Origin: Thermus sp. CCB_US3_UF1
Lineage (GTDB): Bacteria > Deinococcota > Deinococci > Deinococcales > Thermaceae
Direction of reading: 5' to 3'
Assembly (NCBI RefSeq): GCF_000236585.1
Contig: NC_017278.1
Span: forward strand, 744,001 to 808,000
Length of the DNA: 64,000 nt
Made by a program: the position numbers and the translations under genes. The stretch's first letter is position 1. Each line of letters starts with the position of its first letter. The notes beneath the pieces are model-generated. The model searched no databases and was not told the origin of the DNA. It was given only the letters and a program-made list of their open reading frames with translations. Positions 1-64,000 of the stretch are shown one piece after another.

Positions 1-1457
1 GCGGGGGCGGTTTCCCGGAGGGCGGCGGTGAGGGGCGGAAAGCCCAGGGGCTTTTCTTCCTCCTTGAGGACCTGGCCTTCCCGGAGGAGGAGGGTCCGCA
101 AACGGCCCCGCTCCAGGTAAGGGCTTCCCTCCAGGAACACCTCGGGGAAGACCGCCTCCCCGGCGCGGAAGGGCCGGGCTTCCAGGTCCCCGGGGATGAG
201 GGTGAGCCTTTCCAGGCGGAGGCGCACCTCTCCCCCGAGGCGCTTCAAGGCCCTGGCGGCGGCGGGGGCGGCGGGGTGGGTGGGGTGGCTTTCTAGGAAA
301 GCCCGGTAGAGCTCCTGGGCGGCCAGCCCAGCCCGCTCGGCCAGGTAGGCGCGGAAGAAGAGGGTGAGGGGTTCTTTCCTCTCCTCCAGGTCCTTCAGGG
401 CCTCTGGGAAATCCTCCCCCTCGTCCAGGCGCAAGGCCCGGTCGTAGGCGGCCTTGGCCCCCAGGTAGTCCCCGTAAATGGCCCGGAAAAGCCCCAGGTT
501 GTAGTAGGCGGTGGCGTTGGGGTTCAGGGCCACCGCCCGCTCGGAGGCCAGGAGGGCCCGCGGCAGGTCCCCGGTGAGGTAGTAGGCCCAGCCCAGGTTG
601 GTCCAGTAGAGCCAGTAGTCCGGGCGGAGGGCCAGGGCCTTGAGGAGGGCCTCCCGGGCCTCCTGGCCCTGGCCCTCGGCAAAGGCGGCGAAGCTCACCT
701 CCTCCCAGGCCAGGGGCAGCTCGGGGAAGGCTTGGGCCAGCTTCCGGGCCGAGGCCTTCCAGCCCTCGTCCTCTAGGGCCCGCAGCAGGAGGTGCCCGGC
801 GGTGCGCTCCAAGACATCCCCCTGGAGGAGGGCCTTGGCCCGCCCCAGGGCCTCCTCCCGCTTCCCCTCGGAAAGGAGGCGGAAGGCCTCGTAGGCGGGG
901 GGAAGCTGGCCCTGCCACAGGCGGAGAAGCCGCTTGGGCAAGAGGCCTTCCAGGAGCCCGGCCCCCCGCCCTTCCCGCAGGTCCAGGGCCGATCGGTGCA
1001 GGGGGTCGGGGTCTTGGCCTTCCGCCAGGGCCCTAAGCCGGGCCTCAGGCAGGGTGGGGGAGGGGAGAGGGGTAAAGCGCGGGGCCAGCCCTTGCCCTTG
1101 CAGCCAGAGCCAGCCCAGCTCCGGGGTGGGGAAAAGCCCCCCCCTTACGCCCTTCCCGTCGGCCAGGAAGAGCCTAAGCCCCCGGGGTTCCTGCTGCCCC
1201 AAAAGGACCCAGTCCGCCCCCGTGGCCGCCTGGGCCAGCCGGGCCCCCGCCGCGGTGTAGAGCCCCCCTGTGAAGTCGTAGCTGTTCCGCCAGGGCAGGT
1301 CGGGGAGGAGGAGGGAAAGCAGGGTGGGGGGAGGGGCCTTGAGCCCCTGGGCGAAGGCCTGGGCCAGGCGGAAGCCCTCGGGTCCCGCAAAGGGGAGGAC
1401 CAGGCCCTGGGCCAGGCTGGACCCCAGGAGGAGGAGAAGGGCCAGGGTGCGCCTCAT
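1..1457 (-). CDS. secreted TPR-repeat protein, 3' end outside window
   Basis: An open minus-strand frame starts at ATG 1457 and runs off the left edge, giving 485 visible residues and no stop. Residues 1-17 form a signal peptide (MRRTLALLLLLGSSLAQG). A tetratricopeptide stretch lies near residues 250-350, with helix pairs such as YWLYWTNLGWAYYLTGD and AYYNLGLFRAIYGDY. The rest is leucine- and alanine-rich without a catalytic signature. It is probably a periplasmic or envelope scaffold; the partner is unknown. It follows the WecG-type glycosyltransferase on the same strand but has its own leaderless -10 box. Confidence 0.75.
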   Translation of the reverse strand, partial: MRRTLALLLLLGSSLAQGLVLPFAGPEGFRLAQAFAQGLKAPPPTLLSLLLPDLPWRNSYDFTGGLYTAAGARLAQAATGADWVLLGQQEPRGLRLFLADGKGVRGGLFPTPELGWLWLQGQGLAPRFTPLPSPTLPEARLRALAEGQDPDPLHRSALDLREGRGAGLLEGLLPKRLLRLWQGQLPPAYEAFRLLSEGKREEALGRAKALLQGDVLERTAGHLLLRALEDEGWKASARKLAQAFPELPLAWEEVSFAAFAEGQGQEAREALLKALALRPDYWLYWTNLGWAYYLTGDLPRALLASERAVALNPNATAYYNLGLFRAIYGDYLGAKAAYDRALRLDEGEDFPEALKDLEERKEPLTLFFRAYLAERAGLAAQELYRAFLESHPTHPAAPAAARALKRLGGEVRLRLERLTLIPGDLEARPFRAGEAVFPEVFLEGSPYLERGRLRTLLLREGQVLKEEEKPLGFPPLTAALRETAP

Positions 1458-1463
1458 GGGCGC

Positions 1464-1469
1464 ATTCTA
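1464..1469 (-). promoter_or_regulatory. -10 box TAGAAT, leaderless start of TPR gene
   Basis: TAGAAT lies exactly 6 nt upstream of ATG 1457, so transcription should begin at or next to the start codon. Its TAG is also the stop codon of the preceding glycosyltransferase gene. Confidence 0.55.
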
Positions 1470-2171
1470 GCGCTTTTCCCTAAGGACCATGTAAGCGAAG
1501 CGGAAAAGCCGGGGGGCCCGCCGCCAGCGCTTGGGGTCCAGGCCCACCCGCAACAGCCATTCCACGCCCAGCCGCTGGGCCCAAAGGGGGGGGCGCTGGA
1601 CCTCCCCGGCCAGCACGTCCAGGGTACCCCCCACCCCCATGGCCACCTTGGCCCCTAGGTGGGCCTTGTGCCGGTGGATGAAGGCTTCCTGCCTTTCCCC
1701 CATGCCCACCAGGAGGAGGTCGGGAGCTAGGCGGCGTACCGCCTCCACCACCGGCTCCTCCTCGCTAAAGTAGCCGTGGTGGAAGCCTACCACCTCGGCT
1801 CCCAGGCGCCTGGCCTCCGCCGCGGCCCGTTCCGCCACCCCGGGCCTGCCCCCCAGGAGGTAGACCCTAAGGCCCGGAAAGCGGTGGAAAAGGGCCAGGG
1901 TGAGGTCCACCCCCGTGACCCGTTCCCGCAGCTCCACTCCCAGAAGCCTGCGCGCCGCCCACAGGATCCCCACCCCGTCGGGGGTGACCAGCTCGGCCTC
2001 CCCTATGGCCCGCCTCAGGGCCTGGTCCTCCTGGGCGCGGACGGCGATCTCGGGGTTCAGGGTCACCACCTGGTGGGTGCCCTGCCCCTCTAGAAAGCCC
2101 CCGATGCGCCGGAGGGCTTCCTCCATGTCCACGGGGTCCAGGGGAAGCCCTAAGAGGGTTAAGCGTTCCAT
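1467..2171 (-). CDS. WecG/TagA/CpsF family glycosyltransferase
   Basis: The 234-residue protein matches the WecG/TagA/CpsF family, which transfers a hexosamine or ManNAc-type sugar to a lipid-linked acceptor during cell-surface polysaccharide synthesis. Visible family blocks are VVTLNPEIAVRAQED near residue 36, ELVTPDGVGILWAAR near 60 (with the family Asp in TPDG) and YLLGGRPGVAERAA near 105. The length is normal. ATG 2171 overlaps the end of the upstream ComB-like gene by 13 nt, so the two are probably cotranscribed and translationally coupled. The exact sugar cannot be read from the sequence. Confidence 0.85.
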   Translation of the reverse strand: MERLTLLGLPLDPVDMEEALRRIGGFLEGQGTHQVVTLNPEIAVRAQEDQALRRAIGEAELVTPDGVGILWAARRLLGVELRERVTGVDLTLALFHRFPGLRVYLLGGRPGVAERAAAEARRLGAEVVGFHHGYFSEEEPVVEAVRRLAPDLLLVGMGERQEAFIHRHKAHLGAKVAMGVGGTLDVLAGEVQRPPLWAQRLGVEWLLRVGLDPKRWRRAPRLFRFAYMVLREKR

Positions 2172-2872
2172 GGGATGAACCTCTGGGCGTAGCGGTCCTG
2201 GCTCAGGCCGAAGGCCTCCTTGGGGAAGAAGCGCACCCCCGCCAGCCTGGGCACCACGGGGTCCACCCCGATGAGGCTGGCCCAGGCCAGCTCCTCGGTC
2301 CGCCCCTGCCGGTGTAGGGCCTGGCCCTCGAGGCTCTGGAAGAGGGCCTCCTGGGGATCAGGGAAGGCCCGGAGGAGGGCGGTGGCCAAGGAGGTGGGGG
2401 CCTTGGGGCAGAGCTTTTTCTGCAGGAATCCTGCCGCCACCACCGCCGAGAGGAGGGGTTCTGGGGCCCCGGCGGGGCGGAGGGTGGGCTGGCTTCCCTG
2501 GAATAAATCCATAACTGCCTTGGCGTTGCGGAAGCCGGCCAGGTAGACCTCCTCCTCGCCGGGAAGGAGGCTTTGGTTGAGGAGGGGGGCTACCAGCACG
2601 GCCCTTTTCCCCGCCACTTGCGTCCCTTCCAGGTCCAGAAGGGAGGGGCGTCCGTGAAAACCCTCCAGGGGAAACCCCTCAGCTTCCCCCAGGAGGAGGG
2701 TGTCCGGGCCCAGCTCCCCCGCCAGGAGCCGGGCCACCTTGGGCCCGGGAACGGTCCAGACCTCCGTTGCCCCTCGGGCCAGGAGGAAGCTGAGAACGCT
2801 TCCCGCGGGCAGGACCTCCACCAGGATCAGGGGGCCTTGGGCCGGTGTCAGGCACAGGTCAACCCGGCACAC
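2159..2872 (-). CDS. ComB-like 2-phosphosulfolactate phosphatase family protein
   Basis: This 237-residue protein resembles the ComB family: an early LVEVLPAGSVLSFLLARGATEVW block (here split as LVEVLPAGSV then ATEVW), a GEAEGFPLEGF segment equivalent to the GExxGxxxxGFxxGNSP region, and VLVAPLLNQSLL in place of the usual threonine-rich TTNGT loop. Those loops are degenerate, so catalytic activity on 2-phosphosulfolactate is uncertain. GTG 2872 is chosen because TATCAT lies 6 nt upstream; the ATG at 2880 in another frame stops after a few codons. It is transcribed divergently from thiL. Confidence 0.6.
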   Translation of the reverse strand: MCRVDLCLTPAQGPLILVEVLPAGSVLSFLLARGATEVWTVPGPKVARLLAGELGPDTLLLGEAEGFPLEGFHGRPSLLDLEGTQVAGKRAVLVAPLLNQSLLPGEEEVYLAGFRNAKAVMDLFQGSQPTLRPAGAPEPLLSAVVAAGFLQKKLCPKAPTSLATALLRAFPDPQEALFQSLEGQALHRQGRTEELAWASLIGVDPVVPRLAGVRFFPKEAFGLSQDRYAQRFIPWNA

Positions 2873-2878
2873 CCTGCC

Positions 2879-2893
2879 ATGATACCCTAGCCT
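2879..2893. promoter_or_regulatory. back-to-back -10 boxes for the ComB-like gene and thiL
   Basis: On the minus strand TATCAT (2884-2879) is 6 nt before GTG 2872. On the plus strand TAGCCT (2888-2893) is 6 nt before ATG 2900. The two boxes are 3 bp apart, so both divergent genes look leaderless and each -35 region must lie over the other promoter. Confidence 0.5.
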
Positions 2894-2899
2894 AGGCGT

Positions 2900-3838
2900 A
2901 TGCGGCTGAAAGACCTGGGGGAGCGCGGGCTTTTGGCTAGGCTGGCCCCCCTGGGCTACCCCGAGGATGCCCCCTTGCCCCCTGGGGACGACGCCGGCGG
3001 GGTGTGGGTGGGGGAGGAGGCCTGGCTCCTCAAGACCGATGGCTTCCTCTACCGGGAGGTGGCCCTGGACGGCATGGGGCCCTTCGCCGTGGGCTGGCGG
3101 GGGGTGGCGGCCACGGCCTCGGACCTCCTGGCCAAGATGGCCCGGCCCTTGGGCTTCACCCTAGGGCTTTTCCTGCCTCCGGATCTGGAGGAGGCCTTCG
3201 CCCTGGAGTTGGTGCAGGGGGCGGCGGAGGCCGCCCGGCGCCTGGGGGCTCCCCTCCTCGGGGGGGACACCAACGCCGCCTCCGAGGTGGCCCTGACCGT
3301 TTCCGGCTTTGCCCGGACCAGGACCCCCTTGCCGCGGAGGGCCCTGCCTGGGGACCTCCTCTACCTGGCGGGGGACCGCTGGGGGCGGGTGGGGGCGGCC
3401 ATCCGGGCCCACTACCAGGGGCGGAGCCTCGAGGCCTTCCCCGCCATCCGCCAGGCGGCCTTTTACCCCCTGCCCCGGCTGGAGCTTTTGGCCCTGGCGG
3501 GCTCCTTGCGGGGGAGCCTGGACTCCTCCGATGGCTTGGCGGAAACCCTCTGGCAGCTTTCCGAACTCGGGGTGCGGGTGGACCTGGAGGCCCTGCCCCT
3601 CCTTCCCGATGTCCTGGCCTTTGCCGGGAGCGAGGCGGCGGCCTTGGAGCTGGTGCTTTACGGGGGGGAGGAGTTTGAGGCGGTCCTGGTGGTGCCGCCC
3701 GAAGGGGAGGCCCAGCTCCTGGCCCAGGCGAAGGCGGTGGGCCTGCCCCTTTTCCGCGCCGGCCGGGTGGGGGAGGGGAGGGGGGTCTACCTCCGGGGGG
3801 AGCCCGTGCCCCGGCGGGGGTACGAGCGCTTCCGTTAG
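2900..3838 (+). CDS. thiL: thiamine-monophosphate kinase ThiL
   Basis: ThiL phosphorylates thiamine monophosphate to thiamine diphosphate with ATP. The 312-residue length is typical. Family signs: PPGDDAGG with metal-binding Asp30 and Asp31, KTDGFLY near 45-51, SDLLAKMARPLG near 75, GGDTNAASEVAL near 120 and DSSDGLAETL near 207. These are the Asp-rich motifs of the PurM/ThiL superfamily. It is followed 13 nt later by hisC, which has its own -10 box. No TPP riboswitch precedes it; it has a leaderless promoter instead. Confidence 0.95.
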   Translation: MRLKDLGERGLLARLAPLGYPEDAPLPPGDDAGGVWVGEEAWLLKTDGFLYREVALDGMGPFAVGWRGVAATASDLLAKMARPLGFTLGLFLPPDLEEAFALELVQGAAEAARRLGAPLLGGDTNAASEVALTVSGFARTRTPLPRRALPGDLLYLAGDRWGRVGAAIRAHYQGRSLEAFPAIRQAAFYPLPRLELLALAGSLRGSLDSSDGLAETLWQLSELGVRVDLEALPLLPDVLAFAGSEAAALELVLYGGEEFEAVLVVPPEGEAQLLAQAKAVGLPLFRAGRVGEGRGVYLRGEPVPRRGYERFR

Positions 3839-3839
3839 G

Positions 3840-3845
3840 TATACT
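3840..3845 (+). promoter_or_regulatory. -10 box TATACT, leaderless start of hisC
   Basis: TATACT is followed by a 6-nt spacer (CCTCCC) and ATG 3852. There is no Shine-Dalgarno sequence. The box starts 2 nt after the thiL stop codon, so hisC can be transcribed independently of thiL. Confidence 0.6.
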
Positions 3846-3851
3846 CCTCCC

Positions 3852-4895
3852 ATGCGGGCCTTTAAGGCGCACCTCCGGGGCCTTTCCCCCTACCCCTACC
3901 GCAAGGTGGAGGCCCCGGTGAAGCTGGACCAGAACGAAAGCCCCCTGGACCTGCCCGCGGCCCTCAAGGAGGAGGCCCTTAGCCGCCTGGCCCGCCTCCC
4001 CTGGAACCGTTACCCGGAGATCCACGCCGAGTCCCTGCGCCGGCGGTTGGCCGCCCAGGTGGGGTGGCCAGAGGAGGGCGTGGTGCTGGCCCCGGGGTCC
4101 AACCTCCTCATCCTGGCCCTCAGCCTGGCCGCGGAGGAGGTCTTGGACCTTTCCCCCTCCTTCCCCCACTACGCCCACGCGGCCCAGGTGGCGGGGACCC
4201 CCTACCGGGCGGTGCCCCTTGGGGAGGGGTTCGCTTTGGACCTGGAGGCCCTCCTCCAGGCCTTCTCCGGCGGGGTTCTTTTCCTTCCCAACCCCCACGC
4301 CCCCACGGGGGCCCTCTTCCCCCAGGCGGCCCTGGAGGCCTTGGCGGCCCGGGCCCGGGAGGTGGGGGGGCTTCTGGTGGTGGACGAGGCCTACCGGGAG
4401 TTCGCTGGGACCGACTTTAGCCCTTTGGGGCGGGAAAACCCCCATGTGGCCTTCCTGCGCACCTTTTCCAAGGCCTTTTCCTTGGGGGGGATCCGCGCCG
4501 GGTACCTCCTCGCCGCCCCTGAGGTGGCCCGCGTGGTGCGGGAGGTCCTGCCGCCCTTTGTCCTTCCCGCCCACACCGGGGTTATCCTGGAGGTGGTCTT
4601 GGAAAACCCCGCCTACGTCCAGGAGGTGGTGGAGGGGGTGCGGCGGGAACGGGAGCGGGCCTACCAAAGCCTCCTTTCCCACCCCACCTGGCGCCCCTAT
4701 CCGAGCCACACCAACTTCCTCCTGGTGCGCACCCCGGATGCGGCCGAGGCCCACCGCCACCTCTTAGCCCAGGGCATCCTGGTGCGGCGGCAGGACCACC
4801 TCCCGGGGCTTCGGGGCTGCCTCCGGGTTACCGTGGGGGGCAAGGAGGAGATGGACGCCTTCCTGCGGGCGGCCTTTGAGGTAGCCTATGCGTGA
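3852..4895 (+). CDS. hisC: histidinol-phosphate aminotransferase
   Basis: HisC is a PLP-dependent class I/II aminotransferase converting imidazole acetol phosphate to histidinol phosphate. The 347-residue protein shows KLDQNESPLDLP at the N-terminus, the VVDEAYREF block with the PLP-contacting Asp, and TFSKAFSLGGIRAGY with Schiff-base Lys207. The chosen ATG gives the expected N-terminus, although the frame is open much further upstream inside thiL. The end overlaps hisB by 8 nt. Confidence 0.95.
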   Translation: MRAFKAHLRGLSPYPYRKVEAPVKLDQNESPLDLPAALKEEALSRLARLPWNRYPEIHAESLRRRLAAQVGWPEEGVVLAPGSNLLILALSLAAEEVLDLSPSFPHYAHAAQVAGTPYRAVPLGEGFALDLEALLQAFSGGVLFLPNPHAPTGALFPQAALEALAARAREVGGLLVVDEAYREFAGTDFSPLGRENPHVAFLRTFSKAFSLGGIRAGYLLAAPEVARVVREVLPPFVLPAHTGVILEVVLENPAYVQEVVEGVRRERERAYQSLLSHPTWRPYPSHTNFLLVRTPDAAEAHRHLLAQGILVRRQDHLPGLRGCLRVTVGGKEEMDAFLRAAFEVAYA

Positions 4896-5472
4896 GGCTT
4901 CCGTGGAGCGGGCCACGGCGGAGACCTGGGTGCGGGTGCGCCTGGGCCTGGACGGGCCCGTGGGGGGGAAGGTGGGCACGGGCCTGGCCTTCCTGGACCA
5001 CATGCTCCTCCAGCTCCAGCGCCACGGCCGCTTCCTCCTGGAGGTGGAGGCCAAGGGGGACCTGGAGGTGGACGTGCACCACCTGGTGGAGGACGTGGGC
5101 ATCGCCCTGGGCATGGCCCTCAAGGAGGCCCTGGGGGAGGGGGTGGGCCTCGAGCGCTACGCCGAGGCCTACGCCCCCATGGACGAAACCCTGGTCCTCT
5201 GCGTCTTGGACCTTTCGGGAAGGCCCCACCTGGCCTACCACCCCGAGGACTGGCCCGTGGTGGGGGCGGCAGGGGGGGTGAACCACTACCACCTGCGGGA
5301 GTTCCTCCGCGGCCTGGTGAACCATGGCCGCCTTACCCTGCACCTCCGCCTCCTGGCGGGCCGGGAGGCCCACCACGTGCTGGAGGCCAGCTTCAAGGCC
5401 CTGGCCCGGGCCCTCCACCGGGCCACCCGCCTCACCGGGGAGGGGGTGCCCAGCACCAAGGGCCTCCTTTAG
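4888..5472 (+). CDS. hisB: imidazoleglycerol-phosphate dehydratase
   Basis: HisB dehydrates imidazole glycerol phosphate in histidine synthesis. The 194-residue protein is the monofunctional bacterial form with no phosphatase domain. Both manganese-binding His-rich repeats are present: DVHHLVEDVGIALG near 61-74 and NHYHLREFLRGLVNHG near 132-147, followed by AHHVLEASFKALARAL and a C-terminal PSTKG. ATG 4888 lies inside the hisC end, implying translational coupling. Confidence 0.97.
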   Translation: MREASVERATAETWVRVRLGLDGPVGGKVGTGLAFLDHMLLQLQRHGRFLLEVEAKGDLEVDVHHLVEDVGIALGMALKEALGEGVGLERYAEAYAPMDETLVLCVLDLSGRPHLAYHPEDWPVVGAAGGVNHYHLREFLRGLVNHGRLTLHLRLLAGREAHHVLEASFKALARALHRATRLTGEGVPSTKGLL

Positions 5473-5485
5473 GCAAAATGGGGGC

Positions 5486-6082
5486 ATGAGGGCCCTCCTC
5501 ATGGACTACGGCTCGGGGAACCTGCGCAGCGCGGCCAAGGCCCTCGAGGCCGCGGGCTTCGCCGTGGCGGTCTCCCGGGACCCCAAGGCCCACCCCGAGG
5601 CCGACCTCCTGGTCCTGCCCGGGCAGGGGCATTTCGGCCAGGTGATGGCGGCTTTCCGGGAAAGCGGCTTCGTGGAGCGGGTGCTTTTCCACCTGGAGCG
5701 GGGGCGGCCCTTTTTGGGCATCTGCGTGGGCATGCAGGTCCTGTACCAGGAAAGCGAGGAGGCCCCTGGGGTGGGGGGTCTTGGCCTGGTGGAGGGCCGG
5801 GTGCGCCGCTTTCCCCGGGGCCGCGTGCCCCAGATGGGTTGGAACCGGGTGGCCTTCGGGGGCCTTTTTGCCGAGCTTTCTGGCCGCCACTTCTACTTCG
5901 CCAACTCCTACTACGCCCCTCCCACCCCCCAGGCCCTGGGCACCGGGACGTACGAGGGTACCCCCTTCACCGCCCTCCTGGCCCGGGAGAACCTGCTTGC
6001 GCCCCAGTTCCACCCGGAAAAAAGCGGACAGGCGGGCCTGGCCTTCCTGGGGCTAGCGCGCCGCTACTTCCAGGTCCTCTAG
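5486..6082 (+). CDS. hisH: imidazole glycerol phosphate synthase glutaminase subunit
   Basis: HisH releases ammonia from glutamine for HisF. The 198-residue protein has the class I amidotransferase triad: Cys80 in FLGICVGMQVLY, His176 and Glu178 in APQFHPEKSGQ. ATG 5486 starts the expected MDYGSGNLRSA-type N-terminus; the frame is open upstream inside hisB. CAAAAT lies 6 nt before the ATG, a weak variant of the local leaderless -10. No hisF is in the window. The 3' end overlaps the convergent PfkB gene by 30 nt. Confidence 0.96.
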   Translation: MRALLMDYGSGNLRSAAKALEAAGFAVAVSRDPKAHPEADLLVLPGQGHFGQVMAAFRESGFVERVLFHLERGRPFLGICVGMQVLYQESEEAPGVGGLGLVEGRVRRFPRGRVPQMGWNRVAFGGLFAELSGRHFYFANSYYAPPTPQALGTGTYEGTPFTALLARENLLAPQFHPEKSGQAGLAFLGLARRYFQVL

Positions 6083-6973
6083 CCTCAGGAGCCGCCCTTG
6101 GGCCCCGATGGCGGTGGCCGCCAAAGCCCCGGCCAGGTTGGCGAGCCGCCCCGCCTCCAAGGGGCTTTTCCCCGAGAGGATGGCGTGGGCGAAGGCGGCG
6201 GTGTAGGCGTCCCCCGCCCCGGTGGAGTCCACGATGTCCTCAATGGGGAAGGGCTCCAGGAGCTCCTCCCCTTGGGGGGTGACCACGATGGACCCCATGG
6301 CCCCCACCTTGATGGCCAGGTGGGAGAAGCCCTCCTGCCGCAGGCGGGCCACCCCCTCGGAGAGGGAGGCGGCCCCGGTGAGGGCCAGGAGCTCCGTCTG
6401 GTTCATGAGGAGCCAGGCCACCCCCCGCAGGTACTTGAGGAGTTCCTGCCCCGCCGCCCGTACAGCCCCGGTGCCCAGGTCGGCGAAGATGGGCATCTCC
6501 CGCTTCCTGGCCGCTTCCAGGACCTCCACGGCGTAGCTGCGGCTTGGCCCTCCCACCAGGGCATAGGCGGAGAGGACCACGGCGTCTGCCTGGTCCAGGT
6601 AGCGGGGTTTGAAAAGGGCCGGGTCCAGGTAGCGGCTGGCCCCTTCGGCGCTCACCATGGCCCGCTCCCCCCCGGGCACCACCAGGATGAGCACCGAGCT
6701 GGTGGTGTGGTCGGGGTCCTCCTGCAGGTGGCGGAGGTCCACCCCCGCCTCCTGGACCCGGGAAAGGGCCAGTTCGGCCAAGGGGTCCTGCCCCACCCGG
6801 CCCGCCAGGTAGACCCGGTGGCCCAGGCTGGCCAGCTGGGCCGCCAGGGTCCCCCCGGCCCCCCCGGGCTTCATCAGGGCCCGCCTCGAGGGGATCTCCT
6901 CCCCGGGTTCGGGAATGCGCTCCACAAAGAAAAGCAGGTCCACGGAAACATCGCCCAGCACAAAAAACCGCAT
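6053..6973 (-). CDS. PfkB-family carbohydrate/nucleoside kinase
   Basis: This is a ribokinase-like sugar or nucleoside kinase of 306 residues. It opens with FFVLGDVSVDLLFFVERIPEPGEE, has the Gly-Gly KPGGAGGTLAAQLASLG substrate-site block, and ends with the PfkB signature DSTGAGDAYTAAFAHA containing the catalytic Asp and anion hole. ATG 6973 is preferred over an upstream in-frame ATG because AAGGAGG lies 5-6 nt before it. The true substrate is not evident. Confidence 0.88.
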   Translation of the reverse strand: MRFFVLGDVSVDLLFFVERIPEPGEEIPSRRALMKPGGAGGTLAAQLASLGHRVYLAGRVGQDPLAELALSRVQEAGVDLRHLQEDPDHTTSSVLILVVPGGERAMVSAEGASRYLDPALFKPRYLDQADAVVLSAYALVGGPSRSYAVEVLEAARKREMPIFADLGTGAVRAAGQELLKYLRGVAWLLMNQTELLALTGAASLSEGVARLRQEGFSHLAIKVGAMGSIVVTPQGEELLEPFPIEDIVDSTGAGDAYTAAFAHAILSGKSPLEAGRLANLAGALAATAIGAQGRLLRLEDLEVAAR

Positions 6974-7010
6974 CTTGCCTCCTTCCGCCAAGGCGTCAGG
7001 GTTTGCCCTC

Positions 7011-7016
7011 ACTATA
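7011..7016 (-). promoter_or_regulatory. -10 box TATAGT for the PfkB kinase gene
   Basis: TATAGT on the minus strand would give a leader of about 30 nt ending in AAGGAGG. A second -10-like TATACT lies upstream at 7044-7049. No convincing -35 accompanies either box. The remaining 7013-7082 spacer holds nothing else I recognise. Confidence 0.35.
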
Positions 7017-7082
7017 GCGCAAGGGCCCCGTTGCTTTGGCGGGAGTATACCCCGGGGTTATGAGAAGAGAATAACAAGCTGG

Positions 7083-8219
7083 CTAGAAGCGGCGGTCCAG
7101 CACCATCCCTCCCTCCAGCTCCCCCACCAGTTCCACCTCGTCCACCCGCAGGCCCGTGGCCCGCTGGATGGCCTCGAGGAGCCCAGGGGGCACCTTCTCC
7201 GCCTTGAGGCGAAGGACCAGCTTGTCCGTGCCCTCCAGCTTCCGCTCCACCACCACCTGGAACCCCTTGGGGTCCAGGCCGAACCCCCCCAGGATGGGGG
7301 CCAGCTCCGTGGGGTAAAGCTTCACCCCCTTGACCTTCACCATGAGGTCGGTGCGGCCAAAGACCCCCCGGGGGAGGAGGGTGAGCCCTTCCCGCCTCTC
7401 GGCGATGGCCAGGTCCCCGGTGCGGAAGCGGACCATGGGCATCAGGGTGCGGCTTAGGGCGGTCACCACCAGCTCTCCCTTTTCCCCATCCGGCACGGGC
7501 TTGAGGGTTTCCGGGTCCAGCACCTCCAGCACCGCCATCTCCGGAATCTCCCAAAGCCCGTCCTTGGCCAGGCTCTCCCCGGCCACGATGCCCAGCTCGC
7601 TGGTCCCGTAAGCGTCCAGGGCCACACCCCCCAGGGCCGCCTCCACCCTCTCCCGGAAGCCGGGCACGGAGGTGAAGGGCTCCCCCCCGGCCAGGAGGAG
7701 GGGGAAGCGCCCCCCGGCCTGCCCCACCTTGAGGGCGAAGGAAGGGTTGGTGACCAGGACCTCAAAGCCGTAGGCCTGGCCGATCTCGGCGATGCGGGCC
7801 GCCTCTCCCGGCCCGTGGGGGAAGACCAGGTTCCCCGCCCGCCACAGGGCCTGGTGGAAGAGCCAGCCCCCGGCGAAGACGTGGTAGCTGAAGGCCACCA
7901 GGACCCTTTTCCCCACCAGGCCGAGCCTGCGGTAGTGCTGGGCCAGGGCCTCCGTCTGGTGGCGGAGGTCCTCCTGGGAGAGGTACTCCGGCATCCAGCC
8001 CATGAGGGGGCTAGGGGTGAGGTGCATGAGGCTGGCCCCTTCCGGGGGCTGGGGGTGGGCCTTGAGGTAGGCCACCCACTCCTCCCGGGTGGTGAGGGGG
8101 AGGGTGTGCAGGTTGTCCAGGTCCACCCCCTCGGGGTCCACGTCCTTGAGCTTTTCCCGGTAGACGGGGTGGGCCTTGGCCGAACGGATAACCTCCCTGA
8201 GCCTGGCGATGCGTTCCAT
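7083..8219 (-). CDS. PaaK-like acyl/aryl-CoA ligase (AMP-forming)
   Basis: The 378-residue protein belongs to the phenylacetate-CoA ligase-like branch of adenylate-forming enzymes but is shorter than PaaK (about 430 residues). Visible blocks include LPLTTREEWVAYLK, LVAFSYHVFAGGWLFHQALWRAGN, DAYGTSELGIVAGE (the Y-G-T-S-E adenylate-binding loop) and MVRFRTGDLA. The C-terminal subdomain carries TDLMVKVKGVKLYPTELA. ATG 8219 has AAAGGAGG upstream. The acid substrate is unknown. Confidence 0.82.
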   Translation of the reverse strand: MERIARLREVIRSAKAHPVYREKLKDVDPEGVDLDNLHTLPLTTREEWVAYLKAHPQPPEGASLMHLTPSPLMGWMPEYLSQEDLRHQTEALAQHYRRLGLVGKRVLVAFSYHVFAGGWLFHQALWRAGNLVFPHGPGEAARIAEIGQAYGFEVLVTNPSFALKVGQAGGRFPLLLAGGEPFTSVPGFRERVEAALGGVALDAYGTSELGIVAGESLAKDGLWEIPEMAVLEVLDPETLKPVPDGEKGELVVTALSRTLMPMVRFRTGDLAIAERREGLTLLPRGVFGRTDLMVKVKGVKLYPTELAPILGGFGLDPKGFQVVVERKLEGTDKLVLRLKAEKVPPGLLEAIQRATGLRVDEVELVGELEGGMVLDRRF

Positions 8220-8239
8220 CCTGGCCTCCTTTGCCGGGG

Positions 8240-8245
8240 ATTATA
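8240..8245 (-). promoter_or_regulatory. -10 box TATAAT for the PaaK-like gene
   Basis: A perfect TATAAT on the minus strand lies 20 nt upstream of ATG 8219 with AAAGGAGG between. The purK stop codon TAA (8243-8241) is embedded in the box. No clear -35 is seen. Confidence 0.5.
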
Positions 8246-9341
8246 CCCGGGAGGGCTCGGCCAGGGCCAGCAGGCGGGGCAGGTCCTTGGCCAGGGCCTC
8301 CGGGCCTTCCCGGCGCAGGGTGATGTGCCCCACCTTGCGTCCGGGGCGCACCGCCTTGCCGTACCAGTGGAGGTGGGCTCCCTCCACGGCCAGCACCTTG
8401 GCGAAGGAGGGCTTGAGGCCGATGAGGTTCACCATGGCGCTATACCCCCTAGGGGCTGTGCTCCCCAGGGGGAGGCCCAAGATGGCCCTAAGGTGGTTGG
8501 CGAACTGGCTGGTCTCCGCCCCCTCCAGGGTCCAGTGCCCGGAGTTGTGCACCCGGGGGGCCATCTCGTTGAAGAGGAGTTCCTCGCCTACCTGGAAGAA
8601 CTCCAGGGCCAAGACCCCCACGTACCCCAGGGCCTCTAGGGCCTTCCTGGCGTACGCCTCGGCCCGGGCCTGGAGGGTGGGGGTGAGGCCCGGGGCCGGG
8701 GCCAGGGAGAGGCGGAGGATGCCCTCCCGGTGGTGGTTTTCCACCAGGGGGTAGAAGGCCACCTCCCCGGTGCGCCCCCGCACCGCCAGGAGGGAGACCT
8801 CCCGGGTAAAGGGGACGAAGGCCTCGAGGATAAGCCCCTCCCCTCCCAGGGCCCAGAAAGCGGCTTCCGCCTCCTCCTGGGTGCGCACCAGGGCCTGGCC
8901 CTTACCGTCGTACCCTCCCCGGCGGGTCTTGAGGAGGGCGGGGAGGCCCACCTGGGCCAGGGCTTCCTCTAGCCCGGAAGGGGTGTCCACCTCCCGGAAG
9001 GCCGGGGTGGGCACCCCTAAGCCTCGCATGAAGGCCTTCTCCCGAAGCCGGTCCTGGGCCACCTCCAGGGCCTCGGGCGGCGGGAAGACGGGGAGGTTCT
9101 GGGCAAGGAAGCGGGCTGCCCCCACGGGCACGTTTTCAAACTCGTAGGTCACCAGGTCCAGGCCCTCGGCGAAGCCCTTGAGGGCCTCCTCATCCCCGTA
9201 GGCCCCCACCCGAAGCTCCCCCACCTGCCCGGCGCAGGCCTCGGGGGAAGGGTCCAGGAAGCGGAAGGTGAGGCCCAAGGGATAGCCGGCCAGGGCCAGC
9301 ATCCGCCCCAGCTGCCCGCCCCCCAGGATGCCCACCCTCAC
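8241..9341 (-). CDS. purK: N5-carboxyaminoimidazole ribonucleotide synthetase
   Basis: PurK carboxylates AIR with ATP and bicarbonate in purine synthesis. The 366-residue protein begins [19 protein letters not shown], a typical PurK N-terminus, and shows the ATP-grasp features [27 protein letters not shown] and [29 protein letters not shown] (quoted as separate blocks [14 protein letters not shown] and SQFENH-type SQFANH). GTG 9341 overlaps the purE stop (GTGA), so purE and purK are translationally coupled. Confidence 0.95.
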
Positions 9342-9832
9342 GCTTCCTCCCGGGGGTCGGGGTGGCGGAGCACGGCCTCCGTCTGGGCCTTGCGGTAGGC
9401 CTGGAGGCGCTCCATCACCTCTGGGTGGGAGAGGCCCACGATGCTGGCTGCCAGGAGGGCGGCGTTCACCGCCCCCGCCTTGCCGATGGCCAGGGTGCCC
9501 ACGGGGATGCCCGCGGGCATCTGCACGATGGAGAGAAGGGAGTCCAGGCCCTTCAGGGCCTGGCTTTCCACGGGCACCCCCAGGACGGGCAAGGGGGTGT
9601 GGGCCGCGGTCATCCCCGGGAGGTGGGCCGCCCCCCCGGCCCCGGCGATGATGACCATAAGCCCCCGCGCCTGGGCGCTTTTGGCGTACTCGGCCATCAG
9701 GTCCGGGGTGCGGTGGGCGGAAACCACCCGCACCTCGTAGGGGACGCCCAGGGCCTCGAGGGTCTCCGCCGCATGGCGGAGGGTGGCCCAGTCGGACTTG
9801 GAGCCCATGATTACGCCCACCAAAGGCCGCAT
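9338..9832 (-). CDS. purE: N5-CAIR mutase
   Basis: PurE rearranges N5-CAIR to CAIR. The 164-residue protein has [12 protein letters not shown] at the N-terminus, [11 protein letters not shown] with the catalytic His near 45, and [13 protein letters not shown] with the second active-site region. It is the first gene of a purE-purK operon and is divergent from sbtA. Confidence 0.97.
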
Positions 9833-9840
9833 CGTACCGG

Positions 9841-9846
9841 ATTGTA
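9841..9846 (-). promoter_or_regulatory. -10 box TACAAT for purE-purK
   Basis: TACAAT lies 8 nt upstream of ATG 9832 on the minus strand. There is no Shine-Dalgarno sequence, so the transcript is probably leaderless or nearly so. Confidence 0.5.
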
Positions 9847-9879
9847 CCAGCCCCTCCCGCCCGTGGTAGAAGGCGGGGT

Positions 9880-10839
9880 ATGGACGCCCTGGAGCTCCTG
9901 AGGCTCAACCTCCTCTCCCCCATGGTCCTGGCCTTCGCCCTGGGGGCCGTGGCCCGGCTGGTCAAGAGCGACCTCGCTTTCCCTGAGGCCATGTACACCG
10001 CCCTCTCCGTCTACCTTCTCTTCGCCATTGGCTTCAAAGGGGGGGTGGAGCTCTCCAAGACCCCTTTGGCCGTCCTCCTCCTTCCCGCCTTGGCCACCTT
10101 GTTCCTGGGCCTCTTCCGCCCCCTGGTAGCCTACGGGCTTTCCCGGCGCTTCCTACGGGTGGGGCGGGCGGACGCCGGGGCCCTGGCCGCCCATTACGGC
10201 TCGGTTTCCGCGGTCACCTTCCTGGCCGCCCTTACCTTCGCCCAAGGGGTGGGCCACCGCCCCGAGGGCTTCCTGCCCACCCTGGTGGCCCTCCTAGAGG
10301 TTCCGGGCATCGTTCTGGCCCTTCTTTTGGCCAAGCGGGGGGGCGGGAGCCTGGGGGAGGCCCTCCAGGAGGTGCTCACCGGCAAGAGCGTGGTCCTCCT
10401 CCTGGGGGGGCTATGCGTCGGGGCCCTTTCCGGGGAGGCGGGGATGGAGCGGGTCAAGCCCTTTTTCGTGGACCCCTTCTACGGGGCTCTCACCCTCTTC
10501 CTCATGGACCTCGGCATGGTGGCTGCCTCCCGCTTCGCCGCCTTGAGGCAGGTGGGCTTCCGCCTGGTCCTCTTCGGCACCCTCCTGCCCCTCTTCCATG
10601 GGGCCCTGGGGGTTTACCTGGGCCACCTGGTGGGGCTTTCCGTGGGGGGGGCCACGGTGCTTGGGGCCATGGCGGCCAGCAGCAGCTACATCGCGGCCCC
10701 GGCGGCGGTGCGCATCGCCCTGCCCGAGGCCAACCCCAGTTTGTACCTGGCGGCCAGCCTGGCCGTGACCTTTCCCTTTAACCTGGTCTTGGGCATTCCC
10801 CTGTACCATGCCCTGGCGGTCTGGATGGGAGGCCGGTGA
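9880..10839 (+). CDS. sbtA: SbtA-type sodium-dependent bicarbonate transporter
   Basis: The 319-residue membrane protein matches the SbtA (DUF897) family, single-component Na+/HCO3- symporters. About ten hydrophobic segments are visible in two inverted halves: [16 protein letters not shown] and [17 protein letters not shown] in the first, [17 protein letters not shown] and [21 protein letters not shown] in the second; the last block is a family hallmark. The adjacent SbtB-type PII protein overlaps its stop, as in cyanobacterial pairs. The start is preceded by AGAAGGCGGGG, a weak ribosome site. Confidence 0.88.
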
Positions 10840-11141
10840 TGGACCTGGTGCCCTTGAAGCTGGTGACCATCGTGGCGGAAAGCCTTTTGGAGAAGAAGCT
10901 GGTGGAGGAGATCAAGCGCCTGGGGGCCAAAGGGTACACCATCGTCCCCGCAAGGGGGGAGGGTTCCCGGGGGATGCGCAGCGTGGACTGGGAGGGCCAG
11001 AACATCCGCTTGGAAACCATCGTGCCCGAGGAGGTGGCCCTGAAGATCCTGGCCCGGCTTCAAGAGGCCTACTTCCCCCACTACGCCGTCATCGCCTATG
11101 TGGAAAACGTCTATGTGGTGCGGGGGGAGAAGTACGTGTGA
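10839..11141 (+). CDS. sbtB: SbtB-like PII regulatory protein
   Basis: The 100-residue PII-fold protein (PLKLVTIVAESLLEKKLVEEIKRLG split over strand 1 and helix 1, then KGYTIVPARGEGSRG) resembles SbtB, which binds adenyl nucleotides including cAMP and controls SbtA. The T-loop is replaced by the shorter GEGSRGMRSVDWEGQN segment. ATG 10839 overlaps the sbtA TGA, and a GTG at 10836 is an alternative start. Adjacency to sbtA is the strongest functional evidence. Confidence 0.82.
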   Translation: MDLVPLKLVTIVAESLLEKKLVEEIKRLGAKGYTIVPARGEGSRGMRSVDWEGQNIRLETIVPEEVALKILARLQEAYFPHYAVIAYVENVYVVRGEKYV

Positions 11142-11145
11142 GGCC

Positions 11146-11664
11146 TCAAGGCCGCTTCCGCAGCAGGGGGAGGAGGGCCAGGAGGAGAAGGGCGGGCCAT
11201 AGGAGCCAGGCCGGTACCTTTTGCCCCAGGACGTAGGCCAAAAGCACCAGGCCCTGGGTCCAAAGGAGGCTGCCCAGGGCGCTCAGGAGGAGGTAGGGGA
11301 GGAAGGGGAACCCCAAGGCCCCCAGGAGGAGGGGCAGGGCGGTGCGCAGGCCCGGCACGAAGGGGGCAAGGAGGAGGGCCGAGGGGCCAAAGCGGAGGAG
11401 GACCCGCTCCCCCCGTTGCCAGAGGTCCTGGGGCAGGCGGGGCTTGAGCCTACCCCCCAGAGCCCGTCCCAGGGCGTAGCCCAGAAGGTGGCCCAGGGCG
11501 CTTCCCAGGAAGAGGAGGGGCAGAAGGGGGAAAAGGGATAGCTTCCCCTCTCCCGCCAGGGCCCCCAGGAAGAGGAGGAGGGTATCCCCCCCGGGCACCA
11601 GGAAGCCCAGGGGGAAGCCCACCTCCAGGAAGAGGACCAGGGCGGGGAGGAGGTAGGCCAGCAT
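11146..11664 (-). CDS. DedA-family membrane protein
   Basis: The 172-residue DedA/SNARE-associated protein has the FPLGFLVPGGDTLLLFLGALAG block near 17-38 (here read as LVPGGDTLLLF) and a reentrant region FGPSALLLAPFVPGLRTALP near 90-110, containing the F-x-R-F-x-P-x-x-R type motif in altered form. About five membrane segments are visible. DedA proteins scramble or flip lipids and affect envelope homeostasis. ATG 11664 follows the terC stop by 1 nt, so it shares the manganese-riboswitch transcript. Confidence 0.8.
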   Translation of the reverse strand: MLAYLLPALVLFLEVGFPLGFLVPGGDTLLLFLGALAGEGKLSLFPLLPLLFLGSALGHLLGYALGRALGGRLKPRLPQDLWQRGERVLLRFGPSALLLAPFVPGLRTALPLLLGALGFPFLPYLLLSALGSLLWTQGLVLLAYVLGQKVPAWLLWPALLLLALLPLLRKRP

Positions 11665-11665
11665 C

Positions 11666-12361
11666 TCAGGAAGGCTGGGGCGCGGGCTTTCTCAGGGCCC
11701 AGAGGCTTCCCAGGAGGAGGACGGCCAGGATGAGGAGGCTAAAGGCCTCCTTGTCCAGGCCCAGGGCCAGCTCGGGCCGGTGCAGGGTTTCCTTGGCCAG
11801 CTTGTCCCAGCCGCCCAGGAGGAGCTTCACCCCTGCCAGGCCCACCACCACGTAGGCCAGGTGCTTGAACCGGGGGTAGCGATCCAGGAGGCTCACCACC
11901 AGGCTGGCCAGCATCCTCAGGGCCAGGATGCCCAGGAAGACCCCGGTGTAGATCACCCAGAGCTTATCGGAAAGGGCCACGGCCACCAGGACCGAGTCCA
12001 CGGCGAAGGCCAGGTCCATGAGCTCCACCTGGGCCACCACCTTCCAGAACTGGGCGGCGCTGACCTCCAAGGGGGGTGGGGCGTGGGCCTCCTCGGGCTT
12101 GAGGAAGTGCCGTAGGGCGATGTAGAGCAGGTAGGCTGCCCCTAGGACCTGGACCCACCAGAGCTTGATCACCAAGGCGGCGAAGAGGAGGGCCAGGCCC
12201 CGGAGCACGTAGGCCCCCAGGATGCCGTAGAAGAGGGCCCTGCGCCGTAGGGAGGGGGGGAGCTTCTGGACGATCACCCCCAGGATGAGGGCGTTGTCCG
12301 CGGACAGGATGACCTCCAGGGCCACCAGGATGAGGATCACCGAGAGTACGCCGGCTTCCAT
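11666..12361 (-). CDS. TerC-family membrane protein, probable Mn2+ exporter
   Basis: The 231-residue TerC protein has seven or so membrane segments. It shows the family acidic motifs EVILSADNALILG near 16-28 and LMDLAFAVDSVLVAVALS near 117-134, with paired Asp residues likely to bind metal. TerC proteins studied in other bacteria export Mn2+, partly during metalation of secreted proteins. A yybP-ykoY riboswitch directly upstream supports a manganese role. GGAGG precedes ATG 12361. Confidence 0.9.
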   Translation of the reverse strand: MEAGVLSVILILVALEVILSADNALILGVIVQKLPPSLRRRALFYGILGAYVLRGLALLFAALVIKLWWVQVLGAAYLLYIALRHFLKPEEAHAPPPLEVSAAQFWKVVAQVELMDLAFAVDSVLVAVALSDKLWVIYTGVFLGILALRMLASLVVSLLDRYPRFKHLAYVVVGLAGVKLLLGGWDKLAKETLHRPELALGLDKEAFSLLILAVLLLGSLWALRKPAPQPS

Positions 12362-12372
12362 GCTCTACCTCC

Positions 12373-12402
12373 AAAAGAAAAGGCCACCGCTCCTTGCGGT
12401 GG
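12373..12402 (-). terminator. riboswitch expression-platform terminator
   Basis: On the minus strand the stem CCACCGC (12402-12396) and GCGGTGG (12390-12384), with loop AAGGA, is followed by CCTTTTCTTTT. It starts inside the conserved GCAAGACC end of the aptamer, so metal-stabilised aptamer folding should compete with terminator formation. terC begins 12 nt after the T-tract starts. Confidence 0.85.
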
Positions 12403-12489
12403 TCTTGCCCAGGACCCCTTGGGCCCTCCGGTCCCCCGGGGCCTCGTGCCCGTCCTGACGAGGGACCGGCTTGGGGCTACTCCCCAACC
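12398..12489 (-). ncRNA. yybP-ykoY manganese riboswitch aptamer
   Basis: The minus-strand leader has both conserved ends of the yybP-ykoY class: GGGGAGTAGCCCC (loop L1, from 12485) and GGGCAAGACC (12410-12401). In between is a long paired arm built from GCCGGTCCC and GGGACCGG, plus a CGTCAGGACG hairpin. TerC is the commonest downstream family for this class, which senses Mn2+. The terminator that follows indicates transcriptional control, on when Mn2+ is high. TerC and DedA are the controlled genes. Confidence 0.88.
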
Positions 12490-12495
12490 GGGGCC

Positions 12496-12501
12496 ATTAT
12501 A
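12496..12501 (-). promoter_or_regulatory. -10 box TATAAT for riboswitch-terC-dedA
   Basis: A perfect TATAAT on the minus strand starts the leader just before the aptamer; the inferred start is near 12489. Confidence 0.6.
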
Positions 12502-12534
12502 CCAAGCCCGCAAAAGGAGATGGGCTTTCCCGGG

Positions 12535-12540
12535 TATACT
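12535..12540 (+). promoter_or_regulatory. -10 box TATACT, leaderless start of MIP18 gene
   Basis: TATACT, a 6-nt spacer GGGGCC, then ATG 12547. No ribosome-binding site is present. Confidence 0.6.
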
Positions 12541-12546
12541 GGGGCC

Positions 12547-12879
12547 ATGGACGCGCCGGTGCAGGTGCCCACCAAGGAGCAGGTCCTCGAGGCCCTGAAG
12601 GTGGTCTACGACCCGGAGATCCCGGTGAACATCGTGGACCTGGGCCTGGTCTACGACGTGCAGGTACACGAAAACGGCGTGGTGGATGTGACCATGACCC
12701 TCACCGCCATCGGCTGCCCGGCCCAGGACGTGGTCAAGGCCGATGCCGAGATGGCCGTCATGCGCCTGCCCGGGGTGCAGGGGGTGAACGTGGAGTTCGT
12801 CTGGACCCCCCCTTGGACCCCCGCCAAGATGACCGAGGAGGGCAAGCGCATGATGCGCATGTTCGGCTTCAACGTGTGA
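12547..12879 (+). CDS. MIP18/SufT (DUF59) iron-sulfur assembly factor
   Basis: The 110-residue single-domain protein has the DUF59 core: [19 protein letters not shown] near 20-38 and [17 protein letters not shown] near 49-65 with the conserved cysteine. It ends [17 protein letters not shown]. Relatives (SufT, MIP18, PaaD-like) help mature Fe-S proteins. It stands alone between the riboswitch operon and the malic enzyme gene, so no partner is visible locally. Confidence 0.88.
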
Positions 12880-12937
12880 GCCCCCCTGGGGCGTTCCTCC
12901 CCTGGCGGAAGGGCAGGGGCGGTGGGAGAATGGGGCC

Positions 12938-14668
12938 ATGCCGGTCAGCCGCTACTACGACGTCAAGCGGGACGAGCGGGGCGAGCGTTACCTGGAGCCC
13001 TACGTGACGGGCTTCCTCCTCCTCAGGCTTCCCCTCCTCAACAAGGGCACGGCCTTCACCGAGGAGGAAAGGCGGGCCCTGGGCCTGGAGGGCCTTCTTC
13101 CTCCCCACGTGAACACCCTGGAGGAGCAGAAGGAGCGGGTCTACCGCCGCTACCGCCTCATCGGCACCCCCTTGGAGAAGCACATCTACCTGCGCCACCT
13201 CCAAGACCGCAACGAGGTCCTCTTCTACGCCCTCCTGGTGGACCACCTGGAGGAGATGCTCCCCATCCTCTACACCCCCACGGTGGGGGAGGCGGTGCGG
13301 GAGTTCTCCCACATCTACCGCTACCCCCGGGGCTTTACCGCCAGCACCGAGAACATCCAGCGGGTGGAAGAGGCCCTGGCCAACGTCCCCCTGGAGGAGG
13401 TCCGCCTCATCGTGGCCACCGACTCCTCGGCCATCCTGGGCATCGGGGACCAGGGGTACGGGGGGATGGCCATCAGCATCGGCAAGCTCACCCTCTACAC
13501 CGCCGTGGGAGGGGTAGGGCCCGACAAGACCCTGCCCGTGGAGCTGGATGTGGGCACGGACCGGGAGGACCTCCTCAAGGACCCCCTCTACCTGGGGGTG
13601 CGGCACCGGCGGCTTAGGGGGGAGGCCTACTACCGTTTCCTGGACCGCTTCGTGGAGGCGGTGCGCAAGCGCTACCCCAAGGCCCTCATCCAATGGGAGG
13701 ACTTCGCCAAGGAGGCCGCCTTCCACGTGCTGGAGCGCTACCGCAAGGTGGTGCCCTCCTTCAACGACGACATCCAGGGCACGGGGGCGGTGGCCCTGGC
13801 GGGGGTGCTCTCCGCCTGCCGCCTGAAGGGGGAGAGGCTTTCCGGCCAGGTGGTGGTGGTTTACGGCGCGGGGGCCGGGGGGATCGGGGTGGCCTGGGCC
13901 CTGGTGGAGGGGATGAGGCGGGAAGGGCTTTCCGAGGCCGAGGCCAAGGCCCGGGTGCTGGTCTTGGACTCCAAGGGCCTCCTGGTGGAGGGCCGCAGCA
14001 TGGAGGCTTACAAGAGGCCCTACGCCCAGGCCCAGGAGCGGCTTGCGGGCTGGCGGTTCGCCGGACCTTACCCAAATCTATTGGAAACCATACAGAATAG
14101 CCGGGCCACCGTTCTCCTGGGCCTTTCCGGCCAGGGGGGAAGCTTCACCGAGCCCCTGGTGCGGGCCATGCTGGAAAACACCCAGCGCCCCGTCATCTTC
14201 CCCCTTTCCAACCCCACCTCGGCCTCCGAGGCCCTGCCCGACGACCTCGTCTACTGGACGGAGGGAAGGGCCCTGGTGGCCGCGGGAAGCCCTTTTCCCC
14301 CGGTGGGCTACATGGGCCGGACCATCCCCGTGGGCCAGGGGAACAACGCCTTCATCTTCCCCGGGCTGGGCCTGGGGGCGGTCCTGGCCCGGGCCCGGGA
14401 GGTGACGGACGGGATGGTCCTGGAGGCGGCCTACGCCCTTTACGACTACACCCGCACCCACTTCCCCGAGCTCCTCTACCCCCCTGTGGGGAGGCTGCGC
14501 GAGGTCTCCCCTTATGTGGCCGCCCGGGTGATGCGCAAGGCCCTGGAAGAGGGGGTGGCTGAGGAAGAGAGGGTGCAGGGCCTTTCCCTGGAAGGACTCC
14601 TGGCCTTTGTCCAGGGCCGTTTCTGGGAGCCCAGGTACCTCCCCTACCGCCCGGCCCCGGTAATCTAG
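12938..14668 (+). CDS. NAD-dependent malic enzyme (long form)
   Basis: The 576-residue enzyme oxidatively decarboxylates malate to pyruvate. It belongs to the long malic-enzyme branch: N-terminal [20 protein letters not shown], signature [21 protein letters not shown] near 110-130, [17 protein letters not shown] near 273-289 and the Rossmann [19 protein letters not shown] near 305-323. Length is typical for the family. GAGAAT lies 6 nt before ATG 12938, a weak -10 variant; there is no good Shine-Dalgarno site. Confidence 0.93.
14661..14666 (+). promoter_or_regulatory. -10 box TAATCT, leaderless start of nurA
   Basis: TAATCT, a 6-nt spacer AGGGGC, then ATG 14673. The box overlaps the last codons of the malic enzyme gene. 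Confidence 0.5.
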
Positions 14669-14672
14669 GGGC

Positions 14673-15557
14673 ATGGCCTGGCGGCTTTACACCCTGGGGC
14701 TTCCCCCCCTCGAGCCCAGGGAAGGCTTCCCGCAAGGGGCGGAGCCCGAGGGGTTTTTCCCCCTCGAGGCCCCCTGGCAGGCCAGGGCCGCCCCGCCTGT
14801 ACCCTGGCCGGAGCCCCTTTACTTCCTGGATGGCCGGGAGCGGGCCGAGGCCCTGGTGGCCCAAGGGAGGCGGCTCGCCCTCCTGGGGTGTGTGGCCGCG
14901 GGGGCGGTGGTCTTCTCGGGGGGCAGGATGCGGCTTCTCTCCCCGGTGGTCCGCCGGGTGGGGGTGGGGCTCGAGGAGGCCTTAAGGGTGGGGGAACTCC
15001 TTTACGAGCCGGCTCCCCCAGCGGGGGAGGGCCTTGAAGGCCTGCAGGAGGGGCTTGGGCAGGCCCGGGCCGCCCTGGAGGAGGAGGTGGCCCGGGGCTT
15101 GGCGGAGGGGCTTTTGGTGGTGGATGGCCCCGTGCGCTTTACCCGGCCAGGGCCGGTCCTGGGGTACATCAAAACCCACTGGGCCCGCTACCTGCCCCAG
15201 GCGGAGGAGGCCCTCCTCCCCGCCCTGGGCCCTGGGGAACGCACCCCTGCTTTCCGGGTGCGCCGGCGGGGGTTGGAGCTGGCCAGCTGGTACCTGCGCC
15301 TTCCCCTGCCCCCCGAGGGGGTGCGCCCCCCCCAGGCGGGGCTTCTCCGGGTGGAAACCCCCTTGTCCGGGGATTTCCGGGCCTTGGCCGACCTCTCCTT
15401 GGCCCTGTTCCCGGCCCTGGCCTCCCATCCGGTCAAGGACCCCCGGGCCCCCCAGAACCTCCTGCCCGTGGGGGGGTTGGAGCGGGAGCTCTCGCGCCGC
15501 ATGGGAAGCCCGGAAGTGGTGGGCCGTATCCTGGCGCGGCATCTGGGAGGTGGGTAG
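14673..15557 (+). CDS. NurA-domain nuclease
   Basis: The 294-residue protein is NurA-like, a 5'-3' nuclease that works with HerA in DNA-end processing. Evidence: YFLDGRERAEALV near 50-62, with an Asp in the expected metal-binding position, ELASWYLRLP in the middle, a second acidic region, and the C-terminal family block NLLPVGGLERELSRRMGS near 266-283. It is immediately followed by a HerA-like ATPase. Overall similarity is low in the first third, so the call rests on the C-terminus and on gene order. Confidence 0.75.
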   Translation: MAWRLYTLGLPPLEPREGFPQGAEPEGFFPLEAPWQARAAPPVPWPEPLYFLDGRERAEALVAQGRRLALLGCVAAGAVVFSGGRMRLLSPVVRRVGVGLEEALRVGELLYEPAPPAGEGLEGLQEGLGQARAALEEEVARGLAEGLLVVDGPVRFTRPGPVLGYIKTHWARYLPQAEEALLPALGPGERTPAFRVRRRGLELASWYLRLPLPPEGVRPPQAGLLRVETPLSGDFRALADLSLALFPALASHPVKDPRAPQNLLPVGGLERELSRRMGSPEVVGRILARHLGGG

Positions 15558-17282
15558 GTGGAGCGGATCGGTGTGGTCTTGGGTAGCCGCGAGGCCACCC
15601 CCCTGGGGTTCTGGGTGGGGGTGGCCGAGGAGGGGCTTTTGCGCCTGGACGATCTGGTGGTGGCCGAGGGCTTCCACCCCAGGCTGGGCCGGGTGCGCTA
15701 CTTCGGCATGGTGGACCACGTGGCCAAGGTCCACGAGGGGCAAAGCTACGATACCGACGTCTTCCTGGCGGTGGAGGGCCGCATCCCCGTGAGCCTGGCC
15801 TATGTGGCCCACGTGAGCGTGACCCGCATCCTCCCCGAGGAGTACCTCCCCCCCGACCCTGGTTCCCCCGTCTACCTGGCCCAAGGGGCCGACCTGGAGC
15901 TTGCCCTCTACTACGAGGCCATGCGGAACCAGCGGGGGAGCACCAAGCTCCCCGCCGGCTTCCTCAAGAACGGGGAGGTGGCCTACCTCAACCTGGAGTT
16001 CCTCAACGGGGCCAAGGGGGGGCATGTGAACATCTCCGGCATCAGCGGGGTGGCGGCCAAGACCAGCTACGCCACCTTTCTCCTCAAGAGCCTCCTGGAA
16101 AGCGGGGTGCTGGCCGAGGCCCACCAGGCCAAGGTGCTCCTCTTCAACGTCAAGGGGGAGGACCTCTTCTTCCTGGACAAGCCCAACGCCCGCCTCACAG
16201 AGGAGGCCAAGGAGGAGTACCAGCGGCTTGGGCTTTCCCCCACCCCCTTCGCCAGCGTGGCCTTCCTGGCCCCGCCCAAGAAGGAGGGGTACCTGCCCGA
16301 CCTGGATACCCGGCTGGAAGGGGTGCGGGCCTACCACTGGGACCTGGTGCAGTTCGCCCAGCGGGGCCTCCTCCCCTTCCTCTTTGCCGACAAGGGGCTC
16401 ATGAGCAACCTGGGCTTCCTCCTGGTCCACGTGACGGAGAAGCTGAGGCGGCTTGCCAAGGACCAGCAGGGCCCCCATCTCCTGGTGGAGGACTGGCCGG
16501 GGGAGGACCTGCCCGAAGGGATGACCTTTGACGCCCTGGGGAAGGTGCGCCTGAAGAGCTTCCCCGAGCTGGTGAGCTACCTGGAGTACAAGCTCTTGGG
16601 CCCGGAAACCGGGGAGGGGGAGGGGGACAGGACCTGGACCGCCCGGCAGGCCCGCCCCACCCTCGAGGCCTTCCTCCGCCGCCTGCGGGCCAGCGTGGAG
16701 AACGTGGCCCACCTCATCCGCGGGGACCGGCCCGGCAACCCCCCAGACCCCCTCTCGGGGCCCCAGGTGCACGTGGTGGACCTGGCCAAGCTCTCCCCCC
16801 AGGGGCAGATGTTCGTGGTGGGGAGCCTGCTGCGCCAGATCTTTGAGCGGAAGGAGCGGGGGGAGTACAGGGGGCCGGTCTTCATCGTCTTGGACGAGCT
16901 CAACAAGTATGCGCCCCGGGAGGAGGAAAGCCCCATCAAGGACGTGCTCCTAGACATCGCGGAACGGGGCCGCTCCCTGGGGGTGATCCTTATCGGGGCC
17001 CAGCAGACCGCAAGCGAGGTGGAGCGCCGGGTGGTGGCCAACGCCGCCATCCGGGTGGTGGGCCGGCTGGATGCCGCCGAGGCCGAGCGCCCCGAGTACC
17101 GCCACCTCCTCCCCTCCTTCCGCCAGCGGGCCCTGATCCTGCCCCAGGGCTCGGTGATCCTCTCCCAGCCGGAGATCCCCGTGCCCCTTTTGGTGCGCTT
17201 TCCCTTCCCCGCCTGGGCCACCAAGCGGGAGGAGGTCTTGGAGGACAACTCGGCGGAAACCCTCAGGCGCGAACTCCTTTAG
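15558..17282 (+). CDS. HerA-like hexameric ATPase with HAS-barrel
   Basis: The 574-residue protein starts with a HAS-barrel-like region (IGVVLGSREATPLGFWVGV) followed by a RecA/FtsK-type ATPase domain. The P-loop region GISGVAAKTS (161-170) departs from GxxGxGKS: it lacks the Gly before Lys168 and is one residue longer. Walker B is VFIVLDELNKYAPR near 440. The sensor region LGVILIGAQQTASEV and the Arg-rich tail follow. GTG 15558 directly abuts the nurA stop with GGGAGGTGG upstream, so the two are cotranslated as a HerA-NurA translocase-nuclease. Confidence 0.82.
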   Translation: MERIGVVLGSREATPLGFWVGVAEEGLLRLDDLVVAEGFHPRLGRVRYFGMVDHVAKVHEGQSYDTDVFLAVEGRIPVSLAYVAHVSVTRILPEEYLPPDPGSPVYLAQGADLELALYYEAMRNQRGSTKLPAGFLKNGEVAYLNLEFLNGAKGGHVNISGISGVAAKTSYATFLLKSLLESGVLAEAHQAKVLLFNVKGEDLFFLDKPNARLTEEAKEEYQRLGLSPTPFASVAFLAPPKKEGYLPDLDTRLEGVRAYHWDLVQFAQRGLLPFLFADKGLMSNLGFLLVHVTEKLRRLAKDQQGPHLLVEDWPGEDLPEGMTFDALGKVRLKSFPELVSYLEYKLLGPETGEGEGDRTWTARQARPTLEAFLRRLRASVENVAHLIRGDRPGNPPDPLSGPQVHVVDLAKLSPQGQMFVVGSLLRQIFERKERGEYRGPVFIVLDELNKYAPREEESPIKDVLLDIAERGRSLGVILIGAQQTASEVERRVVANAAIRVVGRLDAAEAERPEYRHLLPSFRQRALILPQGSVILSQPEIPVPLLVRFPFPAWATKREEVLEDNSAETLRRELL

Positions 17283-17297
17283 TAGGATGGCCTTGCC

Positions 17298-18347
17298 ATG
17301 AAGCGGACCCCTCTTTACGAGGCCCACCTGCGCCACGGAGGGCGCATGGTGGCCTTTGCCGGCTACGCCCTGCCCCTGCAGTACACCTCCATCGTGGAGG
17401 AGCACCTGGCCGTGCGCCGGGGGGCGGGGGTGTTTGACGTGAGCCACATGGGGGAGTTCCTGGTGCGGGGGGAGGAGGCCCTGGCCTTTTTGCAATGGGC
17501 CACGGCCAACGATGCCTCCAAGCTCAGGGTGGGGCGGGCCCAGTACTCCATGCTCCTCAACGCCCAGGGCGGGGTGGTGGACGACATCTACCTCTACCGC
17601 CTCGAGGAGGCGGCCTACCTCCTGGTGGTGAACGCCGCCAACATCGCCAAGGACTGGGCCCACCTCCAGGGGCTGGCCCAGGGGTTCCGGGTGGAGCTTG
17701 AGGACCTTTCCGAGGGGACGGCCCTCCTGGCCCTGCAGGGCCCCAAGGCGGCGGAGATCCTCCAGGGCCTTACGGAGGCGGACCTCTCAAAGAAGCGCAA
17801 AAACGACGTCTTCGCCGCCCAGGTGGCGGGCCGGCCCGCCCGGCTTGCCCGCACTGGGTACACGGGGGAGGATGGGTTTGAGCTTTTCCTGGCCCCGGAG
17901 GACGCGGAGGCGGTCTTTGAGGCCCTGCTGGCGGCGGGGGCGGTCCCGGCGGGATTGGGGGCCCGGGATACCCTCCGCCTCGAGGCCGGCTTTCCCCTCT
18001 ACGGCCACGAGCTCACCGAGGCCACCAACCCCCTCTGCACCCCCTGGGCCTGGGTGGTGAAAAGGGAGAAGGCCTTTTTCGGCAAGGAGGCGGCCTTGGC
18101 CCAGGCCTGCCAGGAGGAGGTGGTGGGCCTGGTCCTGGAGGTGGGCCTGCCCCGGGAGGGATACCCTGTGCTTTCGGGAGGCCGCCCCGTGGGCCGGGTG
18201 ACCAGCGGCGGCTACTCCCCCCTCTTGGGAAAGGGCATCGCCCTGGCCTGGGTGGAGCGGGGGGCCCAGGGGCCCTTCTTCGTGGAGGTGCGGGGGAAAC
18301 CGGTGGGGGCTTCCCTTAGCCCCTTGCCCTTTGTGCCGCTAAAATAG
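17298..18347 (+). CDS. gcvT: glycine cleavage system T protein (aminomethyltransferase)
   Basis: GcvT transfers the methylene group from lipoyl-bound intermediate to tetrahydrofolate and releases ammonia. The 349-residue protein has the family start TPLYEAHLRHGGRMVAFAGY, the DVSHMGEF block near 46-53 and YTGEDGFELF near 190, with DTLRLEAGFPLYGHEL near 218-233. ATG 17298 is preceded by TAGGAT at 9 nt and no strong ribosome site. It heads the gcv cluster. Confidence 0.96.
   Translation: MKRTPLYEAHLRHGGRMVAFAGYALPLQYTSIVEEHLAVRRGAGVFDVSHMGEFLVRGEEALAFLQWATANDASKLRVGRAQYSMLLNAQGGVVDDIYLYRLEEAAYLLVVNAANIAKDWAHLQGLAQGFRVELEDLSEGTALLALQGPKAAEILQGLTEADLSKKRKNDVFAAQVAGRPARLARTGYTGEDGFELFLAPEDAEAVFEALLAAGAVPAGLGARDTLRLEAGFPLYGHELTEATNPLCTPWAWVVKREKAFFGKEAALAQACQEEVVGLVLEVGLPREGYPVLSGGRPVGRVTSGGYSPLLGKGIALAWVERGAQGPFFVEVRGKPVGASLSPLPFVPLK
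18340..18345 (+). promoter_or_regulatory. -10 box TAAAAT upstream of gcvH
   Basis: TAAAAT overlaps the last codons of gcvT and precedes a short leader with TTAGGAGG before ATG 18366. It may give gcvH separate transcription. No clear -35 is visible. Confidence 0.35.
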
Positions 18348-18365
18348 CGGGGGTTAGGAGGCGCT

Positions 18366-18752
18366 ATGGACATACCCAAGGACCGCTTTTACACCAAGAG
18401 CCACGAGTGGGCCCTGCCCGAAGGGGACACGGTGCTGGTGGGCATCACCGACTACGCCCAGGATGCTCTGGGGGACGTGGTCTATGTGGAGCTCCCCGAG
18501 GTGGGACGGCGGGTGGAAAAGGGCGAGGCGGTGGCCGTGGTGGAAAGCGTCAAGACGGCTTCTGACATCTACGCCCCCGTGGCGGGGGAGGTGGTGGAGG
18601 TAAACGCCGCCTTGGAGAAGAGCCCGGAGCTCATCAACCAAGACCCCTACGGGGAGGGCTGGATTTTCCGCCTGCGTCCCGTGGACATGGGGGACCTGGA
18701 CGAGCTCCTGGACGCGGAAGGCTACGGGGAGGCTTTGGCAAGCGAGGCCTAG
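18366..18752 (+). CDS. gcvH: glycine cleavage system H protein
   Basis: GcvH carries the lipoyl arm that shuttles the aminomethyl group between P, T and L proteins. The 128-residue length is standard. The lipoylation site is Lys63 in [15 protein letters not shown], and the flanks [13 protein letters not shown] and [13 protein letters not shown] are typical. AGGAGG precedes the ATG. Confidence 0.97.
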
Positions 18753-18758
18753 GCGGGT

Positions 18759-18836
18759 ATGGTCGGGTGGGGACCGGGCTTCCTCCCGCGGCCCTTAGCC
18801 GGGGAAGCGGTCCCTCTGTGGGCCCGGGCCAAATGA
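18759..18836 (+). other. gcvPA leader: hairpin and possible 25-codon ORF
   Basis: The gap between gcvH and gcvPA holds a strong hairpin, GGGACCG (18770-18776) with CGGTCCC (18808-18814), extended by CTTCC with GGAAG. A 25-codon open frame begins at ATG 18759 (MVGWGPGF...) and stops at TGA 18834, exactly in the loop of the following terminator. The frame could be a leader peptide with three early Gly codons or simple chance. No glycine-riboswitch or complete T-box pattern is recognisable. Confidence 0.4.
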
Positions 18837-18853
18837 CCCGGGCCTTTTGTTTG
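18821..18853 (+). terminator. intrinsic terminator between gcvH and gcvPA
   Basis: Stem GGCCCGGG (18821-18828) with CCCGGGCC (18837-18844), 8-nt loop, then TTTTGTTTG. It can end gcvTH transcripts or attenuate gcvPA expression; gcvPA starts only about 20 nt later. Confidence 0.75.
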
Positions 18854-18865
18854 AAGGATAGACCT

Positions 18866-20182
18866 ATGGACTATACGCCCCATACGGAAGACGAAATCCA
18901 GGAGATGCTGGCCAAGGTGGGGGCGGCGGGGCTGGAAGACCTCTACCGGCACCTGCCCGCCGGGATCCTGAACCCCCCCCTGCATCTGCCCGAGCCCATG
19001 CCCGAGTGGGCGGTCTTGGAGGAGCTGAGGCGGCTGGCCGAAAGGAACCGGCCCGCCTTCAAGGCCTTCCTGGGGGGCGGCATCCGCAGCCACCACACCC
19101 CGCCCGTGGTCCAGGCCCTGGCCTCCCGGGGGGAGTTCCTCACCGCCTACACCCCTTACCAGCCCGAGGTGAGCCAGGGGGTGCTGCAGGCCACCTTTGA
19201 GTACCAGACCATGATCGCCGAGCTCACGGGCCTCGAGGTGGCCAACGCCTCCATGTACGACGGCGCCAGCGCCCTGGCCGAGGGGGTCCTCCTCGCCCTG
19301 AGGGAAACGGGCCGGATGCGGGTCCTGGTCTCCCAGGGGGTCCACCCCGAGTACCGGGAGGTCCTCAGGGCCTACCTGGAGGCGGTGGGGGCCGAGCTCC
19401 TCCTCCTCCCCTTGCGGGAGGGCCGGACCCCTCTGGCGGAGATTCCTGAAGGCGTGGGGGCGGTGGTGGCCCAGAACCCCAACTTCCTCGGGGCCCTGGA
19501 GGACCTGGCCCCCTTGGCCGAGGCCGCCCACGGGGCGGGGGCGCTCTTTGTGGCGGTGGCGGACCCCCTTTCCCTGGGCCTCCTCAAGCCCCCTGGGGCT
19601 TATGGGGCGGACATCGCCGTGGGGGATGGGCAGACCCTGGGCCTGCCCATGGGCTTTGGCGGCCCCCACTTCGGCTACCTGGCCACCAAGAAGGCCTTCG
19701 TGCGCCAGCTCCCTGGCCGCCTGGTTTCGGAGACCCGGGACGCGGAGGGGCGAAGGGGGTATATCCTCACCCTCCAGGCCCGGGAGCAGTACATCCGGCG
19801 GGCCAAGGCCAAGAGCAACATCACCACCAACGCCCAGCTCACGGCCCTCATGGGGGCCATGTACCTGGCGGCCTTGGGCCCCGAGGGGCTAAAGGAGGTG
19901 GCCCTCAAGGGGGTAGCCATGGCCCACCGCCTCCACGCCCTTCTCCTGGAGATCCCCGGGGTTTTGCCCTTCACCCCCAAGCCTTTCTTCAACGAGTTTG
20001 CCCTGTGGCTGCCCAAGCCCGTGGGGGCGGTGCGCCGCGCCCTCTTGGAGCGAGGCTTCCACGCCGCCACCCCCGTGCCCGAGGAGTATGGGGCCAACCT
20101 GGCCCTCTTCGCCGCCACCGAGCTGCACGAGGAAGCCGATCTCCTGGCCCTGCGCCAGGCCTTGGCGGAGGTGTTGGCATGA
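18866..20182 (+). CDS. gcvPA: glycine dehydrogenase subunit 1 (P-protein alpha)
   Basis: GcvPA is the N-terminal half of the split P-protein, which decarboxylates glycine. The 438-residue length and the start [15 protein letters not shown] fit the two-subunit form. [16 protein letters not shown] and [14 protein letters not shown] are family blocks. GAAGGA lies upstream of ATG 18866; an in-frame upstream extension runs through the terminator and is rejected. Overlap with gcvPB (ATGA) indicates coupled translation. Confidence 0.96.
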
Positions 20183-21603
20183 ACTACCCCACCCTGTTTG
20201 AGCGGAGCCGCAAGGGGCGGAGGGGCCTCCGCCTGGTAAAGGAGGTGCCCCAGGCGGAAGACTTGATCCCCAAGGCCTTTTTGCGGGAGACCCCGCCCCG
20301 CCTGCCCGAGGTGGATGAGCTCACCCTGGTGCGCCACTACACCGGGCTTTCCCGCCGCCAGGTGGGCGTGGACACCACCTTCTACCCCTTGGGCTCCTGC
20401 ACCATGAAGTACAACCCCAAGCTCCACGAGGAGGCGGTGCGGCTTTTCGCCCACCTCCACCCCTATCAGGACCCGGGGAGCGTCCAGGGGGCCTTGGCCC
20501 TCATGTGGGAGCTGGGGGAGTACCTGAAGGCCCTCACGGGCATGGACGCCATCACCCTGGAGCCGGCGGCGGGGGCCCACGGGGAACTCACGGGAATCCT
20601 CATCATCCGCGCCTACCACGAGGACCGAGGGGAGGGGAGGGCGCGGCGGGTCGTCCTGGTGCCGGACTCCGCCCACGGTTCCAACCCCGCCACGGCCAGC
20701 ATGGCGGGGTATGCGGTGAAGGAGATCCCTTCCGGGCCCGACGGGGAGGTGGACCTCGAGGCCCTCAAGCGGGAACTCGGTCCCCACGTGGCTGCCATCA
20801 TGCTCACCAACCCCAACACCCTGGGCCTCTTTGAGAGGCGCATCCTGGAGATCGCCCGCCTCAGCAAGGAGGCCGGGGTCCAGCTCTACTACGACGGGGC
20901 CAACCTGAACGCCATCCTGGGCTGGGCCCGTCCAGGGGATATGGGCTTTGACGTGGTGCACCTCAACCTGCACAAGACCTTCACCGTGCCCCACGGCGGG
21001 GGCGGGCCCGGGTCGGGTCCGGTGGGGGTGAAGGCCCACCTGGCCCCCTACCTCCCCGTGCCCCTGGTGGAACGGGGGGAGGAGGGGTTCTACCTTTCCT
21101 TTGACCGCCCCAAGACGATCGGCCGGGTCCGGAGCTTCTACGGCAACTTCCTGGCCCTGGTACGGGCCTGGGTCTACATCCGCACCCTGGGGCTCCCCGG
21201 CCTCAAGAAGGCCGCGGCCCTAGCCGTCCTCAACGCCCGCTATCTGCAGGTCCTTCTCAAGGAGAAGGGCTACCGGGTGCCCTACGAGGGGCCCTGCATG
21301 CACGAGTTCGTGGCTCAGCCCCCCCAAGGTTTCAGGGCCTTGGACCTGGCCAAGGGCCTCCTGGAGCTCGGCTTCCATCCCCCCACGGTCTACTTCCCCC
21401 TGATCGTCAAGGAGGCCCTGATGGTGGAGCCCACGGAGACGGAGAGCAAGGAGACCCTCGAGGCCTTCGCCGAAGCCATGGGCGAGCTCCTGCAAAAGCC
21501 CAAGGCCTGGCTGGAAGGGGCCCCCTACTCCACCCCCGTCCGCCGCCTGGACGAGCTTCAGGCCAACAAGCACCCCAAGCTTACCCACTTTGACGAGGGC
21601 TAG
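20179..21603 (+). CDS. gcvPB: glycine dehydrogenase subunit 2 (P-protein beta)
   Basis: GcvPB is the PLP-carrying half of split glycine decarboxylase. The 474-residue protein has [13 protein letters not shown] near 74-86 and the PLP-lysine Lys266 in [19 protein letters not shown]. Together with GcvPA, GcvT and GcvH it forms the glycine cleavage complex; the L protein (lipoamide dehydrogenase) is not in this window. Confidence 0.97.
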
Positions 21604-21605
21604 AT

Positions 21606-21643
21606 CCCAAGGGGGGCGGGGCCAAGGCCCCGCCCCCCTTGGG
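21606..21643. terminator. bidirectional terminator, 18-bp perfect arms
   Basis: CCCAAGGGGGGCGGGGCC and its exact complement are separated by a 2-nt centre. The element sits between convergent gcvPB and the rhodanese gene and probably ends both transcripts. T-tracts are lacking on both sides. Confidence 0.7.
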
Positions 21644-21651
21644 CCTGGGGG

Positions 21652-22095
21652 TTACTTCTCCACGGGCAACTTGGCGTCGCTCCAGGCCTTGAAGCCGCCG
21701 ATGATATTCTTCACGTTGTAGCCTTGGCCCTTCAGGAAGACCAGGGCCATGCCGCCCCGGTGGCCGCTGCCGCAGTAGACGATGATGGGCTTAATGCCCT
21801 TGGGCAGCTCGCCCATCCGCTTGGGCAGCTCCCGGACGGGGATGTTGACCGCTCCGGGGATCCTGCCGGCCTGGAACTCGTTGGGCTCCCGCACGTCCAG
21901 GATGAACACCTCCATGGTGTCCATCATCTGCTTGGCCGCGGCGGGCTGCAGCCCGTAGAAGTCCGTGGGCAGGTTGGTCAGGAAGCTGCCCACCTCCCGC
22001 ACCGTGAGGGCGGAGAAGGTCACCGTGGTGGCCTGTGCCAGAACCGGAAGAGCCAGGAGGAGACCGAACCAAGCCAGCTTCTTCATGCCTTTCAT
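21652..22095 (-). CDS. exported rhodanese-domain sulfurtransferase (Sud-like)
   Basis: The 147-residue protein has a signal peptide (MKGMKKLAWFGLLLALPVLA, cleavage likely near 22) and one rhodanese domain with active-site Cys108 in IIVYCGSGHRGG. ATG 22095 is chosen over 22113 because AAAGGAGGT lies just upstream. As last gene of the psr operon it resembles Wolinella Sud in role: a periplasmic protein that binds polysulfide sulfur and hands it to polysulfide reductase. That role is inference from context. A small hairpin (22117-22136) spans the psrC stop codon just upstream. Confidence 0.85.
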   Translation of the reverse strand: MKGMKKLAWFGLLLALPVLAQATTVTFSALTVREVGSFLTNLPTDFYGLQPAAAKQMMDTMEVFILDVREPNEFQAGRIPGAVNIPVRELPKRMGELPKGIKPIIVYCGSGHRGGMALVFLKGQGYNVKNIIGGFKAWSDAKLPVEK

Positions 22096-22132
22096 CGCGT
22101 ACCTCCTTTGCATTCCTTAGGGGTTTCCTCCC

Positions 22133-22894
22133 CTAAAGGCCAAGACCTTGCCACTGGCCCACGAAGACCAGGAGGGCCCGCAGGCCAGCCGCCCCCAAAA
22201 GCCCCGCCCAGGGGGCGAAGCGCTCGTGCCAGAAGGTGCCAAGCCCCAGGAGGAGGAAGAGGCCATAGAGAAGCCCTCCCTCCTCCAGCAGATGCTCCCG
22301 GGCCTCCCCGGTAAGGGTGAAGGGGTAGAGGAGGGCCAGGAGCAAGGAGGCCCCCGCCAGAAGGCGCAAGGGGTAAAGGGCCCAGGGGCTTTGCAGGAGG
22401 GCCGCCAGGCCCAGGGCCAGGACCAAGGCGGTGAGGGGGAAGAGGCCGGCCATGAGCCCGTTCCACAAGGGACGGTTCAGGTTGACCGCCAGGGCCATGC
22501 CCGGGTAGGAGAGGGCCACCAGGCTGAAGAGGAGGAGGGCCCAACTGAGGATCCTCTGGGGCCCTTTCCCCAGGTAGAGGAGCCCCCCGGAGAGGAAGGC
22601 CAGGGCCAGCCCCCAGGCCCCCCACCAGATGGGGCTTTGGGGATGGAAGGAAAGGAAGAGCCAGACGTGGGTGAAGCGGAAGCGGGCCGGGGACTCGGCC
22701 CAGAGGACGAAGAGGTCCAAGGCGATGAGCCCAAGGGCCAAGAGGGTGTAGCGCCGGGCCTCCTCCTGCCCCCTTAGGTGGAGGAGGGCGGCCAGGAGGG
22801 CCACGCCTCCCGCCAACCCCACCAGGACGAAGTGGAGGGCGTTGGTCCAGTGCCAGAACTCGCCGGCGTTGGGGAAGCCGTAGAACTCAGTCAT
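22133..22894 (-). CDS. psrC: polysulfide reductase membrane subunit PsrC
   Basis: PsrC is the NrfD-family membrane anchor that takes electrons from menaquinol. The 253-residue length and N-terminus MTEFYGFPNAGEFWHWTNAL match the structurally known Thermus PsrC, which has eight membrane helices; hydrophobic segments of that number are visible. It overlaps psrB by 8 nt. Confidence 0.95.
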   Translation of the reverse strand: MTEFYGFPNAGEFWHWTNALHFVLVGLAGGVALLAALLHLRGQEEARRYTLLALGLIALDLFVLWAESPARFRFTHVWLFLSFHPQSPIWWGAWGLALAFLSGGLLYLGKGPQRILSWALLLFSLVALSYPGMALAVNLNRPLWNGLMAGLFPLTALVLALGLAALLQSPWALYPLRLLAGASLLLALLYPFTLTGEAREHLLEEGGLLYGLFLLLGLGTFWHERFAPWAGLLGAAGLRALLVFVGQWQGLGL

Positions 22895-23477
22895 GGCGCA
22901 CCTCGCTTTCCCGGGAGAGCCCCTTCTTGGAGGGGGCGTTGAGATAGAAGAGCTTGGGCCTTGTCCCTTGTTCGGGCCGGAGCACGTCTACCCGTTCCGC
23001 TGCCCGCAGGGCCTGGGAGACCGGGCTTTCTGGGTCGTCCAGGTCGCCGAAGGTGCGGCAGTAGGTTGGACAGGTCTCCACGCAGGCGGGCACCTTTCCC
23101 TGGGCCAGGCGGTGGGCGCAGAAGGTGCACTTGCTCACGTAGCCTGCCGGGTGGAGGTAGCGGGCATCGTAGGGACAGGCAGCGATGCAGGCCCCGCAAG
23201 CGATGCACTTCTTGGGATCCACCAGCACCAGGCCCTCCTGCGTCTGGTAGCTGGCCCCTGTGGGGCAGACGGGTACGCACGGGGGGGTTTCGCAGTGCAG
23301 GCACTGCTCGGGGCGGAACTCCACCACGGGGTGGGGGTAGCTTCCCAGCTCCCGTTCCCGGATCCAGAGGTTGAAGACCCCCGGGGGAACCTCGTTTTCC
23401 ATCTTGCAGGCCACCGCACAGGCAGCGCAGCCCACGCAGAGGCTTAGGTCAATGGCCATGGCGTAGCGGGGCATCAC
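22887..23477 (-). CDS. psrB: polysulfide reductase iron-sulfur subunit PsrB
   Basis: The 196-residue electron-transfer subunit carries four [4Fe-4S] cluster motifs: CVGCAACAVACK near 16-27, CLHCETPPCVPVCP, CIACGACIAACP and CTFCAHRL with a later CVETCPT. It conducts electrons from PsrC to PsrA. It has no signal peptide; export would depend on the Tat signal of PsrA. ATGA overlap with psrA. Confidence 0.95.
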   Translation of the reverse strand: MMPRYAMAIDLSLCVGCAACAVACKMENEVPPGVFNLWIRERELGSYPHPVVEFRPEQCLHCETPPCVPVCPTGASYQTQEGLVLVDPKKCIACGACIAACPYDARYLHPAGYVSKCTFCAHRLAQGKVPACVETCPTYCRTFGDLDDPESPVSQALRAAERVDVLRPEQGTRPKLFYLNAPSKKGLSRESEVRHD

Positions 23478-25771
23478 ATCCTCCTTTCGTCAAAGGGCCG
23501 CTTGGCCAAGGCGGTGAGGGCGGGCAGCTTGGGGCGCTCGGCCTTTTCCAGCTTCACGAAGTTCACCCGCAGGCCGGCGCCGCCCGAGATGGGATCCAGC
23601 TTGTACCGGGTCTGCAGGTAGCTATCCGAGGCCCCGCGGCCATGGGCGATCCGCATCAAGGGGGCCTTGTGGCCGAAGCCGTGGACGATGAAGACGCAGT
23701 CCTTGCGGATCCTCTCCGTGGCCTTCACCCGTACCGGCCCTTCCTTGGCCCCGTCCTGGTTCACCAACATCACGTAGTCGCCGTCCTTTAGGCCCAGCTT
23801 CCGGGCTTCTTCCCTGTGGATCCAGACCTCGTTCTCCGGATCCATCTCCATCAGGACCCAGTTGTTCTGGGTACGGGCAAAGGTGTGGACAGGGCTTCTG
23901 CCGTAGAGGAGCCGGTAGAAGCCTTCCGGAGGCTCCTCAGGCGGGGTGAAGACCGGCAGGGGTTGGTGGCCGGCTTCCTTGAACTTCTGGCAGTAAAGCT
24001 CGATCTTGCCCGAGGCGGTGCCGAAAGGCAGGCGGCCTTCCTTCTCCCAGTCCTCCAGCCAGGGCTTGCCCTTTTGCACCAGGGTGCCCATCCCCTTGAG
24101 GGTTTCCAGGTCAAACCCGACGCTCTGCAGGCGGGTGTTCAGGTACTCCTCGATGTCCTTCCAGGGGAAGTAGGGTTCCAGGCCCAGGCGCACCCCCAGC
24201 TCCCGGGCGATCCACCAGCCCGGCTTGGTGTCAAAGAGGGGCTGGTGGGCGGGGGCCCGGAGCTGGATGAAGGGGGTTTTGTGGGCGATGGCCACCAGGT
24301 CGTCGTAGCGCTCCAGGTAGGTGGCCTCGGGCAGGATCACGTCCGCCCACATGACGTGTTCCTGGGGCAGGATGTCGATGGCCACGTAGAGGTCCAGGTT
24401 CTTCAGGGCTTCCTTGGTGCGGGGCACGTTGGGGATGGAGTGGAAGAGGTTGATCCCGTAGGCGATGAGCCCCTTGATGGGGTAGGGCTGCCCCGTGATC
24501 ATGGGCTCAATCAGCTCCTGAATGGCGGTGGTGCGGGCGAAGAACTTGCCCTTGTCCGCCCGGGGCTTGAAGCCTTCGGGCTCGTGGTCCCCGCCGGAAG
24601 GCCCCGAGCACCCGCCCGCTGCCGGCTCCAGGGGCAGCGGCGGGGTGGGGTACTTCTCCAGGTAGGGGCTTTGGGCGATGTAGAAGCCCCCGGGGCGGCC
24701 GTAGTTCCCCAGGAGGACGTTCACGTAGTAGAGGGCCATCATGCGGTAGGTGTCGTCCCCGTACCAGACGGTGTGCCGCGTGGGGGGAAGGACGGCCTGG
24801 GGCTTGTGGGCCGCCAGCTCCCGGGCCACCTCCCGGATCACCTGGGCGGGGATCTCCGTGTGCTTCTCCGCCCATTCGGGGGTGAAGTCCTTCACGTGGG
24901 CCTTCAGCTCCTCAAATCCCGTGGTGTACTTGGCCACGTAGGCCTTGTCGTACAGGTCCTCGTAGATGAGGACGTGGATCCAGGCCAGGAGGAGGGCGGT
25001 GTCGGTGCCGGGCTTGATGGGGAGCCAGCGGTGGGCCTTGGCGGCGGCGGTGGAGAAGCGGGGGTCCACCACCACCACCTTGGCCCCCCGCTTCAGGGCC
25101 AGGGCGAAGTCCTGGAGCTGGGTGTTGTGGGTGTCCTCGCCGATGTGGTGGCCGATGAGGACGATGTAGCGGGCGTTTTCCCAGTCCACGGGTTCGTGGC
25201 CGCCGATGGGCCTGCCAAAGACCCACTGGGAGGCCACCTCCCGGGGGGCGGTGCAGAGGGAGACCGAGGGCTTGGCGGCGTTGGGGCTGCCCCAGGCGGC
25301 GGGGAGGAAGTCCACGAACCAGGTGTCCCCGGTGCCGTGGCCAAAGAAGGCGATGGCTTCTGGGCCGTACTTTTCCCGGATCTCCAGCATCTTCTTGGCC
25401 ACGTAGTCCAGGGCTTCCTCCCAGGTGGCCACCCGGTACTTGCCCTCGCCCCTGGCCGACCCCTCCACCCGGATGAGGGGCCGTTTCAGGCGGTCGGGGT
25501 CGTAGGTGGTCTGGGGCATCCCCTGGCCCCGGGGGCAGAGGCGGCCCCGGCTTTTGGGGTTGCCCTCGTAGCCTTCCACCTTGTACACCCGGTTGCCCAC
25601 GGCGTGGGCCACGATGCCGCACCGCCAGAAGCACCCCTCGCAGATCTGGTAGACGGTGCGGACCTCCTGGGCGTGCCAGGGGGCCTTCACGGCCTTGGCG
25701 GGACCGCTGCCTCGCAGGGCCAAGGCTCCCGCGCCCAGGGCGCTAAGCTTCAGAAACTCCCGTCTTTGCAT
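23474..25771 (-). CDS. psrA: polysulfide reductase catalytic subunit PsrA (Mo-bisMGD)
   Basis: The 765-residue DMSO-reductase-family enzyme reduces polysulfide at the periplasmic face. A Tat signal (RREFLKLSALGAGALAL) starts the protein. An N-terminal [4Fe-4S] site uses Cys44, Cys47, Cys51 and Cys79. The molybdenum ligand is Cys173 in VSLCTAPREVAS. Length and these residues match the Thermus PsrA whose structure is known. The gene is second in the operon torD-psrA-psrB-psrC-rhodanese and overlaps torD by 29 nt. Confidence 0.96.
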   Translation of the reverse strand: MQRREFLKLSALGAGALALRGSGPAKAVKAPWHAQEVRTVYQICEGCFWRCGIVAHAVGNRVYKVEGYEGNPKSRGRLCPRGQGMPQTTYDPDRLKRPLIRVEGSARGEGKYRVATWEEALDYVAKKMLEIREKYGPEAIAFFGHGTGDTWFVDFLPAAWGSPNAAKPSVSLCTAPREVASQWVFGRPIGGHEPVDWENARYIVLIGHHIGEDTHNTQLQDFALALKRGAKVVVVDPRFSTAAAKAHRWLPIKPGTDTALLLAWIHVLIYEDLYDKAYVAKYTTGFEELKAHVKDFTPEWAEKHTEIPAQVIREVARELAAHKPQAVLPPTRHTVWYGDDTYRMMALYYVNVLLGNYGRPGGFYIAQSPYLEKYPTPPLPLEPAAGGCSGPSGGDHEPEGFKPRADKGKFFARTTAIQELIEPMITGQPYPIKGLIAYGINLFHSIPNVPRTKEALKNLDLYVAIDILPQEHVMWADVILPEATYLERYDDLVAIAHKTPFIQLRAPAHQPLFDTKPGWWIARELGVRLGLEPYFPWKDIEEYLNTRLQSVGFDLETLKGMGTLVQKGKPWLEDWEKEGRLPFGTASGKIELYCQKFKEAGHQPLPVFTPPEEPPEGFYRLLYGRSPVHTFARTQNNWVLMEMDPENEVWIHREEARKLGLKDGDYVMLVNQDGAKEGPVRVKATERIRKDCVFIVHGFGHKAPLMRIAHGRGASDSYLQTRYKLDPISGGAGLRVNFVKLEKAERPKLPALTALAKRPFDERRM

Positions 25772-26270
25772 GGACAGCCTCCTCTAAAAGGGCCACCAGC
25801 GCAGCGTAGAAGCCGGTGGGATCATGGTCCTTTACCGCTTGGCCATAGCGTTCCAGCCAGGGCCTCAGGAACTCCTGGACCAGGCGGCGGGCGAGGTCGG
25901 GCCGCCTAGGGTTCAGGAGGGCGATGGCTTCCCCCAGGGCGGCCAGGTGGTCGGGGAGGTCGCGCCAGGTTTCCTGGACCTCGAGGCCCCCCTCCCGGTA
26001 GAGGGCCAGGAGGCGGTGGTAGGAGGGGCCGAAGAGCTCCCCGTCCAAGGCGTAGCCGGCGTAGGGCGGGGCGGGAAGCCCACGGGGATGGGTGACGAAC
26101 AGGGTGGTGTAGGCCGCCTGGAGTTCCCCAGGGGCCACCTGGGGCAGGGCCACGGGGTGGCCGGTGAGTTCCTCTAGGGCCTCCTCCAGGGTGCCGGCGG
26201 CCAGCTCCCGGAAGAGGGCTTCCCCCGGTGGGGAGAAGAGGCTTGCCGCGACCCAGCCCAGGAGTTCCAT
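25743..26270 (-). CDS. TorD/DmsD-family molybdoenzyme chaperone
   Basis: The 175-residue helical protein has the TorD-like pattern: LGWVAASLFSPPGEALFREL, AYTTLFVTHPRGLPAPPYAGYALDG (the family YxxLF and P-P-Y segments) and VKDHDPTGFYAALVALLEE. Such chaperones bind the Tat signal of the molybdoenzyme until cofactor is loaded; PsrA is the obvious client. ATG 26270 is preferred because AGGAGGTGG precedes it; an in-frame ATG at 26315 lacks one. Confidence 0.85.
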   Translation of the reverse strand: MELLGWVAASLFSPPGEALFRELAAGTLEEALEELTGHPVALPQVAPGELQAAYTTLFVTHPRGLPAPPYAGYALDGELFGPSYHRLLALYREGGLEVQETWRDLPDHLAALGEAIALLNPRRPDLARRLVQEFLRPWLERYGQAVKDHDPTGFYAALVALLEEAVHAKTGVSEA

Positions 26271-26391
26271 GCTCCACCTCCTGGCCCTAAGGGTAGACCT
26301 TGCCCTTTCCCTCACGAGAGGGAAGGTTTCCTCGCCTCCTGTCGGAAGGCCTCCTAAGGCAAATGTCCTTGGGAAAAATGTCCCAAAAGGC
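26271..26391 (-). promoter_or_regulatory. psr operon upstream region
   Basis: The 121-bp gap before the chaperone gene holds, in transcription order, the 14-bp shared motif (26384-26371), a degenerate second copy (26369-26356), a hairpin-forming CCTTCCCTC/GAGGGAAAGG (about 26325-26304), a weak -10 TACCCT (26295-26290) and AGGAGGTGG. No -35 consensus is seen, which fits an activator-dependent promoter. Confidence 0.5.
26371..26384. promoter_or_regulatory. shared operator-like motif, psr copy
   Basis: GGGAAAAATGTCCC, flanked by TT and AA to form an 18-bp imperfect dyad. Matching 14-mers occur at 27976-27989 and 30569-30582. Confidence 0.65.
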
Positions 26392-26988
26392 CTAGGCCAG
26401 GCCGTGCTCCCGGGCCCAGCGGACCAGGTCCGGGGTGTCCAGGAGACCCAGCTTGTTGAGGGCCCGCTGCTTGTAGGTGGAGGCGGTTTTCACCGAAAGC
26501 CCCAGGCGCTCGGCGGCCTGGGAGAGGGTATACCCTTGGGCCAGGAGGGCCACCACGGCCCGCTCCCGCTCGGAGAGGGCCTCGGGGCCGGGCGTGCTCT
26601 GGCCGGCAAGGAGGGCCTCGGTGAGGCTAGGGTGCAGGTAGCGTAGGCCCCGCCCCAAGCGGTCCAGGGCCTCCAACAGGTCCTGGTCCAGGGCGTGCTT
26701 GGGCAGGTAGCCCCGGGCCCCCAGGGCAAAGGCCCGGGCCACGTAGGCGGGCTCGTCGTGCATGGAGACCACCAGGACCTTGGCCCGCTGGGCCAGCTGG
26801 GGGAGGGCCTCCAGGCCCCCCATCCCCGGGAGGTTCAGGTCCAAAAGGACCAGGTCCGCCTCCCAGGGGGAGGCCAGGGCCTCCTCGGCGGTGGCGAACT
26901 CGGCCACCACCGGGTGGCCGGCCTCCTCCAGGAGGAGGCGGAGGCCTTTGCGCACCAGGTGGTGGTCTTCCACCAGCACCGTCCTCAC
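26392..26988 (-). CDS. NarL/LuxR-family response regulator
   Basis: The 198-residue regulator has a receiver domain (VLVEDHHLVRKGL, acidic Glu7/Asp8, phospho-acceptor Asp50 in LVLLDLNLPGMGGLE) and a C-terminal LuxR-type helix-turn-helix near 140-185 (LSERERAVVALLAQGYTLS, LGLSVKTASTYKQRALNKL). It overlaps the kinase gene (ATGA type). Position directly upstream of the psr operon and the shared motif make it the likely regulator of polysulfide respiration; that is inference. Confidence 0.92.
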   Translation of the reverse strand: MRTVLVEDHHLVRKGLRLLLEEAGHPVVAEFATAEEALASPWEADLVLLDLNLPGMGGLEALPQLAQRAKVLVVSMHDEPAYVARAFALGARGYLPKHALDQDLLEALDRLGRGLRYLHPSLTEALLAGQSTPGPEALSERERAVVALLAQGYTLSQAAERLGLSVKTASTYKQRALNKLGLLDTPDLVRWAREHGLA

Positions 26989-27950
26989 AGGGGCACCCCG
27001 AACTCCACCCGGGTCCCGTGGCCGGGGCAGGAGCGGAGGTGGAGGCTTCCCCCCAGGCTCTGGACCCGTTCCTGCATCCCCAAAAGCCCCACCGAGGGCG
27101 GGGTTTTTTCCGGGTCAAAGCCCATGCCGTCGTCTTCCACCACGCCAAAAAGCCGGTCCCCGTCCCGCCATAGCTCCACCCTGACCCTCTGGGCGTGGGC
27201 GTGGCGCAGGACGTTGGTCAGGGCCTCCTGGACCACACGGAAAAGGGCCACCTCCTTTTCCTTGGGCAGGGGGGGGAGGTCCAGCCTGGCCTCCACCTGT
27301 AGGCCGCTTTTGCCGTACTCCTCCAGATAGCGCTGGAGGGCCTCCTTGAGGCCCAGGTCGTCCAGGAGGGGCATGCGCAGTTCCCGGGAGAGCCGGCGCA
27401 CCTCCTCCAGGGCTTCGGCCACCCGGGCCCGGGCCTCGGGAAGCTTCTCAGGCCGCTTCTCCGCCACCTTCAGGGTGAGGAGGGCAGCGGTGAGCAGGCT
27501 GCCCACCCCGTCGTGGAGTTCCCGCCCCACCCGGCGGCGTTCCTCCTCCTGGGCGGAAAGGAGCTTGCCGGCCAGCTCCAGTCCTGGGCGCCTCAGGGCC
27601 AGTTGCAGGAGGGCCGGCAGGGCCTCGGGGGGCTTTTGCCCCTCTTCCAGGCTCAGCACCAACACCGCCACCACCCGCTCCCCCTGGTGCACCGGCAGGG
27701 CCAGGAAGGGGCCTTCCTCCACGGCCTCCTTGCGCCGGAGGGCTTCTTGGGCCAGGTGGCGGGAGTGGGCCACCAAGGGGCAGGTGGTGCGGCAGGCCTG
27801 CATCTGGGAGAGGGTGAGGTTCTCCCCCACCCAGTAGGCCTCGCCGCAGCGGATCACCCCTGCCTCCTCCAAGGCCGCCAGGGCGCGGCGGAAGATCTCC
27901 TGCCGCCCCCTGGCTCCCGCCAGGGCCTCGGCCAGCCGGGCGCAGTCCAT
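26985..27950 (-). CDS. soluble GAF histidine kinase (NreB/NarX-type HisKA_3)
   Basis: The 321-residue kinase has no membrane segment. Residues 1-125 form a GAF-like sensor with Cys3, Cys35, Cys53 and Cys57 (the last pair in CRTTCPL). HisKA_3 follows with phospho-acceptor His146 in RVGRELHDGVGSLL, then an HATPase with VVQEALTNVLRHAHA and VVEDDGMGFDP. A cysteine-containing cytoplasmic sensor suggests redox, oxygen or sulfane-sulfur sensing through an Fe-S cluster or thiols. GAF position and cysteine role are inferred. Confidence 0.9.
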   Translation of the reverse strand: MDCARLAEALAGARGRQEIFRRALAALEEAGVIRCGEAYWVGENLTLSQMQACRTTCPLVAHSRHLAQEALRRKEAVEEGPFLALPVHQGERVVAVLVLSLEEGQKPPEALPALLQLALRRPGLELAGKLLSAQEEERRRVGRELHDGVGSLLTAALLTLKVAEKRPEKLPEARARVAEALEEVRRLSRELRMPLLDDLGLKEALQRYLEEYGKSGLQVEARLDLPPLPKEKEVALFRVVQEALTNVLRHAHAQRVRVELWRDGDRLFGVVEDDGMGFDPEKTPPSVGLLGMQERVQSLGGSLHLRSCPGHGTRVEFGVPL

Positions 27951-27956
27951 ACCCTT

Positions 27957-27962
27957 AGCCTA
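27957..27962 (-). promoter_or_regulatory. -10 box TAGGCT, leaderless start of kinase gene
   Basis: TAGGCT, 6-nt spacer, then ATG 27950 on the minus strand. The shared motif at 27976-27989 is centred about 32 bp upstream of the inferred start, over the -35 region. Confidence 0.55.
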
Positions 27963-27975
27963 GGGCTTCCGTCCG

Positions 27976-27989
27976 GGGAAAGGTGTCCC
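27976..27989. promoter_or_regulatory. shared operator-like motif, kinase copy
   Basis: GGGAAAGGTGTCCC, 12 of 14 positions identical to the psr copy. It sits just upstream of the kinase/regulator promoter and touches the ribF stop codon, suggesting autoregulation. Confidence 0.6.
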
Positions 27990-28873
27990 TATAGCCCAAA
28001 ATAGGCCCGGGCCGCCGCCACGTCCTCCGCGATCTGGGCCTTCAGGGCCTCGAGGCTGGGGAAGCGCCGCTCCTCCCGCAGCCGCTTGAGGAACCGGACC
28101 CGCACCTCTTCCCCATAGAGTTCCCCGGCGAAGCCCAGAAGGTGCACCTCCAGCCGCCTCTCGCCCCCCCCTAGGGTGGGGCGGGTGCCCACGTTGGCCA
28201 CCCCCTTGTGGCGGCCAAAGCCTCCCTGGGCCTCCACCGCATAGACCCCTGGGGGGAGGACCTTTTGCGGGTGCACCGCCAGGTTGGCCGTGGGGAAAGA
28301 AAGCCTCCTTCCCAGCTTTTCTCCCTCCACCACCACCCCGTAGGCCCCGTAGGGGCGGCCCAGGAGGTGGCGGGCTTCTTCCACCCGCCCTTCCTTGAGG
28401 AGCTGGCGGATGCGGCTGGACTTCACCGCCTCCCCCCCAAGGCTCAAGAGGGGCACCACCCGCACCGGGGCCACCTGGGCCAGGTCCTCAGGGCCTCCCC
28501 CCCTTCCCTGGCCGAAGCGGAAGTCCTCCCCCACGTGGATGCGGCTGGCCTCGAGGGCCCTTAGGTCCCCCAAGAACTCCTCCGCCGACCGCCGGGCAAA
28601 GGTTTCGTTGAAGGGTACGGCCAGGACGAGCTCGGCCCCCACTTCCCTTAGGGCCTCCACCTTTTCCGTCAGGTCCATGAGGAACCCCTCCCCCCGGGTG
28701 AAGACCTTGGTGGGAGGGTCAAAGGTGTAGACCAAAAGGGGCTGGTGCAGGGCCTTGGCCTCGGCCAGGGCCTGGCGCAAGAGGTACTGGTGGCCCAGGT
28801 GTACCCCGTCAAAGGAGCCCACGGCCACCACCTTGGGGCCCTTGGGGACGTCAGCGACCTCGGAGAAAAGCAT
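27989..28873 (-). CDS. ribF: bifunctional riboflavin kinase/FAD synthetase
   Basis: RibF converts riboflavin to FMN and FAD. The 294-residue protein has the adenylyltransferase domain VAVGSFDGVHLGHQYLL near 15-31 and the kinase domain with GRPYGAYGVVVEGEKLGRRLSFPTANL (read as GRRLSFPTANL, the PTAN motif near 200). Length is typical. It overlaps the Nudix gene by 23 nt, forming a Nudix-ribF operon. Confidence 0.96.
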   Translation of the reverse strand: MLFSEVADVPKGPKVVAVGSFDGVHLGHQYLLRQALAEAKALHQPLLVYTFDPPTKVFTRGEGFLMDLTEKVEALREVGAELVLAVPFNETFARRSAEEFLGDLRALEASRIHVGEDFRFGQGRGGGPEDLAQVAPVRVVPLLSLGGEAVKSSRIRQLLKEGRVEEARHLLGRPYGAYGVVVEGEKLGRRLSFPTANLAVHPQKVLPPGVYAVEAQGGFGRHKGVANVGTRPTLGGGERRLEVHLLGFAGELYGEEVRVRFLKRLREERRFPSLEALKAQIAEDVAAARAYFGL

Positions 28874-29348
28874 GGTAGTAGAGCACCCCCACGATCCCCG
28901 TGGCGGAAAACTCCGCTTCCCCCCTCCGGTGCATCTCCAGGGCCTTTTCCGGCTCCAGCCAGACCACCTCTATGGCCTCGTCCTCGTCGGGGGCGGCCTG
29001 GGCCTCGCGCAGGTTTTCCGCCAGGAAGACGTGGGCTTTCTCGTCGGTGAAGCCGGGGGAGACGTAGAAGCTGAAGAGGTAGGTCAGGTCCCCCGTGAGC
29101 CCGGCCTCCTCGGCCAGTTCCCTTTTGGCGGCCTCCAGGGGGCTTTCCCCGGCTTCCATGAGGCCGGCGGGGATCTCCAGGGGGGCCAAGCCCACGGCGG
29201 GGCGGGGCTGGCGCACGAAGAGCATCTTCCCCTCCTTGAGGGCCAAGATGGCCACCGCCGGCTTGTGCTCCACGATCTCGTAACGGCCTTCCAGGGCCAG
29301 GCTAAGGATCCGGCCCCGGTAAAGGTAGGTGCGGCTCACGCCTCCCAT
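28851..29348 (-). CDS. Nudix ADP-ribose pyrophosphatase
   Basis: The 165-residue protein closely resembles the characterised T. thermophilus ADP-ribose pyrophosphatase. The Nudix box lies at 62-84 with Gly62, Glu67, Arg76, Glu77, Glu80 and Glu81 in the catalytic pattern; FSFYVSPGFTDEKAHVFLAENL follows (SPGFTDE is typical of ADPRases). It hydrolyses ADP-ribose to AMP and ribose 5-phosphate. Confidence 0.92.
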   Translation of the reverse strand: MGGVSRTYLYRGRILSLALEGRYEIVEHKPAVAILALKEGKMLFVRQPRPAVGLAPLEIPAGLMEAGESPLEAAKRELAEEAGLTGDLTYLFSFYVSPGFTDEKAHVFLAENLREAQAAPDEDEAIEVVWLEPEKALEMHRRGEAEFSATGIVGVLYYHAFLRGR

Positions 29349-29356
29349 GCTAAGGG

Positions 29357-29381
29357 AAAACCCCCGGGGTAGGCCCGGGGG
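29357..29381 (-). terminator. terminator after the five-heme cytochrome gene
   Basis: On the minus strand CCCCCGGG and CCCGGGGG flank a 5-nt loop and are followed by TTTT. It separates the cytochrome gene from the Nudix-ribF operon. Confidence 0.7.
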
Positions 29382-29399
29382 CTAGGGCGCCTTTCCCCC

Positions 29400-30515
29400 T
29401 TAGCGCAGGGCCTCCGCTGCGGCCAGGAGGATGGCCCGGGTGTAGGTGGGGTTGTGGATGCCCTTAGAGCCGTCGTACTTCACCAGGATGTAGTTCCAGG
29501 CAGCCCGCACCACGGGGTCTTTGGTGGAGAAAACGGGCTGGCCCTTCTCGTCCCGGATGTCCCCCAGCTGGCTGTAGAGCACGGTCCCGTCGGTGAGGTC
29601 CATCTTGAAGGAGAGCTGGCCGCCGATGGTGGTGATGTCCACCCGGTAGACCGGGGCCTTCACCGCCACGTTGGGGGTGAACTGGCCGTTGTCGGGGTTG
29701 TAGGCCCGCACGGTCTTGATGCGGTCCCGCACCGCCAGCACCTTGGCGTTCACCAGGGTGCGCACCAAGGACATCAGGTACTCGGTGTTCTCCTGGACCA
29801 TCTCCTTGGTGTACTTGGCCCCGTGGCAGGAAGCGCAGAGGTTTTCCGGGGTCTTGAAGGTGTGGCTGGTGTAATCTCCCTTGCCCGCCAGGCTCATGTG
29901 GCAGGTGGAGCAGGAGCCCCCCGTGAAGAAGGCGTGGGCGTTGTTCCACTCCCGGGTATCGTCCACGAAGTAAGCGTTCTTGCCCAGGAGGATGTCGGCC
30001 TCGGCGGAGTAGTGGGGGGAGGTGTACCGCCCGGCGTCGGCGGCGTTCCAGGTGATGCGGCCGTTGCGGGTGTTGTGGCAGGCGATGCACAGCGCCCCGC
30101 TACCCACGCCCACCGCCCGGAAGCCCGAGGGGAGCATGGGGGTGTCCTGGGCCAGGCGCAGGTCCCCATCCTCGTCGTGGCAGGTCTGGCAGGTGATGGG
30201 CTTCACCTGGCCTTGGGTGAGGCCCAAGGACTTCAGGTAGTCCACCGTGGCCGCCTTGCCGTCCGGGCCCACCAGGTTGCCTGGGTTCCCCTTCTTCAGC
30301 TGGGCCAGCCAGGCCACAAACCCCTGCTCGCTGTGGCAACGGGCGCAGTGGGCGGCGTTTTCCGCCCGCACCTCCACCGTGGCCTGCGGTAGGCTCTTGG
30401 CCCCCATCACCCCGTTGTTGTGGGCGCTGCCCTCCCACTCCTTTTGGATGGCCTCCTTGCTGGAAAAGGCCACCATCAGGCCGAGGGCCAAGAGGGCCAG
30501 TAAGGCTTTTTTCAT
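29400..30515 (-). CDS. secreted pentaheme c-type cytochrome
   Basis: The 371-residue protein has a signal sequence (MKKALLALLALGLMVAFSS) and five CxxCH heme sites: CARCH (57-61), CQTCH, CIACH, CSTCH and CASCH. The C-terminal third lacks hemes and ends with KYDGSKGIHNPTYTRAILLAA, a tail found in several multiheme reductase-like cytochromes. ATG 30515 is chosen for its TAAGGAGGTG site. It is probably a periplasmic electron carrier or terminal reductase. The shared motif upstream links it to the psr operon. Confidence 0.85.
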   Translation of the reverse strand: MKKALLALLALGLMVAFSSKEAIQKEWEGSAHNNGVMGAKSLPQATVEVRAENAAHCARCHSEQGFVAWLAQLKKGNPGNLVGPDGKAATVDYLKSLGLTQGQVKPITCQTCHDEDGDLRLAQDTPMLPSGFRAVGVGSGALCIACHNTRNGRITWNAADAGRYTSPHYSAEADILLGKNAYFVDDTREWNNAHAFFTGGSCSTCHMSLAGKGDYTSHTFKTPENLCASCHGAKYTKEMVQENTEYLMSLVRTLVNAKVLAVRDRIKTVRAYNPDNGQFTPNVAVKAPVYRVDITTIGGQLSFKMDLTDGTVLYSQLGDIRDEKGQPVFSTKDPVVRAAWNYILVKYDGSKGIHNPTYTRAILLAAAEALR

Positions 30516-30568
30516 AGGCGCCACCTCCTTACGGCTCTAGCTCACACCCCTACTATGACCTAAGTCAA

Positions 30569-30582
30569 GGGTAATATGTCCC
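30569..30582. promoter_or_regulatory. shared operator-like motif, cytochrome copy
   Basis: GGGTAATATGTCCC in the 81-bp divergent region between the cytochrome gene and the amidohydrolase gene. On the minus strand a CATAGT -10-like box (30557-30552) follows 11 nt later, giving a geometry close to that of the kinase promoter. Confidence 0.6.
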
Positions 30583-30584
30583 GG

Positions 30585-30590
30585 TAAGCT
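30585..30590 (+). promoter_or_regulatory. -10 box TAAGCT, leaderless start of amidohydrolase
   Basis: TAAGCT, 6-nt spacer TAGGGC, then ATG 30597. The shared motif lies between -15 and -28 relative to this start, a position suited to repression. Confidence 0.5.
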
Positions 30591-30596
30591 TAGGGC

Positions 30597-31967
30597 ATGT
30601 GGCTCACCGACGGCCGGCAAAGCCTGAAGCTCCAGGGGGAGAGGATCGCCCGGGTGGAGCCGGGGGCCAGGGGCCTCCGCCTCGAGGCCATCACCCCAGG
30701 CCTCCAGGACGCCCACGCCCACCCCCTCTACTGGGGGGTGGCCCTGCGGGGCCTGGACCTGGAGGGGCTGGCCGAGCCCGCCCGGGTGGCCGAGCGGGTG
30801 GCCGAGCGGGTGCGGCGCCTTCCCCCTGGGGCCTGGGTGGAAGGGCAGGGGTTTCTCTTTCCCGCCCCCCCGCCCCCTGGCCTCCTGGACCGGGCCGCCC
30901 CGGAACACCCCGTCTTCCTGCGCAGCCGGGACCACCACTCCGCCTGGATCAACCGCAAGGCGGCGGAGGTGGCGGGCCTGGGGCCGGCCTCGGAGCCCCC
31001 TTCGGGCGGCGGGTTCTTGCGGGATGGGGAAGGGGTGCCCTACTACCTCCTGGAAAGGGCCCAGGAGCTCCTCCTGGCCGTCCTTCCCCCACCTTCCCCG
31101 GAGGACCTCAGGCGGGGCCTTAGGGACTTTGCCCGCCGGGGGTACACCGCGGTCCACGCCATGGGCTACGAGCCCCCCGAGGCCCTGGACTGGGCCTTGG
31201 GCATGGAGCTTCCCCTTAGGCTTTGGTGGGCCCTTCCCCGGGGGGCCTGGCGGGGACGGGAGCCCGGAAGGTACGGGGAGGTGCACCTGGCCGCGGTGAA
31301 GTTCTTTGCCGACGGGGCCTTGGGCAGCCGCACCGCCTGGATGCACCAGCCCTACCCTGACGGCAGCTTCGGCCTTCCCTTGGACCCCCTGGAGGCCATC
31401 CGGGAGGAGGGGGAGGAGGCGCTGAGGGCCGGCTTCACCCTGGCGGTCCACGCCATCGGCACCCGGGCCGTGGAGGGGGTGCTTGCGGTCTTCCGGGACC
31501 TGGCCCCCCTGGCGCGGGCTAGGGGCCTTACCTTGCGGATGGAGCACGTGCAGCACGTGCGGGACGCCGCCTTGCCCGGCTTTGCCGGCCTGCCTGTGGC
31601 CCTTTCCCTCCAGCCCCTCCACCTCCTACAGGACCAGCACCTGGTCAGGGCCTATGGCCTTTCCCCCCGGGAGGCCTTCCGCTTCCAGAGCCTCAAGGCC
31701 ACCGGCCTCCCCCTGGCCTTCGGCTCGGATGCCCCCGTGGCCAAGCCCGAGTACGCCCAGAACCTCGAGGCCGCCACCCGCCACCCCTTGGCCCCGGAGG
31801 AGAGCCTGGACCCCGGGGAGGTCCTGGAAGCCCATACCCTGGGGGCAGCCCGGGCGGCGGGCTGGGAGGATGTGGGCTTACGCCCGGGGGCGCGGGCCGA
31901 CCTCACCCTATGGGAGGGCGGGCGGCCGGTGGGCCGGGTCTACCGGGGCAATCTGGAGCTGTTTTAG
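30597..31967 (+). CDS. YtcJ-like amidohydrolase
   Basis: The 456-residue metal-dependent hydrolase has TPGLQDAHAHPLYWG (the HxH metal site), VKFFADGALGSRTAWM, LAVHAIGTRAVEGVL, MEHVQHVRDAALPGF and FGSDAPVAKPEYAQNLEAA (the Asp of the TIM barrel), matching the YtcJ/NfdA group. Substrate class is probably N-substituted formamides or other amides, not determinable here. Confidence 0.85.
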   Translation: MWLTDGRQSLKLQGERIARVEPGARGLRLEAITPGLQDAHAHPLYWGVALRGLDLEGLAEPARVAERVAERVRRLPPGAWVEGQGFLFPAPPPPGLLDRAAPEHPVFLRSRDHHSAWINRKAAEVAGLGPASEPPSGGGFLRDGEGVPYYLLERAQELLLAVLPPPSPEDLRRGLRDFARRGYTAVHAMGYEPPEALDWALGMELPLRLWWALPRGAWRGREPGRYGEVHLAAVKFFADGALGSRTAWMHQPYPDGSFGLPLDPLEAIREEGEEALRAGFTLAVHAIGTRAVEGVLAVFRDLAPLARARGLTLRMEHVQHVRDAALPGFAGLPVALSLQPLHLLQDQHLVRAYGLSPREAFRFQSLKATGLPLAFGSDAPVAKPEYAQNLEAATRHPLAPEESLDPGEVLEAHTLGAARAAGWEDVGLRPGARADLTLWEGGRPVGRVYRGNLELF

Positions 31968-31980
31968 CCCTGGGGATGGG

Positions 31981-31986
31981 TATACT
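31981..31986 (+). promoter_or_regulatory. -10 box TATACT, leaderless start of RNA-ligase-like gene
   Basis: TATACT, 6-nt spacer GGCGGC, then GTG 31993. No ribosome site is present, and the box supports this GTG start over upstream in-frame codons. Confidence 0.55.
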
Positions 31987-31992
31987 GGCGGC

Positions 31993-32499
31993 GTGTATGG
32001 GGTCTTGGTGTGGCCGCCGGAGAGGCTGGCCCGCTTCATGGAGGAACTTCAGGCTTCCCATGGGGTCAAGGGCTTCGGTCCGCCCCACCTCAACCTGCGC
32101 CAGCCCTTTGACTGGCCCTATGAGGAAGAGGCCTTGAAGATCGCCCTCAAGGGCATCCTCCGCGGCCACCCCCCCTTCCGCCTGCGCCTTGGGGGGTGGG
32201 GGTATTTCCCCCAGGGGGTGGTCTACCTGCGGGCCTACGGGGGGACTCCCTTTCGGCGGCTTTTTCACGCCTTGGAGCCCCTGGCCCCGCCCCTCAAGGA
32301 GATCGAGGGTCCCAGTTACCTTCCCCACCTCACCCTGGCCCTAGGCCTTGGCGAAGCCGAGGCGGCGGACTTGGCCCAGAGGCTTCCCCCCCCGCCCCAG
32401 CGCTCCTTTTGGGTGCGGGAGGTGGCCTTGGTCAAGGACCGGGAGGAGGAGGACCTCCTGGAGGTGGCGCGGTTTCCCCTGGCTAGCCTAGGGCGATGA
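31993..32499 (+). CDS. 2H phosphoesterase (2'-5' RNA ligase-like) protein
   Basis: The 168-residue protein has two spaced HxTx-type motifs: PHLNLR near 33-38 (Thr replaced by Asn) and PHLTLALGL near 110. This fits the LigT/2H phosphoesterase family that opens 2',3'-cyclic phosphates. The first motif is degenerate, so activity is uncertain. It converges with the DMT transporter gene and overlaps it by 17 nt. Confidence 0.72.
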   Translation: MYGVLVWPPERLARFMEELQASHGVKGFGPPHLNLRQPFDWPYEEEALKIALKGILRGHPPFRLRLGGWGYFPQGVVYLRAYGGTPFRRLFHALEPLAPPLKEIEGPSYLPHLTLALGLGEAEAADLAQRLPPPPQRSFWVREVALVKDREEEDLLEVARFPLASLGR

Positions 32500-33304
32500 A
32501 CCCCAAGGCCAGAAGGCAGGTCAGCATCCCGAGTTTGCGGCCAGGGCCCAGGCGTTCTCCCAACAGGAGCCAGGCCAAGAGCACGGTGGTAGCGGGGTAG
32601 AAGGAGGAGGCCAAGGCGGCCATGTCCAGCCGCCCTGCCTGGGCGGCCAGAAGGAAAAAGAAGTTCCCCCCGGCATCCCCCAAGGCGGCGAGGAGGACCC
32701 AGGGGAGGGCGCCCCTGGGGAGGCCTTTGTGTGGGGGGGAGAGGAGGAGGACCAGGGCGAAGGCGGTGAGCTTGCCTAGGGCCGCGGGCCACAAAAGCCC
32801 TTCCACCCGGTCCATGAGGACGTAAAAACCGCCGAAGCCGAGCCCGGCCAAGAGGGCCCAGGGGAGGCCCACGGGGCTGGCGTGGCCTTCGGGCCTCGAG
32901 GCCAGCCACACCCCCACAAGCCCTACCCCCAGGCCCAGGGCGGGCAGGGGCCCGGGCCAGCCCTCCCAAAGGAGGCCCAGGGCCACAGGGAGGGCTGCCC
33001 CCACCACCCCGGCCACGGGAGCGGCCAGGCTCATGCTCCCCTGGGATAGGGCCCGGTAAAGGCTGTATAGCCCCAAGGTCCCCAAGGCGCCCCCCAGGAG
33101 GGCGAAGGGAAGGTCGTGGGGGCGGAAGGGCTCGGGGCCCAGGAGGGCTAGGGCCAGGAAGAGAAGCCCCCCAAGGAGGGAGGTCCAGAGGACCACGGTC
33201 TGGGTGCGGGCGGATCGGGAGGCCATCCCGCCCCCGAAGTCCCCCGCCCCCCAGGTGAGGGCGGAGAGGAGGCCAAAGCCCAGGGAAAGCCAGGCGGCTT
33301 CCAT
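32483..33304 (-). CDS. EamA/DMT-superfamily transporter
   Basis: The 273-residue protein has about ten hydrophobic segments in two EamA repeats; LGLYSLYRALSQGSMSLAAPVAGVVGAAL (read in part as YRALSQGSMSLAAPVAGV) and LAAQAGRLDMAALASSFYPATTVL are the conserved end-of-repeat blocks. Such proteins move small metabolites or amino acids; the substrate is unknown. It follows sigA on the same strand after 18 nt. Confidence 0.85.
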   Translation of the reverse strand: MEAAWLSLGFGLLSALTWGAGDFGGGMASRSARTQTVVLWTSLLGGLLFLALALLGPEPFRPHDLPFALLGGALGTLGLYSLYRALSQGSMSLAAPVAGVVGAALPVALGLLWEGWPGPLPALGLGVGLVGVWLASRPEGHASPVGLPWALLAGLGFGGFYVLMDRVEGLLWPAALGKLTAFALVLLLSPPHKGLPRGALPWVLLAALGDAGGNFFFLLAAQAGRLDMAALASSFYPATTVLLAWLLLGERLGPGRKLGMLTCLLALGFIALG

Positions 33305-33322
33305 GGTGGGGCCTGAAGGCCC

Positions 33323-34630
<1,308 letters not shown>

Positions 34631-34653
34631 CGCCGACCTCCCTCTAGGGTTCG

Positions 34654-35775
34654 CTACCGCTTTTGCGCGAAGAGCACCTTGTACTCCCGAACCAAAAGGG
34701 TCCTGAAGGCGCCGAAGCGCTCCTCCAACAGGGGTTCGTACTTGAGAAAGGGGTTTGCCACCAGGAAAAACCCACCGCCCGGCTTTAGCCGGGCTGCCGC
34801 CGCTTCCACGAAGGCCTGGGCCACATCCAGGATGACCGCACCCCCCACGTGAAAGGGGGGGTTCGTAACGATTATGTCAAACCCCTCCCCTTCCGTCAAG
34901 GCCTCGTCCACGTCGGAGTGGAGGACCCTGGCCGGGAGGGCGTGGGCCTCGAGGCTCCGCCTGAGGGAGAGGACGGAGACCAGGTCGTCCTCCACCGCGG
35001 TGACCTGGGCCCCTAGGCGGGCCAGGGGGAGGGTGAGGGCCCCGTAGCCCGCCCCCAGGTCCAAGACCGTCCGCCCCCGTACCCCCTCCCTTCCCACCTC
35101 CCCCACCAGGGCCTCCAGGAGGAGGAGGGAGGCCTTGTCCACCTTGCCGGCGGAGAAGACCCCGGGCAGGTGGTAAAAGGTGTAGGCCTCCCCCAGGATG
35201 GGGGCCTGGAAGGCCGCCCAGAGGGGCGGCAGGGGCGGGGCCTCCCGTTCCTTTTCCAGGAGGGCCACCCGCACCGGCCCTTCCCGCCAACGCACCTCCC
35301 CGTAGCCCAGAAGGGCCCGGGCCTCCTTGAAGTACCGTTCAAACCCCTTGTTCTTGTCCCCCGCCAGGTAGACCCGCCCCCCTGGCCTCAGGGCCCGGGC
35401 CGCGGCCCGCAGGGTGGCCTGGACGTAGGCCGTGCCCCGCCCTGCAGGGAGGGCCAGGGCCACCAGGTCGTAAAGGCCCTCCTCCGCTTCCCAGGGGGGG
35501 GCCAGGCGGGCCCGGAGGCCGCTGGCCTGTAGGCAGCGGAAGGCGGCCCTCGAGGTTTCCAGCCTTTCCACTGCCATCCTGCCCTCCAGGGGCAGGCTGC
35601 CCCAGCCCACCCCAGGGTTGGGGTCCAGGGCCCTTTCCCCGAAGGGTTCCACGGCCTTTTGCAGCAGATCGTAGACCGGGTCCCGGTAGCCCCGGGCCCC
35701 CGGCTTCACGTACAGGGTGCCCCCAGGGCGGGGTAGGGGGGTGAGGCGGTGGTAGGCCTCCAGGGTCAGGCTCAC
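34654..35775 (-). CDS. rsmC: 16S rRNA m2G methyltransferase, RsmC-type
   Basis: The 373-residue protein has two methyltransferase-like halves; the C-terminal one is active, with [20 protein letters not shown] (SAM binding) and [16 protein letters not shown] (NPPF catalytic motif near 307). It closely resembles T. thermophilus RsmC (m2G1207). GTG 35775 is chosen because [15 protein letters not shown] is the expected N-terminus; TATCCT (35789-35784) lies 8 nt upstream. The longer upstream frame is rejected. Confidence 0.85.
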
Positions 35776-35821
35776 GTCTTCCCAGGATACGGGCCTGGGG
35801 GAGGAAGGGCAAATGGGATAG

Positions 35822-35858
35822 TATGCTTTTTCAAACCGCCCATGGGGCGGGAAGGAGG
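35822..35858 (+). promoter_or_regulatory. ask promoter, leader hairpin and ribosome site
   Basis: TATGCT (35822-35827) is followed by a short AT stretch, the hairpin CCGCCC-ATG-GGGCGG (35837-35851) and GAAGGAGG directly abutting it. The hairpin may stabilise the mRNA 5' end or modulate ribosome access. Confidence 0.5.
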
Positions 35859-35863
35859 TGAGC

Positions 35864-37081
35864 GTGGCCCTGGTGGTACAGAAGTACGGCGGCACCTCGG
35901 TGGGCGATCTGGAGCGCATCCACAAGGTGGCCCAGCGCATCGCCCATTACCGGGAGAAAGGGCATAAACTTGCGGTGGTGGTTTCGGCCATGGGCCACAC
36001 CACCGACGAGCTCATCGCCCTGGCCAAGCGGGTAAACCCCAGACCCCCTTTCCGGGAGCTGGACCTTTTGACCACCACGGGGGAGCAGGTTTCCGTGGCC
36101 CTCCTGGCCATGCAGCTATGGGCCATGGGCATCCCCGCCCGGGGGTTTGTCCAGCACCAGATCGGCATCCTCACCGACGGGCGCTTCGGCGATGCCCGCA
36201 TCCTGGAGGTGAACCCGAGCCGCATCCAAAAGGCCCTGGAGGAGGGGTATGTGGCGGTGATCGCCGGCTTCATGGGCACCACCCGGGAGGGGGAGATCAC
36301 CACCTTGGGCCGGGGCGGCTCGGACACCACCGCGGTGGCCATCGCCGCCGCCCTGGGGGCCAAGGAGTGCGAGATCTACACGGACACCGAGGGGGTCTAC
36401 ACCACCGACCCCCACCTGATCCCCGAGGCGAGGAAACTGGAGGTCATCGGCTACGACCAGATGCTGGAGATGGCGGCCCTGGGGGCCCGGGTCCTCCACC
36501 CCCGGGCGGTCTACTACGCTAAGCGCTACGGCGTGGTGCTCCACGTGCGCTCCAGCTTTTCCTATAACCCCGGTACCTTGGTAAAGGAGGTCAGCATGGA
36601 AATGGGCAAGGCAGTGACGGGCGCGGCCTTGGACCTGGACCACGCCCAGATTGGGCTCATCGGCATCCCCGACCAGCCGGGCATCGCCGCCAAGGTCTTC
36701 CAGGCCTTGGCCGAGCGGGGCATCGCCGTGGACATGATCATCCAGGGGGTCCCGGGCCACGACCCCTCGAGGCAGCAGATGGCCTTCACCGTGAAGAGGG
36801 ACTTCGCCCAGGAGGCCCTGGAGGCCCTGGAGCCCGTCTTGGCCGAGATCGGGGGCGAGGCTATCCTCCGCCCCGAGATCGCCAAGGTCTCCATCGTGGG
36901 GGTGGGCCTGGCCTCGGCCCCGGAGATCCCCGCCCGCATGTTCCAGGCGGTGGCCGGCGTGGGGGCCAACATCGAGATGATCGCCACCAGCGAAGTGCGC
37001 ATCTCCGTCATCATCCCTGCCCAGTACGCCGAGGCCGCCCTCCGGGCAGTGCACCAGGCCTTCGAGCTGGACAAGGGCTAA
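35864..37081 (+). CDS. ask: aspartate kinase, alpha chain
   Basis: Aspartate kinase starts the aspartate amino-acid pathway. The 405-residue alpha chain has VVQKYGGTSVGDLERI at its N-terminus, FMGTTREGEITTLGRGGSDTTAV (read as TTLGRGGSDTTAV) in the catalytic domain and two C-terminal ACT domains for feedback control. GTG 35864 has GGAGG 5 nt upstream; a GTG at 35858 overlaps the ribosome site and is less likely. Confidence 0.95.
   Translation: MALVVQKYGGTSVGDLERIHKVAQRIAHYREKGHKLAVVVSAMGHTTDELIALAKRVNPRPPFRELDLLTTTGEQVSVALLAMQLWAMGIPARGFVQHQIGILTDGRFGDARILEVNPSRIQKALEEGYVAVIAGFMGTTREGEITTLGRGGSDTTAVAIAAALGAKECEIYTDTEGVYTTDPHLIPEARKLEVIGYDQMLEMAALGARVLHPRAVYYAKRYGVVLHVRSSFSYNPGTLVKEVSMEMGKAVTGAALDLDHAQIGLIGIPDQPGIAAKVFQALAERGIAVDMIIQGVPGHDPSRQQMAFTVKRDFAQEALEALEPVLAEIGGEAILRPEIAKVSIVGVGLASAPEIPARMFQAVAGVGANIEMIATSEVRISVIIPAQYAEAALRAVHQAFELDKG
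36596..37081 (+). CDS. aspartate kinase beta chain (in-frame internal start)
   Basis: TAAAGGAGGT precedes an in-frame ATG at 36596, giving a 161-residue product that consists of the ACT regulatory domains alone. Overlapping in-frame alpha and beta chains of aspartate kinase are established for T. thermophilus and Bacillus. The strong internal ribosome site is the sequence evidence here. Confidence 0.85.
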   Translation: MEMGKAVTGAALDLDHAQIGLIGIPDQPGIAAKVFQALAERGIAVDMIIQGVPGHDPSRQQMAFTVKRDFAQEALEALEPVLAEIGGEAILRPEIAKVSIVGVGLASAPEIPARMFQAVAGVGANIEMIATSEVRISVIIPAQYAEAALRAVHQAFELDKG

Positions 37082-37090
37082 AAGAGCGCC

Positions 37091-37120
37091 CCCAGGGGGA
37101 AGGCGCCTTCCCCCTGGGGA
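37091..37120. terminator. 30-bp perfect palindrome between ask and mdh
   Basis: CCCCAGGGGGAAGGC is followed directly by its exact complement. The site lies between convergent ask and mdh and probably terminates both; T-tracts are absent. Confidence 0.6.
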
Positions 37121-37139
37121 AGGCCCGGCCCTGGGCCCC

Positions 37140-38123
37140 TTAGATGAGGCCTAGGGCCTTCACCTGTTCCATCTCCTCCAGGAGCTCTTGGGCCGTGATC
37201 TCCATCCGCTTGCGGGCGAAGGCGTTGACCTCGAGGCCCTCCACGATCCGGTACTCCCCGCCCTGGGCCGTGACGGGGAAGGAGTAGACGATCCCCTCGG
37301 GGATGCCGTACTCCCCTTGGGAGGGCACGGCCATGGAGACCCAGTCCCCTTCCGGGGTGCCCAGGGCCCAGTCGCGGATGTGCTCAATGGCGGCGTTGGC
37401 GGCGCTGGCGGCGCTGGAGGCCCCCCGGGCTTGGATGATGGCCGCCCCCCGCTGGGCCACGGTGGGGATGAACTCCTTCTCGTACCACTCCATCCCCACC
37501 CGCTCCAGGGCCGGCTGCCCCTCCACCTCGGCGTGGAAGAGGTCGGGGAACATGGTGGAGGAGTGGTTGCCCCAGACGGCGATGCGGCGGATGCGGCCCA
37601 CGGGAACCCCCGTCTTCTTGGCCAGCTGGGCCTTGGCCCGGTTGTGGTCCAGCCGGGTCATGGCGGTGAAGTTCCGGGGGTTGAGGCCCGGGGCGTTCTT
37701 GTAGGCGATGAGGGCGTTGGTGTTGGCGGGGTTGCCCACCACCAGGACCTTCACGTCCCGCTTGGCCACCTCGGCCAGGGCCCGGCCCTGCTCGGTGAAG
37801 ATCTTGCCGTTCATCTCCAAAAGGTCCCGGCGCTCCATCCCCGCCTTGCGGGGGGCGGCCCCCACCAGAAGGGCGTAGTCGGCATCCTTGAAGGCCACCT
37901 TGGGGTCATCGGTGGCCACCAGGCCCTGGAGGAGGGGGAAGGCGCAGTCTTCCAGCTCCATGATCACCCCTTCCAGGGCTCTCAGGGCCTGGGGGATTTC
38001 CAGAAGCTGGAGGATGATGGGCTGGTCCTTGCCCAGCATCTCCCCCGCGGCGATGCGGAAGAGAAGGCTGTAGCCAATCTGGCCTGCAGCGCCGGTGACG
38101 GCCACGCGAACAGGGCTTTTCAT
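37140..38123 (-). CDS. mdh: malate dehydrogenase
   Basis: The 327-residue NAD-dependent malate dehydrogenase matches the well-studied Thermus enzyme. [19 protein letters not shown] is the dinucleotide site, [15 protein letters not shown] near 90 carries substrate Arg residues, [13 protein letters not shown] and [13 protein letters not shown] include the catalytic Asp and His. AAAGGAGG precedes ATG 38123. Confidence 0.98.
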
Positions 38124-38135
38124 CCTTGCCTCCTT

Positions 38136-38159
38136 TGGGCTCGCGCCCAGGGCATTTTA
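38136..38159 (-). promoter_or_regulatory. mdh promoter and 5'-terminal hairpin
   Basis: TAAAAT (38159-38154) should start transcription near 38147. The hairpin TGGGC-GCGA-GCCCA (38149-38136, GNRA-type loop) begins there and abuts AAAGGAGG. The same layout is seen at the YceI gene. Confidence 0.5.
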
Positions 38160-38162
38160 CCG

Positions 38163-38561
38163 CTACACGCCCCGGTAGATGCGCCTTTCCGCCTCGATGG
38201 CCTGGCTGAGCTCCTGGATTTCCTTTAGGAGCTCCAGGTCTGGCTTCTGCCCCAAGGCCTCCTTCAGCCGGGCCAGGCGCTCTTGGTAGTAGGCCTCCCG
38301 CAGCCGGGCCAGGGTCTTTTCCATCACCTCCGGCAGGCGGGGTTCCTCCACCGTGGGGGCCATTATCAGCCGCTCCAGGAAGATCCCCCCCGCCTCCTTG
38401 CGGCTGAGCACCTGGCGCAGGTAGTCCCGCCGGGGCTCCTTACGGGCCAGCTCCAGGAACTCCCCCAACAGGGAGCCCTCGGGGGGCCAGACGTGGTCGG
38501 AAACGTACCGAACCCATTCCAGGAAAGCCCCATCCCCCAGGGAGAGGAGCAGGGCCATCAC
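38163..38561 (-). CDS. DNA primase C-terminal part (shifted frame)
   Basis: The 132-residue frame (MMALLLSLGDGAFLEWV...IYRGV) is the helical C-terminal, helicase-interacting part of DnaG in a different frame from the rest. The frame is open further upstream, through LLLELDV, back to the G-run at 38608-38614. The ATG at 38561 has no ribosome site, which argues against an independent gene. Confidence 0.7.
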   Translation of the reverse strand: MMALLLSLGDGAFLEWVRYVSDHVWPPEGSLLGEFLELARKEPRRDYLRQVLSRKEAGGIFLERLIMAPTVEEPRLPEVMEKTLARLREAYYQERLARLKEALGQKPDLELLKEIQELSQAIEAERRIYRGV

Positions 38562-39892
38562 GTCCAGCTCCAGGAGGAGGGTGCGGTTTTTGGGCTCGGC
38601 CTTGGGCGGGGGGGTGGGGGCGGCTTGCCCCGCTTGCGGCTCATGAGGTACTCCTCCAGCTGCCTGGGGGCCAGGCCCAGCCGCTCCACCACCAGGGCCT
38701 TGAGCCGCTCGGCCACGGGGTCAAAGGGCTCAGGGGAGAGCATCCTGGGGGTGAGGCGTTCCAGGACCTTCCGCTTGTGTTCCGGGCGCGTGAGGTCCAG
38801 GTCCCGGGCGGCTTCCTGGAAGCGGAAGGCCACCTCGGGCAGGGCCTCTTCCAGGGCCTTTTGGAAGAGGGCGGGGCCTTGGGGGTGGAGGAGGAGTTCC
38901 CCAGGGTCCTTGGCGGGCAGGCGCACGGCGTAAAAGACGAACTGGCGGGCCAGCTCCAGCTCCAGGCTCTGCAGGGTGGCCTTCTGCCCGGCCTCGTCCG
39001 CGTCAAAGGCCAGGTAGACCTCCCGCACCTCCTGGGCCTTGAGGAGGCGGGCCTGCTCCTCGGAAAGCCCCGAGCCCAAGACGGCCACGGTCTCGGCAAA
39101 GCCCATCTGGTGCAGGGCGATGGCGTCGAACAGCCCCTCCACCACGATGGCCCGCCCCTCCCGGAGGCTGGCCTTGGCCTCGGGGTAGGCGAAGAGGACC
39201 TCGCGCTTGCGGAAGAGGGAGGTTTCGGGGGAGTTCAGGTACTTGGGGGTTTCCTCCCCCAGGGCCCGGCCGGTGAAGGCCACGATCCGCCCCAGGTGGT
39301 CCCGGATGGGGAAGGTGATGCGGTGGCGGAAGCGGTCAAAGAAGCGGCCTTCCCTCTCGGCCAGGACCCCGGCCTTCAGGCCCTCCTCCGGGCTCACCCC
39401 GTGGCGGGAGAGGTAGACGAGGAGCCCGTCCCCCTTGGGAGGGGCGTAGCCCAGGCCAAAGCGGGCCACGCTGGCCTCGCTGAGGCCCCGGGCCTGGAGG
39501 TAGGCCTGGGCTTCCGGGGAGGCCCTAAGCCCTTCCAAAAAGTAGGCCTGGGCCAGCTTGAGGACCTCCAGGAGCTCCCGGCGGTTCTGCGCAGGGCCCC
39601 TTTGCGGCAACTCCACCCCGGCCTCCTCCGCCAGGCGCTCCAGGGCTCCCGCGAAGTCCAGGCCCTCCATGCGCTCCATGAAGGCGAAGAGGTCCCCCCC
39701 GGCCTTGCAGCCAAAGCAGTGGAAGAGGCCCTTTTCCTCGTCCACATAGAAGGAGGGGGTTTTTTCCTGGTGAAAGGGGCAAAGCCCCTTCCACCGTCCC
39801 CGGCCCGCGGGCTTCAGGACCACGTAGCGGGAAACCACCTCCTTAAGGGGGAGGCGGCGCTTGATGGCCTCTACCGCCTGAGCCGTGTCCAT
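38558..39892 (-). CDS. dnaG: DNA primase DnaG, N-terminal and catalytic parts, ends in frameshift
   Basis: DnaG makes RNA primers for replication. This 444-residue frame contains the CHC2 zinc finger (CPFHQEKTPSFYV and LFHCFGCKAGGD), the RNA polymerase core and TOPRIM region (IVVEGLFDAIAL, VYLAFDADEAGQKAT). It then runs through a proline-rich stretch (KPPPPPRPRPSP) and stops at TGA 38558 after PSSWSWT. The shift occurs at seven consecutive C on the minus strand (38614-38608): one more C, or a -1 slip, joins it to the 38163-38561 frame. Sequencing error, real mutation and frameshifting are all possible. Confidence 0.88.
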   Translation of the reverse strand: MDTAQAVEAIKRRLPLKEVVSRYVVLKPAGRGRWKGLCPFHQEKTPSFYVDEEKGLFHCFGCKAGGDLFAFMERMEGLDFAGALERLAEEAGVELPQRGPAQNRRELLEVLKLAQAYFLEGLRASPEAQAYLQARGLSEASVARFGLGYAPPKGDGLLVYLSRHGVSPEEGLKAGVLAEREGRFFDRFRHRITFPIRDHLGRIVAFTGRALGEETPKYLNSPETSLFRKREVLFAYPEAKASLREGRAIVVEGLFDAIALHQMGFAETVAVLGSGLSEEQARLLKAQEVREVYLAFDADEAGQKATLQSLELELARQFVFYAVRLPAKDPGELLLHPQGPALFQKALEEALPEVAFRFQEAARDLDLTRPEHKRKVLERLTPRMLSPEPFDPVAERLKALVVERLGLAPRQLEEYLMSRKRGKPPPPPRPRPSPKTAPSSWSWT

Positions 39893-42465
39893 TCCGCCCT
39901 CCGCCTGCGCCAGAGCTCCCTAACCCACCTTCCCAGGATACCGTACCCCCGGAGGTTCCCCAAGGGGGCTTCCCCGGCCAGGACCGCCCGCCAGACCTGG
40001 GTGAGGGGGACCGAGGGGGCGAAGCCCAGGAGGTGGTCCACCCGCTCCCCCTCTTCCAGAAGGAGCTGGGCCCGGAGGAGCCGGGCCACCTCCAGGTGCA
40101 CGGCGAAGCCCGTGCGGTGGGTCTGGTAGAGGAGGTGCTGGGAAAGGGCCTTGGCCCTCCTGGGGGCCTTGGGCCAGAGGTAAAGGGCCAAGGAGGTAAG
40201 GGTGAGGTGGTAGACGTAGGGGTTGCGGCGGTGGCGGGCTTCCCGCAGGGCCTCCTTGAGGAGGGGGGTGGGGTCATGGCCCTGGCGCCAGCGGTGGTGG
40301 GCCAGGGCCAGGAGGACCAGGCCCCGGCCGTCTGGGTGCCTTAGGGCCTCGTGGAAAAGGGGTTCGGGAAAGCGCCCCCGCAGGGCCCAGGCGCTCAGGA
40401 GGGCCGCGGCCAGCCAGGGGTGGGGGGTTTCCCGGTAGGCGGCCTCCCCCTCTGCCAGGGCCTCCTCCAGGCGGCCCGTCTCCAGGAGGAAGCGGATCCG
40501 GGTGGCTTGGAAGCGGGCGTGGGCCTCGAGGTCCCCCTCCCCCTCTTCCCGGAGCAAGGCCTCGGCCTCCGGGTAGTGCCCCAGGTCCATGAGGAGGCCG
40601 GCCCTCAGGCTGCGGAAGTGGAGCTTGAGGGCCTTGGGCACCATGGGGTGGGGCGTTTCCAGCACCTCCAGGGCCAGGCGGGGCTGGAAGGCCCGCCACA
40701 GGGCTCCCGCCAGGAGAAGCCGGGCCTGGGCCTCCTCCAAGGGGTAGGGCTTGAGGCCGGGAAGGAGGGGGAGGAGGTCCAAGGGGTCTGGGGCCTGCCT
40801 TAGGGCCTGGAGGATGGGGTCCTGGGCCCGGGGACCCTCCGGGGCCTCGGGGGCCAGGCCCAACGACGCCTGGGCGTCTTGGAGCTCCGCCCGGAGGGCG
40901 GGGCGCAGGGGCTCGGGGGCGGCCTCCAGGGCCTTGCGGTAAAGGGGGATGGCGGCCTCAGGGTGGCCCTGCCGCCAGGCCCGTTGCGCCAGGAGCCGCC
41001 AGGTGAGGGCCGCTTCCCGGGCTTCCCCGGCCCGTTGCAGGTGGTGGGCGAAGGCCTCCAGGTTTCCTTGCTCCCGGTGGAGGAGGGCGGCGCGCCGGTG
41101 CCAGGCCTTGGCCTCCCCCTCGGGCACCAGGCCTTGGGCGGCCAGGACCACCTCGGGGCGGGGCCTGCCTTCGGCCACCAGGCCTTCCTCCTCCAGCCGC
41201 GCCCAGGAGAAAGGACCCGCAAGCTCCTCCAGTAGGCCCTTGGGCGCCTCCTCCAGTACCCCGAGGACCAGCAGGGCCCGGCGCTCCTCGTAGGGCAGGG
41301 CATCCAAAGCCCCTTGCAGGGCCAAAAGGGGCGGGGCCCGCAGGCCGGAAACCTCCAGGGTGGGCGCAAACAGGGGGGTGCGGCTTTCCACCAGGAGCAG
41401 GGCCTGGGGCAGGGCTTCCTGCAGGAACCTCTTCAGGGTGGGGTCTGGGGCGTGCAGGTCCTTGAGGACCAGGAGGATGGGGTGGGGGAGGTGGGCCAAG
41501 ACCTGCTGCCAGGCCTTCAGGATGCCTTCCTCCAGGGCCTGGCGCTCCCAGGGGGGGCGGGGCACCAGGCCTAGGCTGTAGCGCCAGGCCAAGGCCAGCT
41601 CCCCGGGCAGGGAGGCCTGGGCCAGGAGGTGTTCCGGCTCCCCAAAGGCCGTCTCCACCGCCTGGCGCAGGGTGGCCCGCAAGGGGGTTTCCCGGCCCAT
41701 CCGCTCCAGGAGCACCACGGGGTAGGGGGGGTTTTCCAGGAACTTGTCCAGGAGGAGGCTTTTGCCGCTGCCCGGGGGGCCCACCAGGTTGAGGCGGGCC
41801 GGGGGATGGCGCAGGTGCTGGCGCAGGCGGTCCAGGAGGGGGCGGTTCTCCCCCAGGTCCAGCTCCACGGCCTCCACGGCCCAGACCTCGAGGCTTCCCA
41901 GGCCCTTGACCTCCCGGGGGCCCAGGGGGCTTGCCCGCACCCCGGGGGCCCAGGCCAGGGTCTCGCCCTCGGTGAGCACCTGCCCCGGGGAGGCCAGCTT
42001 GGAAAGGCGCTCGGCCAGGACCACCGGGGGGCCCACCGCGGTGGGTTCCCCGGCCTGGCCGCTTCCCAAGGGCGCCCAGAGCACTTCGCCGCTGGCCACC
42101 CCGGCCCGGCTGGGGAAGGAGGAGGCCCGGACCATTTCCAGAGCGGCTTCCAGGGCGTGCCAGGGTTCCTTGCCCCGGGCCCGGGGGGCCCCGAAGAGGG
42201 CCAGGATCCCGTCCCCCAAGAAGCGGTGCACGAACCCTCCCTTGGCCCGCACCCGGCGGGCGGCCTCCTCCAGGGCCTCTTGCAGGTGCTGGTAGGCGGT
42301 GTTGAGCCCTTCCTGGAAGCGGCGGCTGGAGTCCACCAGATCAAAGAAGACCACGCTAACCCAGCGCTTTTCTTGGGGCAGCACCCTTCCCAGGGCCCGG
42401 CCGCAGGCCATGCAGAACCGGGCCTCCGGGGGGTTTTTCTGCCCGCAGTCGCAGCGCATCCTCAC
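39871..42465 (-). CDS. class III nucleotide cyclase domain fused to AAA-type ATPase and TPR region
   Basis: The 864-residue regulator has four parts: a zinc ribbon (Cys5, Cys7, Cys18, Cys21), a class III cyclase domain (metal Asp42 in VVFFDLVDSS and Asp85 in FLGDGILALFG), an STAND/AAA-like ATPase with P-loop LNLVGPPGSGKSLLLDKF near 226-243, and a long helical repeat C-terminus. The residue before GD in the cyclase is Arg rather than the usual Lys, so cyclase activity is uncertain. GTG 42465 overlaps the upstream stop; the end overlaps dnaG by 22 nt. Confidence 0.85.
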   Translation of the reverse strand: MRMRCDCGQKNPPEARFCMACGRALGRVLPQEKRWVSVVFFDLVDSSRRFQEGLNTAYQHLQEALEEAARRVRAKGGFVHRFLGDGILALFGAPRARGKEPWHALEAALEMVRASSFPSRAGVASGEVLWAPLGSGQAGEPTAVGPPVVLAERLSKLASPGQVLTEGETLAWAPGVRASPLGPREVKGLGSLEVWAVEAVELDLGENRPLLDRLRQHLRHPPARLNLVGPPGSGKSLLLDKFLENPPYPVVLLERMGRETPLRATLRQAVETAFGEPEHLLAQASLPGELALAWRYSLGLVPRPPWERQALEEGILKAWQQVLAHLPHPILLVLKDLHAPDPTLKRFLQEALPQALLLVESRTPLFAPTLEVSGLRAPPLLALQGALDALPYEERRALLVLGVLEEAPKGLLEELAGPFSWARLEEEGLVAEGRPRPEVVLAAQGLVPEGEAKAWHRRAALLHREQGNLEAFAHHLQRAGEAREAALTWRLLAQRAWRQGHPEAAIPLYRKALEAAPEPLRPALRAELQDAQASLGLAPEAPEGPRAQDPILQALRQAPDPLDLLPLLPGLKPYPLEEAQARLLLAGALWRAFQPRLALEVLETPHPMVPKALKLHFRSLRAGLLMDLGHYPEAEALLREEGEGDLEAHARFQATRIRFLLETGRLEEALAEGEAAYRETPHPWLAAALLSAWALRGRFPEPLFHEALRHPDGRGLVLLALAHHRWRQGHDPTPLLKEALREARHRRNPYVYHLTLTSLALYLWPKAPRRAKALSQHLLYQTHRTGFAVHLEVARLLRAQLLLEEGERVDHLLGFAPSVPLTQVWRAVLAGEAPLGNLRGYGILGRWVRELWRRRRAEWTRLRR

Positions 42466-42866
42466 TCCCGGAAGAGCATCAGGGGGGGCCAGAGGAGGAC
42501 CTCGGCCTCGGCGGGGAGGGGGTTTGGGGCGTGGACCACCACCTGGACGGGGCCCTGCAGCAGGTAAAACCCCTCCCCCAAGGGGGTTGCCCGCCCCCCC
42601 AGGCGGTAGGCGGCCCCATCCCGTTCCACAAAGGGCTCCCGCCTGAGGGGCCGGGCCTCCCGCACCACCCCGTGCAGGAGGCCCAGCACCCTGCCCGCGG
42701 GCGCAGGGGGGAGTCCCCGGTCAAAGGCGTAGAGCACCTGCCCCTCCACCAGCACCTCCAGCACGGGGCTCCCCCAGGGCTCGGGGAAGAGCTGCACCGG
42801 GAGGGCGTGGGCTTGGAAGCGGGCGAAGAAGCCTTCGGGGGTCTCCTCCAGGGCTGGGGGTTGCAT
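42462..42866 (-). CDS. unknown 134-residue protein
   Basis: I do not recognise this family. The protein is beta-rich in appearance (VLEVLVEGQVLYAFDRGLPP, AYRLGGRATPLGEGFYLLQG quoted in part), has no signal peptide, membrane segment or cysteine motif. It is cotranscribed ahead of the cyclase-ATPase gene with GTGA overlap and may act with it. A leaderless -10 box precedes ATG 42866. Confidence 0.6.
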   Translation of the reverse strand: MQPPALEETPEGFFARFQAHALPVQLFPEPWGSPVLEVLVEGQVLYAFDRGLPPAPAGRVLGLLHGVVREARPLRREPFVERDGAAYRLGGRATPLGEGFYLLQGPVQVVVHAPNPLPAEAEVLLWPPLMLFRE

Positions 42867-42872
42867 GAGAGG

Positions 42873-42878
42873 ATTCTA
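42873..42878 (-). promoter_or_regulatory. -10 box TAGAAT, leaderless start of 134-residue gene
   Basis: TAGAAT, 6-nt spacer CCTCTC, then ATG 42866 on the minus strand. The TAG is the stop codon of the upstream helicase gene. Confidence 0.6.
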
Positions 42879-45077
42879 GTGCACCCTCCTGGGGGGCAGG
42901 GAGAGGGTGAGGCTGGCGGCCAGGAGAAGGGCCGCTTCCTTGTCCAGGTACTGGTTGCCGTTGCCGCACTTGGGGGAGAGGACGCACCGGGGGCAGCCCT
43001 CCGCGCAGGGGCAGCCCTTCAGGAGTTCTAGGGTGGCGGCCATCCACTCGGGAAAGCGCCGGGCGGCGGCCCGGGCGTAGCCCACGCCCCCGGGGTAGCC
43101 GTCGTAGACGAAGAGGGTGGGCCCACCCCCTGAGGGCAGGGGCTGGGGGTAGAAGGGGTAGGAGAGGCCGCCGATGTCCTGCCTTTCCGCCAGGACGAAG
43201 AGGGGGAGGAGGCCGATCATGGCGTGTTCCAGGGCGTGGATCCCCCCGGGGATCCGGTGGGGTGGGACGGTCTGCGGGGGGTGGAACCATAGGGCCTCGG
43301 TGGGAAAGGTGATCTCGGGAAGCTCCAGGGGTACTTCCTCCAGGACGCTTCCGGTGAAGAAGCGCTTCTTCACGTAGGCCACCACCCGCTCCCTCAGCAC
43401 CACCCGCCCCACCCAGACCCCGTGCCCCACGGGTTCCCCTTCCAGGACCTCCAGGTGGGTTTCCGCCCGGGGCTCGGTGTAGTAGTCCTCGAGGGCCGGC
43501 AGGAGCCAGACCTCCCGCCTTTTGGCGTCCACGTTGCGCACCAGGTAGCTCTCCCCCCCGTGCAGGTAGATCGCTCCCGGGTGGGCCTCCCAGTAGGCCT
43601 GGCGCTCGTCCAAGTACCCCAGGACCTCCCCTTCCGGCCCCCTCAGGGTGAAGGTGGCCCCCAGGCCCCTTAGGGAAACCTCCCGGTGGGGATGGCGTTT
43701 GGGCGTGTACCACCGCCCCTCCTTTGCCCGCAGCTCCGCCAGGGCCCCCGGGCAGAGGACCTCCTCCCGGGACAGGGGCATCTCCCAGGCGGCGGCGTGC
43801 AGGTGCAAGGGGCAAAGGACGGGGTTCGTTGGGTCGGCCACCGCTGCCTCCGGGGGGCTTCCCAGGAGGAGCTCGGGGCGGTGGAGGAAGTACTCGTCCA
43901 GGGGGTCTTCCCGGGGGATGAAGACCACCAGGGCGCGCCGCTCTCCCCGCCCCGCCCTGCCCGCCCGCTGCCAGAAAGCGGCCACCGAGCCCGGGTAGCC
44001 TACCAGGACCACGGCGTCCAGCTCCCCGATATCCACCCCCAGCTCCAGGGCGCTGGTGGAGACCAGGACCCGCACCTCCCCCCGCTTCAGGGCCTCCTCC
44101 AAGCGGCGCCTTTCCCGGGCGGTGTAGCCCGCACGGTAGGGGCGCACCGCGGGGTGGGCGGCGTAGCGGGCGATGAGCTCGGCGGACTTCCTTGCCCCCA
44201 CGAAGACCAGGCCCCGCAAGCCCCCCTCCGCCAGGGCCCGGGCCAGGTAGGCGGCCTCCAGGAGGGGACTCCGCCGCCTTTCCCCTTTCTTATCCAGGGC
44301 CTTGGGCAGGAGGACCAGAACCTCCCGCTCCGAGCGGGCCACCGTTTCCCTAAGCTCCACAAAGGGGAGGCCGGTGAGGGTTTCCGCGTGCTCCCGGGCG
44401 TTGCCGATGGTGGCGCTGGCCGCGATCACCTGGGGGTTGGCCCCGTAGTGGCGGGCCAGGCGCAGGAGGCGGAAGAGGACCAAGGCCACGTGGGTGCCAA
44501 AGACCCCGCGGTAGGCGTGGAGCTCGTCCAGGACCAGGTAGCGGAGCCGGGAGAGGAAGGGGGCCCAGTCCCCGTGCCGGGGCAGGAGGCCGAAGTGGAG
44601 CATGTCCGGGTTGGAGAGGAGGACCAGGCCCTCTTCCCGCGCCTTGCGCCGCAGTTCGCCAGAGGTATCCCCGTCGTAAGGGTATACCCCCTTGACCCCC
44701 AGGGTCTCGGCCATGGCCCTAAGCCGCCGCAGCTGGTCGTGGGCCAGGGCCTTGGTGGGGAAGAGGAGGAGGCTTGTGGCCCCCTCCAGGGCCGCCTTGA
44801 GCACCGGGGCCTGGAAGACCAGGCTCTTGCCCGCGGCGGTGGAGTAGGCCATGACCAGGTTCCGCCCCGCCTCCACCTGGAGGAGGGCCTCCTTCTGGTG
44901 GGTGAAGGGCTTCAGGCCCAGGGCCTGGAGCACCCCGGCGAAGGCCCCCCCGTAGGCCTCCCGCCTGGGGGGTCTGGGGGGAAGGGTGCGGGCGAAGACG
45001 ATCCGCCCCCGGAACTCGGGGTCTTCTTCCAGCCACTCCCGGTAGCTGGCAAACCCCTTCAGGGCCTCGGGCAGCAC
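42876..45077 (-). CDS. DEAD/DEAH helicase with DUF1998 domain (MrfA/Hrq1-like)
   Basis: The 733-residue SF2 helicase has the Q-type FTHQKEALLQVEAGRN start, Walker A YSTAAGKSLVFQAP near 95-108, DELHAYRGVFG (motif II), SATIGNAREHAE, and a C-terminal helicase half with STSALELGVDIGELDAVV and QRAGRAGRG. The C-terminal DUF1998 region carries the four-cysteine site CPCAEGCPRC with a later Cys. Relatives (YprA/MrfA, Hrq1) unwind DNA in mitomycin-damage repair. GTG 45077 is supported by CATAAT at 6 nt. Confidence 0.9.
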   Translation of the reverse strand: MLPEALKGFASYREWLEEDPEFRGRIVFARTLPPRPPRREAYGGAFAGVLQALGLKPFTHQKEALLQVEAGRNLVMAYSTAAGKSLVFQAPVLKAALEGATSLLLFPTKALAHDQLRRLRAMAETLGVKGVYPYDGDTSGELRRKAREEGLVLLSNPDMLHFGLLPRHGDWAPFLSRLRYLVLDELHAYRGVFGTHVALVLFRLLRLARHYGANPQVIAASATIGNAREHAETLTGLPFVELRETVARSEREVLVLLPKALDKKGERRRSPLLEAAYLARALAEGGLRGLVFVGARKSAELIARYAAHPAVRPYRAGYTARERRRLEEALKRGEVRVLVSTSALELGVDIGELDAVVLVGYPGSVAAFWQRAGRAGRGERRALVVFIPREDPLDEYFLHRPELLLGSPPEAAVADPTNPVLCPLHLHAAAWEMPLSREEVLCPGALAELRAKEGRWYTPKRHPHREVSLRGLGATFTLRGPEGEVLGYLDERQAYWEAHPGAIYLHGGESYLVRNVDAKRREVWLLPALEDYYTEPRAETHLEVLEGEPVGHGVWVGRVVLRERVVAYVKKRFFTGSVLEEVPLELPEITFPTEALWFHPPQTVPPHRIPGGIHALEHAMIGLLPLFVLAERQDIGGLSYPFYPQPLPSGGGPTLFVYDGYPGGVGYARAAARRFPEWMAATLELLKGCPCAEGCPRCVLSPKCGNGNQYLDKEAALLLAASLTLSLPPRRVH

Positions 45078-45083
45078 GCCCTC

Positions 45084-45089
45084 ATTATG
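45084..45089 (-). promoter_or_regulatory. -10 box CATAAT, probable leaderless helicase start
   Basis: CATAAT, 6-nt spacer, then GTG 45077. It lacks the first T of the consensus. Confidence 0.4.
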
Positions 45090-45093
45090 GGCC

Positions 45094-45717
45094 CTAAAGT
45101 TCCCGCACCCAGACCTCGTGGACCACGGGGTGGCCCCAGTAGGGGGCCCAGAAGGGGCTGGCCCGCTTGGCGTATAGGCGGAAGCCCAAGGCCCGGTAGA
45201 GCTTCCGGGCGGCGGCGTTGGCCCGGGTGGTGGAAAGCTGCACCCCCGGCACCCCCCTGGCCTTCAGGCACTCCAGGAAGGCCCCAAGGAGCACCTTCCC
45301 CACCCCCTGCCCCTGGGCCTTGGGGTCCACGGCGATGTGCAGGTGGGCGGGATAGCGGGCCCTTTGGGCCCGGGGGCTGGGGTAGAGGAGGAGGCGGAGA
45401 AGGTAGCGCAGGTGGGGCAGGGGGGGGCCGTAGGCCCCGAGGAGGAGCCTGAGGAGGAGAAGGGGCAGGCGGGGGAGGAGGTCAAGGGCCAGGGCCAGGT
45501 CGGCGCAGGCCCCCAGGATGTAGCCCACCACCTGGCCCTCGGCCTCGGCCACCAGGCAGCAGCATCCCCGCCTGAGGTAAGGGGCCACGAAGAGCTCCCC
45601 CCACAGCTCGGGGCTGGGGAAGACCCCGGACCCCTCCCGGCCCAGGAGAAGGGTGCGGTGGGAGAGGCAGGCGATGGCCGGGAGGTCTTCGGCCCGGGCC
45701 GGGCGCAGGTGGACCAC
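45094..45717 (-). CDS. GNAT-family N-acetyltransferase
   Basis: The 207-residue protein starts VHLRPARAEDLPAIACL and carries the acetyl-CoA site HIAVDPKAQGQGVGKVLLGAF near 127-147 (Q-G-x-G-x-G/K type), then LSTTRANAAARKLYRALGFR. Acceptor is unknown. GTG 45717 is supported by a leaderless -10. It is upstream of the helicase on the same strand. Confidence 0.85.
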   Translation of the reverse strand: MVHLRPARAEDLPAIACLSHRTLLLGREGSGVFPSPELWGELFVAPYLRRGCCCLVAEAEGQVVGYILGACADLALALDLLPRLPLLLLRLLLGAYGPPLPHLRYLLRLLLYPSPRAQRARYPAHLHIAVDPKAQGQGVGKVLLGAFLECLKARGVPGVQLSTTRANAAARKLYRALGFRLYAKRASPFWAPYWGHPVVHEVWVREL

Positions 45718-45723
45718 AAAGCC

Positions 45724-45729
45724 ATTCTA
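45724..45729 (-). promoter_or_regulatory. -10 box TAGAAT, leaderless start of GNAT gene
   Basis: TAGAAT, 6-nt spacer GGCTTT, then GTG 45717 on the minus strand. On the plus strand TAACCT (45728-45733) overlaps it and may serve the divergent PIG-L gene. Confidence 0.55.
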
Positions 45730-45747
45730 ACCTTTCCCGGGATTAAA

Positions 45748-46833
45748 ATGCCTTCCGTGCGCCGCTTGGCCCCGTGGCAGTGGCTTGTGCTCCTCCTTGC
45801 CCTCTACCTGGGGGTGGCCGAGGGGGTGCGCCTGTGGCTGGGCCTGGTCTGGGCTGAGCGGGTGGCCGTGCTGCTGGCGGTCCTGGGGGTGTGGGCCTTC
45901 GTCAACGGGCGCTTTGTCTTCGCCTACTACCACGCTTTCCTCACCTCCTTCCGGGTGCGGCGCCTGCCCGTGGCCCCGGAGCCCAGTGGGGAGCACCTCC
46001 TGGTCCTGGCCCCCCATCCCGACGACGAGGTGCTGGCAGCGGCGGGGCTCATGCGCCGCACCTTGCGAAGGGGCGGGCGGGTCAGCGTGGTCTACCTCAC
46101 CTCGGGGGATGCCTTTGACCTGGCCGCGGGTAGTCCCCTGCCTTCCAAGGAAGCCATGCGCCGCTTGGCCCTGAGGCGGATGGTGGAGGCCTGGCGGGGC
46201 CTAAAGGTCCTAGGCCTTTCCCGGGAGGACGCCTACTTCCTGGGCTTCCCCGACCAGGGGCTTTTCCACCTTTTCACCACCCACTATTACCTGGCCTACG
46301 AAAGCCCCTACACCGGGCTCAAGGCCGTGGCCTACCCCGGGTGCTACCGCCCGGGGCTGCCCTACACGGGTAAGGCCCTCGAGGCCACCCTGGTGGAGCT
46401 CATGGAGAAGCTCCGGCCCAGCCGCATCCTCCTTCCTAGCCCCCTGGACGCCCACCGGGACCACCAGGCCACCGGGTATTTCGGCATGCAGGCCGCGGCC
46501 TCCTTGGGCCTGGAGGGGCGGCTGGAGTACTACCTGATCCACGGGGGGTACCAGTACCCCCTGCCCAAGGGCCTCCACCCCCGGCTGCCCCTCTACCCGC
46601 CCCCCCGGGGAAGGGGTCTTCCCTGGCGGCGCTTCCCCCTTTCTGAGGAGGAGGTGGGCCTGAAGGAGAAGGCCATAAGGGCCCACCGCAGCCAGATGCG
46701 GCTTCTTGGACGCTTCCTCTTGGCCTTCGTGCGCCAGAACGAGCTCTTCAGCCCCCTCCCCATCCCCGCCAAGGAGGTGCTAGCCGCGGAGGAGGAGGGG
46801 TGGGCCGTCCTCGAGGGGCGGGAGGTCTTCTAG
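45748..46833 (+). CDS. PIG-L family deacetylase with N-terminal membrane segments
   Basis: The 361-residue protein has two hydrophobic segments (WQWLVLLLALYLGVAEG and VAVLLAVLGVWAFVNG) followed by a PIG-L/LmbE domain: LLVLAPHPDDEVLAAAG (zinc site PHPDDE near 95-100) and LLPSPLDAHRDHQATGY (third zinc ligand His). Family members remove N-acetyl groups from GlcNAc-type sugars. Membrane attachment suggests a cell-surface glycolipid or polysaccharide substrate. ATG 45748 is chosen; the longer upstream frame lies in the divergent gene. Confidence 0.85.
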   Translation: MPSVRRLAPWQWLVLLLALYLGVAEGVRLWLGLVWAERVAVLLAVLGVWAFVNGRFVFAYYHAFLTSFRVRRLPVAPEPSGEHLLVLAPHPDDEVLAAAGLMRRTLRRGGRVSVVYLTSGDAFDLAAGSPLPSKEAMRRLALRRMVEAWRGLKVLGLSREDAYFLGFPDQGLFHLFTTHYYLAYESPYTGLKAVAYPGCYRPGLPYTGKALEATLVELMEKLRPSRILLPSPLDAHRDHQATGYFGMQAAASLGLEGRLEYYLIHGGYQYPLPKGLHPRLPLYPPPRGRGLPWRRFPLSEEEVGLKEKAIRAHRSQMRLLGRFLLAFVRQNELFSPLPIPAKEVLAAEEEGWAVLEGREVF

Positions 46834-47301
46834 GCTCTCCAGGCCGAAGACCTCCAGGAAGCGTTCCGTGGTGCCGTAGAGCTTGGGGCGGCCTGGGGCT
46901 TCCTTCTCCCCCACCACCCGGACCAGGTCCCGTTCCAGAAGGCTTTCCAGCACCCCCTCCACGCTCTTCCCCCGCATGGCCTCCAGCTCCGCCCGGGCCA
47001 CGGGCTGGTGGTAGGCGATGAGGGCCAGGACCTCCAGGGCGGCCTTGGAGAGCCTTGGAGGGGAGGGCTTGAGGACCCGCTCCACCGCGGGCAGGGCCTC
47101 GGGGTGGACCAGGAGCCGCCACCCCCCCGCCACCCGCTCCAGGGCCACGCCCAGGTGCCCCTCCTTGAGGTCGGCCTCGAGGGCCTTCAGGGCCCGCAGG
47201 ACCGCCTCCTCCGGGTGGCCCAGGGCCCGCAACTCCTTGAGGCTCACGGGCCTCCCCGCGGCGAAGAGCACCGCCAGGATCTCCGCCTTCAGGCTAGGCA
47301 T
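46780..47301 (-). CDS. scpB: segregation and condensation protein ScpB
   Basis: ScpB is the winged-helix kleisin partner in the SMC-ScpAB condensin. The 173-residue protein shows LAVLFAAGRPVSLKELRALG, LSKAALEVLALIAYHQPVARAELEAMRG (read as ALEVLALIAYHQPV, the diagnostic block) and DLVRVVGEKEAPGRPKLYGTTERFLEVF. The 3' end overlaps the convergent PIG-L gene by 54 nt. It overlaps tsaC upstream by 8 nt. Confidence 0.94.
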   Translation of the reverse strand: MPSLKAEILAVLFAAGRPVSLKELRALGHPEEAVLRALKALEADLKEGHLGVALERVAGGWRLLVHPEALPAVERVLKPSPPRLSKAALEVLALIAYHQPVARAELEAMRGKSVEGVLESLLERDLVRVVGEKEAPGRPKLYGTTERFLEVFGLESLEDLPPLEDGPPLLLRG

Positions 47302-47887
47302 CCCGAAGGTAGGGCCGCAGGGCCTCCTTGGGGATGGCCCCTTCCCGCAGGACCTCCCCCGTGCGCAGGTCCACCACGCTGGAGGCCAGCCCCCCGGCCT
47401 CCCCGGGGAAGACGTAGTCCACGGCGAAGGCCCGGGCCTCGGCCTCGGTGCGCACCGGGGGTTCCCCGCTCCTGTTGAGGCTGGTGGCCGCGGCGTACCC
47501 GCCCACCCGCCGCAGGAGTTCCCTCAGCCAGGGGTGGTCAGGCATCCTTAAGCCCACGGAGCCGTCCTGGCTGATCCACGGGGGGATGTTCCGCCCGGGA
47601 ACCACCACGGTGAGCCCTCCGGGCCAGAAGGCCTCGGCCAGGCGGAGGAAGCGGTCCCTCAGCTCCCCCAGCTCCGTAAGCCCCAGGGCGCTTTCCAGGT
47701 CGGCCACCAGGACCTGGAGGGGCTTCTTCTCTTCCCGCCCCTTGAGGGCGTAGATGCGGCGGCAGGCGGCCTCGTCTTCCATCCGGGCCATCACCCCGAA
47801 GACCGTGTCCGTGGGGAAGGCCACGAGCCCTCCCCGCTTGAGGACCTCCGCCGCTTCGGCCAGCTCCTTCTGGTATACTTCTTCCAT
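47294..47887 (-). CDS. tsaC: threonylcarbamoyl-AMP synthase (Sua5/YrdC/YciO family)
   Basis: The 197-residue YrdC-domain protein makes threonylcarbamoyl-AMP for tRNA t6A37. GGLVAFPTDTVFGVMARM near 19-36 and the YALKGREEKKPLQVLVAD block carry the KR/ST-type active site in variant form; YciO-like function cannot be excluded. ATG 47887 overlaps the divergent pilC start codon (CATG). TATACT lies 11 nt upstream, inside pilC. Confidence 0.85.
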   Translation of the reverse strand: MEEVYQKELAEAAEVLKRGGLVAFPTDTVFGVMARMEDEAACRRIYALKGREEKKPLQVLVADLESALGLTELGELRDRFLRLAEAFWPGGLTVVVPGRNIPPWISQDGSVGLRMPDHPWLRELLRRVGGYAAATSLNRSGEPPVRTEAEARAFAVDYVFPGEAGGLASSVVDLRTGEVLREGAIPKEALRPYLRDA

Positions 47888-47904
47888 GCCAGTCTACCAG
47901 TATA
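47874..47904. promoter_or_regulatory. interleaved divergent promoters of pilC and tsaC
   Basis: On the plus strand TATACT (47874-47879), preceded by TGG, is 6 nt from pilC ATG 47886. On the minus strand TATACT (47904-47899) is 11 nt from tsaC ATG 47887. Each box lies inside the other gene's coding sequence. Confidence 0.6.
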
Positions 47905-49106
47905 AGGCCCGGGATCGGCAGGGCCGCCTGGTGGAGGCCACCATTGAGGCGGAGGACCTGCGCACCGCCGCCCGGCTCCTGCGTGACCGGGGCCTTTTCG
48001 TGGCCGAGATCAAGGAGCCCGGCCGGGGCCTGCAGGCGGAGGTCCGCCTTCCCGCCCTGGAGCGGGGTCCAGGCCTGAAGGACCTGGCCATCTTCTCCCG
48101 GCAGCTCGCCACCATGCTGGGGGCGGGCCTTACCCTCCTCCAGTCCCTGGCCATTCTGGAGCGGCAGACGGAGAACAAGAAGTTCCGGGAGATCCTCAAA
48201 CAGGTGCGCACGGACATCGAGGGGGGCCTGGCCTTCTCCGATGCCCTGGCCAAGCACAAGCTCTTCTCCCGGCTTTACGTGAACCTGGTGCGGGCCGGGG
48301 AGACCTCGGGCGGTCTGGACGTGATCCTGGACCGCTTGGCCAGCTTCCTGGAGAAGGAGCTGGAACTCAGGGGCAAGATCCGCAGCGCCATGACCTACCC
48401 CATCATCGTCTTCGTCTTCGCCGTGGGCGTGGCCTACTTCCTCCTCACCGGCATCGTGCCCCAGTTCGCCCAGATCCTCACGGACCTCGGCTCGGAGCTC
48501 CCCCTGCTCACCCGCTTCCTGATTGCGGTTTCCAACTTCCTGCGGGCCGCCACCCTGCCCCTTCTCCTCTTGGCCGTGGTCCTCTTCTTCGTCTACCGCT
48601 GGTACTACGGCACCCCCCAGGGGCGGAAGGTCATCGACCGGATCAAGCTCCGCATCCCCGTCTTTGGCAACCTGAACCGAAAGACGGCCGTGGCCCGCTT
48701 CTCCCGTACCCTGGCCCTCCTCATGAGTAGCGGGGTGAACATCGTGGAGTCCTTGGACATCACCAAGGGCACCGCGGGCAACGTGGTGGTGGAGGAGATC
48801 GTGGAGGCGGCCAAGCTCCGCATCCAGCAGGGCGATCCCTTGAACCTGACCCTGGCCCAGCACCCCTTCGTCTTCCCCCCCATGGTGAGCTCCATGGTGG
48901 CCATCGGCGAGGAGACGGGGGCCTTGGACACCCTGCTCTCCAAGATCGCCGACTTCTACGAGCGGGAGGTGGACGAGGCCGTGGCCAGCCTCACCGCGGC
49001 CATTGAGCCCCTCATGATCATCTTCCTGGGGGTGATCGTGGGCCTGATCGTGGCCGGGATGTTCCTGCCCCTTTTCCGCATCATCGGCACCCTCTCCGCG
49101 CAATAA
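47886..49106 (+). CDS. pilC: type IV pilus inner-membrane platform protein PilC
   Basis: PilC is the integral platform of the type IV pilus and DNA-uptake machine. The 406-residue length equals the Thermus protein. Two T2SF/GspF repeats are visible: LKDLAIFSRQLATMLGAGLTLL with SGGLDVILDRLASFLEKE, and TAVARFSRTLALLMSSGVNIVESL with ETGALDTLLSKIADFYE. Three membrane segments follow the usual pattern. MPVYQYKARDRQGR is the expected start. Confidence 0.97.
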   Translation: MPVYQYKARDRQGRLVEATIEAEDLRTAARLLRDRGLFVAEIKEPGRGLQAEVRLPALERGPGLKDLAIFSRQLATMLGAGLTLLQSLAILERQTENKKFREILKQVRTDIEGGLAFSDALAKHKLFSRLYVNLVRAGETSGGLDVILDRLASFLEKELELRGKIRSAMTYPIIVFVFAVGVAYFLLTGIVPQFAQILTDLGSELPLLTRFLIAVSNFLRAATLPLLLLAVVLFFVYRWYYGTPQGRKVIDRIKLRIPVFGNLNRKTAVARFSRTLALLMSSGVNIVESLDITKGTAGNVVVEEIVEAAKLRIQQGDPLNLTLAQHPFVFPPMVSSMVAIGEETGALDTLLSKIADFYEREVDEAVASLTAAIEPLMIIFLGVIVGLIVAGMFLPLFRIIGTLSAQ

Positions 49107-49533
49107 GCCTTTCCGCCACCTCCGGGGGAACCGGCATGACGGAAAGCCGGTTCCCCCGCCGCACCAGGGGGTGGTCTTGGGGGAAGCAGGGCCGGAGGGC
49201 TTGCAGGGGGATGAGGGGCCAGGCTTCCACGAAGGCCACCTCCACCGTGTACCAGCGGGGCTTTTCCCGGGTGGCCTTGGGGTCAAAGTAGGGGCTTTCC
49301 GGGTCAAACTGGGTGGGGTCGGGGAGGCCCGTCCGCACCACCCGGCACAGCCCGGCGATGCCGGGAGGGGTGGTGCTGGAATGGTAGAAGAAGCAGAGGT
49401 CCCCCTTCTGCATCCTGAGCAGGTAGTTCCGGGCCTGGTAGTTCCGCACCCCGTCCCAAAGGGCCCGGCCTTCCCTTTCCAGGTCCTGGATGCTGTAGAC
49501 CTGGGGTTCGGACTTGAGGAGCCAGTAGGCCAT
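49081..49533 (-). CDS. EVE (PUA-like) domain protein
   Basis: The 150-residue protein is a full EVE domain: MAYWLLKSEPQVYSIQDLE, LWDGVRNYQARNYLLRMQKGDLCFFYHS (read as WDGVRNYQARN and GDLCFFYHS) and KPRWYTVEVAFVEAW. EVE domains bind modified bases in DNA or RNA. It stands alone. The end overlaps convergent pilC by 26 nt. Confidence 0.9.
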   Translation of the reverse strand: MAYWLLKSEPQVYSIQDLEREGRALWDGVRNYQARNYLLRMQKGDLCFFYHSSTTPPGIAGLCRVVRTGLPDPTQFDPESPYFDPKATREKPRWYTVEVAFVEAWPLIPLQALRPCFPQDHPLVRRGNRLSVMPVPPEVAERLIARRGCR

Positions 49534-49540
49534 GGGCCAA

Positions 49541-49546
49541 AGTCTA
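49541..49546 (-). promoter_or_regulatory. -10 box TAGACT, leaderless start of EVE gene
   Basis: TAGACT, 7-nt spacer, then ATG 49533 on the minus strand. Confidence 0.5.
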
Positions 49547-49576
49547 AAGGCTTAGGCGCTCTTGGGCGTGGGAGGC

Positions 49577-49881
49577 ATGCGTACCGCCCTCCCGGGGCTT
49601 TTCCTTTTCGCTTGTGCCCTGGCCCTCTCGCATCCAGGGCCACCCAGGCCACCTCCTGCCAGACCGCTTTCCTTGGGGGATGTACGCCTTCTTCCTGGGG
49701 GGCGGCTGGACCGCCTGGGGTTCTCCTGGCTGGAGGGGGTTTCCCTCACCGCCCTCCGTGAGGGTGGAGCCCCCCTTGCCGGAGGCCGCCTGGGGCTTCG
49801 GGGCTTGACCGGGGCCCTGCCCGGGCCCCCAACCCCGTGCGCCCAGCCGCCTCCTGCGCCTCCCTTTGGTAGCCTTGGGGC
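49577..49881 (+). pseudogene. probable remnant of a secreted esterase-like protein
   Basis: About 300 bp between the EVE gene and glcD contain an open frame from ATG 49577 with a signal-peptide start (MRTALPGLFLFACALALS) and LSLGDVRLLPGGRLDRLGF, which resembles the beginning of exported esterase-like-phytase proteins. It then becomes proline-rich and has no stop before running into glcD. Codon choice is looser than in neighbours. I read it as a decayed 5' fragment; chance is possible. Confidence 0.3.
49870..49875 (+). promoter_or_regulatory. -10 box TAGCCT, leaderless start of glcD
   Basis: TAGCCT, 6-nt spacer TGGGGC, then ATG 49882. Confidence 0.5.
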
Positions 49882-51231
49882 ATGGGGGTTTGGGAGAAGG
49901 CCAGGGAGGAGTTGCGCGGGCTTTTCGGGGGAAGGGCCCTCCTCGCCCGGGCGGAGAAGGAGGTCTACCGCTACGACGCCATCCTGGTGGGGCCCGAGCC
50001 CCTGGCCGTGGTCCTTCCCCAAAGCCGGGAGGAGGTCCAGGCCCTGGTGCGCCTGGCCCGGCGCCACAGCCTACCCCTGGTCCCCCGGGGGGCAGGAAGC
50101 GGCCTTTCCGGCGGGGCGGTGCCGGGGGAAGGGGCGGTGGTGGTGGCCTTCACCCGCATGACCCGCCTGGAGCTGGACCCCAAGGCCCAGACCGCCTGGG
50201 CCGAGCCCGGGGTGACCACGGCCCGCATCGGCGAGGCCGCCCGGCCCTTCGGCCTCTTCTACCCCCCGGATCCCGCCTCCTACCGCACCAGCACCCTGGG
50301 GGGAAACCTGGGGGAGAACGCGGGGGGGCCCCTGTGCTTCAAGTACGGGGTCACGGGGGATTACGTGTTGGAGCTGGAGTGGGTGGATGCCTGGGGGGAG
50401 GTCCACCGCCTGGACCGGAAGGCCTACGACCTGCCCGGCCTCCTCATCGGCGCCGAGGGCACCTTAGGCCTCCTGACCGGGGCCAGGGTGCGGCTTCTGC
50501 CCCTGCCCCCCCACCGGGCCACCCTTATGGCCGCCTTCCCCGAGGTGGGGGCCTTGGCGGAAGCGGTTTCCCAGGCCATCGCCCAGGGGGCGGTGCCGGC
50601 CAGGCTGGAGTTTTTGGACCCGGCCTGCGTGGAGGCGGTGGAGGACTACCTGGGGATGGGCCTGCCCCGGGGGCAGGCCCTCCTCCTGGCGGAAACGGAC
50701 GGGGAGGACCTGGAAGCCGTCCTGGAAGAGCTTGCCCTCCTGGAGGAAACCGCCCGCTCCTTTGGCGCCCAGGTGCGGCGGGCCCGGGACGGGGCCGAGG
50801 CCGAGGCCCTCTGGCAGGCCCGGCGGGCGGTGAGCCCGGCCCTGGGCCGCATCCGCCCCAAGCGGGTCAACGAGGACATCGCCGTGCCCCGCTCCGCCCT
50901 GCCCCAGGTGGTGCGGGAGATCCGGGCCTTGGGGGAAGCCTTTGGCCTCGTGGTGGTCCAGTTCGGCCACATCGGGGATGGGAACCTGCACCCCAACATC
51001 CTCTTTGACCCCCGGCGGGAAAGCGAGGAACGGGTCTGGGCCCTGGCCCATGAGATCGCTCGCGTGGCCCTGCGGCACGGGGGGGTGCTTTCCGGGGAGC
51101 ACGGCATCGGGCTCATGAAGCGGAAGTTCATGGCCGAGGCCTTGGACCCCGCCACCCTCGAGGCCCTGGAGGCGGCCAAGAAGGCCCTGGACCCCTGGGG
51201 GGTGATGAACCCGGGGAAGCTCCTCCCCTGA
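49882..51231 (+). CDS. glcD: FAD-linked oxidase, GlcD subunit type
   Basis: The 449-residue flavoprotein has the PCMH-type FAD domain: [20 protein letters not shown] near 74-93, [23 protein letters not shown] (read as [13 protein letters not shown]) and [12 protein letters not shown]. The C-terminal cap ends with [14 protein letters not shown] and [13 protein letters not shown], typical of glycolate/D-lactate oxidases. No glcE or glcF lies adjacent, so it may work alone or with distant subunits. Confidence 0.9.
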
Positions 51232-51269
51232 ACCGGTTTATTTTTCACAGCGCTTTTACGGATCCCTCT

Positions 51270-51275
51270 TAGGCT
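51270..51275 (+). promoter_or_regulatory. -10 box TAGGCT, leaderless start of diguanylate cyclase
   Basis: TAGGCT, 6-nt spacer GGTGGC, then ATG 51282. Confidence 0.5.
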
Positions 51276-51281
51276 GGTGGC

Positions 51282-52247
51282 ATGGCGGACCTGGAGGGCC
51301 ACCTGGCGCGGGGGCTTTACCTCTTCACCTGGGCCGGCCTTGCCCTGGGGGTGGGGCTTCAGGTGGCCGCCTTTCCCCCTCGCGGCCTGGCCCTTTGGGG
51401 GTACGGGGTCTTTGCCCTTCTCTTCCTCTTGGCCTTTCGCCAGGGCCCAAGGAAGGCTCCCCGCCTCCTCACCCACGCCCTGGGGGGGTATCTGGTCTTT
51501 GAGGCGCTTAGGGTGCCGGAAAGCGGCTACCTGGTGGGCTTTTGGAGCCCCGCGGTCTACCTCATGGCGGCCTTTGGCTACCGGATGGAGTGGGCCCTGG
51601 CCTACGGCCTGGGCTGGGGCACCCTCCTCCTTGGGGCTATTCTCCTCCGCCAGGGCCTCAGCCTCCCTTGGCTCCACCTGGCCCTGGCCCAGCCCATTCT
51701 CCTCAGCCTCGCCCTCCTCCTGGCCCGTTTCCGCGAGCTCAAAGGCCAGGTGCGCTTCTGGCAGGAGCAGGCCCTCACGGATCCCCTCACCGGCCTGCCC
51801 AACCGCCGGGCCCTGGAGATGGCCCTGCGGCGGGAGGCGGCCCGGGTGGAGCGGGGCGAGGCGGCTTTCAGCCTGGTCCTCCTGGACCTGGACGACTTCA
51901 AGAAGGTCAACGACCAGAAGGGCCACGAGGAGGGGGACCGCCTCCTAAAGGAGGTGGCCCGGTACCTGGTGGCCCACGTGCGCCAGGGGGACCTGGTGGG
52001 GCGTTGGGGCGGGGAGGAGTTCGCCCTCCTCCTGCCCCACACCCACGCCCTGCAGGCGGATCGGCTGGCGGAGAGGCTCCGCTTGGGCCTCGAGGCCTTG
52101 GGGGTTAGCGCCAGCTTCGGCGTGGCCACCTACCGGGGGGATTTGGAAGACCTCTTCCGCCGCGCGGACCGGGCCCTTTACCGGGCCAAGGAGGGGGGGA
52201 AGAACCGGGTGGTGCGGGCCACGGGGGAGGATCAGGGAAGCCGGTAG
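51282..52247 (+). CDS. membrane-bound diguanylate cyclase
   Basis: The 321-residue protein has about five or six N-terminal membrane segments (residues 10-150) and a C-terminal GGDEF domain: [16 protein letters not shown] near 167, [12 protein letters not shown] near 200 and the active site [13 protein letters not shown] near 240. It should make cyclic di-GMP. There is no obvious RxxD inhibitory site. It overlaps convergent tyrA by 16 nt. Confidence 0.92.
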
Positions 52248-53311
52248 CCCGCCCCCAGCAGGACCCCCCTTGCCCTTTCCCGTTCCTCCCGGGTGGCGAA
52301 GGAGAGGCGCAAGGCCCCGGCGGCCTCGCGGATGGTCAGGACCTCGATGTCCTTGATATTCACCCCTGCCTCCCCTAAGGCGGTGGCGATGCGGGCGATC
52401 TCCCCCGGGCGGTCCGGCACCTGGACCACCAGGTCATGCATCTCGGGCAGGAGGCTGCGGCGGACGATGGGCAGGCTGTCCCGGGTGCGCTTGGCGGCCT
52501 CGGCGGCTTCTAGGAGGGCCTCGGGCGCCTCCAGGAGGCCTTCCAGCTCTAGAAGCACGGCCCGCAGCTCCTCTATGGCCTCCTTGAGGGCCTCCTTGTT
52601 CTCCACCACCATGTCCCGGCTCATCCGGGGGCTGCCCGAGGCCACCCGGGTGAGGTCGCGAAAGCCCCCCGCGGCCAGGAACATGAGGAGGTCCCGGTGG
52701 GGGTGCTGCGCCACCATGCGGTTTAGGGCCACGGCCAGGAGGTAGGGGAGGTGGGAGATGCGGGCCACCAGGCGGTCGTGGAGTTCCGGGGGCATCTCCA
52801 GGGGGTAGGCCCCCAGGGCCTCCACCAGGCCGCGCACGGCCTCTCGGGCCCGGGGGCTGGTCCTTTCCGTGGGGGTCAGGACCCAGACCGCGTTTTGCAG
52901 CAGGCCGGCGTGGGCGTTTTCCACCCCGGCCCGTTCGCTGCCCGCCATGGGATGCCCCCCCAGGAAGTGGGGGAGGAGGCCTTCCAGGATGGCCACCACC
53001 TTGCCCTTGACGCTTCCCACATCGGTCCAGAGGCTTTCCGGATGGGCCAGGGGGGCGAGGGCTTGGGCCAGGCCGGGAAGGGCCCCCACCGGGGCCGCCA
53101 GGACGCCCAGGGAAAGCTCCCCCACCCAAGGGCCCAGCTCCGCGTGCACCCGGTCCGCCACCCCCAGGAAGAGGGCCTTCTCCAGGGCCAGGGGGTCCTG
53201 GTCGTAGGCGTGGACCTCCTCGGCCAGAAACCGCTCCTTGAGCCCCAGGGCCACGCTTCCCCCCAGGAGGCCCACCCCGAAGATGCCTACCTTGGCGAAA
53301 AGGGGCTTCAT
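52232..53311 (-). CDS. tyrA: prephenate dehydrogenase with ACT domain
   Basis: TyrA oxidises prephenate to 4-hydroxyphenylpyruvate in tyrosine synthesis. The 359-residue protein has VGIFGVGLLGGSVALGL (NAD site) near 7-23, HPMAGSERAGVENAHAGL with catalytic His near 120 and a C-terminal ACT domain (LVVQVPDRPGEIARIATALG near 292). ATG 53311 overlaps the aroF stop (ATGA). It is cotranscribed with aroF, so the upstream attenuator should control it too. Confidence 0.94.
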   Translation of the reverse strand: MKPLFAKVGIFGVGLLGGSVALGLKERFLAEEVHAYDQDPLALEKALFLGVADRVHAELGPWVGELSLGVLAAPVGALPGLAQALAPLAHPESLWTDVGSVKGKVVAILEGLLPHFLGGHPMAGSERAGVENAHAGLLQNAVWVLTPTERTSPRAREAVRGLVEALGAYPLEMPPELHDRLVARISHLPYLLAVALNRMVAQHPHRDLLMFLAAGGFRDLTRVASGSPRMSRDMVVENKEALKEAIEELRAVLLELEGLLEAPEALLEAAEAAKRTRDSLPIVRRSLLPEMHDLVVQVPDRPGEIARIATALGEAGVNIKDIEVLTIREAAGALRLSFATREERERARGVLLGAGYRLP

Positions 53312-54342
53312 CCTAGGACAGGGGCGGCCAGGGTCTTGTCCAGGGCCTGGACCAGGCGGCGTACCCGTTGCATGAGCTCGGCGAACTCCTCCTCATGGAG
53401 CTGCTGGGCGGCGTCGGAAAGGGCTTTTTCCGGCTCGGGGTGGGTTTCCACGATGAGGCCGTCGGCCCCGGCGGCCAGGCCCGCCAAGGCCAGGGGGATG
53501 ACCCACTCCCGCCGCCCGGCAGGGTGGGAGGGGTCCACCCAGACGGGGAGGTGGGTCCAGCCCTTGAGGACGGGCACCGCCGAGACATCCAGGGTAAAGC
53601 GGGTGGCCTTCTCAAAGGTGCGGATGCCCCGCTCCACCAGGATGACCTGCATGTTGCCCCGGGAGAGGATGTACTCGGCGCTCATGAGGAATTCCTCCAG
53701 GGTCATGCTCATGCCCCGCTTGAGGAGAACGGGTTTCCCCGCCTCGCCCACCGCCTGGAGCAGGGCGAAGTTCTGGGCGTTGCGGGCCCCGATCTGGAGG
53801 ACGTCGGCGTATTCCGCCACCAGCTCCACCTGCTCCGGGGAGAGGACCTCGGTCACCACGGGGAGGCCGGTTTCCTTGCGGGCCTCCGCCAGGATCCTAA
53901 GCCCCTCCTCGCCCAGGCCCTGGAAGGCGTAGGGGCTGGTGCGGGGTTTGAAGGCCCCGCCCCGGAGCATCCCCGCCCCATGGGCCTTGACGTACCGGGC
54001 CGCCCGCAGGGTCTGCTCCCGGGACTCTACCCCGCAGGGACCTGCGGCCACCAGCACGTGGTTCCCCCCGGTCTTGCCCGTGGGGAACTCCAAAACGGTG
54101 GGGAAGGGTTGGACCTCGAGGCTCGCCAGCTTCCAGGGCTTGGAGATGGGGATGACCTCCGCCACCCCCGGCAGGGCCCGGAAGTGCTCCATCAGTTCCG
54201 GCGTGGGTCCCTTGCCGATGGCCCCCACCAGGGTGGTCTCCACCCCCCGGGAGACGTGGGGCCGGTACCCCACCCGCTCCACTTCCCGCACCACCTCTTC
54301 CAGCTCGCCTTCCGTGTGTCCCCGCCGCATCACGATCAGCAT
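53308..54342 (-). CDS. aroF: 3-deoxy-7-phosphoheptulonate (DAHP) synthase
   Basis: The enzyme condenses PEP and erythrose 4-phosphate, the first step of the shikimate pathway. The 344-residue type I-beta form has an N-terminal ferredoxin-like regulatory domain (MLIVMRRGHTEGELEEVVREV read in part) and a TIM barrel with VAAGPCGVESREQ near 98, LQIGARNAQNF near 183 and LLKRGMSMTLEEFLMSAEYI. SD GGAGGGAG precedes ATG 54342. A leader peptide and attenuator lie upstream. Confidence 0.95.
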   Translation of the reverse strand: MLIVMRRGHTEGELEEVVREVERVGYRPHVSRGVETTLVGAIGKGPTPELMEHFRALPGVAEVIPISKPWKLASLEVQPFPTVLEFPTGKTGGNHVLVAAGPCGVESREQTLRAARYVKAHGAGMLRGGAFKPRTSPYAFQGLGEEGLRILAEARKETGLPVVTEVLSPEQVELVAEYADVLQIGARNAQNFALLQAVGEAGKPVLLKRGMSMTLEEFLMSAEYILSRGNMQVILVERGIRTFEKATRFTLDVSAVPVLKGWTHLPVWVDPSHPAGRREWVIPLALAGLAAGADGLIVETHPEPEKALSDAAQQLHEEEFAELMQRVRRLVQALDKTLAAPVLG

Positions 54343-54350
54343 GGCTCCCT

Positions 54351-54457
54351 CCCCAAAAACCTTGGGCGCCCCCCTTTGGGGGCGCCCTCTTGCGGTAAAG
54401 GCCTATGCGGACCGCAGGGCGCCCCCGGCGGGATAATAAAAGCCGAAGTGGCGCCCT
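54351..54457 (-). promoter_or_regulatory. transcription attenuator of aroF-tyrA
   Basis: Four arms on the minus strand can pair alternately. Arm 1 is AGGGCGCC (54457-54450). Arm 2 is GGGGGCGCCCTGCGGT (54426-54411). Arm 3 is ACCGC-AAG-AGGGCGCCCCC (54396-54378). Arm 4 is GGGGGCGCCC (54373-54364). Pairing 3:4 (10 bp, loop AAAG) followed by AAGG and TTTTT is a terminator. Pairing 2:3 (16 bp, bulged AAG) is an antiterminator. Pairing 1:2 (8 bp) protects the terminator. The Phe/Tyr codons lie in the 1:2 loop. The T-tract is offset 4 nt from the stem. Confidence 0.85.
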
Positions 54458-54468
54458 AGCCTCCGCAT
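54403..54468 (-). CDS. aroF leader peptide (21 residues, FGFYY)
   Basis: A 22-codon frame begins at ATG 54468 and ends at TAG 54403. It encodes MRRLGRHFGFYY followed by PAGGALRSA. Two Phe and two Tyr codons occur within five residues (TTC, TTT, TAT, TAT at 54447-54433). The stop codon lies between arms 2 and 3, so a ribosome reaching it would mask the antiterminator. The TTGACA/TAAACT promoter places the start 3-5 nt before the ATG. Confidence 0.82.
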   Translation of the reverse strand: MRRLGRHFGFYYPAGGALRSA

Positions 54469-54478
54469 ATTGCCCCCA

Positions 54479-54508
54479 AGTTTAGGGGGTAGGGTTTCGG
54501 CCTGTCAA
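54479..54508 (-). promoter_or_regulatory. sigma-A promoter of the aroF-tyrA operon
   Basis: TTGACA (54508-54503) is a perfect -35, and TAAACT (54484-54479) follows after 18 nt. The stop codon TAA of the upstream VOC gene is the first three bases of the -10 box. The inferred start is near 54472. Confidence 0.75.
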
Positions 54509-55249
54509 GCGCACCCGTGCCCCCACGGGGTCCAGCAGGGTTTCCTCCCGCCCCCAGGGGTCCAGAAGGGTGTAGCCGAGAAGCCCCGTGGCCCCTTGCC
54601 AAGCCCTCCGCTTCCCCGCCCAGGTGTTGGCCCCCACGTGGTGGTGGTAGCCATCCCAGGCGAAGAAGAGCGCCCCGGGGTGGGTGCGCAAGGTCAAGGC
54701 CATGCCCAGCTTGGCCGCGAAGAAGGCTTCGGCTTGGTCTAGGTCGGCCACGTGCAGGTGGAGGTGGCCGAGGAGGGTTTCCGGGGGCAAGGGGGTGGCC
54801 TTGGGGTTTTCCGCCAAGAGGCTTTCCAGGTCCAAGGGGGCGGTGAACATGAGGGGTTCCTGGGGCCATTCCCCTTCCGGGCGGTCCCGGTAGAGTTCCA
54901 GGCCGTTGCCCTCCGGGTCGCGGAAGTAAAGGGCCTCGGAAACCCCATGGTCCGCCGCACCCTCCAGGGGGATGCCGGCCTCGAGGAGCCTGCGCAGGGT
55001 GCCGGCCAGGGCTTGGCGGTCCGCAAGGCGCAGGGCCAGGTGGTAGAGGCCAAGGGAGGGGTAGGGCCTTAGGGGTGCCTGGGGGTCGTGGTGGAGTTCC
55101 AGGAAAAACCCCCTTCCCTGGGGGAACAGGCGGTAAAGGGGCGGGTCGGCCTCCACCCTTAGCCCCAGGAGGTCCCGGTAAAAGCCCAAGGCGGCCCCTA
55201 GGTCCCGCACCCTTAGGGCCAGGGAAAGGAGCCGCCTGGGAAAGGGCAT
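54482..55249 (-). CDS. VOC-family dioxygenase-like protein, two VOC domains
   Basis: The 255-residue protein has two vicinal-oxygen-chelate halves: SLALRVRDLGAALGFYRDLLGL near 9-30 (read as ALGFYRDLLGL) with YHLALRLADRQALAG and ALYFRDPEGNGLELYRD, then HLHLHVADLDQAEAFFAAKLGM and HHHVGANTW. This matches CatE-like extradiol dioxygenases. Metal ligands (His, His, Glu) seem present, but the substrate is unknown. It overlaps the YceI gene by 1 nt. Confidence 0.85.
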   Translation of the reverse strand: MPFPRRLLSLALRVRDLGAALGFYRDLLGLRVEADPPLYRLFPQGRGFFLELHHDPQAPLRPYPSLGLYHLALRLADRQALAGTLRRLLEAGIPLEGAADHGVSEALYFRDPEGNGLELYRDRPEGEWPQEPLMFTAPLDLESLLAENPKATPLPPETLLGHLHLHVADLDQAEAFFAAKLGMALTLRTHPGALFFAWDGYHHHVGANTWAGKRRAWQGATGLLGYTLLDPWGREETLLDPVGARVRLTGRNPTP

Positions 55250-55785
55250 TACCGGGCCACCGCCTCCCCGGCCTTCACCGCTTGGGTGTCCACGCTGAAG
55301 CGCACCTCCTCCCCCACCAGCACCCCGCCCATCTCCAGGGCCACGTTCCAGGTGAGGCCGAAGTCCTTGCGGTTCAGCCGGCCCTCGAAGTGGGCGGCCA
55401 TGCGCTCCTGGCCCCAGGGGTCCTTGGCCGGTCCGGAGGTTTCCACCTCAAAGGCCAGGGGCCGGGTGACCCCCTTGAGGGTCACCTCCCCTTCCACCCG
55501 GTACCGCCCTTCCCCCAAGGGGAGGATCCGCTCGCTGCGGAAGAGGATCTCGGGGTGGCGCTCCGCGTCCAGGAAGTCCGCCGAGCGCAGGTGGGCGTCC
55601 CGGTCGGCCACCCCGGTGTGGATGCTCTGGGCGTCCAGCCGGGCCTCCACCCGCAGGGGCCTGCCGGCCTCGTCCGTCTCCACGTAGCCCTCCTTGAGGT
55701 TCAAGGTGCCCTTCACCGTGGCGATCATCATGTGGCGCACGGCGAACTCCACGCTGGTGTGGCTGGGGTCCAGGTTCCAACGCAT
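55249..55785 (-). CDS. YceI-family lipid-binding protein
   Basis: The 178-residue protein matches the T. thermophilus polyisoprenoid-binding lipocalin-like protein of known structure. WNLDPSHTSVEFAVRHMMIATVKG (read as LDPSHTSVEFAVRHM), DAERHPEILFRS and GEVTLKGVTRPLAFEV are family blocks. There is no signal peptide. AAAGGAGG precedes ATG 55785. It may carry quinone or polyprenyl lipids; menaquinone genes lie next door. Confidence 0.93.
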   Translation of the reverse strand: MRWNLDPSHTSVEFAVRHMMIATVKGTLNLKEGYVETDEAGRPLRVEARLDAQSIHTGVADRDAHLRSADFLDAERHPEILFRSERILPLGEGRYRVEGEVTLKGVTRPLAFEVETSGPAKDPWGQERMAAHFEGRLNRKDFGLTWNVALEMGGVLVGEEVRFSVDTQAVKAGEAVAR

Positions 55786-55795
55786 CCCTGCCTCC

Positions 55796-55846
55796 TTTGG
55801 GCCCGGGGCCCAAAGGGATAATATCCAAAGCGATATGAAAAGTCAA
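55796..55846 (-). promoter_or_regulatory. YceI promoter and 5'-terminal hairpin
   Basis: TTGACT (55846-55841), exactly 17 nt, TATTAT (55823-55818). This is the best-spaced promoter in the window. The inferred start is near 55811, at a hairpin with 9-nt arms (55814-55796: TTTGGGCCC and GGGCCCAAA) whose last bases overlap the AAAGGAGG ribosome site. Confidence 0.75.
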
Positions 55847-55849
55847 GCG

Positions 55850-56661
55850 CTATTCGGGATAGTACGCAGGGGCAAAGGGCAAGCCCAGGGCCTGGGCGAA
55901 GGCCGCGAGGCCCAAGCGGTCCGGCTCCTCCAGGTGGTAGCGGAAGTTCCAAAGGTAGTGCTGCAGCAGGGCGGGGTGCACCCCCAGGCGCAGGGCTTCC
56001 CCTTCCGCCACCTCCTTAAGCCGGCCCAGCCCTTCCCGCCGCGCCCGCCTCAGGGCCCGCACCAGGGCCTTGGGGGGAGGGTGGTCCTTGCGGTAGGCCC
56101 AGACGGCAAAGACGAAGGGCAGGCGGGTGCGGGCGAACCAGAGGGTGGAGAGGTCCACCACCCCCACCTCCCCAAAGCGGGTGGGGAGGGCATGGGGGGT
56201 TTCGGGGATCTCCCCAAGAAGGCTGGCGTAGGCCCGGATGGCCCGGTCGCCGATGAGGAGGACGCCGTCGTAGGCCTCCAAAAGCTCCAACCCCCCCTCG
56301 GCCCGCTCGTACCGGGGGGCCAGGCCCTCCTCCCGGAAAAGGAGCTGGAGGAGGGCCACGCTGGTGGCGCTTTCCGTGGTCAGGGCCACCCGCTTGAGGT
56401 CCTGGAGACTTCCCCGGTGGAAGAGGTTCACCGAGTAGACCCGGCCCAGGACGGCCACGGAGAAGTCGGGGAGGAGGCCCAGGGCCTCCTGGTGCCTCAG
56501 GTAGAAGTAGCTGGACACCAGGGAAAGCCCCACCTCCCCCGAGAGGACCATGCGGTTCAGCTCCGCCGGGACCCCGTGGCGCAGGGCAAAGCCGTCCGGT
56601 TCCAGGAAGCGGTAGAGGGGGGCGGTGTTGGCGTAAAGGGGCACCCCCAGGACGTAGGCCA

Positions 56662-56662
<1 letters not shown>
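55850..56662 (-). CDS. mqnA: chorismate dehydratase MqnA
   Basis: MqnA dehydrates chorismate to 3-enolpyruvyl-benzoate, the first step of the futalosine menaquinone pathway. The 270-residue protein shows LGVPLYANTAPLYRFL, the SSYFYLRHQEALGLLPDFSV (in part) and LTTESATSVALLQLLF blocks typical of the periplasmic-binding-like MqnA fold. Overlap with mqnE (TGATG) makes them one unit. Confidence 0.93.
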
Positions 56663-57780
<1,118 letters not shown>

Positions 57781-57786
57781 GGCGAG

Positions 57787-57792
57787 AGTCTA
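57787..57792 (-). promoter_or_regulatory. -10 box TAGACT, leaderless start of mqnE-mqnA
   Basis: TAGACT, 6-nt spacer CTCGCC, then GTG 57780. Its TAG is the stop codon of the PIN-like gene. Confidence 0.55.
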
Positions 57793-58455
57793 CTCCCCTT
57801 CCAGGCGCCTGACCAGGGCCTCCACCTCCTTTTGCCGCCCTCCCACGCTCCTCACCGGAAGGAGGTTGCGCAGGTAGCGGTCGGTGAGGAGGAGGTCCAC
57901 GTAGGGGTAGACCGTGGCCGCCATCACCGCGTCCAGGAGGTCGGAGGGGCGGGGCCGTCGCTCCCTTTCCGAGGCCATGCGGGCCAGGAGGTGGGCCAGG
58001 AGGCGGACAAAGGGCACCTCCTTGAGCCCGGTCCGCCCCCGGATCTCCCGGAGGGCCGCCTCGAGGGCCTCGGGGTAGGGAAGCCCCCGCAGGGCCCCGG
58101 GGAGGTCCTGGAAGGGGGCGAGGTCCGCAGGGGTTTCCCAATCCCCCCCGCGCCAGAGGAGGTCCTCCCGGAACACCCCCCGGGCCTGCCGCCAGGCCAC
58201 CTCCGGCCAGGGGCGTACCCAGTAGCCCTCCGAGAGGGCGGCGAAGACCTCTTGCAGGGCCGGGAGGAGGTAGCCCGCCTTCTCCTCGGGCCCCCGGATG
58301 GGGTGGAGGGTTTCCAGGACGTGGAAGGGGCTTGGGGGGGCCAGGGCCCGGCCCCGGAGGGCGTGGTAAAGCCGGCCAAAGTGGGCATGCCCCCGCTGCC
58401 CCAGGAGGTGCTTGGCCATGCGGCTGGCGTGGTTTTGGTCCAGGTAGACCAGCAC
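57790..58455 (-). CDS. hypothetical protein, possible PIN-like nuclease
   Basis: The 221-residue protein begins LVYLDQNHASRMAKHLL, with an Asp in the position of a PIN first strand, and has DLLDAVMAATVYPYVDLLLTDRYLRNLL (read as DAVMAATVYPYVDLLLTDR) near 175-200 as a second acidic cluster. The pattern fits a PIN-like fold, but I do not recognise the family. There is no neighbouring antitoxin. GTG start; same strand as YqhA and LacI. Confidence 0.5.
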   Translation of the reverse strand: MLVYLDQNHASRMAKHLLGQRGHAHFGRLYHALRGRALAPPSPFHVLETLHPIRGPEEKAGYLLPALQEVFAALSEGYWVRPWPEVAWRQARGVFREDLLWRGGDWETPADLAPFQDLPGALRGLPYPEALEAALREIRGRTGLKEVPFVRLLAHLLARMASERERRPRPSDLLDAVMAATVYPYVDLLLTDRYLRNLLPVRSVGGRQKEVEALVRRLEGE

Positions 58456-58457
58456 CC

Positions 58458-58901
58458 TCAGTCCTTGGCCCGGGTGAGCCAGAGGGCGGCGGCCAGGAGG
58501 GCCACGCCCCCGGCAAAGAGGAGGAAGTCCAAAGCGGTTTGCGGCTTGAAGGCCAGGGCCCGCTCAAAGAACTTGACCACCAGGATCATCACGATCACCT
58601 GGCCCAGCTTCTCCTTGAGGTCGGAGAGGCTTTCCACCACCAGCACGTTCTCCAGGGGCAGGTCCAGCCGGCGGATGAAAAGCTCAAAAAGCCCTAGGCC
58701 GAAGAGGAGGAAGACCGCAGCCAGCAAGGCCAGGTCCACCGCCCCCACCAGGGCGGGGAGGGCTTTCTCCAGGCCCTTTCCCAAGGCCAAGGCCGCCTCC
58801 CGGAGGGCGTGCCAGGCGAAGTACAAGGCCCCCAGGAGGAGGCCCAGCACCGGCAGGAGCATGGTCCAGCGGACCAGGTGGGCTAAGGTTTCCAGGCGCA
58901 T
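58458..58901 (-). CDS. YqhA/UPF0114-family membrane protein
   Basis: The 147-residue protein has three or four membrane segments (MLLPVLGLLLGALYFAW, LALLAAVFLLFGLGLFELFI, VIVMILVVKFFERAL, LDFLLFAGGVALLAAAL). The LFELFIRRLDLP and SLSDLKEKLGQVIVMILVV blocks are characteristic of YqhA. Function is unknown. Confidence 0.82.
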   Translation of the reverse strand: MRLETLAHLVRWTMLLPVLGLLLGALYFAWHALREAALALGKGLEKALPALVGAVDLALLAAVFLLFGLGLFELFIRRLDLPLENVLVVESLSDLKEKLGQVIVMILVVKFFERALAFKPQTALDFLLFAGGVALLAAALWLTRAKD

Positions 58902-58909
58902 CCCGCCCC

Positions 58910-59944
58910 CTAGGGCACGTAGGGCACCGCGGGCGGGGTGCCCGTGGAGGCCCGCTCCACCAGGATGGGCTCAAAGCGCACTTCCCGCGGGGCCCCGGCA
59001 TAGCCCTGCAGCCTTTCCATGAGGAGCTGGGCGGCCCGGGCCCCCATGGCCTCCACCGGCTGGGCGATGGTGGAAAGCCCCACCTCCTCGCTGAAGGGGT
59101 GGCCGTCAAACCCCAGGACCCGCACCTCCTGTCCCACGGTGAGGCCCAGCCGCTTGGCCTCCTCCACCACCCCTAGGGCCAGCAGGTCGGCCCCGGCGAA
59201 GACGTTGAGGGGAGGGGAGGCCCTTTCTAGAACGTACCGCAGGGCCAGCCTTCCCCCCTCCTGGGAGAGGCGGGTGGTGTAGAGGTGTTCCCCGGGGAAG
59301 GGGCGGCCCGCGGCCTTTAGGGCCTCGAGGAAACCCGCCATGCGCTCGGTGAAGACGGTGTGGCGGAAGGCCTGGTCGGGCTCCTCCTCCACCTTGATGG
59401 CGAAGATGGGCCCGGGAAAACGGGCCAGGTACGCCCCTGCCATCCGCCCCCCCAGGCGGTTGTCCAGGTAGACGGAGTCGTAGCGGGGGTTTTGCGTGTC
59501 CACCAGGACCACGGGGCGGTCCGTGGGCAGCCTTCCCTCCTCAAAGTGCTCCGTAAGGTCGTAGGAGGCCAGGATCAGGCCGTCCGTCAGGTAGGCCAAG
59601 GTGGTGCTCTCCAGGTAGCGGCGCAGGCGGGCCTGGGAGAGGATGGGGAAGAGGGCCAGGTCGTAGCGCTTCTCCAGGAGGACGCCCTCAATCCCCTCAA
59701 TGAGCCGGCGGTAGAACTCCGTGGCCACAAAGGGCAGCAGGACGGAAACCGTGTAGCTCCTCCCCCCGGCGATGCGGCGGGCGTGGGGGTTGGGGGTGTA
59801 GCCCAGCTCCTCCATGGCCCTAAGGACCCGGGCCCGGGTTTCCGGACGCACCGCCGGGTGGTTGTTGAGGACCCGGCTCACCGTGCCCAGGCCGACCCCG
59901 GCCCGGGCCGCCACCTCGTGGATGGTGGGTTTCTTCTTGCTCAT
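58910..59944 (-). CDS. LacI/GalR-family transcriptional regulator
   Basis: The 344-residue regulator has the N-terminal HTH (TIHEVAARAGVGLGTVSRVLNNHPAVRPETR read in part as VAARAGVGLGTVSRVLN) and hinge, then a periplasmic-binding-like sensor domain: SYTVSVLLPF, GLILASYDLT, LVDTQNPRYDSVYLDN and VFAGADLLALGVVEEAKRLG. ATG 59944 gives the canonical MSKKKPTIHEVA start. No sugar transport gene lies nearby, so the effector is unknown. A LacI-type operator lies 21-30 bp upstream. Confidence 0.92.
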   Translation of the reverse strand: MSKKKPTIHEVAARAGVGLGTVSRVLNNHPAVRPETRARVLRAMEELGYTPNPHARRIAGGRSYTVSVLLPFVATEFYRRLIEGIEGVLLEKRYDLALFPILSQARLRRYLESTTLAYLTDGLILASYDLTEHFEEGRLPTDRPVVLVDTQNPRYDSVYLDNRLGGRMAGAYLARFPGPIFAIKVEEEPDQAFRHTVFTERMAGFLEALKAAGRPFPGEHLYTTRLSQEGGRLALRYVLERASPPLNVFAGADLLALGVVEEAKRLGLTVGQEVRVLGFDGHPFSEEVGLSTIAQPVEAMGARAAQLLMERLQGYAGAPREVRFEPILVERASTGTPPAVPYVP

Positions 59945-59964
59945 GGTGGGTTCCTGTGGGATTG

Positions 59965-59974
59965 GAAGCGCTTC
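59965..59974. promoter_or_regulatory. LacI-type operator
   Basis: GAAGCGCTTC, a perfect 10-bp palindrome with the central CG typical of LacI-family operators. It lies in the 87-bp divergent gap between the lacI-type gene and plsY, so it may serve both. Confidence 0.6.
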
Positions 59975-60031
59975 ATGGAAACTTCCATCTTCAGGATAGG
60001 GCAAAGGGCCGCCTTCTGCAAGAATGGGGGC

Positions 60032-60565
60032 ATGGGCTACCTGGTTTTGGCCTACCTGCTGGGCTCCCTGGTGGGCGGCCTCCTCTTCTTCCCCGAGGTG
60101 CGGGAAAAGGACCTCCCCGGGGGCTCGGGGGTTTTCCGCCGCAAGGGGCCTGGGGCCGCGGCCTTGGTGGTGGCCTGGGACGTGGCCAAGGGGGTGTTGG
60201 CCGCCCTCCTCACCCCCCCGGAGTGGCGCCCCTGGGCGGGGATGGCCGCGGTGGCCGGGCATAACTGGCCCCTCTTCTTCCGTTTCCGGGGGGGTGGGGG
60301 GATCGCCCCCTCCTTGGGGTATTTCCTGGCCTGGTTGCCCTGGGAAACCCTCCTGGGGCTGGGGGTGGGCCTGGGGGTGGCGGGGCTTTACCACCTCCTC
60401 TACTGGAGAAGGAGGCGGCGGGGAATCTACCCCATCCCCTTCGGGGCCCCCTTCGGCTACCTGGCCCTCCTCCTCCTGGCCCCAGGGGAGGGAAGGCTCG
60501 GGGCTTTGGGGGTGGCGGCCCTGGTGGCCCTGAGGGGTCTGCAAATCCTCCGGGGAAGGTGGTAG
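60032..60565 (+). CDS. plsY: glycerol-3-phosphate acyltransferase PlsY
   Basis: PlsY acylates glycerol 3-phosphate from acyl phosphate, the first step of phospholipid synthesis. The 177-residue membrane protein has LAYLLGSLVGGLLF, the GSGVFRRKGPGAAALVVAWDVAKG motif 1-2 region and GHNWPLFFRFRGGGGIA near 80-96 (motif 3 in variant form). It is slightly shorter than usual. AAGAAT lies 6 nt before ATG 60032, a weak -10 variant. Confidence 0.9.
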   Translation: MGYLVLAYLLGSLVGGLLFFPEVREKDLPGGSGVFRRKGPGAAALVVAWDVAKGVLAALLTPPEWRPWAGMAAVAGHNWPLFFRFRGGGGIAPSLGYFLAWLPWETLLGLGVGLGVAGLYHLLYWRRRRRGIYPIPFGAPFGYLALLLLAPGEGRLGALGVAALVALRGLQILRGRW

Positions 60566-60568
60566 CTT
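60563..60568 (+). promoter_or_regulatory. -10 box TAGCTT, leaderless start of FAH gene
   Basis: TAGCTT, 6-nt spacer TAGGGC, then ATG 60575. TAG is the plsY stop codon. Confidence 0.5.
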
Positions 60569-60574
60569 TAGGGC

Positions 60575-61369
60575 ATGAAGATCCTGCGCTTCAACGAGGG
60601 CCGATGGGGTTTCCTGGAAGGGGAGATGGTGGTGGAAACCGACGGGCCCGGGGGGAACCCCACGGGCCGGCGGTACGACCTGGCCTCGGTGCGCCTCTTG
60701 GCCCCGGCCACCCCCAGCAAGATCGTCTGCGTGGGCCGGAACTACAAGGAGCACATCCGGGAGATGGGACACGATTTCGGCCAGGACCTGCCCCAGGAGC
60801 CCGGCCTTTTCCTCAAGGGGCCCAACGCCCTGGCCCACCCCGCCAACCCCCGGGACCCCGAGGGCACCGGGGATGCGGTGCCCTACCCCTTCTTCACCCA
60901 GGAGCTCCACTACGAGGGGGAGCTGGCGGTGGTGGTGGGGGACCGCATGCGCAACGTCCCTCCGGAAAAGGCCCTGGACCACGTCCTGGGCTACACCATC
61001 GCCGTGGACATCACCGCCCGGGACGTGCAGAAGAAGGACCTGCAGTGGGTGCGGGCCAAGAGCGCGGACAAGTTCCTGCCCCTGGGGCCTTGGGTGGAGA
61101 CCGATCTGGACCCGCAGAACACCTGGGTGCGCACCTACGTCAACGACCAGCTCCGCCAGGAGGGGCACACCTCGCAGATGATCTTCAGCGTGGCCGAGAT
61201 CCTGGCCTACATCTCCAGCTTCATGACCCTGGAGCCCTTGGACGTGGTCCTCACCGGGACGCCCGAAGGGGTGGGGGCCTTGGCCCCGGGGGACCGGATT
61301 GAGGTGGCGGTGGAGGGGATCGGCACCCTGCACACCCGGATCGGCCCCAAGGAGGAAAGGCCGTGGTGA
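60575..61369 (+). CDS. fumarylacetoacetate hydrolase-family protein
   Basis: The 264-residue protein has the FAH fold blocks [34 protein letters not shown] (the E-x-E metal pair with a later Asp) and [20 protein letters not shown], then FTPEG-type [14 protein letters not shown]. Family members hydrolyse or isomerise C-C bonds in acylpyruvates and oxaloacetate. Substrate is unknown. It overlaps the MBL gene by 7 nt. Confidence 0.9.
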
Positions 61370-62256
61370 AGGTCCTGGACCTGGGTTTCCAAGGGGCGGA
61401 GCGGGTGATCGCCGCCTTCCTCCTGGACTCCCCGGAGGGGCCGGTGTTGATCGAGACGGGCCCCGAGAGCACCTTCCCCCGGCTGGTGGAGGGGCTTAAG
61501 GCCCACGGGGTGGCCCCGGAGGCGGTACGCCACGTCTTCGTGACCCATATCCACCTGGACCACGCCGGGGCGGCCTGGCGCCTGGCGGAGCTGGGGGCCA
61601 CGGTCTACGTGCACCCCCGGGGGGCGCCCCACCTGGTGGATCCCTCGAGGCTTTTGGCCTCGGCGGAACGCATCTACGGGGCCATGCTGAAGCCCCTTTG
61701 GGGGGAGCTCAGGGGCATTCCCCCAGAGCGGGTCCGGGTCCTGGCCGACGGGGAGGTGGTGGACCTGGGGGGGCTTCGGGTGCAGGCGGTGGAGACCCTG
61801 GGCCACGCCTCCCACCACCACGCCTACCGGGTGGAGGAGGCCCTGTTCGCCGGGGACATCGCCGGGGTGCGCATCGCCCCGGGGCCGGTCCTGCCCCCCA
61901 CCCCCCCTCCGGACATCCACCTGGAGAGCTGGTACGCATCCTTGGACCGCCTCCTGGCCCTAAGGCCAGAGGTCCTCTACCTCACCCATTTCGGGGCCTA
62001 CCGGGACGTGGAGGCCCACCTGGGGGCCCTGCGCCAGGTGCTGGAGGACTGGGCGGGCTGGACCCTGAACCGCCTGCGGGAGGGCCTTACCCCAGAGGCC
62101 ATGGCCGAGCGGTTTACGGCCTACTGGCGGGAGGGCCTGGCCCGCGCCGGGGTGGACGAGGCGGGGATGCGCCTCTATGAGCTGGCCGACCCCCCCTTCA
62201 TGAACCTCCAGGGCCTGGTGCGCTACTGGGAGAAGCACCACCCGGAGGCCCTGTAG
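61363..62256 (+). CDS. MBL-fold metallo-hydrolase
   Basis: The 297-residue protein has the metallo-beta-lactamase motif [13 protein letters not shown] (HxHxDH near 61-66) plus later metal ligands GHASHHH and AGDIAG, and [15 protein letters not shown] precedes the GTG start (61363 or 61366). The C-terminal helical region resembles glyoxalase II-like and beta-lactamase-like hydrolases of unknown substrate. Confidence 0.85.
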
Positions 62257-62259
62257 GCC

Positions 62260-63150
62260 ATGCTCACCCCTTTTCCCTTGGGCCGTCCGGCCCGGATGGC
62301 GGTCCTGGCCTCGGGCCGCGGCAGCAACCTGGAGGCCCTCCTTGAGGCTTTTCCCCCAGGCCACCCCCTGGGGGAGGTGGTCCTGGTCCTCTCGGATAAC
62401 CCAAGCGCCCAGGCCCTGGAGCGGGCCAGGCGGCGCGGGGTGGAGGCCTTGGCCCTTCCCTGGCGGGGCCGGCGGGCCTTTGAGGCCGAGGCCCTGGCCC
62501 ACCTCGAGGCCCGGGGCGTGGACCTGGTCCTCCTGGCGGGCTTCATGCGCCTCCTCTCCCCGGGCTTCGTGGAGCCCTGGTATGGCCGCCTCCTCAACAT
62601 CCACCCCTCTTTGCTCCCCGCCTACCCTGGCCTCCACGTGCACCGCCGGGTCCTGGAGGCCGGGGAGAGGGAAACGGGCTCCACCGTGCACTTCGTGGAC
62701 CAGGGCATGGATACCGGGCCCATCCTCCTCCAAGGTCGCCTGCCCGTCCTGCCCGGGGATACCCCAGAAACCCTGGAGCGGCGGGTCCTTTTTCTGGAAC
62801 ACCGCCTCTACCCAAGGGCGGTGCGCCTCCTCCTCCTGGGCCTGGCCTTCCCCCCTTCCCCAGCCCTAAAGCCCCTCCTAGGGGAGGCCTTTCCCCTCTT
62901 CCAGGCCCTTCCCCCCCGGGAGAAGCCCCTCTACCTCCGGGCCCTGGCCCTCCTCCGCCGCTGGGGACAGGAGGCCTTGGCCCCCGCCCTCTTCCTGGGC
63001 CGGGCGGGGGAGATAGGCCGGGCGGCCTTCCTCGCCGCCCACCTCCTGGCCGAGGACCACCCGGCCCTGCGCCAGGAGCTCAAGGAGCTTCCCCTGGAGG
63101 TGCGCGCCCCGGCGGAGGCGGAGCTTGGGCGGGTAGAATCCTCTCCATGA
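62260..63150 (+). CDS. purN: phosphoribosylglycinamide formyltransferase with C-terminal extension
   Basis: PurN formylates GAR in purine synthesis. Residues 1-190 are a complete PurN domain: MAVLASGRGSNLEALLEAF, GFMRLLSPGFVEPWYGRLLNIHPSLLPAY (in part; catalytic Asn-His-Asp set) and HFVDQGMDTGPILLQ. Residues 195-296 form a helical extension not present in the roughly 190-200-residue standard enzyme. Its role is unknown. The end overlaps purD (ATGA). Confidence 0.92.
   Translation: MLTPFPLGRPARMAVLASGRGSNLEALLEAFPPGHPLGEVVLVLSDNPSAQALERARRRGVEALALPWRGRRAFEAEALAHLEARGVDLVLLAGFMRLLSPGFVEPWYGRLLNIHPSLLPAYPGLHVHRRVLEAGERETGSTVHFVDQGMDTGPILLQGRLPVLPGDTPETLERRVLFLEHRLYPRAVRLLLLGLAFPPSPALKPLLGEAFPLFQALPPREKPLYLRALALLRRWGQEALAPALFLGRAGEIGRAAFLAAHLLAEDHPALRQELKELPLEVRAPAEAELGRVESSP
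63134..63139 (+). promoter_or_regulatory. -10 box TAGAAT upstream of purD
   Basis: TAGAAT, 7-nt spacer CCTCTCC, then ATG 63147. The box is inside the purN end and is nearly identical to that of the 134-residue gene at 42866. It may give extra leaderless purD transcription. Confidence 0.5.
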
Positions 63151-64000
63151 AGGTGCTGGTGGTGGGTTCCGGGGGGCGGGAACACGCCCTCCTCTGGAAG
63201 GCGGCGCAAAGCCCCCTGGTGGAGCGGCTCTACGCCGCCCCCGGGAACGCGGGGATGGCGGCCCTGGCCGAGCTGGTCCCCTGGAGCGGGGACGTGGAGG
63301 CCCTGGCGGACTGGGCCCTGGCCGAAGGGGTGGACCTGACCCTGGTGGGGCCCGAGGCCCCCTTGGTGGAGGGGATCGCCGATGCCTTCTTGGAGCGGGG
63401 TCTAAGGATCTTTGGCCCTACCCAGAAGGCGGCCATGATCGAGGGCTCCAAGGCCTTCGCCAAGGGGCTCATGGAGCGCTACGGCATTCCCACCGCCCGC
63501 TTCCGGGTCTTCCAGGACCCCCTCTTGGCCCTGGAATACCTGGAGGCCGTGGGGGTGCCCATCGTGATCAAGGACTCCGGCCTGGCCGCGGGCAAGGGGG
63601 TTACCGTGGCCCTGGACCTTCACACCGCCAAGCAGGCGGTGCTGAACCTCCTCTCCGGGCCCGAGGGGGGGGAGGTGGTCATGGAGGAGTACCTGGAAGG
63701 GGAGGAGGCCACGGTCCTGGCCCTGACCGACGGGGAGACCATCCTCCCCCTCCTCCCCTCCCAGGACCACAAGCGCCTTTTGGACGGGGACCAGGGCCCC
63801 ATGACCGGGGGGATGGGGGCGGTGGCCCCCTACCCCATGGACGAGGCCACCCTCAAGCGGGTGGAAGAGGAGATCCTCAAGCCCCTCCTCCAGGGCCTGC
63901 GGGCCGAGGGGGTGGTCTACCGGGGTGTGGTCTACGCCGGGCTCATGCTCACCCGGGAGGGGCCCAAGGTCCTGGAGTTCAACGCCCGCTTTGGCGACCC
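63147..64000 (+). CDS. purD: phosphoribosylamine-glycine ligase, 3' end outside window
   Basis: PurD makes GAR from phosphoribosylamine and glycine. The 284 visible residues have KVLVVGSGGREHALLWK at the N-terminus, GPEAPLVEGIADAF, the ATP-grasp regions IKDSGLAAGKGVTVAL and EEYLEGEEATVLALTDG, and GMGAVAPYP. The frame stays open to the right edge at LEFNARFGDP. It is coupled to purN. Confidence 0.97.
   Translation, partial: MKVLVVGSGGREHALLWKAAQSPLVERLYAAPGNAGMAALAELVPWSGDVEALADWALAEGVDLTLVGPEAPLVEGIADAFLERGLRIFGPTQKAAMIEGSKAFAKGLMERYGIPTARFRVFQDPLLALEYLEAVGVPIVIKDSGLAAGKGVTVALDLHTAKQAVLNLLSGPEGGEVVMEEYLEGEEATVLALTDGETILPLLPSQDHKRLLDGDQGPMTGGMGAVAPYPMDEATLKRVEEEILKPLLQGLRAEGVVYRGVVYAGLMLTREGPKVLEFNARFGD

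Follow-up and report, generated by a model that had tools for sequence, protein, structure and literature searches.

The question raised by this locus is why dnaG, the gene for DNA primase, is split in the deposited genome of Thermus sp. CCB_US3_UF1. The gene is essential, and the C-terminal domain of DnaG loads primase on the helicase. The gene lies in a window of 64,000 nucleotides (NC_017278.1, positions 744,001 to 808,000), which is the whole stretch of DNA analysed here and in which all dnaG coordinates are counted. Among the explanations considered, a residual homopolymer error in the assembly is the most likely, a recent real mutation comes second, and programmed slippage is unlikely.

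The two reading frames of dnaG

The first frame of dnaG (38558..39892, minus strand) comprises 444 codons from the ATG at 39892 and ends with a TGA at 38560-38558, so that the original prediction was correct in stating that the gene stops early at 38558. The product includes the zinc-binding part, the RNA polymerase (Toprim) part and the start of the proline linker, followed by about 16 out-of-frame residues. It matches the NCBIfam dnaG model TIGR01391 (3.8e-110, 368.6 bits against a cut-off of 283.6) as well as the Pfam families Zn_ribbon_DnaG, DNAG_N and Toprim, and is 76-88% identical to the corresponding part of the proteins of relatives; the zinc-binding and Toprim parts that characterise a catalytic DnaG are thus both present. 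The C-terminal domain, at the place of the helicase-binding domain, is not in the same open frame and is found out of frame at 38163..38607 on the minus strand. The continuation frame is open from before 38607 down to 38163, and within it an open reading frame at 38561-38163 encodes 132 aa from a GTG. Compared with the C-termini of three intact DnaG proteins from Thermus, the out-of-frame part shows 77-81% identity, in agreement with the claim that the domain continues in another frame. Its identification rests on orthology because the Pfam model DnaG_DnaB_bind scores below the cut-off here (E 0.022) and has no match in the C-terminal piece of the one intact relative scanned.

Upstream of dnaG lies an 864-aa open reading frame whose end overlaps the dnaG start by 22 bases (39871-39892). 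An Rfam search of the window yields no match, a promoter and terminator scan finds 0 promoter-like sites and 1 terminator-like site compared with 1.8 expected, the linker DNA has no match in viral_contigs, and no PLSDB record covers 80% of the plasmid contig of this genome. A literature search on Thermus dnaG and frameshifting returns no paper title that concerns a dnaG split, and the genome paper contains no mention of primase, dnaG, frameshift or homopolymer (PMC4599208).

Placement of the missing base

The C7 run proposed as the switch point lies within the proline-rich linker, at 38608..38614 on the minus strand; its first C (38614) is in codon position 1, and the run is the best single place for a missing base. 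When all one-base changes are scored against the DnaG proteins of four relatives, the insertion of one C into this run comes out best in each of the four comparisons, which upholds the claim that one added C restores the full protein; in each comparison, 9-12 positions are near-tied. Because of these near-ties, the missing base is likely, but not certain, to belong to the C7 run rather than to the neighbouring C5. At the matching place in G009 and G022 (L085 and L086), a CCA precedes eight in-frame C and a G, an arrangement that supports a putative change from C8 to C7. Runs of this kind are not rare, with 57 C or G runs of exactly seven in the window.

Beyond the break, the 138 C-terminal codons contain no stop, and GC3 is 0.90 in both parts of dnaG. 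The dN/dS values for these codons against nine relatives range from 0.14 to 0.36, compared with 0.13-0.30 between intact relatives (seven pairs); the maximum, obtained with L084, lies slightly above the intact-pair range. Judged by these codon statistics, purifying selection still acts on the C-terminal domain, with no apparent decay. It follows that the break either arose very recently, does not exist in the organism or is bypassed.

Possible bypass of the break: slippage and restart

A bypass might take the form of a programmed or rescuing slip on C7, in which an extra C is inserted by RNA polymerase or the ribosome shifts by -1, so that primase would be made with and without the helicase-binding domain. 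The location of the missing base in a flexible inter-domain linker and the conservation of the C-terminus are compatible with such a slip, as is the use of RNA-level slippage by Thermus dnaX, described in the accessible part of PMC1088944, given that the A9 site of dnaX is also found in the genome analysed here. All the same, we consider this explanation very improbable, on the grounds that follow.

The dnaG gene was compared across 26 other Thermus genomes, 25 of which contain a match, the exception being G020, an assembly that is 65% complete. In 24 of these 25 relatives, dnaG is open through the linker to 575-590 aa, and in none of the 25 is it split at the same place as here. The remaining gene, that of G024 (L107), has one missing base near residue 345, in a different place and outside any long run. 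The linker is proline-rich in every relative, and its longest C run, counted over a 38-codon stretch with the exclusion of L002 (which duplicates the sequence of L084), is 5 in two relatives, 6 in ten, 7 in eight and 8 in five. Moreover, eight of the 25 read CCA CCC CCC CAA, an A-CCC-CCC-C identical to that of the present genome in sequence and phase, without a change of frame. Thus, the comparison of the run in close relatives, suggested in the original prediction, reveals no conserved slip site.

The run and its context also lack the features of known shift sites. Within 290,210 homologue-covered bases of the genome, where runs were counted inside single alignments, 66 C7, 155 G7, 16 C8 and 29 G8 runs on the coding strand remain in frame, including 20 C7 runs in the same phase as that of dnaG; because the seven-base runs stay in frame, a C7 run by itself causes no shift. 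In dnaG the heptamer read in frame is A CCC CCC and not the tandem X XXY YYZ of -1 frameshift sites, nor does the downstream RNA fold better than expected by chance: for the 88 nt that follow, z = 0.42, with 135 of 200 shuffles folding equally well or better, in a test of folds without pseudoknots. In the portion of the literature at hand, the bacterial RNA polymerase slip sites described are A/T tracts, the E. coli enzyme requiring at least 7 T or at least 8 A (PMC6260861), and proline CCC sites are described for +1 shifts (PMC5009743), which is the wrong direction for dnaG. The proposal that a programmed slip gives two forms of primase therefore finds no support in the conservation of the site, the reading of the octamer in relatives, the predicted folding or the behavior of equal runs. 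If the site were nevertheless real and programmed, it would represent a new way of setting primase-helicase coupling. Slightly less credible still is a scenario in which the C7 run is real and full-length primase is made only via RNA-level slippage, or via a -1 shift while ribosomes stall on polyproline, which would set a ratio of helicase-blind to helicase-bound primase unique to this lineage.

The original prediction invoked dnaX as a precedent. In T. thermophilus, slippage at the RNA level yields the short form of the dnaX product from an intact frame, according to the available part of PMC1088944. Among the 26 dnaX loci examined, with the own genome included and the fragmented G020 loci excluded, the run is A9 in 24, including the own genome, and A10 in two. 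The precedent itself holds, in that Thermus dnaX has a slip site, and the two cases are alike in involving a replication gene, a homopolymer and two possible products, tau and gamma in the case of dnaX. The likeness does not extend to the base (A9 or A10 compared with C7), to conservation (a run kept in 26 of 26 loci compared with C5 to C8 among 25 relatives) or to direction, since the full-length dnaX form is made without slippage whereas full-length dnaG would here need it. On this comparison, a selected slip site in Thermus, that of dnaX, stays conserved and the dnaG run varies, which offers an easy criterion: genuine slip sites would be conserved genus-wide and errors would not. The two A10 genes (L204 and L205, from G011 and G012) have a genomic frame that leads to the short form, so that the long form would need slippage; this could be biology or an error in run length.

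The other conceivable bypass is a primase made of two proteins, with translation stopping at the TGA and restarting on the overlapping start codons to produce a separate C-terminal chain. The premature TGA (38558..38560, minus strand) indeed overlaps both candidate starts, a GTG (38561-38559) and an ATG (38558-38556), which together form GTGATG, and a GGAG is located 6 and 9 bases upstream of them. However, the GGAG and the start codons belong to the conserved coding sequence for LLLELDV, a GTG or ATG at this place is missing in 5 of the 27 loci examined, and the gene is split at this place in no relative, so that we regard restart as the least plausible of all the explanations. Programmed slippage and split translation are both disfavoured because the conservation that either would lead one to expect is absent.

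Residual sequencing error or recent deletion as possible causes

Homopolymers are miscounted in 454 pyrosequencing, and they are also hot spots of mutation. A break absent from the organism and a very recent one look alike in the sequence, and both have to be weighed. On the first of these, a homopolymer would have been under-called in the assembly from 454 reads and left uncorrected, so that dnaG was deposited without one C in its GC-rich proline linker; the organism itself most probably produces an ordinary primase some 577 residues long. According to the genome paper, the genome (2,243,772 + 19,716 bp) was assembled with Newbler from 21x 454 reads, and 115x Illumina GA IIx reads were mapped for gap filling and correction, with a two-platform consensus applied to putative errors (PMC4599208). 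The case resembles residual homopolymer indels of 454-based assemblies in that the C run is one base short, the gene is conserved and essential, the break is a singleton in the genus and the platform is one prone to this kind of error; it differs in the reported Illumina correction, which an error would have to have escaped. The pattern expected of a homopolymer error, a singleton break at a homopolymer with the frame kept in relatives, is the one seen here, and the authors of GeneTack, in the accessible part of their paper, would attribute frame breaks that are singletons and validated by BLAST to errors of sequencing and not to true indels (PMC3711429).

Several observations count against an error. 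A two-platform consensus was applied to putative errors, Illumina coverage of 115x would normally resolve a C7 run, the many C7 and G7 runs that remain in frame indicate that errors are not widespread in the assembly, and dnaG is the single clear frame break across the 62,514 homologue-covered bases of the window. Breaks were detected by homology, a procedure in which false rows include N-terminal extensions, overlaps and reciprocals of a relative's own break and were judged by eye from position and identity. The window rows at 6999, 42527, 43089, 45158 and 57848 were set aside, the row at 43089 being the reciprocal of a break in G008 itself. An ab initio codon-usage Viterbi frameshift scan was dropped since, among its 13 calls in the window, overlaps between genes were reported as shifts.

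The alternative is that one base was in fact lost recently, through replication slippage at the C run, in the culture that was sequenced. The cell would then make a primase of 444 residues that lacks the C-terminal domain, or survive via leaky frameshifting or a mixed population. The mutability of homopolymers, the wholeness of the catalytic part, the different one-base break in the G024 gene and the Illumina correction that had been applied are in keeping with a deletion; the essential nature of dnaG, the loading of primase on the helicase by its C-terminal domain, the lack of any sign of decay in the C-terminus and the further G-run breaks in the same assembly, which suggest a technical cause, make it a distinctly less likely explanation. 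Because the gene is essential and intact elsewhere in the genus, and given the platform and the other breaks at G/C runs, we infer that the missing C reflects an error rather than a true deletion. Residual homopolymer error thus probably explains the dnaG break, and the sequencing error named in the original prediction as the simplest alternative is favoured by the intact relatives, the 454 platform and the other G/C-run breaks.

Other breaks at G and C runs

In the sampled part of the genome, two further breaks are found, both at G9 runs. One interrupts an sbcD-like exonuclease gene (L120:18095-18103, plus strand; G000 C2, near 878,095), as judged against one relative, and is mended by removing one G. 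The other, judged against two relatives, interrupts a large open reading frame (L120:6622-6637, plus strand; G000 C2, near 866,622), for which a weak GspN-like match is detected in a relative.

Similar breaks occur in the assemblies of the relatives. Of 38 candidate rows, some of which are start or overlap artefacts (2 of the 13 that follow are near N-termini), 13 are best mended by an added base in a C or G run of at least 5, and none by a removal. Such breaks at G/C homopolymers in finished Thermus genomes are not to be taken as biology without the reads. Those mendable by one more base in a G or C run include breaks in L140, L141, L149, L168, L169, L171, L190 and L234, all from Thermus relatives; the gene broken at L190:9350 is 95-100% identical to its G000 counterpart.
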